Source of the DNA: Arctopsyche grandis
Lineage: Eukaryota > Arthropoda > Insecta > Trichoptera > Hydropsychidae
Direction of reading: 5' to 3'
Assembly: GCF_051622035.1 (NCBI RefSeq)
Contig: NC_135361.1
Span: 30,544,205-30,608,204, forward strand
Length of the DNA stretch: 64,000 nt
The notes under the pieces are model-generated. The model made no database searches and was not told the DNA's origin. It saw only the letters and a list, made by a program, of their open reading frames with translations. This document shows positions 1 through 64,000 of the stretch, piece after piece. A program made the translations under genes and the position numbers. Every line of letters begins with the position of its first letter. Positions within the stretch are counted from its first letter, which is position 1.

Positions 1-417
1 GTAAACACCACCTGTGGTTCTCAGAATCAATCGCCAGTAAACAAGTCACGTGGACCCCCAAAAACAATATAAAAGGAGATCCAACCCAGACAACTTCAGT
101 CAACACACAGCAGCAGATCAGTCAACAGGCAGCAGCCACCACGACAGCAGTCGACATCCAGCATCTGACCAGCTACCATTACACTACCCTACAATGGAAG
201 AACGCTTGCAACTCAGCCGGATCCAGAGCGACGACACAATGCAGATCCAGCAGCCATCACGACACCAAGTCAACAACAAATAGCCGCTTCGAGAAAACTT
301 CCTCAAATATTCTAATACAGTAGTACAATATTTAGGCAAACAATAAAACAACTTAAAACAAGCACAACAGTGTTTCGTTAGGCTGGGGTACGGTCAACAC
401 TTCCTACCCCGCCTATA
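1..417 (+). mobile_element. LTR family A, 3' part, cut by the left window edge
   Basis: This sequence matches 41880-42277 closely and ends in a C-rich block, CCCCGCCTATA, in place of the CCCCGCCTACA of the other copies. A TATA-like motif (aatataaaagg, about 67-77) and AATAAA (342-347) put transcription on the plus strand. The 5' end and left target-site duplication lie outside the window. The 77-residue open frame here is low-complexity and is not treated as a gene. Confidence 0.7.
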
Positions 418-650
418 CATCTTATATCTATTTTAATAGCTACTGATCTACTGATCATTTTCTATCTTACAATTTTAATTTAATTTTGTTAGTAATCATA
501 CGATTATATTATTATAATGTTATATTATTATAATCTGTTATTGGACTCGGATGTTACATATATTATATATTTACTATTTGTTTTTTATACATATCTATGT
601 ACATCCTGTTGTCTGTTGATTTTTCAATAAATAAAAAATAAATAAATAAT
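418..650. repeat. Unclassified interspersed repeat shared with sulfite oxidase intron 2
   Basis: The stretch with ctactgatctactgatcatt and the terminal block gttgatttttcaataaataa recur in reverse complement near 49240-49345 and 48471-48510. The AATAAATAAA-like end resembles a LINE 3' tail. No coding sequence was recognised. Confidence 0.45.
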
Positions 651-689
651 GTTAAATATGTACAGCTATTTATTTAAATTGGCACGCAT

Positions 690-895
690 CTATGTCGATC
701 TCCGTGACGAGCCGGAATGTGAAATTACCGAAAACGCAAATATCGGAAGGCAAAGATCGAAAATCGAAAGATGTTAAGTCGAAAGATAAAAAAAAGGGTG
801 CATGGTAAACGGTACATACTCACTTAATTTGCGCGAGCAGGATACAAAAGGAACAAGAGGAACAGGCTTTTCCTCCCGTATTAATGTGCGGACCG
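690..895 (+). mobile_element. Partial foldback element (half of the family at 52910-53315)
   Basis: The order of motifs (tctccgtgac, then gaaaacgcaaatatc, then gtgcatggtaaacgg, then aatttgcgcgagcagg, then cttttcctcccg) matches the left arm of the palindromic element at 52910-53315. Only one arm is present, so this copy is truncated. Confidence 0.65.
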
Positions 896-954
896 GTACG
901 CGAACTATAAAAATTTCAAAAATCAAAATAGTATAAAACTTAAATTTTTTCGAA

Positions 955-1115
955 AAGTTTAACACTTTTGCAATATTTTTCACCCAAGCTCGATGACAAG
1001 GAGCGCTGTCATGCATAAAAATGCTGTCAGGATCAAGGATATCACCAGGCTTTATGTGAGGCACCAGATGTGTCTTTAGCACATTTAAATATTTGGTCCT
1101 GTAATGAACGGATTT
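955..1115 (-). pseudogene. Tc1/mariner-type transposase fragment
   Basis: The minus strand encodes a short segment with HDSAPCHRA followed by VKNIAKVL. This resembles the DNAPCHRA block around the second catalytic aspartate of Tc1-like DDE/D transposases. Upstream, HYRTKYLNVLKTHLVPHI also fits that family. The frame breaks on both sides, no terminal repeats were identified, and the remainder of the roughly 340-residue enzyme is missing. It is a relic; the family call rests on motif memory. Confidence 0.6.
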
Positions 1116-1167
1116 ACGCGCGTCTTTATGCAGAGGGCGTTATACGTCGTTATTCTTCCAAGAGTCG

Positions 1168-1574
1168 TGTTATGTAGGAACGTGGACTAACCTTGGGATA
1201 GTTATATAAATGTATATAGTCGGGGAGGTTCCTGACTGCAAGTCGTCTGCGTAGATAACAGCTTCTCCGGAAGCTGGCTCTCTGCGGTCTGGTCACAGCA
1301 GCAGGAGGGGGAGGCAGGAGACAAACTCCGTACTGCCTCGTGTGGACACAAGATGGCGATCTCTGGGCGTCTCTGAAGACGCTCGGCGGAGATGCTGGAG
1401 GGTGGTCCGTCCCGGCTGACGGCTGGATGTAGAGAGATCTTTCTTCGACGGGAGTTCGCGTGTAAGAGGCCACGCGCCATATGCGCGTGCGCCTATATAG
1501 CTTTTCCCTGGGTGGCGACTCGAAATAAAGGGCGAGTGTTGCCCTATGGGACGATGGGAAAACGTCGCGTTACA
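1168..1574 (+). mobile_element. Candidate solo LTR (about 407 bp)
   Basis: It begins TGTTATGTAGG and ends GCGTTACA. It contains a TATA-like ctatatagc near 1493 and AATAAA near 1525 in plausible LTR order. Flanks are GTCG on the left and GTCC on the right, an imperfect 4-bp duplication. There is no internal coding region. Confidence 0.4.
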
Positions 1575-1662
1575 GTCCCCATTAACGAAATAAATGGGTC
1601 CTGAACCTTTTTTTGCTTATGACGGCTTAAACCATTGTCTAGGGTGGATGTTTAATTGTGCT

Positions 1663-2290
1663 CAGTGGCGGACTGGCCATACAAGCGAACATGCCCAATG
1701 GCATGTGGGCCCCACTATCTGTTAGAAAATATGGGCCCTCAGTAAAATTAAATAACTTTTTAACTATTTCACGTGTGTAAAAATTTATAGGATATTCCAC
1801 TTTGGGACCTAAAGTTTGGGTATTTCAACAAAACAAATTTATTACGATATACACAAACAACTAATACCTGCTTTAACAGCCCAAGGATCGGGTAACTTTT
1901 TTTATGAAGCTTGAAATGTAAGTTTCAACATTTGCGTGGGCCCTTTTACCGGGCCCATTTCTAACCTCAATATTATGTATATACCAATACCTATGTAACA
2001 ACTACCTACTGAGATAAAAATGGGAATAAACAAATTTCCGTGAATAATACAAACTGAATTGCTTAAAAGAATAATAATACAAACTGAATTGCTTTTGATA
2101 GGACGATTTATCATCAACCAGTGATTTAAATTTACTTCATAATTTCGAAATAACATTTGATTATACTTCGACGATATAATAAGACTTAAATACCCAATTT
2201 TAAACAGTTTCCGAATATAAAATCTATTCCTAATCTAGACACATCCATGTATATAGAAATATAGGATAGAGGCCCCCTCCCCAAAATCCC
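1663..2290 (+). mobile_element. hAT-like element fragment, copy 1
   Basis: The left end CAGTGGCGGACTGGCCATAC has the CAGTGGCG start common in hAT elements. The body is repeated in reverse complement at about 52030-52640, including the atataggatagaggcccc block. The right terminus and 8-bp duplication were not resolved. Confidence 0.5.
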
Positions 2291-3462
2291 GATTTTCGAT
2301 TAAAATTAATTGAAAATATTATGCTTTTATTTCAGGGACGTAATTTGGGGGGGGCATAGGGGGGCACTCGCCCCCCTAAATTAAGGAATAGTGTGAATTT
2401 AGAAAATATTATGAATTTAATGATTAATGAGATACTATGGATCTATGAATGCTACGTTTATTTCTTATGAATGTTACTTTTGGTTAACTAATAAAATAAT
2501 CGCTGCTACATATGTATGTGCTTTGAAAAAAAGTATATTTTGGTTTTTAAGTGGTATGCCTTGGGTAAAATTCTTAGAAATTGTTCATCCTATGGAGCGA
2601 ATCGTTAGAAAGGTCCTCTTTACTTTATTTTGTCTCAAAAACAGATGTGTAAGTTTATTTTCCGAAAGTTCGTATATTTTTTGTTTTCAAGAAAGATTTT
2701 AAATTAATATTTTACTGAATCGGTTCAATCACAAATGATTTTATTTCTCGTATTTTTATTTTATGTATTTGCAGACGTCCATTCTCTCACAAAACAACGA
2801 ATGAGATGGATTTAAACTTCATGTGTAACGAATTCGGTTCAAAAACAGTTTTAGTTATTTAAATTTTATATATAGCTTGGCATTAGGTTTATAATTATAG
2901 ATATGAAATGTCAGTTCAATACGTCGAAAAGTTTCCGAGAAAAAAATAAAAATACCTCGATCTTATAGGGTAAAAGTACTATTTTTGGTTGAGATAAAAA
3001 TAATTTTATATATACATATACATATATAAAATAATAAAAATACACACAGAAACACACACTCAGGCACACAGAGCCGCACACATTTTTCTATATTATGTAA
3101 ACGTGATCAGTGATCGATTCTGAGTTCGAATTTTCGCATGATCACAAAACTTTATCTATTGTTATTACGTACATATGTATGTACATAGATAAAGTGAAAA
3201 GACAGTCGGTAGAAATTTCTAAGCCCGCTTAAAGGTCACGGAATTTGACCCTTAAAGCCCTCAACATGAGGCCACCACCCCCCCCGACGAACACAGTCCA
3301 AGAGACCCCTTCGTCGGAGAACGAGACGGCTGTTCATGAATACCGCACAAGAACAACCGCACATCACTGTTCTAATAAAAAAACCACACTGTACATAACC
3401 AAGTACAAAGTCAACAACAACGCATGAACACATAAAGCGCGCATGCGGTAGGAAACAAAACC
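2291..3462. other. AT-rich gap with transposon fragments
   Basis: No gene was recognised. Near 2332-2395 there is a G-rich then C-rich block beginning CAGGGACGTAATTTGG, possibly another hAT-type end. The segment around 2880-3220 is a diverged piece of the 307-bp repeat family of 5.8-11.6 kb, with tcgaattttcgcatgatcac near 3127-3146. Confidence 0.4.
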
Positions 3463-3645
3463 CGAGATGTGCCGCGCGAATGCACGCACACCTCAAGCAA
3501 ACAAACATGTACGCATGATTATACGTGCATAAGCACGCAAGCACACACACACACACACATACACACACACATAAACCACAAATACATACACTCACCTAAA
3601 AAGCAAACGCACACACACACATTCACAGAATACAATATAAAAAAA
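3463..3645. repeat. CA/GT microsatellite and low-complexity DNA
   Basis: Several CA runs (densest near 3540-3575 and 3610-3622) are followed by A-rich DNA with ATA/AAT trinucleotides. Open frames across it give cysteine/valine-rich or threonine/histidine-rich translations typical of microsatellites. Confidence 0.85.
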
Positions 3646-3684
3646 AAATAATAATAATAAATCAACACATAAATGCTTTTGCAA

Positions 3685-5432
3685 TTAAGTGGAGTAGTAG
3701 CATCCAGGGGAACACAGCTTCCCAAAGCATTCCGCGAACTTTTCGAAAGCTCTAAACGATGCTTTACTCATTATTAGATCCCCATGATGTAGGGGGCCAA
3801 TGAGAGAACCCCTGACGCTGTCCAGCAGAACCGTCCTCTCAGCCTCCATCCCAGGACAGGACCACAGAATATGATCTGCATCCTGCTCTGGAAAAGAACA
3901 CGGACAAAAGGATTCAGATACCAAGCCCATAGATGCGAGCTTGCCGTTAAAGTGGCCATGACCAGTTAAAAATTGACTGGTCCAAAAACTAGGCGACAGC
4001 CAACCACGCTCAAGGCGCGAAGTGACCCTCGGAAAAAACAAATAGGTTTGTCTACCTTTAGAGGAACAATCCCATCTGAGTTGCCAAGCCGAAATAGCAC
4101 AATTTAAAATAACAGACTTCAAACTTTGCAAGAATCGAGGATCATCGCACTGTGACTGATTAGGAGCACGGAAAAGGACGCCTGAGACGGAAGCATCTAA
4201 CCCACCACGAAGTTTTTCTCGAGCAGCTCTTATTTGGACGACCAAGTCAAGTGGCAATGTACCCGCAAGAATCTGTAGTGAGTCAGTAGACGCAGTGCGA
4301 TAAGCCTGGGTAAGAGCGATCAGAGAAAAACGCTGACCACTATTTAATGTACGACGGACCGTCTTTAATTCGACACGATGACCCCAAATGCTAGATGCAT
4401 ACGTCAAAGAGTTCACAAACACAGCATCGTATACCAAGCGTTTAACATGGAAACCCAAACCCCAAGAGCGACCACAAAGGCGACCAATACGACCAAAGGA
4501 AACCTTAGCTTTATCTAATGCTTTTCCAATATGACCATTGAATGTAAGCCCGACATCGAGAACAACACCTAAATACGTGTACTCGTTGACGAATTTGATC
4601 TTACAGTCTCCGAGTTTGATATTAGGGGCTCTAACAAGAGAACCTTTTAATAGTAAGCACTTGGACTTAGAGGGCGAGAAAGAAAGTTTGTTAATTATGG
4701 CCCAATCGTCTAGAAGGTGAAGTGCCGCAGTAGCTCTACATTCCATCTCAACACGGGACTTTGCGTGCGTTAACAACACGATGTCATCAGCATACGCAAC
4801 CAACCTGCAACCCTCCGGCAAATTGATTGTAAAGAGGTCATTGACGAGAATGTTCCAAAGGATAGGTCCCAAAACGGAGCCCTGTGGACATCCAATAGAG
4901 AGATCCCTGAAACCAACTTGTCCTCCGAGTTCGAAAACCAATTTCCTATCCGACAAGTAACTCTGCAGTAAGCATAGTAAATTCGGATGCAGTCCCAGCA
5001 GACGCAACTTGATCAATAGCATGGGCCACCAGGCATTATCAAACGCTCCAGCAACGTCCAACAAAACAGCAACTACATACTTGGATGGAGAGTCCGAAGA
5101 CTCCCTCAAGACACAGCGAATTGCATCAACAGTAGACTTTCCCGATCTAAATCCAAATTGACCACCGGATAAAACAGAGTTATCGTCAAGGAAACTACTG
5201 AGCCGACTCGAAATTAACCTCTCTAGGACCTTCCCAAGAATAGGCAACAAACTGATAGGGCGATAAGCCTTAGGGTCACTAGCCAGTCTATTAGTATTAT
5301 GCTTTTTAATGACAAACAATTTTCCAACCTTCCAGCAACTAGGGAAGGTTCCAAATTTAAAACAATTTCTATAAACATTGAGAAGTTCAAAATTACCCAC
5401 CGACCAAACGAGTATCTCCGAAAGTTTGTTCT
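3685..5432 (-). CDS. Non-LTR retrotransposon reverse transcriptase, 5'-truncated (R1/I-superfamily-like LINE)
   Basis: The minus-strand frame is open for about 580 codons. In order it shows the fingers/palm start (FPSCWKVGKLFVIKK, then YRPISLLPILGKVLERL), GFRSGKSTVDAI, motif A (LDVAGAFDNAWW), motif B (GCPQGSVLGPILWN), motif C YADDIVLL, and a C-terminal cysteine/histidine cluster (CPCSFPEQDADHILWSCPGME). The product would copy element RNA at a nicked target. No endonuclease or gag-like ORF precedes it, and an in-frame stop lies just above 5432, so the copy is 5'-truncated, as LINEs usually are. The palm looks uninterrupted, which suggests a fairly young insertion. No ATG begins the frame (the first common start is GTG at 5400). 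Clade placement is from motif style only; R1, LOA and I are alternatives. Confidence 0.85.
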
Positions 5433-5854
5433 ACCCAATTGAAACGTTTTTCGGGCTGTGGAGTTGTTAATAAAAACAATTTTTTTACAATCCGACTTTG
5501 ACTGACTTCCGACGATTTCAAATTTAAATCTTGTTTTTCCCATAAGGCTAATTTGTTAATTTTCCTCACGCTTTATTTGTTTCACACCGGTTGCAGTTTG
5601 AACACTCAGTATTGCGTCTGTTCTCGAATTGTCATGTCGGTAAAATAGGGATTTAGCGTTCTATAATATTGCATAGTTTTAAGTTGGCAGAATTGGGTTA
5701 CTCATGCATACATACACAAACATTTAATAGTTTGATGTTTCGTTGAATTTTCATGTTCGTTACTATAAAAAATTCGGGTGTGATCAACCCATGACTTTAT
5801 CTATGTATTTGAGGAATATAAGAAGGTTACAAAACAAAATTCGATATTGAACTG
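5433..5854. other. AT-rich gap between the LINE and the 307-bp repeats
   Basis: A short open minus-strand frame around 5430-5543 shows no recognisable domain. From about 5740 rightwards the sequence is the arm shared in reverse orientation with 10590-10730. Confidence 0.4.
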
Positions 5855-7050
5855 ATGACTATGATAGCGATACAAATTGAGCGCAAATGTATGGAAACTT
5901 GCACAAAACAAAAGTTCTACTTCCAGTTGTCTGATTGTGTTCAAATTTTTTTATTATTTAAAATCAGTATAATTATTATATACATTAAATATCAAGAGGA
6001 TAAAAATAATTTAAAAGGTCAAAATAAAATAATGAAATATTGTTTTAAAAAAAAATACTACTTCCGGTTTACAAATTCTGACCAAAACCCTACCAGCTCT
6101 AAGTTAGTACATAAAGGATAGAAATATAAATTTTCAGCTTAATACGTTCAGGGGTGCGGACAGAGTAGTGGGCACAACATTTTTGACCTTTCTACGAGGA
6201 AAAAAATCCCGCTTCCGGTTCATTAAATTAAGTAACTTTTTTTTATTTTTACTTAAAACCACTATTTTTATTATACACAATAAATATCAAGAAGCTTAAA
6301 ATAATTAAAAAGGTCAAAATAAAATAATGAAAAAATAACGAGATATTGTTTTAAAAAAAAATACTACTTCCGGTTTACGAATTCTGACCAAAACCCTACC
6401 AGCTCTAAGTTAGTACATAAAGTATAGAAATATAAATTTTCAGCTTAATACGTTCAGGGGTGTGGACAGAGTAGTGGGCACAACATTTTCGACCTTTCTA
6501 AGAGAAAAAAATCCCACTTCCGGTTTATGAAATATAATAATTTTTTTTTATTTTCATCAAATTGATACAAGAAATATACTTGAATTTTTTTGTGACGAAC
6601 ACACATGTTTAAGGGGTCGAAAAAAATAGTGGAAGAAAAATCGAACAGGAGTAAACTGCTACTTCCGGTTGACGGATGCTAACTAAATTTTTTAATTACT
6701 TGGTATTAAACTAAAACTTCTAGATATGAAATTTCAGTTCAATAAACCAAAAGGTTTCTGAAAAAAACATAAAAAACTTCGATTCTCGAGAGTAAAAGTA
6801 CTGCTTCCGGTTCAGATAGAAATATTTAAAAAATATGAGGTTATAAAAATTATTATTTGTATTATATTTAAAAAAAATTCAGTCCGATTCAGTTAGTGGT
6901 TTGGGAGATAATTGAATTCAAAAACTTAAAAAAAGAGGACACCTATAAGGCGAGGTACCAAAATCTCGAGTTCGAATTTTCGCATGATCACAAAACTTCA
7001 TCTATTGTTACTACGTACATAGATAAAGTAAAAATAGCATTTAATAATCT
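5855..7050 (+). repeat. About 307-bp AT-rich tandem repeat, plus orientation
   Basis: Two tandem units share aattttcagcttaatacg (about 6131 and 6438), ccctaccagctctaagttag and cttccggtt motifs. The same units occur in the opposite orientation at 9121-11640. The flanks are also mirrored: 5790-5930 with about 10570-10710, and 6540-6900 with about 10730-11060. This makes a large imperfect inverted repeat around the first two GC-rich Helitron-like units. Confidence 0.8.
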
Positions 7051-7072
7051 AATCTATAATCTTCTTCTCTAA

Positions 7073-8388
7073 TCTAATCTATAATTTGGAAAGAGACTTT
7101 GTATGTATCCTTGGTCGTCGTCGTCGTCCGTAGATCGGTGACGTCATCGAACACGTGATTCGATTTTTTTTTTTTTTTCGATCCATGGGCGCCGATTTGT
7201 TTTTTTCGATTCAATGGATTCACCCCCGCGGGGGCGCAAGGCGAGTAGCTTCATGGGGTCCCGCCAGGGGCGCCACAAGGGGCGCAGCCCCGTGGGGCCC
7301 CAGCCTCATGGGGCGCAGCCCCATGGGGCTCAAAAGGGGGCGCCACAAGGGGCGCAGCCCCGTGGGGCCCAGCCTCATGGGGCTCAAAAGGGGGCGCCCA
7401 GCCTCATGGGGCGCAGCCCCATGGGGCTCAAAAGGGGGCGCCACGAGGGGCGCAGCCCCGTGGGGCCCCGGGGGGGCCCGGGGGGCCCAGCCTCATGGGG
7501 CGCAGCCCCATGGGGCTCAAAAGGGGGCGCCACAAGGGGCGCAGCCCCGTGGGGCCCCGAATCGGGGCCCGGGGGGCCCAGCCTCATGGGGCGCAGCCCC
7601 ATGGGGCTCAAAAGGGGGCGCCACAAGGGGCGCAGCCCCGTGGGGCCCCGAAGGGGGCCCGGGGGGCCCAGCCTCATGGGGCGCAAGCCCTAATAGGCAT
7701 TAACTAAGGGGGGCGAAGCCCTAGACGGCAATTAATCATGGGGGCGCGGAGGGGCGAAGCCCTAAAAGGCAACTGATCATGGGGGCGAAGCCTTAGACGG
7801 CATTTAATCATGGGGGCGCGGAGGGGCGAAGCCCTAAAAGGCATTAACTAAGGGGGGCGAAGCCCTAAACGGCAATTAATCTTGGGGGCGCGGGGGGCGA
7901 AGCCCTAAAAGGCATTAACTAGGGGGGGCGAAGCCCTAGACGGCATTTAATCATGGGGGTGCGGAGGGGCGAAGCCCTAAAAGGCATTAACTAAGGGGGG
8001 CGAAGCCCTAGACGGCTTTGAATCATGGGGGCGCGGAGGGGCGAAGCCCTAAAAGGCAACTGATCATGGGGGCGAAGCCCTAAACGGCAATTGCTCATGG
8101 GGCGTGGAGGGGCGAAGCCCTAGAAGGCAAAGGCTCAGGGGGGTGCCGAGGGCGAAGCCCTAGAAGGCAAAAAAAAAAATTTGATTTTTTTTTTTGATTT
8201 TTTTAAATTTTTTTTTTGATTTTTTTTTTTATTTTTTTTTTGATTTTTTTTTTAATTTTTTTTTTAATTTTTTTTTTAATTTTTTTTTTAAATTTTTAAA
8301 TTTTTTTTTTTTTTTTAATTAAATTAGCTTAGTCATGTTTAAGCGGTTTATATTATAAACACTGAGCGAAGCCGGGTAATACAGCTAG
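7073..8388 (+). mobile_element. Helitron-like element, family A, unit 1
   Basis: The 5' end is TCTAATCTATAATTTGG followed by aaagagactttgtatg, a (GTC)n run and a GC-rich block. Then come about 16 copies of a GGGCGAAGCCC-centred minisatellite (7700-8170) and T-rich DNA. The 3' end reads gagcgaagccgggtaatac and then agCTAG, followed by T. A 5' TC, a 3' CTRR and a nearby hairpin-forming motif are Helitron hallmarks. No Rep/helicase gene is present, so the unit is non-autonomous. The next unit starts at the very next base. The long GC-rich open frames (such as 7155-7703) are repeat translations. Confidence 0.6.
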
Positions 8389-11300
8389 TCTAATCTATAA
8401 TTTGGAAAGAGACTTTGTATGTAAATATCCTTGGTCGTCGTCGTCGTCGTCCGTAGATCGGTGACGTCATCGAACACGTGATTCGATTTTTTTTTTTTCG
8501 ATCCATGGGCGCCGATTTGTTTTTTTCGTTTCAATGGATTCACCCCCGCGGGGGCGCAAGGCGAGTAGTTTCATGGGGCCCCGCCAGGGGCACCACAAGG
8601 GGCGCAGCCCCGTGGGGCCCCAGCCTCATGGGGCGCAGCCCCATGGGGCTCAAAAGGGGGGGCCCGGGGGGCCCAGCCTCATGGGGCGCAGCCCCATGGG
8701 GCTCAAAAGGGGGCGCCACAAGGGGCGCAGCCCCGTGGGGCCCCGAAGGGGGCCCGGGGGGCCCAGCCTCATGGGGCGCAAGCCCTAATAGGCATTAACT
8801 AAGGGGGGCGAAGCCCTAGACGGCAATTAATCATGGGGGCGCGGAGGGGCGAAGCCCTAAAAGGCAACTGATCATGGGGGCGAAGCCTTAGACGGCATTT
8901 AATCATGGGGGCGCGGAGGGGCGAAGCCCTAAAAGGCATTAACTAAGGGGGGCGAAGCCCTAAACGGCAATTAATCTTGGGGGCGCGGGGGGCGAAGCCC
9001 TAAAAGGCATTAACTAGGGGGGGCGAAGCCCTAGACGGCATTTAATCATGGGGGTGCGGAGGGGCGAAGCCCTAAAAGGCATTAACTAAGGGGGGCGAAG
9101 CCCGAAACGGCATTTATTGAAAAGCTGAAAATTTATATTTCTATCCTTTGTGTACTAACTTAGAGCTGGTAGGGTTTTGGTCAGAATTCGTAAACCGGAA
9201 GTAGTATTTTTTTTAAAAACAATATTTCATTATTTTTTCATTATTTTATTTTGACCTTTTAAATTGTTTTAAGCTTCTTGATATTTAATGTGTATAATAA
9301 AAATAGCGATTTTAAGTAAAAATAAAAAAAAAATTACTTAATTTAATGAACCGGAAGTGGGATTTTTTTCCTTGTAGAAAAGTCAAAAATGTTGTGCCCA
9401 CTACTCTGTCCGCACCCCTGAACGTATTAAGCTGAAAATTTATATTTCTATCCTTTGTGTACTAACTTAGAGCTGGTAGGGTTTTGGTCAGAATTCGTAA
9501 ACCGGAAGTAGTATTTTTTTTAAAAACAATATTTCATTATTTTTTCATTATTTTATTTTGACCTTTTAAATTGTTTTAAGCTTCTTGATATTTAATGTGT
9601 ATAATAAAAATAGCGATTTTAAGTAAAAATAAAAAAAAAATTACTTAATTTAATGAACCGGAAGTGGGATTTTTTTCCTCGTAGAAAAGTCAAAAATGTT
9701 GTGCCCACTACTCTGTCCGCACCCCTGAACGTATTAAGCTGAAAATTTATATTTCTATCCTTTGTGTACTAACTTAGAGCTGGTAGGGTTTTGGTCAGAA
9801 TTCATAAACCGGAAGTAGTATTTTTTTTAAAAACAATATTTCATTATTTTTTCATTATTTTATTTTGACCTTTTAAATTGTTTTAAGCTTCTTGATATTT
9901 AATGTGTATAATAAAAATAGTGATTTTAAGTAAAAATAAAAAAAAAATTACTTAATTTAATGAACCGGAAGTGGGATTTTTTTCCTCGTAGAAAAGTCAA
10001 AAATGTTGTGCCCACTACTCTGTCCGCACCCCTGAACGTATTAAGCTGAAAATTTATATTTCTATCCTTTGTGTACTAACTTAGAGCTGGTAGGGTTTTG
10101 GTCAGAATTCGTAAACCGCAAGTAGTATTTTTTTTAAAACAATATTTCATTATTTTTTCATTATTTTATTTTGACCTTTTAAATTGTTTTAAGCTTCTTG
10201 ATATTTAATGTGTATAATAAAAATAGCGATTTTAAGTAAAAATAAAAAAAAATTACTTAATTTAATGAACCGGAAGTGGGATTTTCTTCCTCGTAGAAAG
10301 GTCAAAAATGTTGTGCCCACTACTCTGTCCGCACCCCTGAACGTATTAGGCTGAAAATTTATATTTCTATCCTTTATGTACTAACTTAGAGCTGGTAGGG
10401 TTTTGGTCAGAATTTGTAAACCGGAAGTAGTATTTTTTTTTAAAACAATATTTCATTATTTTATTTTGACCTTTAAAATTATTTTTATTTGCTTGATATT
10501 TAATGAGTATAATACTGATAGTGATTTTTAGTAACAAAAAAAATTTGAACAAAATCTGATAACCGGAAGTAGATCTTTTGTTTTGTTCAAGTTTCCATAC
10601 ATTTGCGCTCAATTTGTATCGCTATCATAGTCATCAGTTCAATATCGAATTTTGTTTTGTAACCTTCTTATATTCATCAAATACATAGATAAAGTCATGG
10701 GTTGGTCACACCCGAATTTTTTTTAAATATAATACAAATAATAATTTTTATAACCTCATATTTTTTAAATATTTCTATCTGAACCGGAAGCAGTACTTTT
10801 ACTCTAGAGAATCGAAGTTTTTTATGTTTTTTTCAGAAACTTTTTGGTTTATTGAACTGAAATTTCATATCTAAAAGTTTAAGTTTAATACCAAGTTAAT
10901 TATAAAATTTAGTTAGCATTCGTCAACCGGAAGTAGCAGTTTACTCTTGTTCGATTTTTCTTCCACTATTTTTTTCAACCCCTTAAACATGTGTGTTCGT
11001 CACAAAAAAATTCAAGTATATTTCTTGAATCAATTTGATGAAAATAAAAAAAAATTATTATATTTTATAAACCGGAAGTGGGATTTTTTTCTCTTAGAAA
11101 GGTCGAAAATGTTGTGCCCACTACTCTGTCCACACCCCTGAACGTATTAAGCTGAAAATTTATATTTCTATCCTTTATGTACTAACTTAGAGCTGGTAGG
11201 GTTTTGGTCAGAATTCGTAAGCCGGAAGTAGTATTTTTTTTTAAAACAATATTTCATTATTTTTTCATTATTTTATTTTGACCTTTTAAATTGTTTTAAG

Positions 11301-12093
11301 CTTCTTGATATTTAATGTGTATAATAAAAATAGCGATTTTAAGTAAAAAAAAAAAAAAAAACACTTAATTTAATGAACCGGAAGTGGGATTTTTTTTCTC
11401 GTAGGAAGGTCAAAAATGTTGTGCCCACTACTCTGTCCACACCCCTGAACGTATTAAGCTGAAAACTTATATTTCCATACTTTATGTTTTAACTTAGAGC
11501 TGGTAGGGTTTTGGTCAGAATTCGTAAACCGGAAGTAGTATTTTTTTTTTAAACAATATTTCAATATTTTATTTTGATGTTTAAAATTATTTTTATTTTC
11601 TTGATATTTAATAAGTATGATACTGATAGTGATAGTGAGGTAGGGGCGAAGCCCTAAAAGGCATTAACTAAGGGGGGCGATGCCCTAGACGGCATTTAAT
11701 CATTGGGGCGCGGAGGGGCGAAGCCCTAAAAGGCAACTGATCATGGGGGCGAAGCCCTAAACGGCAATTGCTCATGGGGGCGTGGAGGGGCGAAGCCCTA
11801 GAAGGCAAAGGCTCAGGGGGTGCCGAGGGCGAAGCCCTAGAAGGCAAAATATTTTTTTTTGATTTTTTTTAAAAAAAATTTTTGGTTTTTTTTGATTTTT
11901 TAAAATTTTTTTTTTTGATTTTTTTTTTGATTTTTTGTTTATTTTTTTTTATTTTTTTATTTATTTTATTTTTTTTTTAAATTTTTTAAATTTTTTAAAT
12001 TTTTTTTTTTTTAATTAAATGTTTACTATTTGCTTAGTCATGTTTAAGCGGTTTATATTATAAACACTGAGCGAAGCCGGGTATTACAGCTAG
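8389..12093 (+). mobile_element. Helitron-like element, family A, unit 2, expanded by 307-bp repeats
   Basis: It starts TCTAATCTATAATTTGG immediately after unit 1 and ends agCTAG at 12093. The GC minisatellite runs to about 9113, breaks off into 307-bp AT-rich units (9121-11640), then resumes at 11641-11850 before the usual T-rich tail. Either the array was inserted into the element or the minisatellite lost its middle during unequal exchange. Confidence 0.55.
9121..11640 (-). repeat. About 307-bp AT-rich tandem array, minus orientation
   Basis: Repeat starts marked by aagctgaaaatttatatttc fall near 9121, 9429, 9736, 10043, 10348, 11149 and 11456. Spacing is 305-308 bp, with one long gap (10348-11149) filled by the unique arm mirrored at 5790-6900. 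Each unit carries gagctggtagggttttggtc and two accggaagt motifs. Neighbouring units differ by few bases to the eye, which suggests recent amplification or gene conversion. Confidence 0.85.
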
Positions 12094-12101
12094 TCTCTTC
12101 T

Positions 12102-13607
12102 TCTAATCTATAATTTGGAAAGAGACTTTGTATGTAAATATCCTTGGTCGTCGTCGTCGTCGTCGTCCGTAGATCGGTGACGTCATCGAACACGTGATTC
12201 GATTTTTTTTTTTTCGATCCATGGGCGCCGATTTGTTTTTTTCGATTCAATGGATTCACCCCCGCGGGGGCGCAAGGCGAGTAGTTTCATGGGGCCCCGC
12301 CAGGGGCGCCACAAGGGGCGCAACCCCGTTGGGCCCCGAAGGGGGCGCAGGGTGGCGCAGTCTCATGGGGCGTAGCCTTATGGGGCGTAGCCTTATGGGG
12401 CGCAGTCTTATGGGGCGCTGCCTTATGGGGCGCCGCCTTATGGGGCGCCGCCTTATGGGGCGCCGCCTTATGGGGCGCCGCCTTATGGGGCGCCGCCTTA
12501 TGGAGCTTAGCCGCATGGAGCCCCGAAGGGGGCGCAAGGGGGCGCAGCCTCATGGGGCGCAGCTCCATGGGGCTCCGAAGGGGGCGCAGCCTCATGGGGC
12601 GAAGCCCCCTTCGGCGAAGCCCTAAACGGCAACTGATCATGGGGGCGAAGCCCTAGATGGCATTTAATCATGGGGGCGCGGAGGGGCGAAGCCCTGATAG
12701 GCATTTACTAAGGGGGGCGAAGCCCTAGACGGCATTTAATCATGGGGGCGCGGAGGGGCGAAGCCCCAAAAGGCATTAGCTAAGGGGGGCGAAGCCCTAA
12801 ACGGCATTTAATAATGGGGGCGCGGAGGGGCGAAGCCCTAAAAGGCAACTGATAATGGGGGCGAAGCCCTAGACGGCAATTAATCATGGGGACGTGGAGG
12901 GGCGAAGCCCTTATCGGCAACTGATCATGGGGGCGAAGCCCTAGATGGCATTTAATCATGGGGGCGCGGAGGGGCGAAGCCCTGATAGGCATTTACTAAG
13001 GGGGGCGAAGCCCTAGACGGCATTTAATCATGGGGGCGCGGAGGGGCGAAGCCCTAATAGGCATTAACTAAGGGGGGCGAAGCCCTAGACGGCATTTAAT
13101 CATGGGGGCGCGGAGGGGCGAAGCCCTTAAAGGCATTAACTAAGGGGGTCGAAGCCCTAAACGGCAATTAATCTTGGGGGCGCGGGGGGCGAAGCCCTAA
13201 AAGGCATTAACTAAGGGGGGGCGAAGCCCTAGACGGCATTTAATCATGGGGGCGCGGAGGGGCGAAGCCCTAAAAGGCAACTGATCATGGGGGCGAAGCC
13301 CTAAACGGCAATTGCTCATGGGGGCGTGGAGGGGCGAAGCCCTAGAAGGCAAAGGCTCAGGGGGGCGCCGAGGGCGAAGCCCTAGAAGGCAAAAAAAAAT
13401 TTTGATTTTTATTTTTTTTGATTTTTTTAATTTTTTTTTTGATTTTTTTTTTTATTTTTTTTTTATTTTTTTTTTTTAATTTTTTTTTTTTGATTTTTTT
13501 TTTAAATTTTTAAATTTTTTTTTTTTTATTAAATGTTTACTATTAGCTTAGTCATGTTTAAGCGGTTTATTTTATAAACACTGAGCGAAGCCGGGTAATA
13601 CAGCTAG
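12102..13607 (+). mobile_element. Helitron-like element, family A, unit 3
   Basis: The 5' end is TCTAATCTATAATTTGG and the 3' end is gagcgaagccgggtaatac then agCTAG|T. The GC block at 12350-12510 has a short tandem motif (ccttatggggcgccg). The minisatellite at 12600-13390 has about 25 GGGCGAAGCCC copies. Layout matches units 1 and 2. Eight bases separate it from unit 2. Confidence 0.6.
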
Positions 13608-14310
13608 TAATCTATAATTTTGAAAGAGACTTTGTATGTATCCTTCGTCGTCGTCGTCGTCGTCATCGTCCGTAGATCGGTGACGTCATCGAACACGTGA
13701 TTCGATTTATTTTTTTTTCGATTCATGGGCGCCGATTTGTTTTTTTCGATTCAATGGATTCACCCCCGCGGGGGCGCAAGGCGAGTAGTTTCATGGGGCC
13801 CCGCCAGGGGCCCCGAAGGGGGCTCGGGGGGGCGCAGCTTTATGGGGCACAGCCTTATCGGCCGCAGCCTTATGGGGCGCAACCTTATGGGGCGCAACCT
13901 TATGGGGCGCAACCTTATGGGGCGCAGTCTTATGGGGCGCAGTCTTATGGGGCGCAGTCTTATGGGGCGCCGCCTTATGGAGCTCAGCCGCATGGGGCCC
14001 CAAAGGGGGCGCAGCCTTATGAGGCGAAGCCCTATACGGCAACTGATCATGGGGGCGAAGCCCTAGACGGCATTAAATCATGAGGGCGCGGAAGGGTGAA
14101 GCCCTAAAAGGCATCAGCTAAGGGGGGGGAAGCCCTAAACGGCAATTGCTCATGGGGGCGTGGAGGGGCGAATCCCTAGAAGGCAAAGGCTCAGGGGGGC
14201 GCCGAGGGCGAAGCCCTAGAAGGCAAAAAAAAAAAAATCGATTTTTTTTTTTTTTTTTTTTTTTATTTATTTATTTTTTTTTTCAGTTTTTCAGTTTCCC
14301 AGTTTTTTTA
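13608..14310 (+). mobile_element. Helitron-like element, family A, unit 4, 3'-truncated
   Basis: It starts taatctataattttgaaagag directly after the CTAG of unit 3. It has the (GTC)n run, a ccttatggggcgc tandem block (13840-13980) and a few minisatellite copies, then a T-run. The usual CGAAGCCGGG...CTAG end is absent; the sequence passes into a family B Helitron end. Confidence 0.5.
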
Positions 14311-14506
14311 GGCCCCGGGGTGCTGGAGGCGTCGTCGATGCACAAAATGTAATTTGTAATTCGTAATCACTTCGTAATTTGTCATTTGTAATTCGTGCAT
14401 CAATTTCTTTCCGAAACCAGTCGATTCAATATCTTTAACTTTATTTTTATTCGAGTTTCAATTCCTTTTCGAAACCATTCGTTGAAATCAACGGGTCCAA
14501 CACTAG
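14311..14506 (+). mobile_element. Helitron-like family B, 3' fragment
   Basis: It ends with the hairpin arms gttga/tcaac, then gggtccaaCACTAG followed by T. The same end (CCCGTTGAAATATCAACGGG hairpin, CACTAG) is seen on the minus strand at 25338. No 5' end was identified. Confidence 0.45.
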
Positions 14507-15733
14507 TATATATATAATATCGCTATTCTGTGTGTCTGCCTGTCTGTCTGTGTCTGGCTGTGTGTCTGCCTGTGTGTCTGCCTGTGTGTCTGTCTGTGTG
14601 TCTATCTGAGATAACGCTCGGCCTACTATAATAGTCGTATCGATTCGACATACATAGATATGTACGTCACAGCTAAACCATTGCCAAAACGTACGAATAC
14701 AATAACAAAAGAAAAAAAACTTCTACATATACAAATTGCTACCAATTTTTCCTCTTGGCAGAGAATTTACCGCCATCTATTGAAAATTTAATTGATTAAT
14801 TAATTTTTCTATTGGTGTTTTACAATGTTTACGTGTCGGTAGGTAGGTGGTTTTTACCTTTTTTTTATATTAAAGAATTAAATATATTTAAAGGAATTAG
14901 AAAAAATTTCAACCACGTGCGGATCGAACCGACACATTTCTTTTAATTTTTTTCATATTTAATAACTTAATATGCCCTTCCTGAGAGCATTAGAGGTGCT
15001 AGTAACATTGGTGCTTTCTTGAGGGGTGTTAATGGATACATATCTCTGTGGAAGATGACGTAATGTATATGTAATGTTTATAGTAAATAATATGTTTATA
15101 GCCAACAGCATAGCTGGGTCGTTAAGCTTCTGCTTAACGCCGAGGGGCGCCGGGTTCGATCCCATGAGTTGACCTCGATTGAAAAGAATTTTTCTGAGTA
15201 TATCTGTAGTGCTGCTGGTCAGAAATGGATATTTGTGACTCCTGGTCGATCGATTCCTATCAGAGTGTGCCAATTTTCTGTGATTTCATTGTTGAAACGG
15301 TTCCCGATTAAAAATTGGCCAAAATCCTTTCTACCTACTATGTCGCCACTATTTGAGTATGATTAATGTACAATAAAATTTATGTACAATTCATAGATGT
15401 CTCGTAATTCAGCGACTTGTATAATAAAAATGCTGTATTGTTTGCAATTGGCAAGGAAGGCGCATTGGGGTTTACCTGTAAGGCCTTCCTGGTATAAAAT
15501 GTAATAAAAAATAAAAAAAATATGTAATTTTAATAAAATGTTTGGAATTATATTATATTATTTTAGGGTTACTAATTATAGTTTTGTTAATTTCTTTAGC
15601 TATGTATGTTATATTATAGTCTTTAGTTTTATTTTAAAATTGTTAATTGTGAAATAATTCATTAGCTATTTAATAATAAATAAATAAATATGCCAACACT
15701 CATGCGATGATATGTCATCGGGTACAACACTAG
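14507..15733 (+). mobile_element. Helitron-like element, family B, copy 1
   Basis: It begins near tatcgctattctgtgtgtctg and ends gcgatgatatgtcatcggg then tacaaCACTAG|T, where gatgatatgtcatc is a hairpin. Internal sequence (acatacatagatatgtacgtcac, ttgctaccaatttttcctcttgg) is mirrored at 20802-22133. It carries a SINE at about 15105-15520 and has no coding capacity. Confidence 0.5.
15105..15520 (+). mobile_element. tRNA-derived SINE, copy 1
   Basis: An A-box-like agcatagctgg is followed by the B-box ggttcgatccc. The body (gactcctggtcgatcgatt, gttgaaacggttcc) and the tail block (ggcaaggaaggcgcattgggg, aggccttcctggtat) are shared with 33812-34250 and 46405-46832. A-rich 3' end. The tRNA-like head is not an intact tRNA gene. 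Confidence 0.75.
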
Positions 15734-17468
15734 TGTAGTTCATATATCAGACGATAGAAAACAAACCCCATAACTGTCGATTTCAATAATCATTTGTACA
15801 ATAAAGGTACATATTTGGGCTTCGGTGAAATTAGCTATTTTAATCAAACATCATTTTTTCTTTTAAAAGCAATATCAGAAATAGCACAATATATAAACAG
15901 ATAAAAACTGAAAATTAAAACCCTTCTCCCACAGAGACGATGAGTAAAGACGTTGTTAATTGGGTTCAATTGAATGATCTCCTTCAATAATCTCAATTTC
16001 GCATTTCGCAATTGCTTTAATTGATACGAACGAGTGCAAAAGGGAAAACGATGACAATGCCAAGCGAAAAAGATCCAGAAGACACTATTACTTATTTTTC
16101 ACAACAAACATAAAACACCCACTCTAATCGCCCATGCTAGATCCAGTCATTATTTAATTCCACTAACTGTTCCCCCAAATTTATAATATAGGATGTACAT
16201 AATAATGATGAAATCAGACCTGTTTATTTTTTTGTGTACATATAATATATATATGTAGTTTTGAAATGTATTTAAACATATTTCTCAATAGTCCAACAGA
16301 TTATGTTTATCTTTATTTTCCCCTTCTTTCTTGATTGATACAGATAATTTGAAATTATGAGTGATGATGTTGCGTAAAATAAACGTGTTGATAAAGTGTT
16401 ATTTCAAATTAACTGGTAAGATTAACGATTTACAAGTACATACTCAGTAAATATGTTTAAAAAATTGGAAACTTCCGGAATATTTTTATAGAGACGTAGG
16501 TAATGAAATTAATTTAGGAAACTTTTTCTTTGGATTTATTACATATATTACTAAGCACCTTTGCCACACATACACACATTCACTATAGGTGGTATTACAA
16601 AGAAATTTTATCATACATATTTATACTAACGAGTCTTTTCAAAAGACAATATTGGGCGATTAAATCAAAACCAGTTTCGGTAATGACGCTAAAAACCGGG
16701 TGCCAAATTAAAAGTATCTAAATTAGGGATGGCAGATGTATCACAATATAAGACCTATAAAATAAACTATTCAAATAATAAACTGGGCATATCTGACGCC
16801 AGGGTATATCTGACGTTGGAGAGGCCTTCATCCAGCTGTGGATGGCGAATGGCTGTAAATGATGAAATATACATACACCACGTGGTGCTCACTGTAAATG
16901 GAATATTATGTTTTTATTTGTGTTTATTATCATTTTTTGTCTCACTATACAACTTTCTTTTTATTATATTTTATTCTGGGTTTGATGCAAACGATCGACA
17001 AGCGCCAGACAGACTGAACCACAGATTAACTGGATGGCTGCTTTAAACGCAATTCTCGACTTCACGAATGATAGGTTGCACATCAGATGACGAGTAACCT
17101 TTCGATGTGCACAGATGCAATTATTAAAATGGTAATTATTAAAATTGAGTTGGATCTTTCTGGCGAGTTTAATAAGGCAAAATTCGGAACTAAAGTATCA
17201 GAAGCACAGAACGTATACAGGGTAGGTGTATGTCGGGACTTCGGGTAGATTTCGCTAAGTGTAAGTGCGAGCAGTGCGCACGCATAAGGTACACGTGTCG
17301 TTAATCTGTGCTTCAGTCTGTCTGGCGCTTGTCTGTGTTTTATTCTGTATGTGTGCCTATTTAAATAAATAAATAAAATAAATAAATACATGCACTGGCA
17401 GATCCACGGTTGTGGCACGAGGTCAATGGCCACCACCCTAGAGGACTACATAATATTATACTTATACA
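15734..17468. other. AT-rich intergenic DNA without recognised genes
   Basis: No exon or RNA gene could be supported. An imperfect inverted repeat is present: gacaagcgccagacagactg (near 16997) recurs in reverse complement near 17312-17332. This suggests an old inverted-repeat element of several hundred bases around 16780-17440. Confidence 0.4.
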
Positions 17469-17648
17469 CAGGGCTTTTTTTCCATGTAACGCGGTGGAAT
17501 GGCGTTCCGGCACCTTTTTTGTTTAAACATTTTTTTTTTGTTTTAAACAAATAATCTATATAATACAATTTTAATAAAAATTTTTCCAATAAAAAAACTT
17601 GACAAGAAGTGAGTTCCGGCACCTTTTTTTTTAAAAAAAATAGCCCTG
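17469..17648. mobile_element. hAT-type MITE, 180 bp, with perfect 8-bp duplication
   Basis: Termini are CAGGGCTTTTTTT and AAAAAAATAGCCCTG. The 8-bp duplication CTTATACA lies at 17461-17468 and 17649-17656. The repeated internal motif gttccggcacctttttt occurs on both sides. There is no coding sequence. Confidence 0.85.
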
Positions 17649-18839
17649 CTTATACATATGTATATTTATAATACACATGTATGTATCAATATTCCTTCAA
17701 TTTTATTTAATGTTGTTGTTATTATTAATTAAAGTTGAAAATATTTTATGTATTTGTATTTTTATAATTTAGTTGAAATGTTGCTTCACAAATTAATAAG
17801 CTTATATAACAACAAATTAATAATATACGTCTTATTTTTGAAAAAAACTGAATATATTTACATATTGTTTTTTGAGTATTAAAAATTAGAAATGGCCCCC
17901 ATCCTGCAAATTTTCTGGATCCGCCACTGCATACATGAGTATAAGACAATGATAATTGGACACCTTTATAAACGAGTTACATATATATGTATGTGTGTAT
18001 ATTTAATCATTTCAAAGTGTCATTGAAATAATCTCTTTTTAATTTTATTTTATAATCATTGTCGACAGATAACATTGTTTTAAGTACTTGCATTATTTTG
18101 TCAATTTGCCGCTCTTCAGAGCGAGCCGCCCTTAGGCGATGGCTCGCGCTTCTGCCCCTGCGTGACGTCTCTGCGGGGAATATACGGAGAAAGTCGAATT
18201 GATAGAGATTTTAAGAAACTCAACGATTTCGATATATCGATCGGTTAGGAATTTTCCAATGTGCACTTTGCACCCAGATATATAGACAAATTATATGGCG
18301 ATAATACAAAGCGAACACACACTTGCAAGTACATACGTAGATGTTCCAGTGCTTCTTCGAATTTAGGCGCTTCAGTTTCAATTGAGTTGCCGAGCTGCGA
18401 GCACCACAGCACCGTGTGTACCTCAAATCGGACCGATTAATTAAATTGGACTGATTGAACGTTTCCCAGTGCAGGGTTGGACTGTCGTCGATCCAGCATC
18501 CCACTCGGATTTATTCTCGATTATGTGATAAAAAAATATAGTGAAAAATTCAGTGGATTTACATACTTATTTTTCATCTCTTGGATAGCATCTGCTAGTC
18601 AGGTAAATATATTTATTCAAAATTCAATTCAAATCCACACTGTATTGACACAATGCGAATGAACTTTGCGTCTCTTTCCATTTTATTTTTTTTTTCATTT
18701 CTGGATTTAATAGAAGAAGGAAAGTATGTAGTGGAGATACAGTACTCATATGGACCTTCATAGATGGTTTAATGATTTTCATAAAATCAAAAGTTGGATG
18801 TAATATTAATTTTATGGCAAATCTATCTACATATATAAG
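17649..18839. other. Intergenic DNA with a GC-richer segment and a possible non-coding exon
   Basis: A hAT-like end (gatccgccactg, 17918-17929) has no visible partner. 18110-18240 is unusually GC-rich for the surroundings. 18360-18603 ends in a good splice-donor-like sequence (gtcag|gtaaat). It could be a 5' non-coding exon of a plus-strand gene, but nothing ties it to one. Confidence 0.25.
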
Positions 18840-19784
18840 TTTTTTTCATCACAAGTGTATTAGGGTCACAAATTATTAAGAAGGTATAAAGGTCAAAATA
18901 TAAAATAATGGAACATTGTTTAAAAAAATACTACTCTTTTCGGTTTACAGGTTTTAAACAAAACTTAATCAACTCTGAAATAATACATAAATTGTGGAAA
19001 ACACTCTTCCACTGTACACAGTGTGGAATTATCTTGTGGTTACAATATTTTTGATTTTTCTAAGAGGAAAAAATCCCACTTTGGATGAATCAAATTATTA
19101 TTTTTTTTAATTTACATGTTATTTATACAATACTGTAATTTTGTCGCAAAGAACACACCTATTTAAAGAGTCCAAAAAAATAGTAATAGAAAAATCGAAC
19201 AAAAATAAACTGCCATTTCTAGTTGACAATTTGTCACCGAATTTATTATTTTAACTAAAATGTTGCCTTTAGCTGAGACGTATAAACATAAAATTTTAGG
19301 TCAACACGCTGAAAAGCCTCGAGTACTATTTTTAGTTGAGATAAAAATATTTTAAAAAAATACTAACATGAAATTTATTATACATATTCCATGTGATAAA
19401 GTTGCAGGCCAATCTGTACAGCGACTTGGCAGATAATTGAAACCAAAAACTAAAAAAGAGTCTTACAAGGGGAGGTACCACTTTAGTCGTCTGATACTTA
19501 GTTTCAATTTGATACACAATTAAAAAAAATGTGATCAGTGATCGATTCCAAGCTAAAATCATCCCAAAAAATAGTAATTAAAGTTGATTGCCAGGTTCTA
19601 GGCACAAAATATGTAAACAAATACAATTACTAAAGACCGTTCGTTGTATTTATAATTCGTTTCTGAATAGTTGTCGTTAAATATATATGTTTTTCGATTC
19701 AAATACAATAAACAAATAATTAAATTAGCCTTATTTAAGCGGTTTGTATTACAAATACCGGGCAAAGCCTGGTGGGACCACCAG
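18840..19784 (+). mobile_element. Diverged family A Helitron-like relic
   Basis: The body is a decayed form of the 307-bp repeat family (ctcttttcggtttacagg, aaaaatcccactttgg). The 3' end is aagcggtttgtattac, then aaataccgggcaaagcc, then accACCAG followed by T. This parallels the ends at 8388 and 12093. It shows that the 307-bp repeats and this Helitron end belong to one family. Confidence 0.5.
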
Positions 19785-20801
19785 TATTGACTTATAAATA
19801 TGTATCGGAAACAATATTTATATTCCTATGAACGACAACAACAATATTTCGTTATTTGATTGTTTTCAGTATATTCTTTTAGATTGAGTCGTAAATCGTT
19901 CGACAAAAAAAAATGTAACATTTACAAGAGCTAATTATTGTATTAATTTTGTAACAATTTATAAGTGTGACAAAACATCATTAGTACACATAGATTGTTA
20001 ATTGCTATGATAACGTAGAAATTATATTGTGTGTGTTGTTCACAACGACAATTCGATCGAAAAATTTCGAAGGTATAACTTGAATATATTTTGAAATCGA
20101 CTTCATTTCACAATATTTAAAAAAAAGTCATAAATATGTCAGACGGTACAAAAGTTGGCATTAAATTACATGCAAAGTCAGTATTCATAGGAAGGTATTT
20201 TTGCACAGCTATCGTTATCGCTTATTATTGCATATTAATTTGTAGCGACAATGCAAAAAATAAAAAATAAACAGAATCAATTAATTTCGAATAAAAATAA
20301 ATAAAAAATAAGATGCGTCCCTGATGACGATGATATGAACTCACTCACGTACAGCATCCATGTATGTGTATTGAATTAAATAAACAACGATAACAACAAT
20401 GATAGGTATATGTATTATAAATCATATGTAAATTTTGAAGTCGCACACAACATACGAGGAAATGGATTGTTATTTAATTAAAATTATTCAGTTGATTAAT
20501 TGCAGTTTAGAGTGCATACGAGAGTCGTAACGATCATATCTGTGACCCCAAGTCTTCAGGTTATCCAATCTTGTGGTGATATTATAATTCTTGAAACAAC
20601 GAGCAACAATAAATTTAAGTTTTTATACTCTTGATGATGAAGACAAAGGTGAATAGAATAATAGGATAGTCCAAAAATAGATCTTGATATGGGGCGTTCA
20701 GTGCGCATGCGCCAGCTCGCCCATAAATGCTTGCGCTGTAATATTCAATCTATTACTATAAAATTATTTTATATATTACTATAGAATTACATATATGACC
20801 A
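19785..20801. other. AT-rich gap without recognised genes
   Basis: No domain, splice-consistent exon or terminal repeat was recognised. A few TATGTA-rich simple stretches are present. Confidence 0.4.
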
Positions 20802-21016
20802 CTAGTGTTGTACCCGATGAAATATCATCGCATGGGTGTTGGCATATTAGGTTATTAAATAAAAAAAAAACGAAAATAAATGTGTCGGTCCTGTGTTCGA
20901 TCCGCACGCGGTCGAATTTTTTTCAATTACCTTTTAAATACAGTTAATTTGACATTTAAATTAAATTTTTCAAAAAAATGGTAAAAACTAACTACCTAGT
21001 ACCTACCTATGTACAT

Positions 21017-21558
21017 TAGCCAGCAGTTTGGCTTAGTGGTAGCGTATATATTTAGCACCACTGAGGTCAAAGGTTCGAGTCCTCGCCACTGCTGGTTAGA
21101 TTTGGGGGTTTTGTGACTCCAAATCGATCGTTTATCTATCAGAGTTTGCCAATTTTATCTGATCATTGCTGAAACGGTTCCTGAAAATTGGTATTAGATC
21201 TAATCCTGTTGTCACAAAATCTGCCTGTGTATAATTTGTAATAATTATACACAGTAATCTGAAATCTATAGATATATCTATAGACATCTCTATAATTTCG
21301 TATTTATTTTATGTATAAAAATTGTATACAAAAAAAAAATCTAAAAATAATCCAAAGGTGTCTCTATGATTATTATTTCTGATTAATTGTTATATGCTAT
21401 ATATTCTGCTTGTATATGTATGTATTACTGTATTTCTGATTTCTGATTGTTTATGTATTCTGTATTTCGTTAACGTATACCCGTCGCATTGGAGCAAATC
21501 TGTAATGGCGAGTATATAATATATTGATTTGTAACAATAAATTAAAAATAAAAAATAT
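21017..21558 (+). mobile_element. tRNA-derived SINE, long-tailed subfamily
   Basis: The head has the A-box tggcttagtgg and B-box ggttcgagtcc. The central body (actccaaatcgatcgttt, gctgaaacggttcc) is shared with the other SINEs. The tail (gtcgcattggagcaaatctg, atttgtaacaataaatt) is shared only with 32392-32842. Two tail types therefore use one tRNA-like head and body. Confidence 0.8.
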
Positions 21559-21796
21559 AAACAATATAAAACACCAATAAAAAAATTAATTAATTAATTA
21601 AATAAATTTTCAATATATGACGGTAAACGCTCAGAGATTTAGCGGCGTCTATATTTGCCTAGAAGAAAAATTGGTAGCAAAGAGTATATATAGAAGTTTT
21701 TTTCTTTTGTTATTTTGTTCGTATTATAATTGTACGTTTTGTTGGCAGTGGTTTAGCTGTGAAGCACATATGTATGTCGAATTGAAACGACTGTAA

Positions 21797-22077
21797 GGGC
21801 GAAATAACACTGGAAGGAACGTAGCACATGGATTTTTTTAGATACTTTTAAACATGCGAAAAAATATGGCATGACTTTTATACATATTCATGGCACGCCC
21901 AGCACAAACAGTCCCAAAATCACCCCCTGGAGTGTTTACGGCAAAATTTTATCCTTGCTTGACAGCGATCGATAACGGTGTATCCCATATTTGAAGAAAT
22001 GTAGGAAAATCCCCACAGCGGGGAGCCAAGCACACGACGTACCGTTCTTCCCTGTGTGATTTCGCCCATATAGTACA
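21797..22077. mobile_element. PIF/Harbinger-like MITE, copy 1
   Basis: Termini are GGGCGAAATAACAC and GTGTGATTTCGCCC. It is the same family as 45423-46199 and 52808-53524, sharing ggcacgcccagcac and gttcttccctgtgtga. The left flank is TAA but the right flank is ATA, so the duplication is not clean here. Confidence 0.65.
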
Positions 22078-22133
22078 GTGAGCGTTATCTCAGATACACA
22101 GACAGACACACAGAATAGAGATATAATATATGA

Positions 22134-24993
22134 CTATAAAAAGCTATTCAAATAGTATCAAAATTTGCGTTTAATACAGTTGATTAGTGTTGCCAGTACA
22201 GTAAAATAAAAACACATATTGATACACGTGTATATATTTACATAAGGGCAGACTGATGTGACTCAATGAATATTATTTTTTTTTCATTTTTAAACGTTGA
22301 TAAAAACATCAAAACACTTCATAGAACATACACATACATATACATATGTATAATCTTATCATTTTACTGTTTTAATTTTAAGAAATTTTTAAGCTAAATA
22401 TGTACAATGAGTTGGTTATAAAGAATGAAAAATCAAGATTGTGTTAAATGTTTCACTTATCATTTTATAATCTACGAGTTACGTATGAATAAAAATAAAT
22501 ACCTTCTGCTTTATTTGTCATCTATTCGATTACTTTCTCCTTTTTTCAAAAAATAAGATAATCGTGACATTTGTATGTATGTGTATTGTTTACATTTTTG
22601 ACAGTTATCACATGATGATAATCTGGATCCAATATTATAATCGATCATTAAATTTTGGCTTTTTTGTTAATCTTAAAACCTGATACGAATCTGATGATTA
22701 AATAAAAATATATAATACTTTACTTTGTCTTAATCGTTTCATTTTCATTGGGTCTTAATCTTGAATAGATAGATGATTATCTACATATATATTGATATGT
22801 ACATACTAAAATGATATCGGCTTTATAGAATAATGTTTTTAGCTGTTATAAATCGGATAAGTCTGACTTAATTTTTTTTACATTGAAATGTCGCTTGAAA
22901 AATTATTCAATTTATCAATTCGAAGAAACTTCGAGCGCATAAGATACTCACCTAATTTAAATAGAACGTCAGCGACATCACGTTCCTTCTATTGATGATT
23001 AATTGTGTAATGTATCGTATACGTCTTCGAATTCGTCTTTCAAAGAAGGAGAGGAAGGTGCAGTGTACTGTTTTCTTAAATTTATATTAAAAATTATTTC
23101 ATAATTGTCTTATTTGAATGATTTTCTCCAATACTGACTTGGCTTAGTGGAATGTCTTAAAAATTGGCTCCGTGTAAATGCAGTATAATTGACGATCATC
23201 TATCTGGCCGAACAGGTTTTAGTTCTATCACGTTTGAAGCTCCACCTCCACTTAAAAAAATTTGGAAGCGGCGTATTATAATTAAAATAAGAATAATTCT
23301 AAATAGTGAGAATAATTTCATTGGATTTTTTTCGTTCTACAGAATAATTAATTTTTATAAAATATTATATGCATACATATATTTATTTATGTATTTTATA
23401 TTTCTTGTCAAATTTACTGTCATTTCCTTTTATTAGTGATTCTATACTTTTTTTAAATATTTTCTTGCTTGTTAATGAGTGGAAATTTATTTTCGGAAAA
23501 TTTGCTGTAATAAATTATTTATGTAAGTATGCACAAAATATCAATGTTTTTAAGCAAATTTTTATTATATTTGTAAAAATAGCACCAAATAATTTATTTA
23601 TCATTTTCTCATGAACTAGTTTCTATATAAAACCAAGCTTTGAATACAAATGTCAAAGTAGATAAAAAAATATGAAAAGTATTCATTAACCCTTTGAGTG
23701 CGGTTCCACGACATAAGGTCCAATGCTACAAGATCCAACGACAAGGGCACCACGAAAGAAGATCCACCTGTTAGAATGCCCACCTGCTAAGTGATCCAGA
23801 CAATAAAAAGCCCAGATGATAAAACGTCCAACCGAAAATCGTCCAACCTGTTAAAGGTCCAGCTACAAAAAGTCCGAAAGCAAAATATAAAACATAGATA
23901 AAGTAATAATGTTTAATAAAACGCTCCATATTTACATAAATCGGATATCAAGTCAATTTGACTTGATATCGATTTTTTTCTAAGGGTGTTTAGAAAAAAT
24001 TGCCCGAGGGCGCCATTGGATGTAAGGCCGGCACTGACTATCTACATACGTCCAATATGTGTTCACATGTCTTGATTTAATTAATAATTAAATTCTTCGA
24101 TGACAGCCCTGAATATTCATCTAATTTGGTATATGTACCTACCTACATATATAGTAATAATAGTTATGATGCACAAATTCAATGCATACAATCATTTGTC
24201 AGCGTATGTTATGCTGTGTATATTAAATTTCATTATTAGACATAATGCTATCGATAATTAAGCTATTTGTCGCATAATAGTCGCAATTTCTCACGACCGT
24301 TACGAAAAAGATTTCCCTGTGTGTTCGCATTTGCATTTTCCTGGTTTGGCGGAGTCGACCCTGGCCGATCGCGTGATCTGTTCCATCATCAGAGACGCTC
24401 CTCCTCCAATTTGTCGTAGATTATTGACATTAAACGATGCTCGCATCGTCAAAGACATTCCAACATATGATAATAATTATCTATGAGAATTGTGTATTCG
24501 TTTTGAATCGCCATTGATTCGAAAAGTTTGAAAATATCATAGCGATTTTGGTTATATTGTCGATAGTTAAAATGCGATCTATCACGCTCGCTTGGACGAA
24601 CACAATCGCTAGGTACATGGTGCTAGTCGTTGTTGTCCTAATTGGTTTTGTGTAAATGTCGACAATAACAGTGCATAAGATCTGCCGTTGAATTAGATCG
24701 ACTGGGAGCAGCCATTTTATGAGAGCAAATCGCTCGGAACATTGCGGTCACGGACCGATGAATTTTGGCCATGGTTAAATTTGAATTTTAAATTGTTAAT
24801 GTACGGGGCAGGGGGAAGGACTGCCTTGTTTAAAAGTTTATACAAATTAATAACCAGAATACTTTTGAATTTTGAGGTTGTGTGGTAATGATTTTTCAAA
24901 TAGAGCGCTAAAATTTGACAAATGTGGCCGGAACACCAAGTTTAACGTCCATTGCTAATTCTAGTAATTTTACATATATTGCTGTATTAGAAT
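22134..24993. other. Long AT-rich stretch without a supported gene
   Basis: Open frames at 23164-23614 are AT-rich and lack recognisable domains. 23690-23890 holds an imperfect quasi-repeat (listed separately). 24290-24720 is somewhat less AT-rich, with ccgatcgcgtgatctg and similar, but gave no recognisable exon. Confidence 0.4.
23695..23890 (+). repeat. Quasi-periodic GTCCAA-type degenerate repeat
   Basis: The motif (A/G)TCCA(A/C) recurs at roughly 20-bp spacing with poly-A-like spacers (ggtccaatg, gatccaacg, gatccacc, gtgatccagac, cgtccaacc, cgtccaacc, ggtccagc, agtccgaaag). No unit is exact. It differs from its neighbours in composition and is too degenerate for an ordinary microsatellite. 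Confidence 0.5.
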
Positions 24994-25132
24994 TAAAGAG
25001 CGGACCCAGAGCGCACCGTTCATTGTTCATTGTTCAAGGTTCGCCGAACCTTTTTTTTTTGGACTCTAGCTTTGTAAATAGAGCTATACCGCCCCGATTC
25101 CTGGAAAAAGCACGGTCTCTATCCGCGCTCTA
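24994..25132. mobile_element. hAT-type MITE, 139 bp, with perfect 8-bp duplication
   Basis: Termini are TAAAGAGCGGACCCAGAG and CTCTATCCGCGCTCTA, which are imperfect inverted repeats. ATTAGAAT is duplicated at 24986-24993 and 25133-25140. An 8-bp duplication fits hAT or P superfamilies. There is no coding sequence. Confidence 0.75.
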
Positions 25133-25170
25133 ATTAGAATAGTATTGCTACCGATTTTGGGTATTATAAT

Positions 25171-25330
25171 TGTGGCGGCTCGCTATACGACATGGTCGAA
25201 TTTGGTCACCTTCCTGCGAGTGGGGACCAACTCGGCTGTGTTCAGAGTAGCTACCTCTCTCTGCCTTCAGCTATCATAAATAAAGCACGTGCATCAACAT
25301 GCCAGTCGTCTCATTCGTTCATCCCCCATA
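25171..25330 (+). mobile_element. Short solo LTR, family D (160 bp)
   Basis: It begins TGTGGCGGCTCGC and ends ATCCCCCATA. The 4-bp duplication TAAT lies at 25167-25170 and 25331-25334. AATAAA is near 25280, and a second copy is at 51248-51418. The very short LTR resembles TRIM/SMART-type non-autonomous elements. Confidence 0.75.
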
Positions 25331-25337
25331 TAATCAA

Positions 25338-25957
25338 CTAGTGTTGTGCCCGTTGATATTTCAACGGGTGGTTCCGGAAAAGGATTTGATACATAAATTA
25401 AAATAAAGTCGTCATCGGAATCAAATCGATATAATAATTCTCGATATTTCTAAAATTTATCTTATTGAAATCTCCATAGTTGTCGATGCACTTACCAGAT
25501 ACCCACATATGTACATTCCTTCCGTTTTTTTTATATAGATGTATGTATATTATTTTTAAAATCATCTAATCTGATTTAATATATAAAGACTAAAATTATC
25601 CGGCGTCGTTTGGGCGGTTGAAAGCTTCGAGAATATAAATTCAAAATAAAAATGGAAATAGTCAGTTATGTACTGTGGATGGTTATTCAAATATCGAATA
25701 TAATAATAGCCTAATGCGTGCCCACGTGCTGCGTGTGAATGTTCGTTTACATGCTCCGTCTCTCTTTCTCCCCTTGGAATCGTATATCGTGGAAAGAGAC
25801 GCGGCATATCACTTCGTTCACATGATTGGCCGACAAAAAAAAAGAATAAATTAAAAATACGATTTTTTTTTCAAAAAAATTAATTAAATTATTAATTCCG
25901 TTGATCCGAATTGCGATATTTTACCGAGTGCACAATTATGAGCACACAGGCCTCTAG
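25338..25957 (-). mobile_element. Helitron-like element, family B-related
   Basis: On the minus strand the 3' end is a perfect hairpin, CCCGTTGAAATATCAACGGG, then CACAACACTAG|T. The 5' limit is set tentatively at ctagaggcctgtgtgctc. No coding sequence was found; the 81-codon minus frame inside shows no known domain. Confidence 0.45.
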
Positions 25958-27128
25958 TTTAATATACATATGAGTAGATCTACATATTTTTAATTAGTGT
26001 TTCAATGTACATGCATATATATACAATTCATTTAGTTGATTTTAGAAACTAATTTATTCATTTTTCTTAATTATTTCGATTGTTTTTTAATATATATATT
26101 TTTTTGTTATCTGTTTTCTTTTTATGAATCTAGAGTTTAAAACAAAATAGTTTATAATGTAGCTCATTCTTATTTTATTTATATAAATCTTTCATTTAAC
26201 TAAATAATAATAATAAGAAATGCTTAAAAAGTAATTAACTAGCAATATAGTAATGTATTCAAATGATATATTCATGTCAATCGAATCATAGTTCAAACAA
26301 TCCTCAGTAGTTACTATTAATTTGTCAACATTTCTGTGTATCATTGAGATACTAGTTTGTGTACTTTGTATAATAAGCACATTTTGACAATTGTTTACAA
26401 ATTGAAATAGGAAAAATTCATACATACAACACATGTACTACTTACTTTAGCATGTCATTTGCTTTGATATTATAATTTAGCATTGCAAGAATAAGAACAT
26501 TGCTTAACTGTACAATTCATATGTTTACAAAAGACAAATATAGATGATTACATATAAAATTTCTATATCACATACGATTGACGACATCTCATAAACTAAG
26601 GTGCGGCGGATTAGTTCAATTGTTAATTTCCGCTCTGCGGGATAGGAATTGTAGCATACAAAAGATACCTATGTTTGATTTGTTTGTTACATTTCATTAA
26701 CAATGTCAAAAGTAATATGACTAAATCAATCGCATTATATTTTAGCGTTTTCAGTTCACCCCGACTGTAATAATAATATATTGATACAATAATTGTTGAA
26801 ATAGCGTTTGACATCTGGTCATTTTAGTTATTCCTATCTGGCATGTGATTTGTGTACATAATTACAATCAATGTAAACAGAGATATAATGAAAGACATGA
26901 AACGGCAACTGCATAATACTATAAACAATAAATTTGTATTATATACTCAATTTACGTTCAAAAGTTGTCTCCGAAATGATTTTTATATCAGTACAATATG
27001 CAGTATCAAAAAAATTGGCATAGCTTCGTTATAGTAATAATTAGTAGCAGTCAAATACCATTGAATTGTGAAAAATACAGATAATCATTGAATCATGCAT
27101 GGGATGTAGACCATAGTTTAAATAATAG
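25958..27128. other. AT-rich gap without recognised genes
   Basis: Short open frames at 26192-26434 and 26623-26814 have no recognisable domain or splice context. The first copy of the AATAATAG target duplication (27121-27128) marks the right boundary. Confidence 0.4.
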
Positions 27129-28049
27129 CAGGGGCGGCTCGTCTTTGAGGGCAACTGGGGCAATGTCCCATACATATTTATGCTAAAAAAGGAATTTGTT
27201 TTTATATTGTTTGACTCGTTAAGAGTCTACAAGAATGTATTTCTTTATTCCGCTTAACACTTGGTAAGCAGATCCGATTCGTAATTCAGTTTGGAGCAGT
27301 CGTTTATCTGGAGTGGTCCCGTGGTCGCCAGTTTCAGTTTACTTGTTTCTCTGGCCCTTGCGAATAGTACCAAGTCAAGGAAAGAAAAAGATCCGTATTT
27401 CCGTATACATAAGGTCGCTTTTAGTTGGCTGCGTAAAGGTCAACTTGGGGCAGAACACGCTATTGTCTATTCTCTCTATAAGTTTCGTAAACTACAAGAC
27501 ACCATCAAATTTTTTTAACTTTTCAACTATATTTTGCAAGGTATACTTAAATTGTCAGTAACACAATATGTAAATTCTTTCATTTTTATCATTAAATATT
27601 TTTTATTAATCATATTGTAGGCGGGGTACGATGTGTTGACCGTATCCCGGCCTAACGAAACACTGTTGTGTGGTTCAAAGATGGGGTCACCAATGTAGGC
27701 GGGGTAGCGATGTGTTGACAGCGCTGTTGGATGATCAGAAGGTTGCGTAGATCACGTCGGATTAGTACCAATGTAGGCGGGTTACATGTGTGTTGACCGT
27801 ATCCCGGCCTAACGAAACACTGTTGTGCTAGTTTTATAAAGTTTTATTGTTTGCCTATGGTTGTACAAAGGTATGGTATTTGTGGGCAAAAGTATGTCGT
27901 TCAGCGGTCTCTGGATATGGTAGAGTGTCGCTGGCTCAGCATTCAGCTATGTACGGAAGGTCTCTGGATACGGCAGTGTGTTGCTGGCTCGTCCGGCTGG
28001 TTGATCTTCCAAGTCCGCGTAGTGTAGTGGTGGCTGGTCAGGAGCTGTA

Positions 28050-28360
28050 TGTTGACTGGTCTGCTGCTGTGTGTCGACGCTTGCTGCTCTGGGTCGACTG
28101 GTCTGGTGCTGTGTGTCGACGCTTGCTGTTGTGGGTCGACTGGTCTGGTGCTGTGTGTCGACGCTTGCTGTTGTGGGTCGACTGGTCTGGTGCTGTGTGT
28201 CGACGCTTGCTGTTGTGGGTCGACTGGTCTGGTGCTGTGTGTCGACGCTTGCTGTTGTGGGTCGACTGGTCTGGTGCTGTGTGTCGACGCTTGCTGTTGT
28301 GGGTCGACTGGTCTGGTGCTGTGTGTCGACGCTTGCTGTTGTGGGTCGACTGGCGTTGTT
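28050..28360 (+). repeat. 42-bp minisatellite inside LTR family A
   Basis: About seven near-identical 42-bp units each carry gtcgactggtctggtgctg and gtgtcgacgcttgctgttg. Because 42 is divisible by 3 all frames stay open, giving repetitive peptides (such as a 14-residue VDWSGAVCRRLLLW unit). I do not regard these as genes. The 28845 copy of the family has only one unit-like segment at the same place (29200-29240). Confidence 0.9.
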
Positions 28361-28388
28361 TGGGTTGTACCTCCTTTTATAGTGTTTT

Positions 28389-28715
28389 TGGAATGCTTGG
28401 TGGAAGTGGTTATTGACGCGTACGAGAGGAATTTTGTTTTCGTCGAGGCGTCGAATTTTCTGGAATGCTTGATGGAAGTGGTTATTGACGCGTACGAGAG
28501 GAATTTTGTTTTCGTCGAGGCGTCGAATTTTCTGGAATGCTTGATGGAAGTGGTCGTACGAGCATTTAGTTTATTGATGCGTACGAAAGGAATTTTGTTT
28601 TCGTCGAGGCGTCGAATTTTCTGGAATGCTTGATGGAAGTGGTTATTGACGCGTACGAGAGGAATTTTGTTTTCGTCGAGGTGTCGAATTTTCTGGAATG
28701 CTTGATGGTGTTCCG
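28389..28715 (+). repeat. 72-bp tandem repeat inside LTR family A
   Basis: About four and a half units each contain ggaatgcttgatggaagtgg, gacgcgtacgagaggaattt and cgtcgaggcgtcgaattttc. One unit has a short insertion (cgtacgagcatttagtttat). Confidence 0.85.
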
Positions 28716-28844
28716 CTCGATGTATTTTGTTGTTGCGGAATATTCTCGAAGGTTTCGATGACGATGACGACGACGAGATTCCTACAATATTTTTGCTTTT
28801 TTAGAATACGTAATGAACGAATTCGATAATTTGTTTAAAAAACT

Positions 28845-29601
28845 TGTAGGCGGGGTACTGTGTGTTGACCGTATCCCAGCCTAACGAAACACTGTTGTGC
28901 TTGTTTTTATAACGTTTTATTGTTTGCCTATGGTTGTACAAAGGTATTATATTTGGGCAAAAGTATGTCGTTCAGCGGTCTCGGGATATGGTAGAGTGTC
29001 GCTGGCTCGGCATTCAGCTATGTTCAGAAGGTCTCTGGATGCGGCAGTGTGTTGCTGGCTCGTTGTTCGGCTATGTTCAGAAGGTCTCTGGATGCGGCAG
29101 TGTGTTGCTGGCTCGTCGTTCGGCTATGTTCGGAAGGTCTCTGGATGCGGCAGTGTGTTGCTGGCTCGTTGTTCGGTTATGTTCAGAAGGTCTCTGGTCT
29201 GCTGCTGTGTGTCGACGCTTGCTGCTGTGGGTCGACTGGCGTTGTTTGGGTTGTACCTCCTTTTATAGTGTTTCTGGAATCACCTGACCCATGGTGGTGG
29301 TTGTTGATGCGTAAGCGAGGAATGCGCTTTTGTCGATGGGGTGGACTTTTCTGGAACGATTGGCGCCGTTCCGCTCCATGTAGTTTAATGGCGGCGGCGT
29401 GTTTCGACCGTTTTGTTTCCGCTCGACTGGTAGGGGCGTTCCGCTTGAGTGTGAGGGGTGGAACTGTCTCGAAGGTTTTGGCAATTGATTCCAAGAAGTG
29501 CACGTGTTGTTTACGTGTGTGAGTTCTGCGCGGAATGTGGTTTGTTGTTGTGGAATATTCTCGAATGTTTCGATGACGATGACGATGACGAGATTCCTAC
29601 A
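28845..29601 (-). repeat. Downstream (3') LTR of the complete family A element
   Basis: This 757-bp LTR retains the 28896-29279 segment, which includes four tandem units of about 60 bp (ctggctcg, ttcggctatg, ttcagaaggtctctggatg). On the minus strand it follows the internal region and starts TGTAGGAATCTCGTC. Confidence 0.8.
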
Positions 29602-30499
29602 TGGCTCTCCGGTGAGCGTTAGCGATGTGTGAGATTTTGTGGGAATCTTGATGTGTTGGAGTCTGTTGACTCGATGGCGTCGTTGTTTGTCCGGTTGTGC
29701 TGGAGAAAGTTGTCTCGGCAGCGGGTCTTGCGTGAAGAACGTTGGTTGACGAAGTGCGTTGAGTGCTGGTCTTCGTTGGTTGTGCTGGAGTTAGTTGTCT
29801 CGACAGCGGATCTTTTGATGCGTACCAGTCCAAGTTATTCTTTTCTACCATGTTGCTTATTCTGTCTAGGCTACGTTGATAGTGAAGGTTGGTGGTCTGG
29901 ACGGTGTTGTTGTGCAGGCGTTTTGCTGGTTGTGCTGGAGTTAGTTGTCTCGACAGCGGCTGTGTTGTGTTGGAGCTAGTTGGCTCAGTGGCGATTTGTT
30001 TCGCCGGTTGTGCTGGAGTGGGTTGACTCAACAGCGGGTTGTGTTGGTAGCTGGTCCATATGTACTTTCACACCATGTTACTGTTGCGGTCGTTACAATG
30101 GTAGTGAAGGTTTGTGACGGTCTGGACGGTGCTGTTGTGCAGGCTGCGGCGTCCTGCATGGGCTCATCGAGGTGATGACTCATCGAAGGTGTGATGAGCG
30201 GTGCTGGCGGATCAACAGTAGTGGATCCATTTGGTTGTTGTCTCCGGGTTGCGTCTTGTTGTGGCGAAAGCTGCGGAGTTGTTTGACATGGTCACTAGTT
30301 GTGGGGACATGTAGCGGACTGCGTTTGAAGTCTGCGTTGAGGGCTGCGTTGTAGACTGCGTTGTAGGCTGCGGTTGCGTGAAGTCTGCGGTTGCATGAAG
30401 CTTGCGGTTGCGTGAAGCTTGTGGTTGCTCGAAGCTTGCGGTTGCGTGAAGGCTTCTGGCTGTTGCCTTGTCGTGGCGTTTGTTGGCTGCTTTGTAGGC

Positions 30500-30785
30500 T
30501 GCTATGTAGGCTGCGATGTGGGCTGCTTGTAGGCTGCGATGTGGGCTGCTATGTAGGCTGCGATGTGGGCTGCTATGTAGGCTGCGATGTGGGCTGCTAT
30601 GTAGGCTGCGCTGTGGGCTGCTATGTAGGCTGCGATGTGGGCTGCTATGTAGGCTGCGCTGTGGGCTGCTATGTAGGCTGCGATGTGGGCTGCTATGTAG
30701 GCTGCGCTGTGGGCTGCTATGTAGGCTGCGCTGTGGGCTGCTATGTAGGCTGCGCTGTGGGCTGCTATGTTGACTGCGCTGTTGA
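30500..30785 (+). repeat. 24-bp minisatellite in the LTR-element interior
   Basis: About eleven units of gctgctatgtaggctgcgatgtgg occur, with g(a/c)tgtggg variation. The minus frame reads as repeated serine/histidine/proline/glutamine octapeptides, the plus frames as cysteine/glycine-rich ones. With no start-to-stop context or domains, these are treated as repeat translations. Confidence 0.9.
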
Positions 30786-30869
30786 CTGCTGTCGTGGCGG
30801 CTGTTGGTTGTTGTGGGGGCTGCACTGTGGGCTGCCGTGTTGACTGCTGTGAAGGCTGCGTAGTTCAAA

Positions 30870-30882
30870 GATGGGGTCACCA
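30870..30882 (-). promoter_or_regulatory. Candidate primer-binding site of the LTR element
   Basis: One base inside the upstream LTR the minus strand reads TGGTGACCCCATC. A tRNA 3' end (CCA) would pair with TGG, as in reverse-transcribing elements. The same junction is preserved near 27681-27693. The tRNA was not identified. Confidence 0.55.
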
Positions 30883-30883
30883 A

Positions 30884-31271
30884 TGTAGGCGGGGTAGGTA
30901 TGTGTTGACCGTATCCCAGCCTAACGAAACACTGTTGTGCTTGTTTTCATCACCTGACCCATGGTGGTGGTTGTTGATGCGTAAGCGAGGAATGCGCTTT
31001 TGTCGATGGGGTGGACTTTTCTGGAACGATTGGCGCCGTTCCGCTCCATGTAGTTTAATGGCGGCGGCGTGTTTCGACCGTTTTGTTTCCGCTCGACTGG
31101 TAGGGGCGTTCCGCTTGAGTGTGAGGGGTGGAACTGTCTCGAAGGTTTTGGCGATTGATTCCAAGAAGTGCACGTGTTGTTTACGTGTGTGAGTTCTGCG
31201 CGGAATGTGGTTTGTTGTTGTGGAATATTCTCGAATGTTTCGATGACGATGACGATGACGAGATTCCTACA
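30884..31271 (-). repeat. Upstream (5') LTR of the complete family A element, internally deleted
   Basis: This LTR is 388 bp. It carries the same terminal blocks as 28845-29601 but joins cttgttttcat directly to cacctgaccc, losing about 370 bp. On the minus strand it precedes the primer-binding-site candidate. Confidence 0.8.
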
Positions 31272-31618
31272 AACTCATTATTTTTCCTTGTATAAAATGT
31301 TGCTAAAACTGTACCAAGCATTGATGTATAATACACTAGATGGGCCCAGACGTGTTATTTTGGTCGGAGATCTTGTCTTCACTAACTAAGGGGTGCGGGG
31401 GGTTTAACTACCGGGGAAGTTGGGTTTTTTTCCCTACGACGCAGCGGTACCTACCTACCTACTAAGAGAAACTGTGCATGCGCCAAAAGGGAGACAAGTA
31501 TAACACGTGAGGGCGGATCTAGTATATTCTAGATCTATGGTACCAAGTTCATTTAGATTCCTCGTGCCCCACCTGTTTTTAAAGCCACGAGCCGCCCCTG
31601 AATAATAGTACCCAGCAT

Positions 31619-32075
31619 CAGGTGCGTCATTTGAGGGCGCTGGGGTGGGCAGCCCCCCCCCTAGATTTGAACGGGACTATCCAAGTTGTATAATGTATTA
31701 TTATGAATAAAATGATATTTTAATAATAACGGTAAAGTTTTCAACATTTATTTATTTAATGCTAGTTTTATATTTTTTAGTTTAAAAAAAAACTTTCAAT
31801 GTATTTTCAGGAGATTATTTTGTACTTAATAAATATGCGTTTATACCCAAATCTCTTAAGATTTTGGTATCATAGATATATTTTTTAAAATTATTTTACT
31901 ATTAATTTTATTGATAAAAATATATAAATAAAAAAATTATTAAAAGAAATAGTTAAAATTCATGTATGGTACACTCATTTTTTTTTTAATATAATACACC
32001 CCCCCCCCCCTAGAAAGTCATTCCTTACTGATCAAAAATTGTGCCCCCCTGGGAAAAGCTGAAATGACGCCCCTG
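31619..32075. mobile_element. hAT-type MITE, 457 bp, with perfect 8-bp duplication
   Basis: Termini are CAGGTGCGTCATTTGAGGG and GCTGAAATGACGCCCCTG. CCCAGCAT is duplicated at 31611-31618 and 32076-32083. It contains a C-run near 31997. It begins eleven bases after the duplication of the large hAT element at 27129-31600. There is no coding sequence. Confidence 0.85.
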
Positions 32076-32083
32076 CCCAGCAT

Positions 32084-32391
32084 GGGGGGCAATAATTAAA
32101 AAATAATAAAAAATAAACCATAATAATATAATAAAAATAAAAAATAATAATAAAAATTAAAAATAATAATAAAAATTAATAAAATAATAAATTAATAAAA
32201 TAAAAAATTAAATAAATTAATAAAATTAATGGGGGCAATAATAAAAATTAAACCATAGAAAAAATCGTTGATGCTTACAAAATAGTAAAATAATGTTTTC
32301 CACTTAAAAAATTAGCTCTTAGTGATTTCTATACATTATTTTTTATGTTACTGACAACTTTGGCCACTCGATAACTGTACATATCTAAATA
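32084..32391. repeat. A-rich simple repeat (AATAATAAA-type)
   Basis: 32090-32250 is almost entirely AAT/AAAT-type simple sequence. No gene is visible between it and the SINE at 32392. Confidence 0.8.
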
Positions 32392-32842
32392 TTATTTATT
32401 TTATTTATTTATTTTATTGTCACAAATCAATACACACTCGCCATTACAGATTTGCTCCAATGCGACGGGTGTGCGTTAATGAAATACATGAACAATCAGA
32501 AATCAGAAATACAGTAATACATACATATACAATCAGAATATATAGAATATAACAATTAATCAGAAATAATATACATAGTGACATCTATGGATTTCAGATT
32601 ACTGTGTATAATTAATACAAATTATACACAGGCAGATTTTTGTGACAACAGGATTAGATTTAATACCAATTTTCAGGAACCGTTTCAGCAATGATCAGAT
32701 AAAATTGGCAAACTCTGATAGAGAAACGATCGATTTGGAGTCACAAAACCCCCAAATCTAACCAGCAGTGGCGAGGACACGAACCTATGACCTCAGTGAT
32801 GCTAAATATATACGCTATCACTAAGCCAAACTGCTGGCTAAT
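32392..32842 (-). mobile_element. tRNA-derived SINE, long-tailed subfamily, minus strand
   Basis: On the minus strand the head reads ttagccagcagtttggctta, with a B-box-like ggttcgtgtcc. The body and tail (gtcgcattggagcaaatctg) match 21017-21558. It ends about 55 bp upstream of a possible 5' untranslated exon of the LRR gene. Confidence 0.8.
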
Positions 32843-32936
32843 ATGATTCACATTATGAAACTCTTGATTTTTTTTTATTTGTAATGTATATTTTCAGATG
32901 GTTTTGCCATGAAAAGCTAGCACTAAATGCTTAAAG

Positions 32937-35373
32937 ATGAAGTGGTGGATCATATTAATATTAGTCCAATTTCTACGAGCCAAAGCCTTGGTGACAACAC
33001 CCGGCCCACCGAAATATCAACGATGCGTGTACGAAAGAGCGTTTAAGATGAACGGAGCATACTGCAAAGAACTCAACCTTCATTCTGTTCCCAGTACTCT
33101 GAAAAGTAACATTGAAGTACGTACCAAAAAGAAATAATACAATTCAACAAAATCGCATACAAACTAATTCCATACATGTTTATTGTTCATTTCAGATTTT
33201 AGACTTATCTTTCAATAGAATACGAGACTTGAAAAATGAAACATTCTCCCGATACACCAATGTTAAGTACCTCTATTTAGGCGACAATATGATACAGACT
33301 ATAGAACCCCTGGCGTTTGAGCCGTTGACAGCATTGGAGACGTTGGATTTGTCTTTGAACGGTCTTCACACCATTCCGGAGGCAGTATTCAACCTGCCAA
33401 TGCTCAGAAAGTTGTACATATCCGACAACAGTTTGAAAAACTTATATCAAGAGTTGAAACTGATGGAGAAGCCGTTCCGAGCGCCGATAACGTACCTCGA
33501 CATGATGAACACTCAGCTGTTCCAGTTTCCAGATCTCGGCATGATGCCTTATCTGCAGCACCTGAACGTGTCCCAAAACAAATTCACGAGCTTGGAACCT
33601 AAGAATTTGGCGAATATGTGCAGTCTCAGAGTGCTAGATTTGACCGACAGCTTCAGTATTGGTGATAACGCGTGTGCTAATAAGCCGCTGATCTCTTGGT
33701 TCCTCGATAAAGAGATTCAGGCGGTGCCTGAGTTGTACAGCATAATCAATCCGAATGGAGAAGGTACTTATTCTGTGTTTAAGATATATTTTAAGCCTAT
33801 ATGCCAGCCTATTAACCAGCAGTATGGTTTGGTGGTTGGATTTATCTTTAGCACCGAGAGATTACTGGGTTCGATTCCGTGCTAATCTTTAACGCTGCTG
33901 GTTAGACTTGGATATTTGCGACTCCAAGTCGGTCTTTTCATATCAGAGTTTGCCAATTTATCTGATTTTCACTGTTGAAACGGATCCTCAAATTGGCAAA
34001 AATCATCCTACCCGCTGTCACAAATATTTTAATTTGATTTAAGTACAATATGTTGAAATTTATGTACAAGTCTAAATCCATAGATGTCTCAATGGATTAA
34101 TTAATTAATTAATTGTTAATTTCGTGATCTTTAGCCTATCGAAATACAGCGATTTATGTACTAAAAATGCTGCAATGTTTGTAATTAATTGTCTAGGAAG
34201 GCGTATTGGGTCTACCTGTCAGGCCTTCCTGGTATATATCCAAAGAAATGTTTATAATAATAGAAGTAGCTTTAGGCGTCATATTGTTGTCAAGTGAGGA
34301 ATGTCCACAGACCTTTTCAAATAATTTTAGCGTCAGTCGTATTTGATCCGCAGTGCTCGACCTATACATATCCGATAAAAGCTTCTCTGTTTGTTTATAT
34401 TACTCGCAAGATGGGCAAGTGTATCGTTAAAAATTGCACAATGTATTCAAAAACACACAATAAACAACATGGGATACATTTTTATAACTAAATTGATCAT
34501 TTAAGTAACATATTATTCGATTAACATCGTAGTTTGACCGTTTTTAAAGGTGTCATGGCAATCGCCCGCATTCTACATAAAATTTCAGGGGTGGCACCAG
34601 AGAAATGTAAAAATTATTTTTAAATAAATGTAAAAACATTTCTCTTGGTGGCGCCGAATACTCAATTATATTAATAACCAATTATTTAAGTTTAACTAAT
34701 ATAAACATCGTCCATTTTATATTATATTATACATATTTTTGTTGAAACTATACATTACACGTTAATTTAAGAGTTCCCAAGGACAGACAAATACAAAAAA
34801 GTGGATAAAAATAATCCGCCAACTGAGAAAAGAAACGGATTGGCCACCACCGTATACTCAAATTGTAAATAAATCTATATCAAAAAAAAACTTTAATTTC
34901 TGTAGTGAATATGTGATGACCCTGATTAAATTCGTGCGTTTTAGCGTAGTTATGGAGACGTACCGCGTATTATTGACACAATTTATTTATTCGTAAAGGC
35001 ACTTCTATTATTATAATAAAATAAAAATATACATATATGTAGTATGAGAAGAATGTTTTTTAGAATTGAGTGCATATCCAATGTGAACTATGATTGATTG
35101 CTGTTTTGTTGATTGTTTTTAGATATGAAACATTGCAACAGTACGTGGTTCGATAAAGAAGTACTGGACGATTACGACGAGTGCAAAAAACACATACACA
35201 TACAAGAAAAAGAGAAAACTGCAAAGAAGACATGGATAATAGTGGCCGGAAGTTTAGGTGGATTTCTACTATTGGCCGTCATCTTCCTGTGCTGCATGCA
35301 TCAGAGAAATGTCAACAAGACAAATACGGAAGCCCAACAACGATTCCTTTCAAAACATATTTTAAATGATTAG
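32937..35373 (+). CDS. Leucine-rich-repeat type I transmembrane protein
   Basis: Three exons join in frame: 32937-33116 (phase 0), 33196-33763 (phase 1) and 35123-35373 (stop TAG), giving 332 residues. Residues 1-20 form a signal peptide (MKWWIILILVQFLRAKAL). A cysteine-containing N-cap follows, then LRRs (ILDLSFNRIRDL, VKYLYLGDNMIQTI, LETLDLSLNGLHTI, LRKLYISDNSL, LQHLNVSQNKFTSL, LRVLDLTD). A cysteine-bearing C-cap (C at DNACANK, HCNST, DECKK) precedes a membrane helix at about 287-308 (WIIVAGSLGGFLLLAVIF) and a short basic tail. It should sit on the cell surface or in endomembranes; the ligand is unknown. A 3' splice site at 32897 suggests an upstream non-coding exon. A SINE lies in intron 2. 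AATAAA occurs near 35617. I do not recognise a specific orthologue. Confidence 0.85.
33812..34250 (+). mobile_element. tRNA-derived SINE in intron 2 of the LRR gene
   Basis: B-box gggttcgattcc; body with gactccaagtcggtc and gttgaaacgg; tail with aggaaggcgtattgggt and aggccttcctggtat. It begins 49 bp after the exon 2 donor. Reading through the donor would run into the SINE and stop at 33885. Confidence 0.8.
34588..34665. repeat. Short inverted repeat (about 80-bp hairpin)
   Basis: ggggtggcaccagagaaatg is followed by an A/T-rich spacer and catttctcttggtggcgcc. It looks like a tiny foldback MITE within intron 2 of the LRR gene. Confidence 0.6.
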
Positions 35374-36302
35374 AAACTATTTACCAAAGAAGACGACGAT
35401 AAGACTATAACGGCTCTCTAGATTGAGCCACTTTGTATAAGTGAAGAATTGTGATACGAAAGAATTGAGGTGATGTTTGATAATTTATGTACATGTAATT
35501 TAGTCACGGCATTTCAAAATGGCGATTTTGTGAAAGAAATCGAATATATATAAAGTCATTCGTCGAATATTCAGAATTTAGGGCGTATTCTACCATAAGA
35601 TTGTAAATATGTAGAAAATAAACGGCGTCAAAAATGGAGCAATATGAAAAAAAATGCTGAATCAACTTTCTCGTACTTAAAATAAACATTTAGATGTGAC
35701 AACAAAATTTAAACATTCAATCATATAATATACAACACAAATTAAAACGAATTCCAATTATATATGTATATACATGTATATTGCTCCAATTTTGGCCTAA
35801 TCTAAAATGTACCAAATGTGCCTTATTAGTATGTTTTACAGTTTGTAATATGTATATGTATGTAGATTTTAATGGTTTAAAAAAATGTTTCGTGTACTTT
35901 TGGGGTCTGAATATGTAACATATCGAAAGTACAATATTCTGATCACATAAAGTATATTTTTATTTCACATAGTAACTATAAAATGCACTGATCTGCTTTC
36001 TCATAAACAATTTACATTTATTTGTTTTATACGTATTTCTTTGTTTGAAAGGTGCCATTTGATAATTTATATATATATATATATGTATATATTATGTATT
36101 CAATATATTTTTAAATAAATGCATTACCAAAAAGCCATTCAATTGCGAATGAAAACAGTCAAACGCATTTTATATTTCAAGAACTGCAATTCGTTGTACC
36201 GAAAACAGAAACATTGCACACAAAAAGTATTATTATAAAACAACAAAAAAAGAATGACAATTCATTCAATTAAACTAAGCAACACAAAATCACGCTTTTT
36301 AC
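35374..36302. other. 3' region of the LRR gene and AT-rich gap
   Basis: Likely 3' untranslated DNA of the LRR gene (AATAAA near 35617 and aaataaatgc near 36113), with TATA/TGTA simple runs. No other feature was recognised. Confidence 0.4.
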
Positions 36303-37151
36303 TTACCGGAGCGGAGACTAATCTATACAAAGTAAGTTTGACCTACTGAATTCGAATATGGCAATGATTTTTCCTGGTTTTCTTCTCGTTTATGAGATAA
36401 AAGCGCTTAAAAAATGCGCAATTTTTATTAGCTTTTGCAGTCTTCAACTCAAAATGTAATATTGCTGTGCCAGAAGTGAGTATTGGAATCAATAGTCAGA
36501 TATTTTCTCTATTAATTGTGATTTATATATCGAATCGTCGTCATAGAAACTTTGTTTTGTTTTCGAAGTTCCCAACCAAAAACACTTACATACATATATG
36601 CATACAAAGTCTCTTTCGAAATTATATATTAGATTAGATGAGCGCCCCCACTAAGAACATTTCATATTGTAATTTAAAATCATTCATTAGCACTATTACT
36701 ATTAATTAGTAATTAATTCGAATTAGTACTTTCAGATGAATGAAAAAATATTGAGTTTGAAAACCAACCCTTGAAAATGTAATGAAATATATATAACTGG
36801 CCCAATAAATGTATGACAACTTGAGGAAATAATGTGTAAAAAAAATATTTTTGCTTATTAAGTCAAAAATAAATAAAAAAAAGTATATTTTTGAATTTAG
36901 AAATTCGTTAAAAAATTAATAATAAGTATTTTAAAGCAATAAAAAATCACAATCAATAGAGATAACATCTGACTATTGATTCCAATACTCAATTTCTAGA
37001 TTTTGAGTTAAAACCTGCAAAAGCTAAAAATTTGCACACATTTTCAAACGCTGATATCTCATAAACGGAAGCAAACTGACAAAAATCATTGTCATATTCG
37101 AATTCAGTCGTTCAAATTGAGTAAAAATTGTAGTCTCTGCTCCGCTATTTG
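36303..37151. mobile_element. Foldback element abutting the UPF3 stop codon
   Basis: Two diverged inverted arms (36303-36530 and about 36945-37151) share agcggagactaatc/gtagtctctgctccgct, gaattcgaatatggcaatg/cattgtcatattcgaattc and gagtattggaatcaatagtc/gactattgattccaatactc. The spacer carries a family A Helitron 5' fragment near 36604-36645. The right arm ends 24 bp from the UPF3 stop, so UPF3 mRNA may include it. Confidence 0.65.
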
Positions 37152-37174
37152 TTTTTTGTTTTTGTTGCTCAGTG

Positions 37175-40100
37175 TTATTCTTCAGCAAGCAAATCTTGAG
37201 AGTTCACACTATTGGACGAACTGTTTGAAGAGTTTCCTATTTTATCAGATGGTTTAGCAACGGGATCCTTTTCACGCTCGATACGTTGCTTGCTGAATTT
37301 CCCCATACCCGGTTGGTAAATGGCAAGACTTGGACGATCCTATATTTATATAAAACAAAACATTAAAATCATATATACATATCTAAGATGCGTTCAATTA
37401 CTTTGATTGATTTGATTTACCTTGTTTCGAATTCTGCGTTCGGTTCTAGGATCCGAAGAATTGTCTTTCGATTTATCAGACGCATTCTTGTCACTGCCGT
37501 TGTTCGATTCGTGGGAATTTTCCTCCAAAGACTTGTTCCTTCTGAGAACCGTCTCATCGTTTGTATTGCTCTTCTGTTTGGACTCTAAGCTGTTACGACG
37601 CTGCTGCACATCCGGTGAAACTTGTGTGTCCTTGTTTGATTTCCCTTTTGTAGTTTTAGGCGCGGACGATTCATTCTTATCATCCTTACGCTTTACGACG
37701 ACTTTGCCGTGCTTCAGGTCTGGCTTTTTCGCGTCGACTGATTTTACAGTGTCCTTCATAGCATTTTTGATTATTTGCACGGCACTATCGGTTGGGTTTA
37801 CGACCTCCACTTTGACACCTTCCGATTTCTGACGATCCATCTCGTCTATCACCTTTGTAAGATCGGCCACTTTAAATTGCGGCAATTGAGTGAAGGGTTT
37901 TATGTTGCTGCTGCTCGGAGGTCCCTTTACAACCTTATCACCGGTTTTGATCGAAACAATAGGCTTCACCTCCACACTCGTTGTTTTGTCCTGTTCCTTT
38001 TCGTCTAGCTCCTTATAAACTGCTACTTTATGTGGTTTCTTTTCCGACTTGAAGCGTTCTTTCTTCAAATCGTAGAATTTATCTTTTTCTTTGTACTTGT
38101 CCCTGTAGGATTCCCTCTGTCGGTCTCTGCGTTCTCTACGATTGGATTTATCCTCATCGACAACATCACCGTCGTTTGTATCTTTACCGGGTTTATCCTT
38201 TTTATTAAAATCGCTCCTTTTGCGGTGATCGTCGACTGTCCTCCTCTGGTCCTTAAAATTCTTCGAACGACTCTTATTTTGATAGTGAACTTCTTTTATT
38301 TCTACTACGCCATCGTCATTCGTTGGAGATCCGTCATCATCTTTTTCATCGATGACAGATTTATCGTCATTATCTCTAGATTTGATCTGTTTAATGTCAT
38401 CAAAATTGTCATCATCCTGAAATAAAAAAGACAAATAAAATCTAAAACATTGAAAATAAACAAAATACAAATAAAAGCCATGAAAATACCTTTGACAAAC
38501 GATTCCGTGGACGACGACGTTGTTTTTCCTCGCGTCGTCTCCTTTCCTCACGTTTCCTCGCTGCTAAAAAGTCCAGCAGAGGAGTTGTCGTCTCTTTCTT
38601 TTCTGTTAGAAGAAAATTAATATAATAACACTTGACGAGAACCAGTGGCGTAGCGTGAATTCCAGGCGCCCCCCCGCAAAATATTTTAAGGCGCCCTCTC
38701 CCCCCCCCCCATATATTCATATTATTTCCTTACAGCAAAATAACTTTCCAAATTAATAATTCATACCTTTTTTACGTAGAAAAACTTTTTTCTGGACTCA
38801 TTGGCAAACACGACTATTTTGTTAAAATTTAATACTAATCATTGCTAATATTTTAATACGATGTTGTGACATAGTTGACCTTAAGTAATTTTTAATAAGT
38901 TTCAACTTGTGAACGAGCGCTCTGTAGTGGCTACAGTTACCAGAAGCGTGAGGAAAAGATGATTTAAATGACGAATTTAAATTATAAAAATTACAAATGA
39001 AGAGCTTTGCCAAATTATGAACACGTTGATCTTCTTTATTTTTATTTATTTATATTTTCTTATTTTATTTTCTTTTAAGCACGAACGGAAATCAAGTATC
39101 TGATCAGGCAATGATTTGTCAAAATCATTGACATATTAGTTGGCTAGAGACATAGCTTCATGATATACATATGTATGTACATATATGTAAATCGTCATCT
39201 GATAATTGTTTTGCAGGAAAGCGAACTTTGAAACAATGTTTAAATAACGGGATACGAACCTTCATTTGCACTTAGGTTACGTTTAGTGCCGCATTAAAAA
39301 TTGTTCAAAATTTCTTTTAATGGATCCTGGAATCGTATATCATGACTGATGACTAAGTTCATCGAAATGCTTTTAGATTCAATTTTGGCTTCAACCCTAA
39401 TATTGTTGAAATTGTTACGAATCCTTCAAATTTATTTCTAAAATTACTGATCTCTCAATATGCATCAGTGCTCAGTCTAATCATAGACTGAGCACTGATA
39501 TCATCAGCGTTTTTTGATTGAAGGAACTTTGAAACAAAGTTGAGAAACCGAAGAATTTTTCAAGAAGCACGAGTAGAAGAATAAATTCGAAACATTCCAT
39601 TTTCTTTTTTAGTCAATTTTCTTTTGATTGTTCATCATTTCTTTTACTTTTTAAAATTATTTCTGTAAGAAATTTTAAAAAATCTGTACATATATACATA
39701 TATGTACCTACATATATATCGAAGTGCATTAATAGAGTCTAATCTGGATGACCAACAAGCAGTGCATAATCTGTTTAAAGTAACTGATGATGAATTTTCC
39801 TTAAAAACTTCCCACCTGTTAATGTTGACAGCTAAAAATTTATAAATTTATATATTTTTACGTTTTTACGCCTCATATAATTTTATTTTATTGTTTTAAC
39901 ACGTTGTTTTAACAAAAATATATACAAGAATAAGAGAGAATTGTCAGCTATATGTAAATACAATAAAACGAGATGCAAATAGGTTAAAAAATAACACAGG
40001 TTTTTAAAAAAAATATTGCAAAGAAATTAAAGAACAAATTAAAAAATCTGCAAAAAAGGCACGCCGCTTTGCGGCGCCCCCCAAGCATCGGCGCCCCCCC

Positions 40101-41219
40101 GCATTGCGGGGTCTGCGGGCGCGGTAGTTACGCCACTGACGAGAACATTTACATACAATGAGTTGCATTAAAAATCTAATCTTTATAATCGCTTCAATAC
40201 ATATTTTTGTACTACCTTCAGTTGGCTGATAGGAGTATTCCATTTTCGGCTCCCTAGTATCACTATCGGTTTCTTTGAGACTTTCCAAAAACTCCATATA
40301 AGACGGATCGTTCTCAATAGTTCCACATTTGACGTCCTTTTTGCGACGTTTCTTCAAAATTCGTTGAAACGGCGCGTACTCAACAATAGCCGGATATTCA
40401 TTACCTGAAATTTTCATCACATATTTCAAATCCGAACAAAACACGACGATATGTATGCAAGCAATTTACAACAACAAACCTTTATCGTCGAGAAATATGT
40501 AATCGTCGAATTTATCTCTGAATATGAAAATATCATCAACGTTTACAAAGTTTATATAAGCTCTGCAGAAAAGGTTTGGAGCGAGAGATGCGTCGGGTTT
40601 TGAATAATAAAAATAGTCATGATCCGGAATTGGCGCCACTTGTTCCAAAAACGACTCCTCTGACATCGTAGGTGGTAATCTACGGCAAACGATCTGAAAT
40701 TTATAGTTATTTTATTAGTATAGATTAAGCAAATTTTTATCAAATGCACGTAAAATTTAAAATTTTTGGTACAAAGCACAATGTCCATATTTCTCTATAT
40801 ATTAAACTAGTGATAGACCTGATTTACCTACCTACATTTAAACAATAGAAAAATTAATTTATTAATTCAATTAAATAATATTCAGTAGATGGTGCTAAAT
40901 GTCTGTGGCACTATTTTCCAAGAGGAAATATATAAATACCGGTTTTTTCTTGATTATTTACTATTAGACATATTTACATTAAGCCTTACAAAGTCTCTTT
41001 CGAAATGATATGTTAGATGAAGAGATGATGGAATGATGGAATAGGTGTAGTTACTTTGGTGTTCGGTCTGTGTCGTTCTCGACGGTCTCGAGCACGGGCT
41101 GCTTCGATGTCGGCCACTACTGCCGTTCCTGCCGAAACTGGTGGAGCCTCCGCCCCCGTTCCCCCGGCGCCCCCAGCGCCCCCAGCACCCCCAGGACTAC
41201 CAGAGCCCCCTTCACCCAT
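37175..41219 (-). CDS. Upf3: Regulator of nonsense transcripts 3 (UPF3 homologue)
   Basis: Six exons join in frame on the minus strand: 41219-41055, 40693-40480, 40404-40216, 38602-38490, 38416-37421 and 37339-37175 (stop TAA), giving 613 residues. The ATG at 41219 starts a glycine-rich leader. The conserved UPF3 RNP-like domain follows (about 54-170: IVCRRLPPTMSEESFLEQ, HDYFYYSKPD, FCRAYINFVNVDDIFIFRD, NEYPAIVEYAPFQR). Next come the TPLLDFLAARKREERRRRE segment and a long charged linker (about 228-550). The exon-junction-complex-binding motif spans the last junction (about 553-570: RRIRNKDRPSLAIYQPG). UPF3 bridges exon-junction complexes to UPF2 during nonsense-mediated decay. Intron 3 holds a 1.5-kb hAT element and intron 1 a mini-Helitron. 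All coding joints keep frame, so the gene looks functional. Confidence 0.92.
38643..40138. mobile_element. Non-autonomous hAT element in UPF3 intron 3
   Basis: Termini are CAGTGGCGTAGCGTG and GTAGTTACGCCACTG. ACGAGAAC is perfectly duplicated at 38635-38642 and 40139-40146. GC-rich subterminal blocks (ggcgcccccccgc) lie at both ends. The 1496-bp element has no transposase frame. It starts 41 bp upstream of the exon 4 acceptor in gene orientation. Confidence 0.85.
40807..41019 (-). mobile_element. Mini-Helitron-like insertion in UPF3 intron 1
   Basis: The minus strand begins near TCATCTAACATATCATTTCG followed by aaagagactttgt, the family A 5' end. It ends atcaCTAG|T at 40807. It is only about 213 bp and lacks the CGAAGCC hairpin. 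It ends about 110 bp from the next exon. Confidence 0.5.
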
Positions 41220-41564
41220 CTTCGACGCGACTTCAACTGACACTGACACTTTGACAGCTGACAATTTACTCTACTCTGCAATATCGCACGTAGAACATTA
41301 ATACACAGCCATTATTAAGATTTTTTTTTGACATTTAAAAAAATATCTAAATCGAGTTTTTCGAGTATTTAAGAGCTTAATCATCATCATCATTAACAAT
41401 GCTGGATGAAGATCTTTCCAACACGCTTTCATTTATCTGTCTTGGGGAACTCTCACCCATCTCATTTTATACGCTCATTTTCCTTGTATGCTAATACAAA
41501 TCAAGTTCTTTTTTTATCCACCTATGCGGGTGAAGGAATAAAATGACATTATGTTGTAAACACG
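41220..41564. other. UPF3 upstream region
   Basis: Immediately upstream of the UPF3 ATG on the minus strand is sequence that could be 5' untranslated DNA, with an in-frame TTG at 41264 but no earlier ATG. A promoter is expected here; no specific element was recognised. Confidence 0.35.
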
Positions 41565-42804
41565 TGTAGGAATTGTAGGAATCTCGTCACCGCAATCGAA
41601 ATATCTATTGCGACGGAGAATACATTTCTCACGCTCAACCATTGACGTTATCTCGAGTCGAGAAAATTCCACCCCAACAAATCAAGCAGAATGACGCGAC
41701 GTCGAAGAACACCTGCACCCATTAAAGTGCACAAATAACAACTACATTGTAACCCATTGAACAAACATCCAGACTCACTGGAACAAAGGACGATAAAAAC
41801 TAAGTCGAGGGGAACGACGCCACATATTCGAGAATATTCCACCCCAAACAACGAAACCACATTCCTCGCATAACTTGCACACGTAAACACCACCTGCGGT
41901 TCTCAGAATCAATCGCCAGTAAACAAGTCACGTGGATCCCCAAAAACAATATAAAAGGAGATCCAACCCAGACAACTTCAGTCAACAGGCAGCAGCCACC
42001 ACGACAGCAGTTGACATCCAGCATCTGACCAGCTACCACTACACTACCCTACAATGGAAGAACGCTTGCAACTCAGCCGGATCCAGAGCAACGACACATT
42101 GCAGATCCAGCAGCCATCACGACACCAAGTCAACAGCCAATAGCCGCTTCGAGAAAACTTCCTCAAATATTCTAATACACTTGTACAATATTTAGGCAAA
42201 CAACAAAACAACTTAAAACAAGCACAACAGTGTTTCGTTAGGCTGGGATACGGTCAACACTTCCTACCCCGCCTACAGAATCTAGCACAACTGTGCTATT
42301 ACGAATCAAAACCAGTGATCTCATCATCGATCCTGTACAAACATGCATAACTCAAGGACAACGTCCCTTCGACCATTCCAGAAGAAAGAGTTTATCGCTC
42401 GATCGTAAAACGAACGAAACTCAACAGTGATATCATCAGGCAACCGTAACACATGTCTGAAAAGTCATTTACGCGTGGCGCTGACCCCATAGCTATAAAC
42501 CACACGTGTACCGAGCACGCGCCTCGAAAATAGGTCAACTCGTGTCCCCAACACACGTGTCCTGGAAACGAAGACAAAGCGTCTGTACACGGCACACTAC
42601 ATGCCAGAACGTATATAAAGCGACGCACCAGCTCCCAACACCAGAGTGAACCTCTGGAGTTCAACCAGATCACTTCTCCGAAGCTCAACCTCTTCGTACA
42701 TACCATAACCATTGTAACAATTGAACAAAAATAAACGATCTCTTTCAAACTCAACTTAGTTCCCATAGGCCGGGAAACGGTCGAAACCTTTAACCAGTCC
42801 TATA
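41565..42804 (+). mobile_element. Solo LTR family B split by an LTR family A insertion
   Basis: It begins TGTAG at 41565, is interrupted by 41574-42277, resumes at 42278 with gaatctagcac and ends gtccTATA at 42804. Flanks CACG and TACG form an imperfect 4-bp duplication. A TATA-like gtatataaag (near 42610) and AATAAA (near 42729) give plus orientation. It lies between UPF3 and MAD2L2, which are divergent. Confidence 0.75.
41574..42277 (+). mobile_element. Solo LTR family A nested in LTR family B
   Basis: It begins TGTAGGAATCTCGTC and ends CCCCGCCTACA. The duplication GAAT lies at 41570-41573 and 42278-42281, which are bases of the host LTR's own TGTAGGAAT start. TATA-like aatataaaagg lies near 41948. 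Removing it restores the family B 5' end seen at 45607 and 50785. Confidence 0.85.
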
Positions 42805-43474
42805 TACGACTGTTTAATGCGACGGCCGGGAAGAAAGTAAAGTAGTCACAAATCAATGGTAAACGGACTACATATTTCGCATATTATAATCGCGCACACG
42901 ACAATCGTTCCATGATTGACATTTTAGTGACGTGTGTGAAGTCGCTTTGTGCGGATTAATCACCGAATCCAAGCCAACATGGTCGAATTGATCTCGACTC
43001 ACAGGATGATGACCCAAAACTCAATCATGTCGTAGGGCCCTACACACCTTTTATCCATTCTTCTAGCTACGTGACCCCTTCATTGCCTTTTAAATATTTT
43101 TATTCGCTCCACTATATCAACAATCTTTGCCATATTTATAGTCTACGTACTGTGTTTCCTGTCTCCAAAATCAAACATTCATATATTAAGATGGAAATAC
43201 AATGAATTCTCAGGTATATAAACCACTTTTTTATAATTAGTTTTATGAAAAAAACAGTAAGGGTATTTTTGATGATAAGTTAATTTAATGCATGCAAAAT
43301 TGTATATAATTGTCTCAATTCTCGATAATATCACAATAATTTTTGATGGGGAATAAAGAATCTCGGCATTGAAGGGTTAATAAAACCGCAAATTGAGCTG
43401 TCATAATTTACGTTTCATTAGTCTTTTATGGCCAAAAAGTAAAGAATAACTCACTTGACAGCTAGCGGCGCGGG
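42805..43474. other. Upstream region of MAD2L2
   Basis: No transposon ends or exons were recognised. The last 100 bp before the ATG (cacttgacagctagcggcg) should contain the MAD2L2 promoter and 5' untranslated region. Confidence 0.4.
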
Positions 43475-44071
43475 ATGGAAATAAACGTCAATGACATTTT
43501 CATCGAATTTTTAGAGATAGCCTTTCATTATTTGTTATTTGTGTACAAAATCTATCCCAAAGAAATATTCGAAGACCGAAAGAAATATGGCGCCTCTGTC
43601 AAGTATTCTATTCATCCGCAAGTCAACAGCTACATAACGAACTGTCTCACGTCCATCAAGGAAGTTTTAATTGCGGGATGTCTCGAAAAGGTGGCCTTCT
43701 GCGTCCTAGATGCGGACAAAATTGAAACTCATAGGTGTATATTCGACGCTCTCAGCGTGAATGCTGATTGTACTCGCAACGAAGACCACTACTTGATCAG
43801 GTGTGAGCAGAATTTGCGAGCTTTCTTCATGAAGCTGAGTAATTCGGATGCATTCACCAAACCCATTCCAGATGGAAACTCGTTCACCGTCATGGTACAC
43901 ACGACCGAATCGGCTGCCGTCAATTTAGCCAAGAAGCCAGAACTGGAGCACTTTCCCCTCATTGAATATGAACCGTCGAACGATTGTATTAAAACGGAAT
44001 ACTTCATTCTGCCTATACATACTGTAAACATCGATCTGTTTAAAGCTGAAGTGTATTTAGAACATTTATGA
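43475..44071 (+). CDS. MAD2L2: MAD2L2/REV7 HORMA-domain protein
   Basis: One uninterrupted 198-codon frame starts at an ATG after gcgcggg. It matches the REV7 pattern along its whole length: FIEFLEIAFHYLLFVYKIYP, then EIFEDRKKYGASVKYSIHPQ, VNSYITNCLTSIKEVL, the strand pair VEKVAFCVLD-like, RCEQNLRAFFMKLS, and the safety-belt end TFTVMVHT-like through IHTVNIDLFKAEVYLE. Family members are about 200-210 residues, so the length is complete. REV7 is the accessory subunit of DNA polymerase zeta in translesion synthesis and part of shieldin and cell-cycle control in vertebrates; nuclear action is inferred. The gene is intronless here and converges with sulfite oxidase (44509), 437 bp away. Confidence 0.92.
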   Translation: MEINVNDIFIEFLEIAFHYLLFVYKIYPKEIFEDRKKYGASVKYSIHPQVNSYITNCLTSIKEVLIAGCLEKVAFCVLDADKIETHRCIFDALSVNADCTRNEDHYLIRCEQNLRAFFMKLSNSDAFTKPIPDGNSFTVMVHTTESAAVNLAKKPELEHFPLIEYEPSNDCIKTEYFILPIHTVNIDLFKAEVYLEHL

Positions 44072-44508
44072 TTTTTTTGTTAATCTTTTGTCATTTTTAA
44101 TACAGGCTGTGATACTTTATTTGTAAACCTCATAAATCCGAAACTACATTTGTTTCAGGGAAGAATGATAAGTATCGTACTTTATACAATTACAGGTTTA
44201 TTTGATAGTACTAAAAGACGACAGATATTTACCAATTATTTTTATGAGGTTTACAAATTATAGTAACAATTTATAATATGTAATATGTAAGCATAAGAAT
44301 AAAAATATGTTTTTATATATGAAAATTTTTATTAAAAAATATACAAGTACAATAATATTTGAGCATTAACAGTAAAGCATAATCTATAAAGTAATTACCT
44401 TTTACAAAAATATATTACTTAAGACATAAAATGAAATTAACAATGGTTTATAACGAGGACACATTATATATTACTATTATATGTACATACATATATGGTA
44501 TTTTCACG
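44072..44508. other. Convergent 3' region of MAD2L2 and sulfite oxidase, with an inverted repeat
   Basis: The shared 3' region contains arms tttgtaaacctcataaa (about 44119-44136) and tttatgaggtttacaaa (44241-44257), a 17-bp perfect inverted repeat 104 bp apart. AATAAA-like signals are near 44299 (plus). It could be a MITE or a terminator-like hairpin between converging transcripts. Confidence 0.5.
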
Positions 44509-47500
44509 TTAATTTATCTTAATTTTAATTTTATCATACGAATTATTCAACACGCCTCTTGTGTTCCAAATATTATCGACATTTTCCGGTTGAGTATTAT
44601 AATTGGAATCCACCGCTTTCACCCAAATTTCAACCTAAATCAAAAACAATACGATGAAAGTTCAAATTTTCGCATGAGTACAAAGCTTTTAATAAAAATG
44701 GTATGTATTGTAATTTTCACTATACCTCTTTTTTCCCTTTAGGTATTGGTATTTTAGCTGACCATAAAGTCCATGCCCAATGTCTTCCCGCAGGCATTTT
44801 GTCTTGTTGTTCTATTGTGCCGTCAATCCATGTCTTTCCCTCATCGCCAGTCAAGTCTATCCTTATGATTTTTTGACCACCGCCTGACCATGCATAGCCT
44901 TAAAAACACCAATATTGTTAAAAAAATATTTCAAAAACATATTTAATGTTAATAGAATAAGACATTAACCTTTGACAGTGACGTATTCTTCTTTTTTGGA
45001 AACTGCATCTCCATTCGATGGTGACAATATGGCCGATGTAACTGGTAAATATTGTATTGCAGTCCCTTTTGCATAATCTTTTGCGTTTGGGTCTATGCTG
45101 GGATTGAAGCCTTTATAATCCAAGCGTTGCCAGTGGGATAGACTTTCTTCTGAACTTATTGTTATACTGTCTGTTGTGTGTATAAAGAAAGTATGTTTAA
45201 TGTAAGTTGTTGATATTTTATAATGATAATAATACAACCAAAATGTATTTGAAAGGAAAGGAACGGAAAGCTCATTTAAAGAACAATACGGATATTTACA
45301 GATCAAAGTTGATCTATAAGCATCAATATTGGAATGTCAGATCCAGGGTTCAGACGAAAGAAATGCGATATTTTGGATAAGGTCAAATATTTAACAAAAA
45401 TATAAAGAAATCGATTCATTAAGGGCGAAATCACACAGCGTGGGATGTGGGACATGGGTTTTTTTTAGATAGTTTTAAACATATAGAAAAAATATGGCGT
45501 ACATGGGATATTCTTTTCAAACCGACACATTCGAGCTGTTTCGTTGAAATTGTATAGTAGTGTTTATCTTTGCTTGACAATGATTTCTCTATATGTTTAA
45601 AACTATTGTAGGAATCTAGCACGACTTGTGCTATTACGAATCAAAACCAATGATCTCATCATCGATCCTGTACAAACATGCATAACTCAAGGGCAACGAC
45701 CCCTTCGACCATTCCAGAAGAAAGTTCATCGCTCGATCGTAAAACGAACGAAACCCAACAGTGATGTCATCAGGCAATGTCCTGAAAATTGTTTACACAT
45801 GGCAGTCATTAACGCGTGGCACGACCCCATACTCAAACGAACGACGTCCTGGCGCTGACCCCAAAACTATAAAGCACGCGCCTCGAAAATAGGTCAACAC
45901 GTGTCCTGGAAACGAAGACAAAGCATCTGCACACGGAACGCTACATGCCAGAACGTATATAAAGCGACGCACCAGCTCCCAACACCAGAGTGAACCTCTG
46001 GAGTGCAACCAGCTCACTTCTCCGAAGCCCAACCTCTTCGTACATACAATAACCATTGTAACAATTGAACAAAAATAAACGATCCTCTTTCAAACTCAAC
46101 TGAGTTTCCATAGGCCGGGAAACGGTCGAAACCTTTAACCCGTCCTATACTATCTAAAAAAGCTCTACGTCCCACATCCCACGCTGTGTGATTTCGCCCT
46201 AAAATTATCAATTACGTTTGCTAGGGCATGTTCTCCGAATACCTGAAGAACGGTATTAAATTCTGTCCGTATTCGATAGGTATTTTAAGTATTCATAAGT
46301 AAAAAACTAGTGGAGTGAGCCTGAATGGTTCAGAAGAAGTAGATTAGCTCAATTTAGGAAAGGACCCCAACCCAATTGTCGATAAGAATGCATTTTAAAA
46401 TGATTTAGCCAGCAGTATGGCTCGGAGGTTGCGTTTGTGTTTAACACCGAAAGGTTACCAGGTTCAATCCCGATCTATTATTAAATACTGCTGGTCATAC
46501 GTGGATATTTGTGACTCCAAGTCGATCGTTTTCCAATCTGATTTCATTGTTGAAACGGTTCCTCCATTAAATTGGCAAAAAAACCATCCTACCTGCTATG
46601 TCATAAATAACTGAATTTGATTTATGTACAATATGTAAAAAATTATGTACAAGTCTAAATCCATAGATTTCTCAATGGTTTAATTCATTAATTAATTAAT
46701 TGTTAATTTCGTGTCCTTTAGCCTCTCAAAATACAGCGATTTATGTAATAAAAATGCTGCAATTTTTGTAATTAATTGTCTAGAAAGGTGCATTGAGGTT
46801 TACCTGTTATACCTTCCTGGTATATATATATGTAAAAAATTAAATTTAGTAGTCTTGAAGTACTTACTTAGCCATTTCACGCACCTCGCCCCGACTGATC
46901 CCGGAACGAAAGCTCTGATCGGGTAGCCGTGATCTCGCGAAATTGGATGATTATTCATTTCATACGCTAAAATAACGTCTTTCTTTTCATCCAACGCTGT
47001 CGTTAAAGGGATTGATGCCCCGTAAGGTTTTCCCGTCGCATCCAGGTCCATACCGTTGAACTAGAAACAGTATATTTTTATATTATTTAGAAAGTATTAA
47101 ACGTACTTTGCTATTGATTTATAATTACTTGAACTTGTTTAGCGTCGTCTGGTTTCACACCAGCCGCTTCAAGCACGTCTTTCAAACGAGCCCCGCTCCA
47201 AACTGCATTCCCGACAGCACCTGGACCCCATTCTAAACCTTTAGTCGCTTTGTGCTGTATAAAAGAAATAATGTATATTAAAAAAATAATATATTATATA
47301 TAAATAGAATAATCACAACGTATTAAATTTAATGTATACTTTGCTCATTTGAGAACGTCTGTTTCCGGCGCACATTAAAGCAGCTGTCACATCGTGTTTG
47401 GGAAACTTTTTTATATCCTCCAAAGTGAATTCGAGAGTCTTTCCGGTGCCGTCTTCAGATGAGATTTTCAATTTGTAATTTTCCATGTCGATTTCAGGCA

Positions 47501-50050
47501 CTGGTAAGTGATGTCTCACGTAGAAAAGATTGCTGTAAATTTTAATACAATTAAAAAACATGTGAATAAAATATAATCCACATATTAAAATAGTCTCTAA
47601 AGACCTCTGTGTAATGTATGATGATCCTAATAAATCGTTAGGTGTTTCAGCATTGCATGGTCTCTCTGATCTCATTATCAAACGTGGATCCCTTTTCGGT
47701 TGATTGGCCCAAAGATCCGAGATGTTATCGGACTCTCTAGCATCTTTGTAGTTGCCTGAAAATCAAAGCGAAATTAATTTCAGAATATAACCCCATGCAA
47801 TCTGTGTTACTGTTCATATTATGTACGAACCGATTCGGAAAGTTTCTAGTATTTTCTCAACTTCAGGCGAGTTATGCTGTTGATACAAATCCCAAAATGG
47901 ATCGACGGATGTTCCGGCTGCTTCCATGATCTGCTGACCTCCAGGATGAGTCGCCACGAATTCAGTGATATCGTAAACTCCTTTCTTGTACGTCACCCAA
48001 ATCCCGTTTTCACTGTTGAAACGAATCTAATCATTGAGTTGTTAACTGCCTTAAGATTTGCTTTATGTTTAAGTAAAATGCATACCTCGTTGAGTGTTTT
48101 GCAATGTCTTCATAGCCGTATGTTGGTAAGTTGTCGACAAATCTATCCGGAGATGTTATTTTACTATTTTTGGGGGCCTCTTTCATGAGAGCGTTTCTTT
48201 CATGACTGTTTTCTAAGGAAATAATAAATTAAATATTAACCGAATGTGTTGCAGTTTAATTTCGTGGTAAGATTCAAGGGCAACCAGTTTTTGTTAGTTT
48301 TTTGCTGAATGCTATAATGATCGTTTGAAAAAAAAAGCAACTATGATTAAAATGATTGAAAACTAGATATCAATGTTGATCATTTAAATTTTAAAGTTTA
48401 AATTTAAGAAGGCTGTGAAATTATTGAAAGAGTTTTGTCTTAAATGGTGCTACTGTTCGCTATCTGATTTTATTTATTTATTTATTGAAAAATCAACAGG
48501 CCTCATAAAATGTAGAAATTCATAAAAACAAAGAATAAATATAACAAAATAACATCTGAGCCCAATTATAGATTATATGTATATGTATTATTATAGTGAT
48601 ATATGTATTATTTTGCCTTCAATGTATTGTTTTAGTTCAAATGGTCAATAACTATGTACACTTTACCCAACAACTGTAACGTTTCTCCATATTTTAGTAT
48701 AAAATAAGCCAAGGTATATTGTGTGTTGCATAAAATTCAATACACTGTAAGAAATGTAGGACACTGAATGATTGTTACAAAGAAGAGATAGAAAGCAAAA
48801 GCTGACATTGTAGAGCTAGTGAAGAAATAGGTGATACAATGATTGAAATAGGTAAAATATTGAAATGTAGCCCAAATTTAGGAAAAAAGAAGTGTTTAAA
48901 TAGTACCCAAGATAGTGTACAAGGTCAAAAGCGAAACAAGGAAAATGTGTGAGATTAAATGGAAGAATGTTGCTCAGAAAAGAGAAGAATAGAAGTGTAC
49001 TAGATAGGCTTTAACTATGTATGTATGTCAATATAGATTTTTCATTCCAAATTGTCCCTTTTTCATCTCAAATTGACATTTAAAAGGTTTAATTTGAAAT
49101 GAAAAAGGGTCAATTTGGAATGAAAAACCTGTATATCGAAGATTGAAACATTTTGTAAGATAAAAAATTTACTATCAATCCGATTCAAGGATTGTAAATA
49201 GGTTTTTGATCTCTTTTTCCTATTTTGCTGTAGATTAACATTAGAATAATATAATACTATGATTACTAACCAAATTAAATTAAATTGTAAAATAGAAAAT
49301 GATCAGTAGATCAGTAGCTATTAAAATATATATATAAGATGTATAATAAAAAGTATTTAAAAATCAAAAATCAATCCGATCCTGGAAATGATCTTTTGAT
49401 TTGAGGTTGAAAGGTGTGACATATCACAGCTCTAAATAGAAAAATATAAATAAAAACCACTATAGATACATATATATTATGAAAAATAAGCTCAAGAAGC
49501 TAAAATTTAATATTTTTTAAGGTCATTATTGCAAAAAAGTTAAATTCGGCAATTATAATGAGATTACAAGCAAAACAAACATTAGATAATCTGAGTACAT
49601 ACAGTTTACTATCTGTTACGGGTTACAGATTATTGAGATAAACAAGTATGTATATGTAATAGATAACACATTCAACAGCACTATTTACTATTATATGAGT
49701 GTTTATATAATGCTTATTGTATTAACAAGCAATCGACTTACCGAGAGCGTAGAACAATGTAGCACCACCGATACCGACACCGGCAAAAGACTTCCAAAAC
49801 ATGGAAAAATTTCCATCGCCGGACTGTTGGGAGCCTCTTTGCCTATGAAAACTTCTAATCGACGATACTAAGGATATACTCGGTGTCACTAAAGCTGGAC
49901 ACGACCGGTTTAGAACGTTTCTAATGCCGTAACTATTCCTCTGCGTACTGAAATTGATTCGGATTGGTTAGATTTCGAAATGTTGGATATTTTATTTATA
50001 ATGATGAAACTATATGGTTATATTTACCGTATGATTTTGACGAGACTCAT
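44509..50050 (-). CDS. SUOX: Sulfite oxidase, mitochondrial
   Basis: Eleven exons join in frame on the minus strand: 50050-50028, 49947-49742, 48212-48086, 48012-47831, 47755-47605, 47532-47340, 47254-47129, 47060-46868, 45170-44970, 44898-44726 and 44634-44509, giving 566 residues. Order: basic N-terminal mitochondrial targeting region with a short hydrophobic stretch (FWKSFAGVGIGGATLFYAL); cytochrome b5 domain with haem ligands His141 (HPGG) and His165 (LYQQHNSPEV); molybdopterin domain with arginine at VRHHLPVP and the molybdenum-binding Cys284 in CAGNRRSQM; PGSVGARCVKWL; and a C-terminal dimerisation domain (HWQRLDYKGF, GYAWSGGG). It oxidises sulfite to sulfate in the intermembrane space, passing electrons to cytochrome c. 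All key residues are present. Intron 8 holds a Harbinger MITE, an LTR and a SINE; intron 2 holds LINE-tail DNA and a palindromic MITE. Confidence 0.95.
45423..46199. mobile_element. PIF/Harbinger-like MITE in sulfite oxidase intron 8, with nested LTR
   Basis: Termini GGGCGAAATCACACAGCGTG and CACGCTGTGTGATTTCGCCC are perfect 20-bp inverted repeats, extending imperfectly to more than 30 bp. The 3-bp duplication TAA lies at 45420-45422 and 46200-46202. The TWA target fits PIF/Harbinger. Without the nested LTR (45607-46149) it is about 230 bp. Confidence 0.85.
45607..46149 (+). mobile_element. Solo LTR family B in the Harbinger MITE
   Basis: It begins TGTAGGAATCTAGCACG and ends CCCGTCCTATA (543 bp). 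CTAT is duplicated at 45603-45606 and 46150-46153. TATA-like gtatataaag lies near 45955 and AATAAA near 46074. Its promoter would read against the host gene. Confidence 0.85.
46405..46832 (+). mobile_element. tRNA-derived SINE in sulfite oxidase intron 8
   Basis: Head ttagccagcagtatggctcg with B-box ggttcaatccc; body gactccaagtcgatcg and gttgaaacggttcc; tail aaaggtgcattgaggt and accttcctggtat. It ends about 35 bp from exon 8 and lies antisense to the gene. Confidence 0.8.
48471..49345 (-). repeat. LINE-like tail fragments in sulfite oxidase intron 2
   Basis: The minus strand ends cctgttgatttttcaataa(ATAA)n at 48471. The segment 49240-49345 matches 418-540 in reverse complement. No reverse-transcriptase motif was seen. 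A palindromic MITE interrupts it. Confidence 0.4.
49032..49135. mobile_element. Palindromic MITE, copy 1 (about 104 bp)
   Basis: Inverted arms are tttttcattccaaattgtcc and ggtcaatttggaatgaaaaa. The copy at 56470-56567 has the same arms. Both are flanked by TATA/TA-rich DNA, which fits a TA-targeting (Tc1/mariner-type) MITE. A transcript would fold into a long hairpin. Confidence 0.75.
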
Positions 50051-50688
50051 GTCGCATCAGAGATATGTTTCTCTAATATCGGTAATTGTTGATATAATTT
50101 GTTAATAAAAAATGATGAATTTCAATAAGCTAATTGTTGACTCGTTGGTGAAGAATGATCACGAGAGCCGACCTGATGATGGTGATGAAGACAGCCAAAT
50201 GCGATGACTGCGTTTGACGTTGACAATTATTTTGAAGCTGCTCAGCTGGTTTTGGTTAACCCTATAGTTGCCGCGTGTCGATCCAAATATTATATTTTAC
50301 GGTGATATTATTCAAGGATATATTTAGGATTTAGGATATTTATCGTTGACTGCCTTGAAAATGTGAAGCAAGAGATTTTTTTCCAATAAATGTTAAAAAA
50401 TTATAAAATTAGGGGAAACGTCTTGTTCTTGTTCCCTACTAATTAATAATTATATATAAATATGTTTGCCGTTAGTAAGTGTTGATGCATTGTTTCAATC
50501 ATGACTATCGCATGACCAATAAATGTAGTGTTTCTTCTGTGTCCTCATTGGTAATTACTAATCGACGTATTAATCTACCGTCAATCAGTGTGGATGAATT
50601 AGTTAAGCCCGAGTGATGAATATATGCGGCTAATTATTAATATTTTTATATACATATGTAGATACATTCTTTAAACTAAGTATATTAT
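50051..50688. other. Upstream region of sulfite oxidase
   Basis: It probably contains the 5' untranslated region and promoter of the minus-strand gene (50051-50260). The rest is AT-rich without recognised features. Confidence 0.4.
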
Positions 50689-50784
50689 TGTGGCAACACC
50701 GAAGTACTGGCCGTACAACCATCGGTTGGCCAGCGCTTCGTGGGAAGCAATCACTTACTTCCCAGCTGTCGAAATAAATAGTTC

Positions 50785-51514
50785 TGTAGGAATCTAGCAC
50801 GACTTGGGCTATTACGAATCAAAACCAATGATCTCATCATCGATACTGTATAAACATGCATAACTCAACCCCTTCGACCATTCCAAAAGAAAGAGTTCAT
50901 CGCTCGATCGTAAAACGAACGAAACCCAACAGTGATGTATGTCATCAGGATACCCTAACACGTGTCTGAAAAGTCATTAACGCGTGGCACATGCCCGTAT
51001 TCTCAAACGAACGACGTCCTGGCGCTGACCCCATAGCTATAAACCACACGTGTATCGAGCACGCGCCTCGAAAATAGGTCAACACGTGTCTCTAACACAC
51101 GTGTCCTGGAAACGAAGACAAAGCGTCTGCACACGGCACGCCTCAACCTAGAACGTATATAAAGCGACGCGCCAGCTCCCAATAACAGAGTAAACCTCTG
51201 GAGTTCAACCAGATCACTTCTCCGAAGCCCAACCTCTTCGTACATACTATGGGGGATGAACGAATGAGATGACTGGCATGTTAATGCACGTGTTTTATTT
51301 ATGACAGCTGAAGGCAGAGTGAGTAGCCGCTCTCCGAACCCAGCCGAGTTGGTCCCCACTCGCAGGAAGGTGACCAAACTCGACCATGTCGTATAGCGAG
51401 CCGCTACAATACAATAACCATTGTAACAATTGAACAAAAATAAACCATCCTCTTTCAAACTCAATTGAGTTTCCATGGGCCGGGAAACGGTCGAAACCTT
51501 TAACCCGTCCTATA
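50785..51514 (+). mobile_element. Solo LTR family B, middle level of the nest
   Basis: It begins TGTAGGAATCTAGCACG and ends CCCGTCCTATA, with GTTC duplicated at 50781-50784 and 51515-51518. TATA-like gtatataaag is near 51156. It is interrupted by family D at 51248-51418. Confidence 0.85.
51248..51418 (-). mobile_element. Short solo LTR family D, innermost level of the nest
   Basis: On the minus strand it begins TGTAGCGGCTCGC and ends ATCCCCCATA, 171 bp. ATAC is duplicated at 51244-51247 and 51419-51422. Removing it restores tacatacaataacc, as in the intact family B copy near 46041. The same LTR occurs at 25171-25330. Confidence 0.85.
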
Positions 51515-51559
51515 GTTCTGCATTACAAACACAGTCGTCTCACTCGCCCTTCCCCCATA

Positions 51560-51954
51560 TTACAATAAAAACGTTCCTCTTTTTTTTAATATACATAACC
51601 ATAAAATTTCATCTTTCAACTAGAATCATTTATTTATTTATTTATACATACATAAATATAAGTAATGCTTCAGTTGTTGGCCATTCAAACTATAAATTAA
51701 TTTATTGCTATCGATCAGTAGAAAACAGGAGAATCACCGAGAGTAGAAAAGGTTCTTGATAACGTATAATGATAATGTAATATAATTAATAATAATAATA
51801 TAACAATATATGTAATTCTAATAAATATGATTTTATATTTAGTTTCTTTTTTTGCTTAAAAATCTCTTTTATAGTTCTAAAAATCTTCACATGGTCAACA
51901 AAAATCGCCCATCAAACTGAATCACTAAAAAACTATAAATTAACTTAATTTCTA
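51560..51954. other. AT-rich gap
   Basis: No gene or element ends were recognised; simple TTTA and AAT runs are present. Confidence 0.35.
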
Positions 51955-52645
51955 CCGACTGTCTTTTCACTTTATCTATGTACATACATACATACATATG
52001 TACGTAATAACAATAGATAAAGTTTTGTGATCATGTGAAAATCGGGATTTTGGGGAGGGGGCCCCTATCCTATATTTCTATATACATGGATGTGTCTAGA
52101 TTACGAATAGATTTTATATTCGGAAACTGTTTAAAATTGTGTATTTAAATCTTACTATATCGTCGAAGTATAATCAAATGTTATTTTGAAAGTATGAAGT
52201 AAATTTAAATCGCTGGTTGATGATGAATCGTCCTATCAAAATTGTTTTAAGAAATTCAGTTTATATTATTCACGGAAATTTGTTTATTCCCATTTTTATT
52301 TCATTAGGTACTTGTTACATAGGTATTGGTATATACATAATATTGAGGTTAGAAATGGGCCCAGCATAAGGGCCCACGCAAATGTTGAAACTTACATTTC
52401 GAGCCTCATAAAAAAAGTTAACCGATCCTTGGGCTGTTAAAGCAGGTATTAGTTGTTTGTGTATATCGTAAGAAATTTGTTTTGTTGAACTACCCATACT
52501 TTAGGTCCCAAAGTGCAATATCCTATAATTTTTTAGACACGTGAAATAGTTAAAAAGTTATTTAATTTTACTGAGGGCCCATATTTTCTAACAGATAGTG
52601 GGGCTCACATGCCATCTGGCATGTTCGCTTGTATGGCAGAATAAA
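51955..52645 (-). mobile_element. hAT-like element fragment, copy 2, with flanking repeat
   Basis: The minus strand from about 52640 (gccatacaagcgaacatgcc) to 52040 matches 1677-2300. The terminal CAGTGGCGGACTG is lost. 51955-52045 matches 3120-3220 (actgtcttttcactttatct), so the two copies sit in similar surroundings. Confidence 0.5.
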
Positions 52646-52807
52646 ACCGCCGAATATTTATACGCAGCGTGTACCCTCACCACAGAGAGGTCATTGGTCG
52701 ATGGATCGCGACACCTTATTGGCTGTTTTATACAGCGTATCCATACTTCAAGACGAATGCATGATCAGGCGATTAGTGATGGTAAACCAGTGATATACAG
52801 TGATTTA

Positions 52808-53524
52808 GGGCGAAAACACACACCAGGGAACGTGGCATATGGTTTTTTTTTTAGATAAATGGCATATATATTTTTTAAACATGCGAAAAAAATGTGACAT
52901 GCCCAGCATGGGTCTACGTGACTTGACAGAATGTTAAATTACAGAAAACGCAAATATCAGAATGCAAAGATCGAAAATCGAAAGCACTTTAGTCGAAAGA
53001 TCAAAAAAAAAAATGGTGCATGGTAAACGGTACATACTCACTTAATTTGCGCGAGCAGGATACAACAGGAACAAGAGGAACATGCTTTTCCTCCCGTGTC
53101 AATGTGCGCGCGCAGAATACGGGAGGAAAAGCATGTTCCTCTTGTTCCTGTTGTATCCTGCTCGCGCAAATTAAGTGAGTATGTACGTGAGTATGTACTG
53201 TTTACCATGCACCATTTTTTTTGATCTTGCGACTTAAGATCTTTTGATTTTCGATCTTTGCATTCTGATATTTGCGTTTTCTGTAATTTAACATTCTGTC
53301 AAATCACGGAGACCAGCCCAGCATATATTCATGGCACGCCCATCACACACAGTCCCAAAATCGCTCCCCTGGAGTGTTTTCGGTAAAATTGTATCCTTGT
53401 ATTTATCCATGTTGACAGTGATCGATAACGGAGTATCCTATATTTGAAGAAATGTAGAAGACCCCCCCCCCATAGCGGGGAGCCAAGCACATGACGTGCC
53501 GTTCTTCCCTGTGTGATTTCGCCC
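52808..53524. mobile_element. PIF/Harbinger-like MITE with nested foldback element
   Basis: Termini GGGCGAAAACACAC and GTGTGATTTCGCCC. TTA is duplicated at 52805-52807 and 53525-53527. The interior matches 21797-22077 once the insertion at 52910-53315 is removed. Confidence 0.8.
52910..53315. mobile_element. Near-palindromic foldback element, 406 bp, with 9-bp duplication
   Basis: The whole element folds back: left gacttgacagaatgttaaat pairs with right atttaacattctgtcaaatc, and the centre gcttttcctcccgt/acgggaggaaaagc is mirrored around 53103. GCCCAGCAT is duplicated at 52901-52909 and 53316-53324. A 9-bp duplication with very long inverted repeats fits Mutator-like foldback elements. Confidence 0.8.
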
Positions 53525-56469
53525 TTAATCTCTTATAGTACTAGTTATAGTACTGAATAGGAACACAATTGAAGGTAAAAAAAGTTTCTCAGTTCTGTTT
53601 AGTAGCAGGAATCTTATTTTGAATGTGTCTAATGTATTGCACACTGGCTATCAACTATAGTATTACCTCTACATTAATGAAATATGATGAATATGTATAT
53701 GTTTGGTATGTTTGGGGTTAAAGAGTAAGGAACTGAATTGATAGTATGCGAATTCATGTATCGATAGTGCTGTTTCATTCGCACTCACGCAGTGGCTCTT
53801 AAGCTGTTCTCCAATATACTATTTGTTTTGAAAATAATCGAAAGACCATTTTTAATATATTTATTTTGTTAAAATTTAAATAATAGGTGGTCATACAATT
53901 AGATATTTCAACACAAGTTACATACATTCATCACATTGTAAAACATCGAATACGTACCATTTATTGAATTAAAAAATAAACTAAATGAAAAAAAAATGAA
54001 CACTTATTATCATTATTGGATTACATTAATCGTACAGGCAGAGAAGTATTGTCATATTTTGATGAATTAATATATAATAAATACATTTCCACATATTTCC
54101 TATAAATTATCTCATCTACAACATCATATACGAATTTAAAAACAAAACGGAAAACTATTCAATAACAGTTAAAACTGTTTTCATATATAATTTATTGTCA
54201 ATATAATTATTCTAAACAATGTTCTATGTAATATAAAACTAAAAGGATATTAAAAAAGCAATTGTTGACATTCAAGTGTTATATAATATAAATCATTTTG
54301 AGATATTTCCATTTAAATATGAAGTTCATTTTATCTACTTACATACGTGTATACTTCATCTATGTATTTTTGATATGAAATATAAGAAACTAGGCCGATT
54401 CCGTGATTAATAAAAAAGCGAACCAAAACAACCGATAAGTTGTCTGATTTCTGTTCAATTTAAAACAATTTTTAAGATCACAGAATTGCCAGGTTTCTTG
54501 TATCATTCCTTTTTTTGTATAAGTAACTTAATGTTATACATTTAATTTTTTTTTATTATTATTTTAATAACAATAACTTTCTATTTTTAACTCACAAATT
54601 TTCATTGAAAATATTTCAATGTGGATATAAATTTATATCAGTATATATCATACTATTAAAGATAATGTTTTGTTATTGTCATTACATTTATTAATTTGAC
54701 TCATTTTTTTTTTAAATATACATAAGATCTTTTTATGAGAAAAACAAGACAAAATCATTTGATGTTTCAATACAAGAATACGATGTGTAAATTCGTAAAA
54801 ACCTATACACTGTTTCTAATCTAATATACTGTTAGTAATAAAGTGGTAATTTTGAGCATGTACATACATATATATCATAATATTTGTCTAGAAGAACGCA
54901 TTCTTTTTGCATATGTGATTCGTTAGCTTTCTATAAATATATTTCTGTTGATGTTAAAAGAAATATTAATGATAAAAAGCATGTAAAAAATTGATAGTGA
55001 TATGGATATATATATGTATATGTATAATACGAGATCAACTTCATTTTATTGTCACAGTTTCTCCAGATTTTCAGTTGGCACATTTGACCGCAGCCAAAAT
55101 GGTAAAATTCAAATACACCAACTGTTGCACTTTATTTCGCTAAAAAATCAGAGGTTTCTATATATTGTTACACTTATTCATGATACAATTCGTCATAATA
55201 ATAATATGTCTTTTACAATCACAAAGATGTATGCATCTTTTTCACATTAGAGCGTTTTTTTTTCAACTACGAGTATAAAATTTTTTAACATCAAATATTC
55301 TTTTATTACATCTAGTTTTTTTTTTTTTTTTTGGTAATTCACATCTCTATTTTACTTTTATTTTAGAAACTAATGTATGTCAAATGCGTACACTTATTGT
55401 CTTACATTTTATTTGATTGATACACCGCACACATAGACAATCCTATGCATAAAAGCTGGATGCTGGAACATGTATTATGGTCTAATAAAGCCAAATACCA
55501 ATGCATTTTTTACTTCTTTTCACTTTGGAAAAGTTGATATTTTATTTTCTTATACGAGCCTTATATATCACCGAGTTTTATTCGTAATTTTATATATATA
55601 TATATAGTTGAAATTGATCATGAAGTAAATATAGTTTTAATTTGATATCAAGCTTTAGATATGCAAAGTTGCAATTAATCCACTACTAATTTTCATTTAA
55701 CCACTTTTTTGATTGATTTTTATTTTCTTTTAAATTTTTAATTGAAATATTAACGCTTGATATTGATATTTTAATATTTTGAGTATCAATGATATTTAAC
55801 TATTATTAATATTAATTGATATTTAATATTTTGAGTATCAATGATATTTAACGCTCGTATAAAAAAATCAATAGCACGTTTCCAAAATGAAAAATAATAT
55901 TAAAATTTATCTATTCTATTGTTTGTTATCTATTAAATCAGTTATTCATTAATGGCTTAGATTTAACCATCGATAATAATACCACAAACTTAATTTTACA
56001 CCATACATAGTACTTTTCACAGTATAATTAATGTAGTATAGTATTTTATAATGTACACTTAATAAGTTTATGAATTGAAAACTTCATTTCACTATGTGCT
56101 AATGCTACGTATAAATAATATCTGTATACATATAAAAATAAGTCACAAGTTTGATGCTAAGTTATAGGAGTCTTCATTCTAAAAGTTGACAGTCTATTTT
56201 AATATACAATATGTACGTTTATATGCGCAGTAGTTTATGATCACTACGAGCTTTAGCTTAGAAATGTGTCTTTTTTTTTAAATATATTTGCCAATTTATT
56301 CTTCTGAGTTATGAGGAAATGAATATAGACTTAAATTAAAATTTAAATTGAATAAAAATATGGTACTATGTAAAACATTCATTACAAACTTTTGTATTTG
56401 CATGTAAGATATCTGTGTCTGAATTAATTCATGCTTGAAATCATATATATTTTATTTTTAATATACATA

Positions 56470-56567
56470 TATAGGTTTTTCATTGCAAATTGACCCTTTT
56501 TCATTTCAAATTGACATTGAAAAGGTTTAATTTGAAATGAAAAAGGGTCAATTTGGAATGAAAAAAT
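56470..56567. mobile_element. Palindromic MITE, copy 2
   Basis: Arms tttttcattgcaaattgacc and ggtcaatttggaatgaaaaa; the middle is nearly identical to 49032-49135, including aaaaggtttaatttgaaatg. Confidence 0.75.
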
Positions 56568-57307
56568 TACTAGTTGAAATTTCCGGCGTTGCTCAGACGG
56601 ATAAAAGTAAAAATATGGTCTACGGTCTGATTTAGACAGAATATTATTGTCAAAAATGTACATTTGCATAGTAGATAAACAAACAAAAACATTCATATCT
56701 ACATATAATTACATATATTAAAAAAATTAAGATTAAAATTGATATTTCAAACATGAATTCTGTTAGGTGGTGGAATATTATACAAAGCACTGTATTTGGG
56801 GCACAAAAATCTGTACTATATTATATCATGTGTATGAAAATATGCATGTAATCACAACTTGTAAGTTTTGAATAGAATATATTTCCAAAATATTGTGGTA
56901 AATTTATATGGAATGATTCTATAATGAAACAACGCAAAAACATCAATTGTGATAAACAAAGAATAAATTACATTCAGTTTATTTTCACTATGTAAAATAT
57001 GTAAATGAATCTAACAGCAATATATTATTATATTACAAAAAACATTCATTTAAAGACTGTACCTATTTATGTATCTTCACTAATGATAATCTTCTAACTT
57101 GATATTAAACATCAAATCACCACGATAGAGATTATGAAACTGTCACTTCTGTGGAAGATAATCTCTTGTGCGTGTAATTTTAAACAGACAATAACATGCC
57201 TATGAAAGCACATAAGGTATATCTCTAAATATATATTCGATAGAGCGGACATTACTCAACCAGTTTTTATTACAAATATTTGAAAAATTCGTCACACTAA
57301 TCATTAA

Positions 57308-57369
57308 CAGTCAATGAAACTACAAGTATGATAATATATTGTGTATATTTATTGTAGTTTCATTCACTG
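57308..57369. repeat. 62-bp inverted repeat
   Basis: cagtcaatgaaactacaa at the left pairs with ttgtagtttcattcactg at the right, around an AT-rich loop. One mismatch is visible in the arms. Function unknown. Confidence 0.6.
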
Positions 57370-59602
57370 AAGTGTTTCAGGTTGAGAATGGTGCCGCTGA
57401 ATGATATTGTCGAATTTTATCCAAAAGATATTTAAAGCTTTTTAAAAGTTTTGTTTTCTTTCGCTACTATAATAGTATGTATATAGTCTAATTGGTAAAT
57501 CTCTAATATAAATTGAACACATTTCTACCCAGCTAAAAACTTTTTGAAACACAATCTCTCACACACGCAATAAAACATAATAAAAAATAAATATTTGAGT
57601 GAACATCATATTAAAGTTTTAAAAAAGCTCACAATACAACCAACGTTTTTAATTTTTTAACCAAATTGATTGTACCCAAACATCTAACATAAATTATATA
57701 TCAAACATTTACAATATTCTATTTACATTTTTATATTATATTTATACATATTTTTTTCGGTGTGTATAATTACATTATATGTATATAGTATAACACTATA
57801 ATTATAATAGATTGTCTACTATAATTTCATCAATATCACACACAAATTAAAACAGCAAAAATTATGTACACGGATCTACAATACAACGGCGAACATTTCA
57901 AAATAGTTCCATAGAAAAAGTTCGCCATTTTTCATTACAATAATTATATGTTTATATATAAAGAAATATTTTACACTACTACGATTAATAAATGAAAGTA
58001 TTCTGCTTCAATATTATCGATAACAATTCATTAAGAGATTTTTATTAAAATATATATAAATATAACACAACTGTATATATGTATGTATTTTTTTTATTTA
58101 TTTGTCCTTTTGTACTGTACTATCATTGAAAACATAGTAAATAAAATAGGAATTAAAATAAGTATATGTAAGTTTGTAGGTCTTTTATAATGCATTTTTG
58201 ACCCTAAATAAGCTATCCAATATCGTTTTATTATTGACCCTTTAACCGTGCAATTTATCGAATAGACTCTGTTTTTTTTTATAATAATATTTGAATTTAT
58301 TTTCATTTAAAAATACTGTTTTATCAAAAGTAATTTTCATTTCATTTGAGTGAACCGTTATATATTTATTTCTTATAATTGGGGTGTACCAGCACCCGTT
58401 CTTTTAATTCGTGCGAAAATACTGTGAGAATGATTAAAATAAATCAATTTGAGAAAAATATTAATTGCAATGATATCATATGTATATATTTCATTTGAAT
58501 TGTTAGAACGTTATCATTCATTCGATCATACTTATTAATAAAAATTCACACACTCTCGTAGACATTTTGCATAAAAAAGGGTTTAGAATTGTTTTTTTTC
58601 CATAGTAACACTACTTAAAAAAATACATTCAGTAAAAATTTATTGTCATATACAAAATGGGAAGGCAATCATTATTTACAAAAGTTCATTAGCTTGAGTC
58701 ACGTTCAATGAGAATTCTACGCATCGTTACGACTAACAATAAGACATTGTCTACAAAAAGTTTACGTTTTAAAACAATTCATATAAAGCCAGGGCACGAT
58801 ATATATAATAAATACACAATTACATTACTTTTGGCATTCAAACCTTAAAAAATTTCACCCGAGATACTTTTCATCCCTCAAAATAATTGGCACGATATAA
58901 TTATCTTGAATTACATACTTACATTATTGTTAATCTTCACTTGATTTCTCTTTTAATTATTTAATAATATTTTTTGTAAATGTTTTCTATCACAATTTTA
59001 ACCCTTTGCTTTCATATTTATTGTCAATTGTTACCGAGTAAGCAATAGATTTGAGTATATAGAATGAAGTACAATATCATTCAATATTGTCAACTCACAT
59101 AAGTCAAGTCAAAGTGATCTTAAGCTCCACATATGTATCTTCAAGATTTTACATATGCTGAACTGAGAGACACGTATGTACGTCTTGCACGGTAGACGAT
59201 TCCAGGAATCGTGCAAATCGAAACTATTCCACAAATCGAATTACATTGTATTTGAGTCTGCATTGAACGATTAAAACCTAGTAATTGGGCAATTGATAGA
59301 CGCTGTAGTGGTTGGCCACCTGTATTATACAGAAGAATTAGTATTTGGCCATTTATTACATGATAATATTTGAATTTTAAGCAGCAGTAGTAGGCTACTC
59401 ATATTAGTGAGAGCCTTGTGCTCCCACAATGGTGCTGTGGTTCATTTCTAATTGACAGTGGTATACATATGTATAATTTACTCTGAATTTGTAAATAAAT
59501 CTATTTTTTGTTTTATTTCATCGAATTAAATTGCATACATTTAGTAAATATATTTTTTTCCAAATTTATTGACTAAAATTGAATAGTATCGTTTACCTGT
59601 AA

Positions 59603-59812
59603 AGGTCTGTTCATACCTATCCAGCACGACCCGTATCCGGCAGGTGTCATGCAAGTGCGGATAGTATTCTTTGGTACATTCGCATGAATGCGTAAATGCG
59701 CATGCGCGAATGGAGTATGAATACGTCCATATAGAATGTACTAAATAATACTATCCGCGCTTGCATGACACCTGCAGGATACGGGTCGTGCTGGATAGGT
59801 ATGAACAGACCT
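59603..59812. mobile_element. Long-TIR MITE, 210 bp, Harbinger-like TAA target
   Basis: Left AGGTCTGTTCATACCTATCC pairs perfectly with right GGATAGGTATGAACAGACCT, and pairing continues to about 65 bp with few mismatches (gcaggtgtcatgcaag). TAA is duplicated at 59600-59602 and 59813-59815. The arms are well preserved, which suggests a young copy. Confidence 0.8.
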
Positions 59813-59990
59813 TAAAATATTTTATTTTTGTGTGTTTCTGAACCCCATGTTTTATTAATTATTATCATTATGTATATAGCGAGGTTTTACAAATGAGTCA
59901 AATATTATGTAAAGAGTCCAAGTTTTCAAAAATACATATACTATTAAGCGAAATGTTTTTTAAAATTAAAAGTCATTTTGGAAAAATATA

Positions 59991-60159
59991 TGTAGAATGT
60001 GTGATTGGCTAACCTGCATGGTATGAAGCGTGAGCGAGGTGCATGGCTAGGAACGAGTGCGTATTGCCGTTAGGTAGCCCGAAGTAAAGACGTACAATAA
60101 AGACTATCTAAGCTACTCCATGTGTATCATTTGGAAACCCCTGCATCGAGGATCCTACA
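59991..60159 (+). mobile_element. Candidate short solo LTR (169 bp)
   Basis: It begins TGTAGAATGTGTG and ends GATCCTACA, with AATAAAG near 60098. Flanks TATA and TATG form an imperfect duplication. Layout resembles the short family D LTR. Confidence 0.4.
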
Positions 60160-60610
60160 TATGTATATATATATGTACATATATAAAAATACGCTTTGGA
60201 CGAATTTTTTTACCAGAAAAGAGCATTTTTCTATCTAATACTATTAAGTTTCTTTAAAAAAGTTTTTTTTATAAGCTGAATCAATGTCGAAAATTGCCTG
60301 CGCCCTTCAATATTTCGCGCCCTGTACAATGCGTCTGCTCAGTTTTTGACTCTCATATGTCAAATAAAATGAAGGCAAATGCAATCATTTTTTTTTACTA
60401 TATAGTGTGTTTTTTTGGAATAGTTTCAAATTACACGGTGGTTCTCGGGAATCGAATCGTGCAAATCGAAGCGCACGCTTACAATCGTACAGATCTCCAT
60501 ACGTTAGTTCAAAATACGTCGTCGTCGTTCGATGGGTACATCCACGCGCGGGTGGCCGCCACAATGGGGGTGGTGGGCGGTTCCGTAGGGGTGGATGCAG
60601 TGGTCGTATG

Positions 60611-62464
60611 TCAGTCCGAGTGCATCTCCAGTTGCTGCTCAATCCATGGCACATAGCGTGGCACAAAAGCGTACACTCCTGGCAAACGAGGGTGTGCACA
60701 TTTTATACCCCAGCTGACAATACCGCCTACGAACCAACGCTCCCTGTCGTCAGGATCTCTACACAGCAACGGACCACCGGAATCGCCCTGAAATTTTATT
60801 CAATTGTGAGGTTTTTTTTACACGGCACGGTTTCTGTTTACACGGCGTGGTTTCTGTTTACACGGCGTGGTTTCTGTTTACACGGCGTGGTTTCCGTTTA
60901 CACGCTGTAGTTTTTTTGTGCATTGTGCAGTTTAAGTATTACCTGACAGGCGTCTTTTCCCCCTTCAGGATATCCGGCGCATATCATGCCCTCTGTGACG
61001 TTGAGGTCCCTATGCTCCAGCCAGGAGTTGCACAGTTCCCTGTTCAGAACTGGCACTTGAACTTCGTTAACGGCTGGTTCGTATTCGGATACTGGAATTG
61101 AAATCGATAACATACATGTATATTTATTTCATAATGTAAATAATTGATTAACTACAGTAGAACGTCGATTATCCGGACTAATTGGGGATGAAGGTAGTCC
61201 GGATAGTGAAAAATCCGGATAATAGAAAAAATCAAAGTTGACAGGGAAAGACCAGTCATTCAGTATGTATAATTTTATTTGTCTACATTTACTTATATAA
61301 TAACTAGTCACCGGAGCCTGAGGGGGCCGTGTATTGTTCAAAGGTTGTAAATGCATTGTTAAAGGTTTGCCGAACAATGGATAGCACTGTGACTATCCTA
61401 CCTCTAATAATAACATTAATTACACCAGTGGTTTTACCCGGCTTCGCTCGGTATTTGTAAAATAAACCGCTCTAACATCTAATAGTAAACACTGATTTGT
61501 TTTTTTATTAAATTTATTTGAATCGAAAAAAAATAATATTTAAGGACAGCCCATCAGAAAGGAATGGTTTTTTTTATATATAAGGAAATCGGAACTGAAA
61601 TTGGAACCGGGAGTCGAAAATGAAATCGGAATTGGAACTGAAACAGGAATCGGGAACCGGAACTGAAAAAGTAATCGAGATCTGGAACTGAAACAGGAAT
61701 CCGGATTCGGTACTGAAAAAGGAATCGGCACCCGGAACGGAAAAAGGAATCGAAATCGAAAACGGAATCGAAATCGATATCGATATCGTTGTCATAGAAT
61801 ATTTAATTTTTTCGATAACGTCACGGATTCTACGAACCAAAACTTACATTACATAAAACTAACATACATATAAAGTCTCTTTCGAAATCATATGTTAAAA
61901 GATTAGATGAAGATCAATATTAAATTATTCTTTATTAAGAAATTCAATTATGGATTTTGGCTTAAAGTTGGTTTAAAAAAAATCTTTAAAAATAAAATCG
62001 CGATCAAATTTTCAAGACACAAACGTCCTTGAGTATTGAATTTTGAAGACAAGTGACTCATTTCTCCTTCTTATTTTATGTTATGTATTTATCATTTGTG
62101 CTCCGTTTTATTTTATGCCATCACGAGTGTAAAAATTCGAAAATAATATCAATTAGTGACATGCAAAGCAGCAAAATCGTTTGTTTTTAACAATCCGGAT
62201 AATCGAGGTCGTTTTATTTGCGAAGGCCCGTCCCCACTCCACGGAAAAGCAACAATTAGCTCACGATCTCAGTGCGCGCGCATATTTTCTATGGAGTGGG
62301 GGTGGGCTTTCGTAAACGGAACGATTAATATTAAACTTACTTTCTTTATCTTCTCTTTTTCCCCAGCCAATCACAGTGCAAAGTGTTCCTTCGGGTAGTT
62401 GTCTTGATGCAGGTGGTAAACATACTGGTACTAATTGCTCGTGGAAAGTTACTTTGGAAGCCAA
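60611..62464 (-). CDS. Trypsin-like serine protease, last three exons (corin-like)
   Basis: Exons 62464-62341, 61091-60943 and 60787-60611 (stop TGA) join in frame to give the C-terminal 149 residues of an S1 peptidase; the rest lies beyond the right edge or was not found. Visible motifs: [18 protein letters not shown], the GWG strand ([13 protein letters not shown]), [20 protein letters not shown] with the catalytic serine and the aspartate six residues before it that sets trypsin-type Arg/Lys specificity, and [20 protein letters not shown]. The His and Asp catalytic residues are not in the window. The wording around GKREDKE and [11 protein letters not shown] recalls insect homologues of corin (atrial natriuretic peptide-converting enzyme), a membrane-bound mosaic protease; that name is from memory. 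The long intron contains pogo-like and Helitron-like insertions. Confidence 0.85.
60821..60910 (+). repeat. 20-bp minisatellite in a short protease intron
   Basis: Four and a half units of cacggcgtggtttctgttta fill more than half of the 155-bp intron between the last two protease exons. The first unit has cacggcacgg and the fourth tttccg. Confidence 0.9.
61425..61907 (-). mobile_element. Compact Helitron-like element, family A, with A|T insertion site
   Basis: The minus strand starts TCTAATCTTTTAACATATG then tttcgaaagagactttatatg, and ends gagcgaagccgggtaaaac then CACTGG. The flanking base is A at the 5' side and T at the 3' side, as expected for Helitrons. The interior has a purine-biased repeat (61575-61790). 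Confidence 0.65.
61575..61790 (+). repeat. Purine-rich degenerate minisatellite
   Basis: Over about 200 bp the plus strand is almost all A and G, with T and C sparse and regular (ggaactgaaa, ggaatcgg, ggaaccgg). No unit is exact. The strong strand bias could favour triplex DNA. Confidence 0.75.
62218..62320. repeat. About 100-bp inverted-repeat element next to a protease splice site
   Basis: tgcgaaggcccgtccccactcc at the left is mirrored by ggagtgggggtgggctttcg at the right. It ends about 20 bp from the exon donor at 62341. Confidence 0.65.
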
Positions 62465-63486
62465 CTAAAATAAAGTATATATCATGAGAATTACGTAAAA
62501 TGTACATGCTAACGCATTCACTCCCCCCTACCTCGACCCGTGATGGCCAATCACATTTCGTTTCATATTGGTCAAGAAATACAAAATGGTTCGTATGTAT
62601 AGCGATCGGTAGAATTTAATTTTTTTTTTGAATTTTTTGTATGTTTTGAGTTCGTGTTTCGTATTTTGAAATATTTACACAAATAAAATTTGAATATAAA
62701 ATACGTACGTTTCTGATATTATTAATTTATTTATGGAATATGTATGTATTTTATATCAATGGAAATTTAAATTTTTTTGATAGTTTCCAGATTTAATAGA
62801 ACTCTTTTAATATCCAAAAACCTTAAATGCTGTGATATGATTTAAGGTTATGTAAATAGGGAAGATAATCGGCTTGATCTGTAGTAGTTGGACACTTGAA
62901 TTTTAAAGTTGAGACTAAGTGAATACCTTGTGTGTCCACAATGGTGTACTACTTATTGATAGCATTGCTTATTTATTTATTACAAAGAAACACTTGGGGC
63001 GAAGTGGAAAAAAAGCATATTATCACTTGTATCGAAAAGTATCGGATCTTATCGCATATTACTACATACATAATAGCATGTCTTGTTTCGCATACTTGAT
63101 TCTTTGTCGTAATATGTCATGTCGTGTGATTGCATCGCGTCACGTCTCATTATGTCCTGTCACTTATTGACGGTTCGGTGACAATTTCGCACAAGGCGAT
63201 CTCGCACACGTCACAAAAATCTCGAAGACGGAATATCTGGTACTCGAAAATTCCACTTACCGAGAGTGACCCACGCGAAATATCACGCTAACGATACTTC
63301 TAGTGTTAGATTTTCGCGGAAATGATTGTCGTGCACGAAATCGCCGTGTGCGGAGTTGTCCATTTACCTGTATTGACTTTTTTTACGTCACTATTAATGT
63401 TTTATGTGGTTCCCGTTTTCGTTCTCATTTCACAGACATTCAATTTTATATATAAGTATAGATTTATTTGTTGACGTGGGCCATCC
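62465..63486. other. Intron or upstream DNA of the protease
   Basis: Expected to be intron of the minus-strand protease. I looked for the preceding exon (a DIALL-type motif) and found none. 63160-63360 is less AT-rich (acaaggcgatctcgcacacg) but without recognisable coding sequence. Confidence 0.4.
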
Positions 63487-63990
63487 GCTGTGGTTTGTGG
63501 TACAGCCCTGAATGGTCAGTATATTTGAGTGCGAGGTAGGCGTGGCGCGATTATTGTCACACTCGCGGCGTGATGCGTTAAAGGCGTTAGGCTTCCGCGT
63601 CAGTAAAATCGTTATTATGAATATTAGGCTTTTTCCCGTTTTTTTTTCACAGTAATCTTCCCGGACATGCATACATACATCAAATCCTGAAAGTTTCATC
63701 GTAATCGGTTCAGTGGTTTAGGAGGCTATTCGAGACACACACACACAGACTGTGGTTTGTGGTACAGCCCTGAATGGTTAGTACATTCGAGTGCGAGGTA
63801 GGCGTGGCGCGATGGGATAGCTTTACTTTCGCGTCAGTAAAATCGTAATTAAGAATATTATTATTAAGAGGTTTTTCCCGTTTTTTTTCATAGTAATCTT
63901 CCCGGACATGCATACAACAAATCCTGAAAGTTTTGTCGTAATCAGTTCAGTGGCTTAGGAGCCTATTCGAGACACACACACAGACATTAA
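63487..63990. repeat. About 260-bp tandem duplication, running to the window edge
   Basis: tgtggtttgtggtacagccc starts at about 63489 and again at about 63751. Each unit contains gagtgcgaggtaggcgtggc, tttcccgtttttttt, ttcccggacatgcatac and gaggctattcgagacacacacac or a variant. The first unit has an extra segment (cactcgcggcgtgatgcg). It looks like a transposon 3' region that duplicated locally. Confidence 0.75.
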
Positions 63991-64000
63991 TTTTTATATA

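Follow-up and report, generated by a model that had tools for sequence, protein, structure and literature searches.

Base-exact head-to-tail arrays of a canonical-type non-autonomous Helitron with mini-hairpin minisatellites in Arctopsyche grandis

In a window of 64,000 bp from the Arctopsyche grandis genome (NC_135361.1, positions 30,544,205 to 30,608,204), the region 7073-14310 consists of four related units, placed head to tail and rich in a short motif able to form DNA mini-hairpins. What kind of element do these units represent, and how were they joined? A sequence-only reading had described them as Helitron-like units lying end to end, and had suggested that their internal hairpins could account for the tandem order. 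The features of the locus are reported in Table 1. The common 5' end recurs at 7073, 8389, 12102 and 13608, and the 3' end CACTGAGCGAAGCCGGGTAWTACAGCTAG is found three times in the array (last bases 8388, 12093 and 13607). As had been noticed, unit 2 begins at the base directly after the CTAG of unit 1. All four copies are indeed oriented head to tail, but unit 3 is separated from unit 2 by 8 bp. Unit 4 adjoins the CTAG of unit 3, as proposed, but starts without the TC, and its 3' end is lost near 14310. Unit 2 is a mosaic: its first 8 half-unit variants follow the same order as in unit 1, and its right part belongs to another subtype. An inverted relative of its AT-rich, 307-bp-repeat stretch is located at 5767-6880.

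Table 1. Coordinates of the array and of related features within the 64,000-bp window
Feature	Position	Strand
Unit 1, complete family-A non-autonomous Helitron (TC...CTAG), 1316 bp, 14 GCGAAGC	7073..8388	+
Unit 1, GC-rich domain of 15-bp-type repeats (GGGGC-GCA-GCCCC)	7254..7690	+
Unit 1, 72-bp minisatellite; 31- and 40/41-bp half-units centred on GGGC-GAA-GCCC	7678..8171	+
Unit 1, right terminal sequence, containing GAGCGAAGCCGGG and CTAG	8342..8388	+
Precise head-to-tail junction CTAG/TCTAAT	8385..8394	+
Unit 2, abutting unit 1 exactly; 3705 bp owing to an AT-rich insert of about 2.5 kb	8389..12093	+
AT-rich insert with 307-bp tandem repeats, inside the unit 2 minisatellite; boundaries approximate	9109..11644	
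8-bp spacer TCTCTTCT, from unit 2 CTAG to unit 3 TC	12094..12101	+
Unit 3, complete, 1506 bp, 23 GCGAAGC; begins TCTAAT	12102..13607	+
Unit 4, TAATCT start directly after CTAG, 3' end missing; right limit approximate	13608..14310	+
Sister-type element, 5' end (TCTAATATATAATTTCG)	36601..36633	-
Short relative, 3' end CCGAGCGAAGCCGGGTAAAACCACTGG, unrelated 25-bp minisatellite; 5' limit approximate	61425..61907	-

The array units are high-copy, non-autonomous Helitrons of the canonical type, i.e. rolling-circle elements, here called family A. Their end motifs are TCTAATCT at the 5' side and GAGCGAAGCCGGGTA..CTAG at the 3' side; the pattern TCTAATCT...CTAG is present in 31/31 complete units, which were found by their ends, the truncated unit 4 starting with TAATCT. 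Relatives of the family end with CTAG or CTGG. Both solo copies read (L008 and L018) have the form A/TC..CTAG/T, the slash marking the element boundary, and were inserted between A and T without target duplication; the host sequence of L018 is itself a repeat, with uninserted relatives available for comparison. The Helitron-like reading is supported by these ends and insertion sites. At the 5' flank of arrays, the base preceding the first visible unit is A in 4 of 6 cases (L032, L035, L037 and the window), C in L031 and T in L036; T follows the final CTAG of a run in 7/7 cases, one of them being a segmental duplicate. Helentrons of the HINE (DINE-1) type insert between T and T; the two solo copies sit between A and T. 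The 15-bp and 72-bp minisatellites, flanked by conserved left and right blocks, do match the central tandem repeats of HINE-type elements, but such repeats alone do not define that family. Five repeat-derived ORFs of the array gave no Pfam match at E 0.001, and nothing was found by an Rfam scan at gathering thresholds, or by scanning viral contigs for the family-A 3' end.

The abundance of the mini-hairpin motifs was evaluated within 7073-14310. GCGAAGC is found in 55 copies (3 of them terminal) and the 11-mer GGGCGAAGCCC in 48 exact copies (12, 13, 21 and 2 in units 1 to 4), all on the plus strand, with no occurrence in this region of GCTTCGC, the reverse complement of GCGAAGC; the means expected from 200 first-order Markov resamples of the region are 0.45, 0.01 and 0.31, respectively. 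Tandem Repeats Finder gives a period of 72 bp, built of 31- and 40/41-bp half-units, in agreement with the minisatellite previously described, and the roughly 60 copies counted by eye come close to the 60 GCGAAGCC-type anchors, variants included, of the four units (3 terminal). The 11-mer is not the centre of every half-unit as had been thought, the 48 exact copies comparing with a total of 57 internal anchors. On the 5' side of the 72-bp array there is a second GC-rich domain, with repeat units of the 15-bp type (GGGGCGCAGCCYYAT).

The exceptional stability attributed to GCGAAGC is documented (PMC4686876). DNA folding of the 72-bp unit (z 0.52) and of the 3' end (z -0.09) was no better than that of shuffled sequences, under an energy model that may not credit GNA loops. 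The terminal motif GAGCGAAGCCGGG is at the position expected for the GC-rich hairpin of canonical Helitrons (10-12 nt before the 3' end), with a predicted 2-bp stem of -0.5 kcal/mol, again no better than shuffles. It is conceivable, if doubtful, that the minisatellites have been kept because the top strand, the one transferred, folds into consecutive GNA-loop mini-hairpins; two distinct repeat domains, GC-GAA-GC and GC-GCA-GC, would encode the same exceptional fold, on the top strand only. Such a row might set the pace of rolling-circle synthesis, shield single-stranded DNA or promote re-initiation. Among the papers searched, none combines 'helitron' with 'mini-hairpin'.

Throughout the genome (475.7 Mb), 973 exact family-A 5' ends were counted. 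The exact CTAG/TC junction AGCTAGTCTAATCTATAATTT, used as a 21-bp query, is present 167 times, and the 100 occurrences listed are spread over seven contigs. An exact search with its reversed control produced 0 matches genome-wide, as did the exact head-to-head junction AAATTATAGATTAGATCTAATCTATAATTT, a palindromic query of 30 bp, longer than the 21-bp one and of a kind that can be lost. Among neighbours within 5 kb of 100 listed 5' ends out of the 973 (all on one contig, C1), 29 are on the same strand and 1 on the opposite one. Abutting junctions are base-exact and, in exact searches, head-to-tail only. The 167 identical junctions also argue against a local assembly error at the array; as a general cause, an assembly artefact is likewise disfavoured, unit lengths and flanks being different in the junctions read.

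Junctions could be classified by their terminal families. In addition to the 167 GCTAG/TCTAATC junctions, 31 GCTAG/TCTAATA junctions were found, 22 of sister type and 9 intermediate (GG). ACTAG junctions are 111 in total, and the 100 listed include 90 sister-type, 6 intermediate and 4 TCTAATC sequences. Mixed-family junctions are 26/283, versus 132 predicted by independence, and 26/267 versus 118 when the C2 array is counted once; in both counts intermediates are dropped and the ACTAG part is represented by the 100 listed of 111. Right and left terminal families match at most junctions. The sister elements, whose ends are TCTAATATATAATTTCG and ACTAG, are also joined head to tail without a gap: 17 sister-type junctions among the 100 listed ACTAG ones belong to a single array, with a spacing of 208-226 bp. 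Two consecutive 226-bp units, when read, were identical, with one GCGAAGC each and no GGGCGAAGCCC, and the tandem sister copies L002 and L010 gave no match to the minisatellite probe. A mini-unit recurring about every 226 bp suggests how a Helitron could become a satellite.

Array units were also compared with each other. Mean similarity is higher for adjacent units than after shuffling (0.49 vs 0.33; 0/5000 shuffles reach 0.49), and in L034 a series of 18 half-units is common to neighbours. Many neighbours nevertheless differ in minisatellite lineage, and a best map match lying strictly within the same array was obtained for only 2 of 27 array units. Left ends differ by a mean of 1.0% between units of one array (27 pairs, partly drawn from overlapping loci) and by 3.1% between units of different arrays (438 pairs); for right ends the corresponding means are 3.3% (29 pairs) and 3.7% (406 pairs). 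Many terminal sequences are identical across arrays, and the order of units or events is not recoverable from them. Because of the mixing of lineages and the few within-array best matches, most of the arrays read cannot be explained by a concatemer from a single donor; an intermolecular event is needed for the 26 mixed-family junctions.

Arrays probably arose by a directional rolling-circle or circle-derived process, followed by recombination between copies. Rep/helicase from an autonomous Helitron would nick the top strand at the 5' end, and displacement or joining passing CTAG into the next round would leave a product with CTAG/TC; alternatively, a circular intermediate with an RTS-LTS junction could form and then integrate. 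After the first dimer, near-identical copies might exchange through their minisatellites, by unequal crossing over, gene conversion or circle recombination into resident copies, giving longer arrays of mixed lineages. The excess of exact head-to-tail junctions over both control queries, the same-strand neighbours of the listed C1 ends (29 vs 1), the matched junction families, the near-copies among neighbours (226-bp units, L034), the A/TC..CTAG/T form of L008 and L018, with A before 4 of 6 arrays and T after the last CTAG in all 7 runs, and the junctions and circles known from Helraiser favour this explanation; the two 5' flanks out of 6 differing from A, the neighbours of different lineage and the mixed-family junctions count against it. 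Lineage and family mixing would also be accommodated if the transposase recognised and nicked the left end of a resident copy, whose A/TC boundary is an A/T site and would act as a directional target, each new copy landing directly upstream of the old one. A single insertion would then yield A-TC..CTAG-TC..CTAG-T without leaving a trace, and directionality would follow if only the top-strand LTS were nicked. Such LTS-directed insertion is possible, but is the less likely explanation: mixed junctions are about 5 times rarer than under random pairing (26 vs 132, with the ACTAG part limited to the 100 listed of 111), unless family-specific recognition is assumed, and identical neighbours, as in the 226-bp array, better fit local rolling-circle synthesis or duplication.

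The other explanations fare worse. Segmental duplication or unequal crossing over among older repeats is supported by the duplicated block of L036 containing a pair of mini-units and by the mosaic unit 2 of the window. As the sole source of arrays it is improbable: it cannot create the first base-exact CTAG/TC junction, does not easily explain 167 of them (the 100 listed on seven contigs), and local duplication is not enough to bring different lineages into one array. The internal hairpins were proposed to act as copies of a terminal signal, generating tandem copies by false termination or read-through. The internal GCGAAGCC does match the terminal octamer, and the 3' hairpin of Helraiser acts as a terminator; the proposed amplification of the terminal motif depends, however, on this one 8-mer, whose score is reached by 254/2000 dinucleotide shuffles and is not significant. 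Sister elements make the same junctions with no internal array in the copies read, and GCGAAGC numbers range from 5 to 52 in family-A array units, 11/29 of which do not exceed the solo copies (15 and 16; two solos read). False termination would moreover be expected to yield 3'-truncated copies, not precise CTAG/TC junctions, and a causal role of the hairpins looks very improbable. The internal GNA-loop mini-hairpins are real; they would be a property of the two minisatellite domains, not needed for array formation, and do not seem to be the cause of copy alignment. Least credible of all is blind insertion, by chance at the 5' boundary of older copies. The A/TC boundary is a valid target dinucleotide, but both orientations should be equally frequent, against exact counts of 167 head-to-tail and 0 head-to-head (the latter from the 30-bp palindromic query), and so many random landings on one dinucleotide are implausible.

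To our knowledge, the formation of head-to-tail Helitron junctions in vivo has been inferred largely from one reconstructed bat element. At least 167 exact family-A junctions and 111 ACTAG-type ones, mostly of sister type, with minisatellites serving as lineage tags, constitute a natural data set, which could separate concatemer, circle-recombination and LTS-directed models.

Neither tandem Helitrons nor central repeats in Helitrons are new. Helraiser forms circles as well as precise RTS-LTS junctions of the plus strand; its 3' hairpin works as a terminator, and bypass of this hairpin is possible (PMC5876387, PMC4778049). As described in these sources, canonical Helraiser/Helibat elements share with family A the TC 5' end, the CTAG 3' end and A/T insertion without duplication, and the hairpin-like 3' motif lies 11 nt before the end in Helraiser and 12 nt in family A; family A differs in that no protein was found in its units, in the weak in silico fold of the 3' motif and in its long internal minisatellites. 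Tandem arrays are known from plants and bats (as cited in PMC5876387), and head-to-tail junctions and arrays are common to both systems; family-A arrays are dispersed, mix lineages and include a minority of two-family junctions. HINE/DINE-1 Helentrons are non-autonomous and carry, between two conserved blocks, central tandem repeats that can turn into satellites (PMC7492417, PMC9957191). Family A resembles them in being a non-autonomous rolling-circle element with conserved blocks around central repeats, and is distinguished by canonical Helitron ends, the A/T target and GC-rich GNA-loop hairpin repeats. Finally, d(GCGNAGC) GNA-loop mini-hairpins were described for oligonucleotides (PMC4686876); family A contains the corresponding GC-GAA-GC and GC-GCA-GC cores, here in a genomic array known from its sequence.

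The assembly to which the window belongs (C7:30544205-30608204) spans 475.7 Mb in 189 contigs and, judged by content, is probably eukaryotic. The four family-A units, listed below with related and neighbouring sequences, had been described in the sequence-only reading as lying end to end. Their head-to-tail order holds, and the junction between units 1 and 2 is base-exact; units 2 and 3 are separated by an 8-bp spacer, TCTCTTCT, and unit 4, which has lost its own 3' end, starts with TAATCT directly after CTAG, without the leading TC. Unit 2 is split by about 2.5 kb of AT-rich DNA with 307-bp tandem repeats; aligned pieces of the 307-bp repeat copies are 87-95% alike.

Family-A array and related or neighbouring features (plain positions, window; L, other loci and C, contigs of the same genome)
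Feature	Position	Description
Units 1-4	7073-14310	four copies of one element, all head-to-tail
Left block, units 1-3		conserved; starts with TCTAATCTATAATTTGGAAAGAGACTTTGTATGTA, followed by a (TCG)n tract that varies and by some 130 bp
Left block, unit 4		form with TTTTG, followed likewise by the (TCG)n tract and some 130 bp
Unit interior, 5' to 3'		left block, GC-rich 15-bp-type repeat domain, 72-bp minisatellite, poly-T-rich stretch
Right block		conserved 3' end of units 1-3, with GAGCGAAGCCGGGTAWTACAGCTAG
307-bp AT-rich tandem repeat	9109-11644	in unit 2
307-bp AT-rich tandem repeat	5767-6880	inverted, just upstream of array
GC-rich tandem repeat cluster	28054-30835	42, 72, 53 and 24 bp; open frames on both strands
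581-aa open frame	3685-5430, minus strand	reverse transcriptase (RVT_1, E 4.9e-35); looks like a non-LTR retrotransposon
Solo family-A copy	L008 1661-2791	within 100 kb of window
Solo family-A copy	L018 5935-4410	within 100 kb of window
Uninserted relatives of L018 target	L015 9109; L018 4103; window 7002, 3156, 52016	differ from target in their TATG run, which varies, and at a few other bases
Short relative	61425-61907	25-bp GAATCGG-type minisatellite
Relative	L017 5317-5519	
Relative	L009 4043-4122	80 bp, left end and right end, little else; preceded by T, not A; perhaps a minimal Helitron
Mini-unit array	C2:4381406-4384971	satellite-like array of a mini-Helitron (L039 is part of it)
Exact family-A 5' ends	C1:27060073-27060193	three, 46 bp apart, one of 17 C1 clusters; left ends alone appear tandemly repeated

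Over the whole genome, 973 exact family-A 5' ends and 167 exact head-to-tail junctions (AGCTAG/TCTAATCTATAATTT) were found, and no exact head-to-head junction. The first 100 listed of these 5' ends all lie on C1: with a 5-kb limit, 54 are solitary, and the other 46 form 17 clusters, each of 2 to 5 ends on one strand. Neighbours no more than 5 kb apart share their strand in 29 cases and are opposed in 1. Nine 5' ends were detected in the 200 kb next to the window, of which 10 kb are N. Four of the nine are in tandem, none of them of family A (one follows TTAG, not CTAG, and one aligns only from 8 bases past CTAG), and both family-A copies there are solo; the window itself has 7, with 3 in tandem. 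The C2 array contains 17 successive head-to-tail junctions at a spacing of 208-226 bp; a 701-bp sample of it holds two adjoining 226-bp units of identical sequence, each with one GCGAAGC and no GGGCGAAGCCC.

Junctions after ACTAG, the 3' end of sister-type elements, number 111; among the first 100 listed, the next 5' end is of sister type in 90, intermediate (TCTAATA with GG) in 6 and TCTAATC in 4. The 31 junctions from GCTAG to TCTAATA comprise 22 of sister type, according to the next variable base, and 9 intermediates. With intermediates dropped, mixed-family junctions are 26 of 283 versus 132 expected under independence, or 26 of 267 versus 118 when the C2 array is counted once, and 35 of 298 versus 142 by the C/A base alone, figures that are approximate because the patterns are of unequal length (21 versus 34 places), junctions within a cluster lack independence, and family is judged from the GCTAG/ACTAG base, only a proxy.

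For the array histories, half-unit variants were mapped as letters; the sample was of 31 complete units, 29 from arrays (two being segmental duplicates) and 2 solo. Similarity between neighbouring units exceeds that after shuffling (0.49 versus 0.33 over 17 adjacent pairs, a value reached in 0 of 5000 shuffles; 29 of the 31 units, the two L036 duplicates being left out). The best map match lies strictly within the same array for only 2 of 27 array units, a test that short maps (those of L036, for example) weaken by matching many others; the longest shared run, in an earlier cut, averages 5.8 within and 4.4 between arrays. One minisatellite haplotype is common to two C1 loci (L032, L035) and one on C3 (L034), another to L031 and L032, both on C1, and a third, with point variants, to L031, L032 and L033, all on C1. 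Unit 2 of the window is a mosaic: its left part holds a 493-bp stretch 97.6% identical to unit 1, with 8 successive half-unit variants in common, its 5'-most 400 bp are 90% identical, with gaps in the GC domain, and its right part 87%, the right block differing at 13 of 85 sites. At L036, two mini-units of about 500 bp occur as a pair in two places about 6.7 kb apart, each time followed by the same flank, a block duplication on either side of a 5505-bp unit.

Since the junctions are directional, base-exact and mostly family-matched, they suggest rolling-circle chemistry of the element itself, by which the right and left terminal sequences (RTS, LTS) of one element would be joined. To account for the mixed lineages and for the 26 mixed junctions, another step between molecules is needed, in which circles or arrays would recombine with resident copies, or insertion would be directed by the LTS. 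Rolling-circle or circle-derived joining followed by recombination with resident copies is, in our estimate, the probable course; LTS-directed insertion would also supply the intermolecular step, and we hold it to be a rather unlikely source of the tandem copies. An even recount of the mixed junctions altered neither judgement. The proposal that internal copies of the terminal hairpin drive tandem formation is not supported: sister-type elements form tandems without the hairpin minisatellite in the copies read, so that internal hairpins are not necessary for the tandem state, and hairpin number gives no sign of predicting that state in the two solo copies read.

The abundance of mini-hairpin motifs noted in the sequence-only reading was confirmed. 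The plus strand of 7073-14310 contains 55 GCGAAGC, 48 GGGCGAAGCCC and no GCTTCGC, against means of 0.45, 0.01 and 0.31 in Markov resamples. The 31 complete units carry 640 GCGAAGC (5 to 52 each, median 20) and none on the reverse strand, a single orientation that is expected for any tandem repeat. Their commonest GC-NNN-GC loops are GAA (640) and GCA (329), so that GNA loops occur in both minisatellite domains; the third, CCA (126), is not a GNA loop. Unusually stable DNA mini-hairpins are described for GNA or GNNA loops with two or more closing G-C pairs, GCGAAGC having a Tm of 78 C (PMC4686876). Over 327 half-units from 18 units, each position of the GCGAAGCC core is 99-100% conserved, partly by construction, as half-unit limits were set by this core or five variants; among the first 31 half-unit positions nine, all non-core, drop to 50-77%, with other non-core ones exceeding 97%. 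One 72-bp unit folds as DNA no better than shuffles do. Given this fold, the expected orientation and the partly constructed conservation, a selected structural role of the hairpins is possible and unproven.

The Helitron-like identity is upheld by the two solo copies, both bordered as host A / TC...CTAG / host T. The L018 copy splits a repeat as CTATTGTTACTACGTACA^TATGTAGATAAAG; this target belongs to a separate repeat family, marked by TTACTACGTACATAGATAAAGT and a variable TATG run. No target-site duplication was seen at the solo copies; the uninserted relatives of the L018 target include no exact empty allele. Ends and target are canonical Helitron features; the 3' hairpin of family A is weak in silico. 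Relatives with common ends and different interiors include, besides those in the table, copies at L002 and L010, and the short relative at 61425-61907 shows that unrelated central repeats are carried between similar ends.

Tandem Helitrons and Helitron central repeats are already known; a narrow search found no paper joining 'helitron' and 'mini-hairpin'. Head-to-tail junctions and tandem arrays of Helitrons are reported from plants and bats, as cited in PMC5876387. DINE-1 and HINE are described as Helitron-class elements with central tandem repeats, as in family A, and as able to become satellites (PMC9957191, PMC7492417). What is unusual here is the number of natural junctions, together with the GNA-loop repeats.
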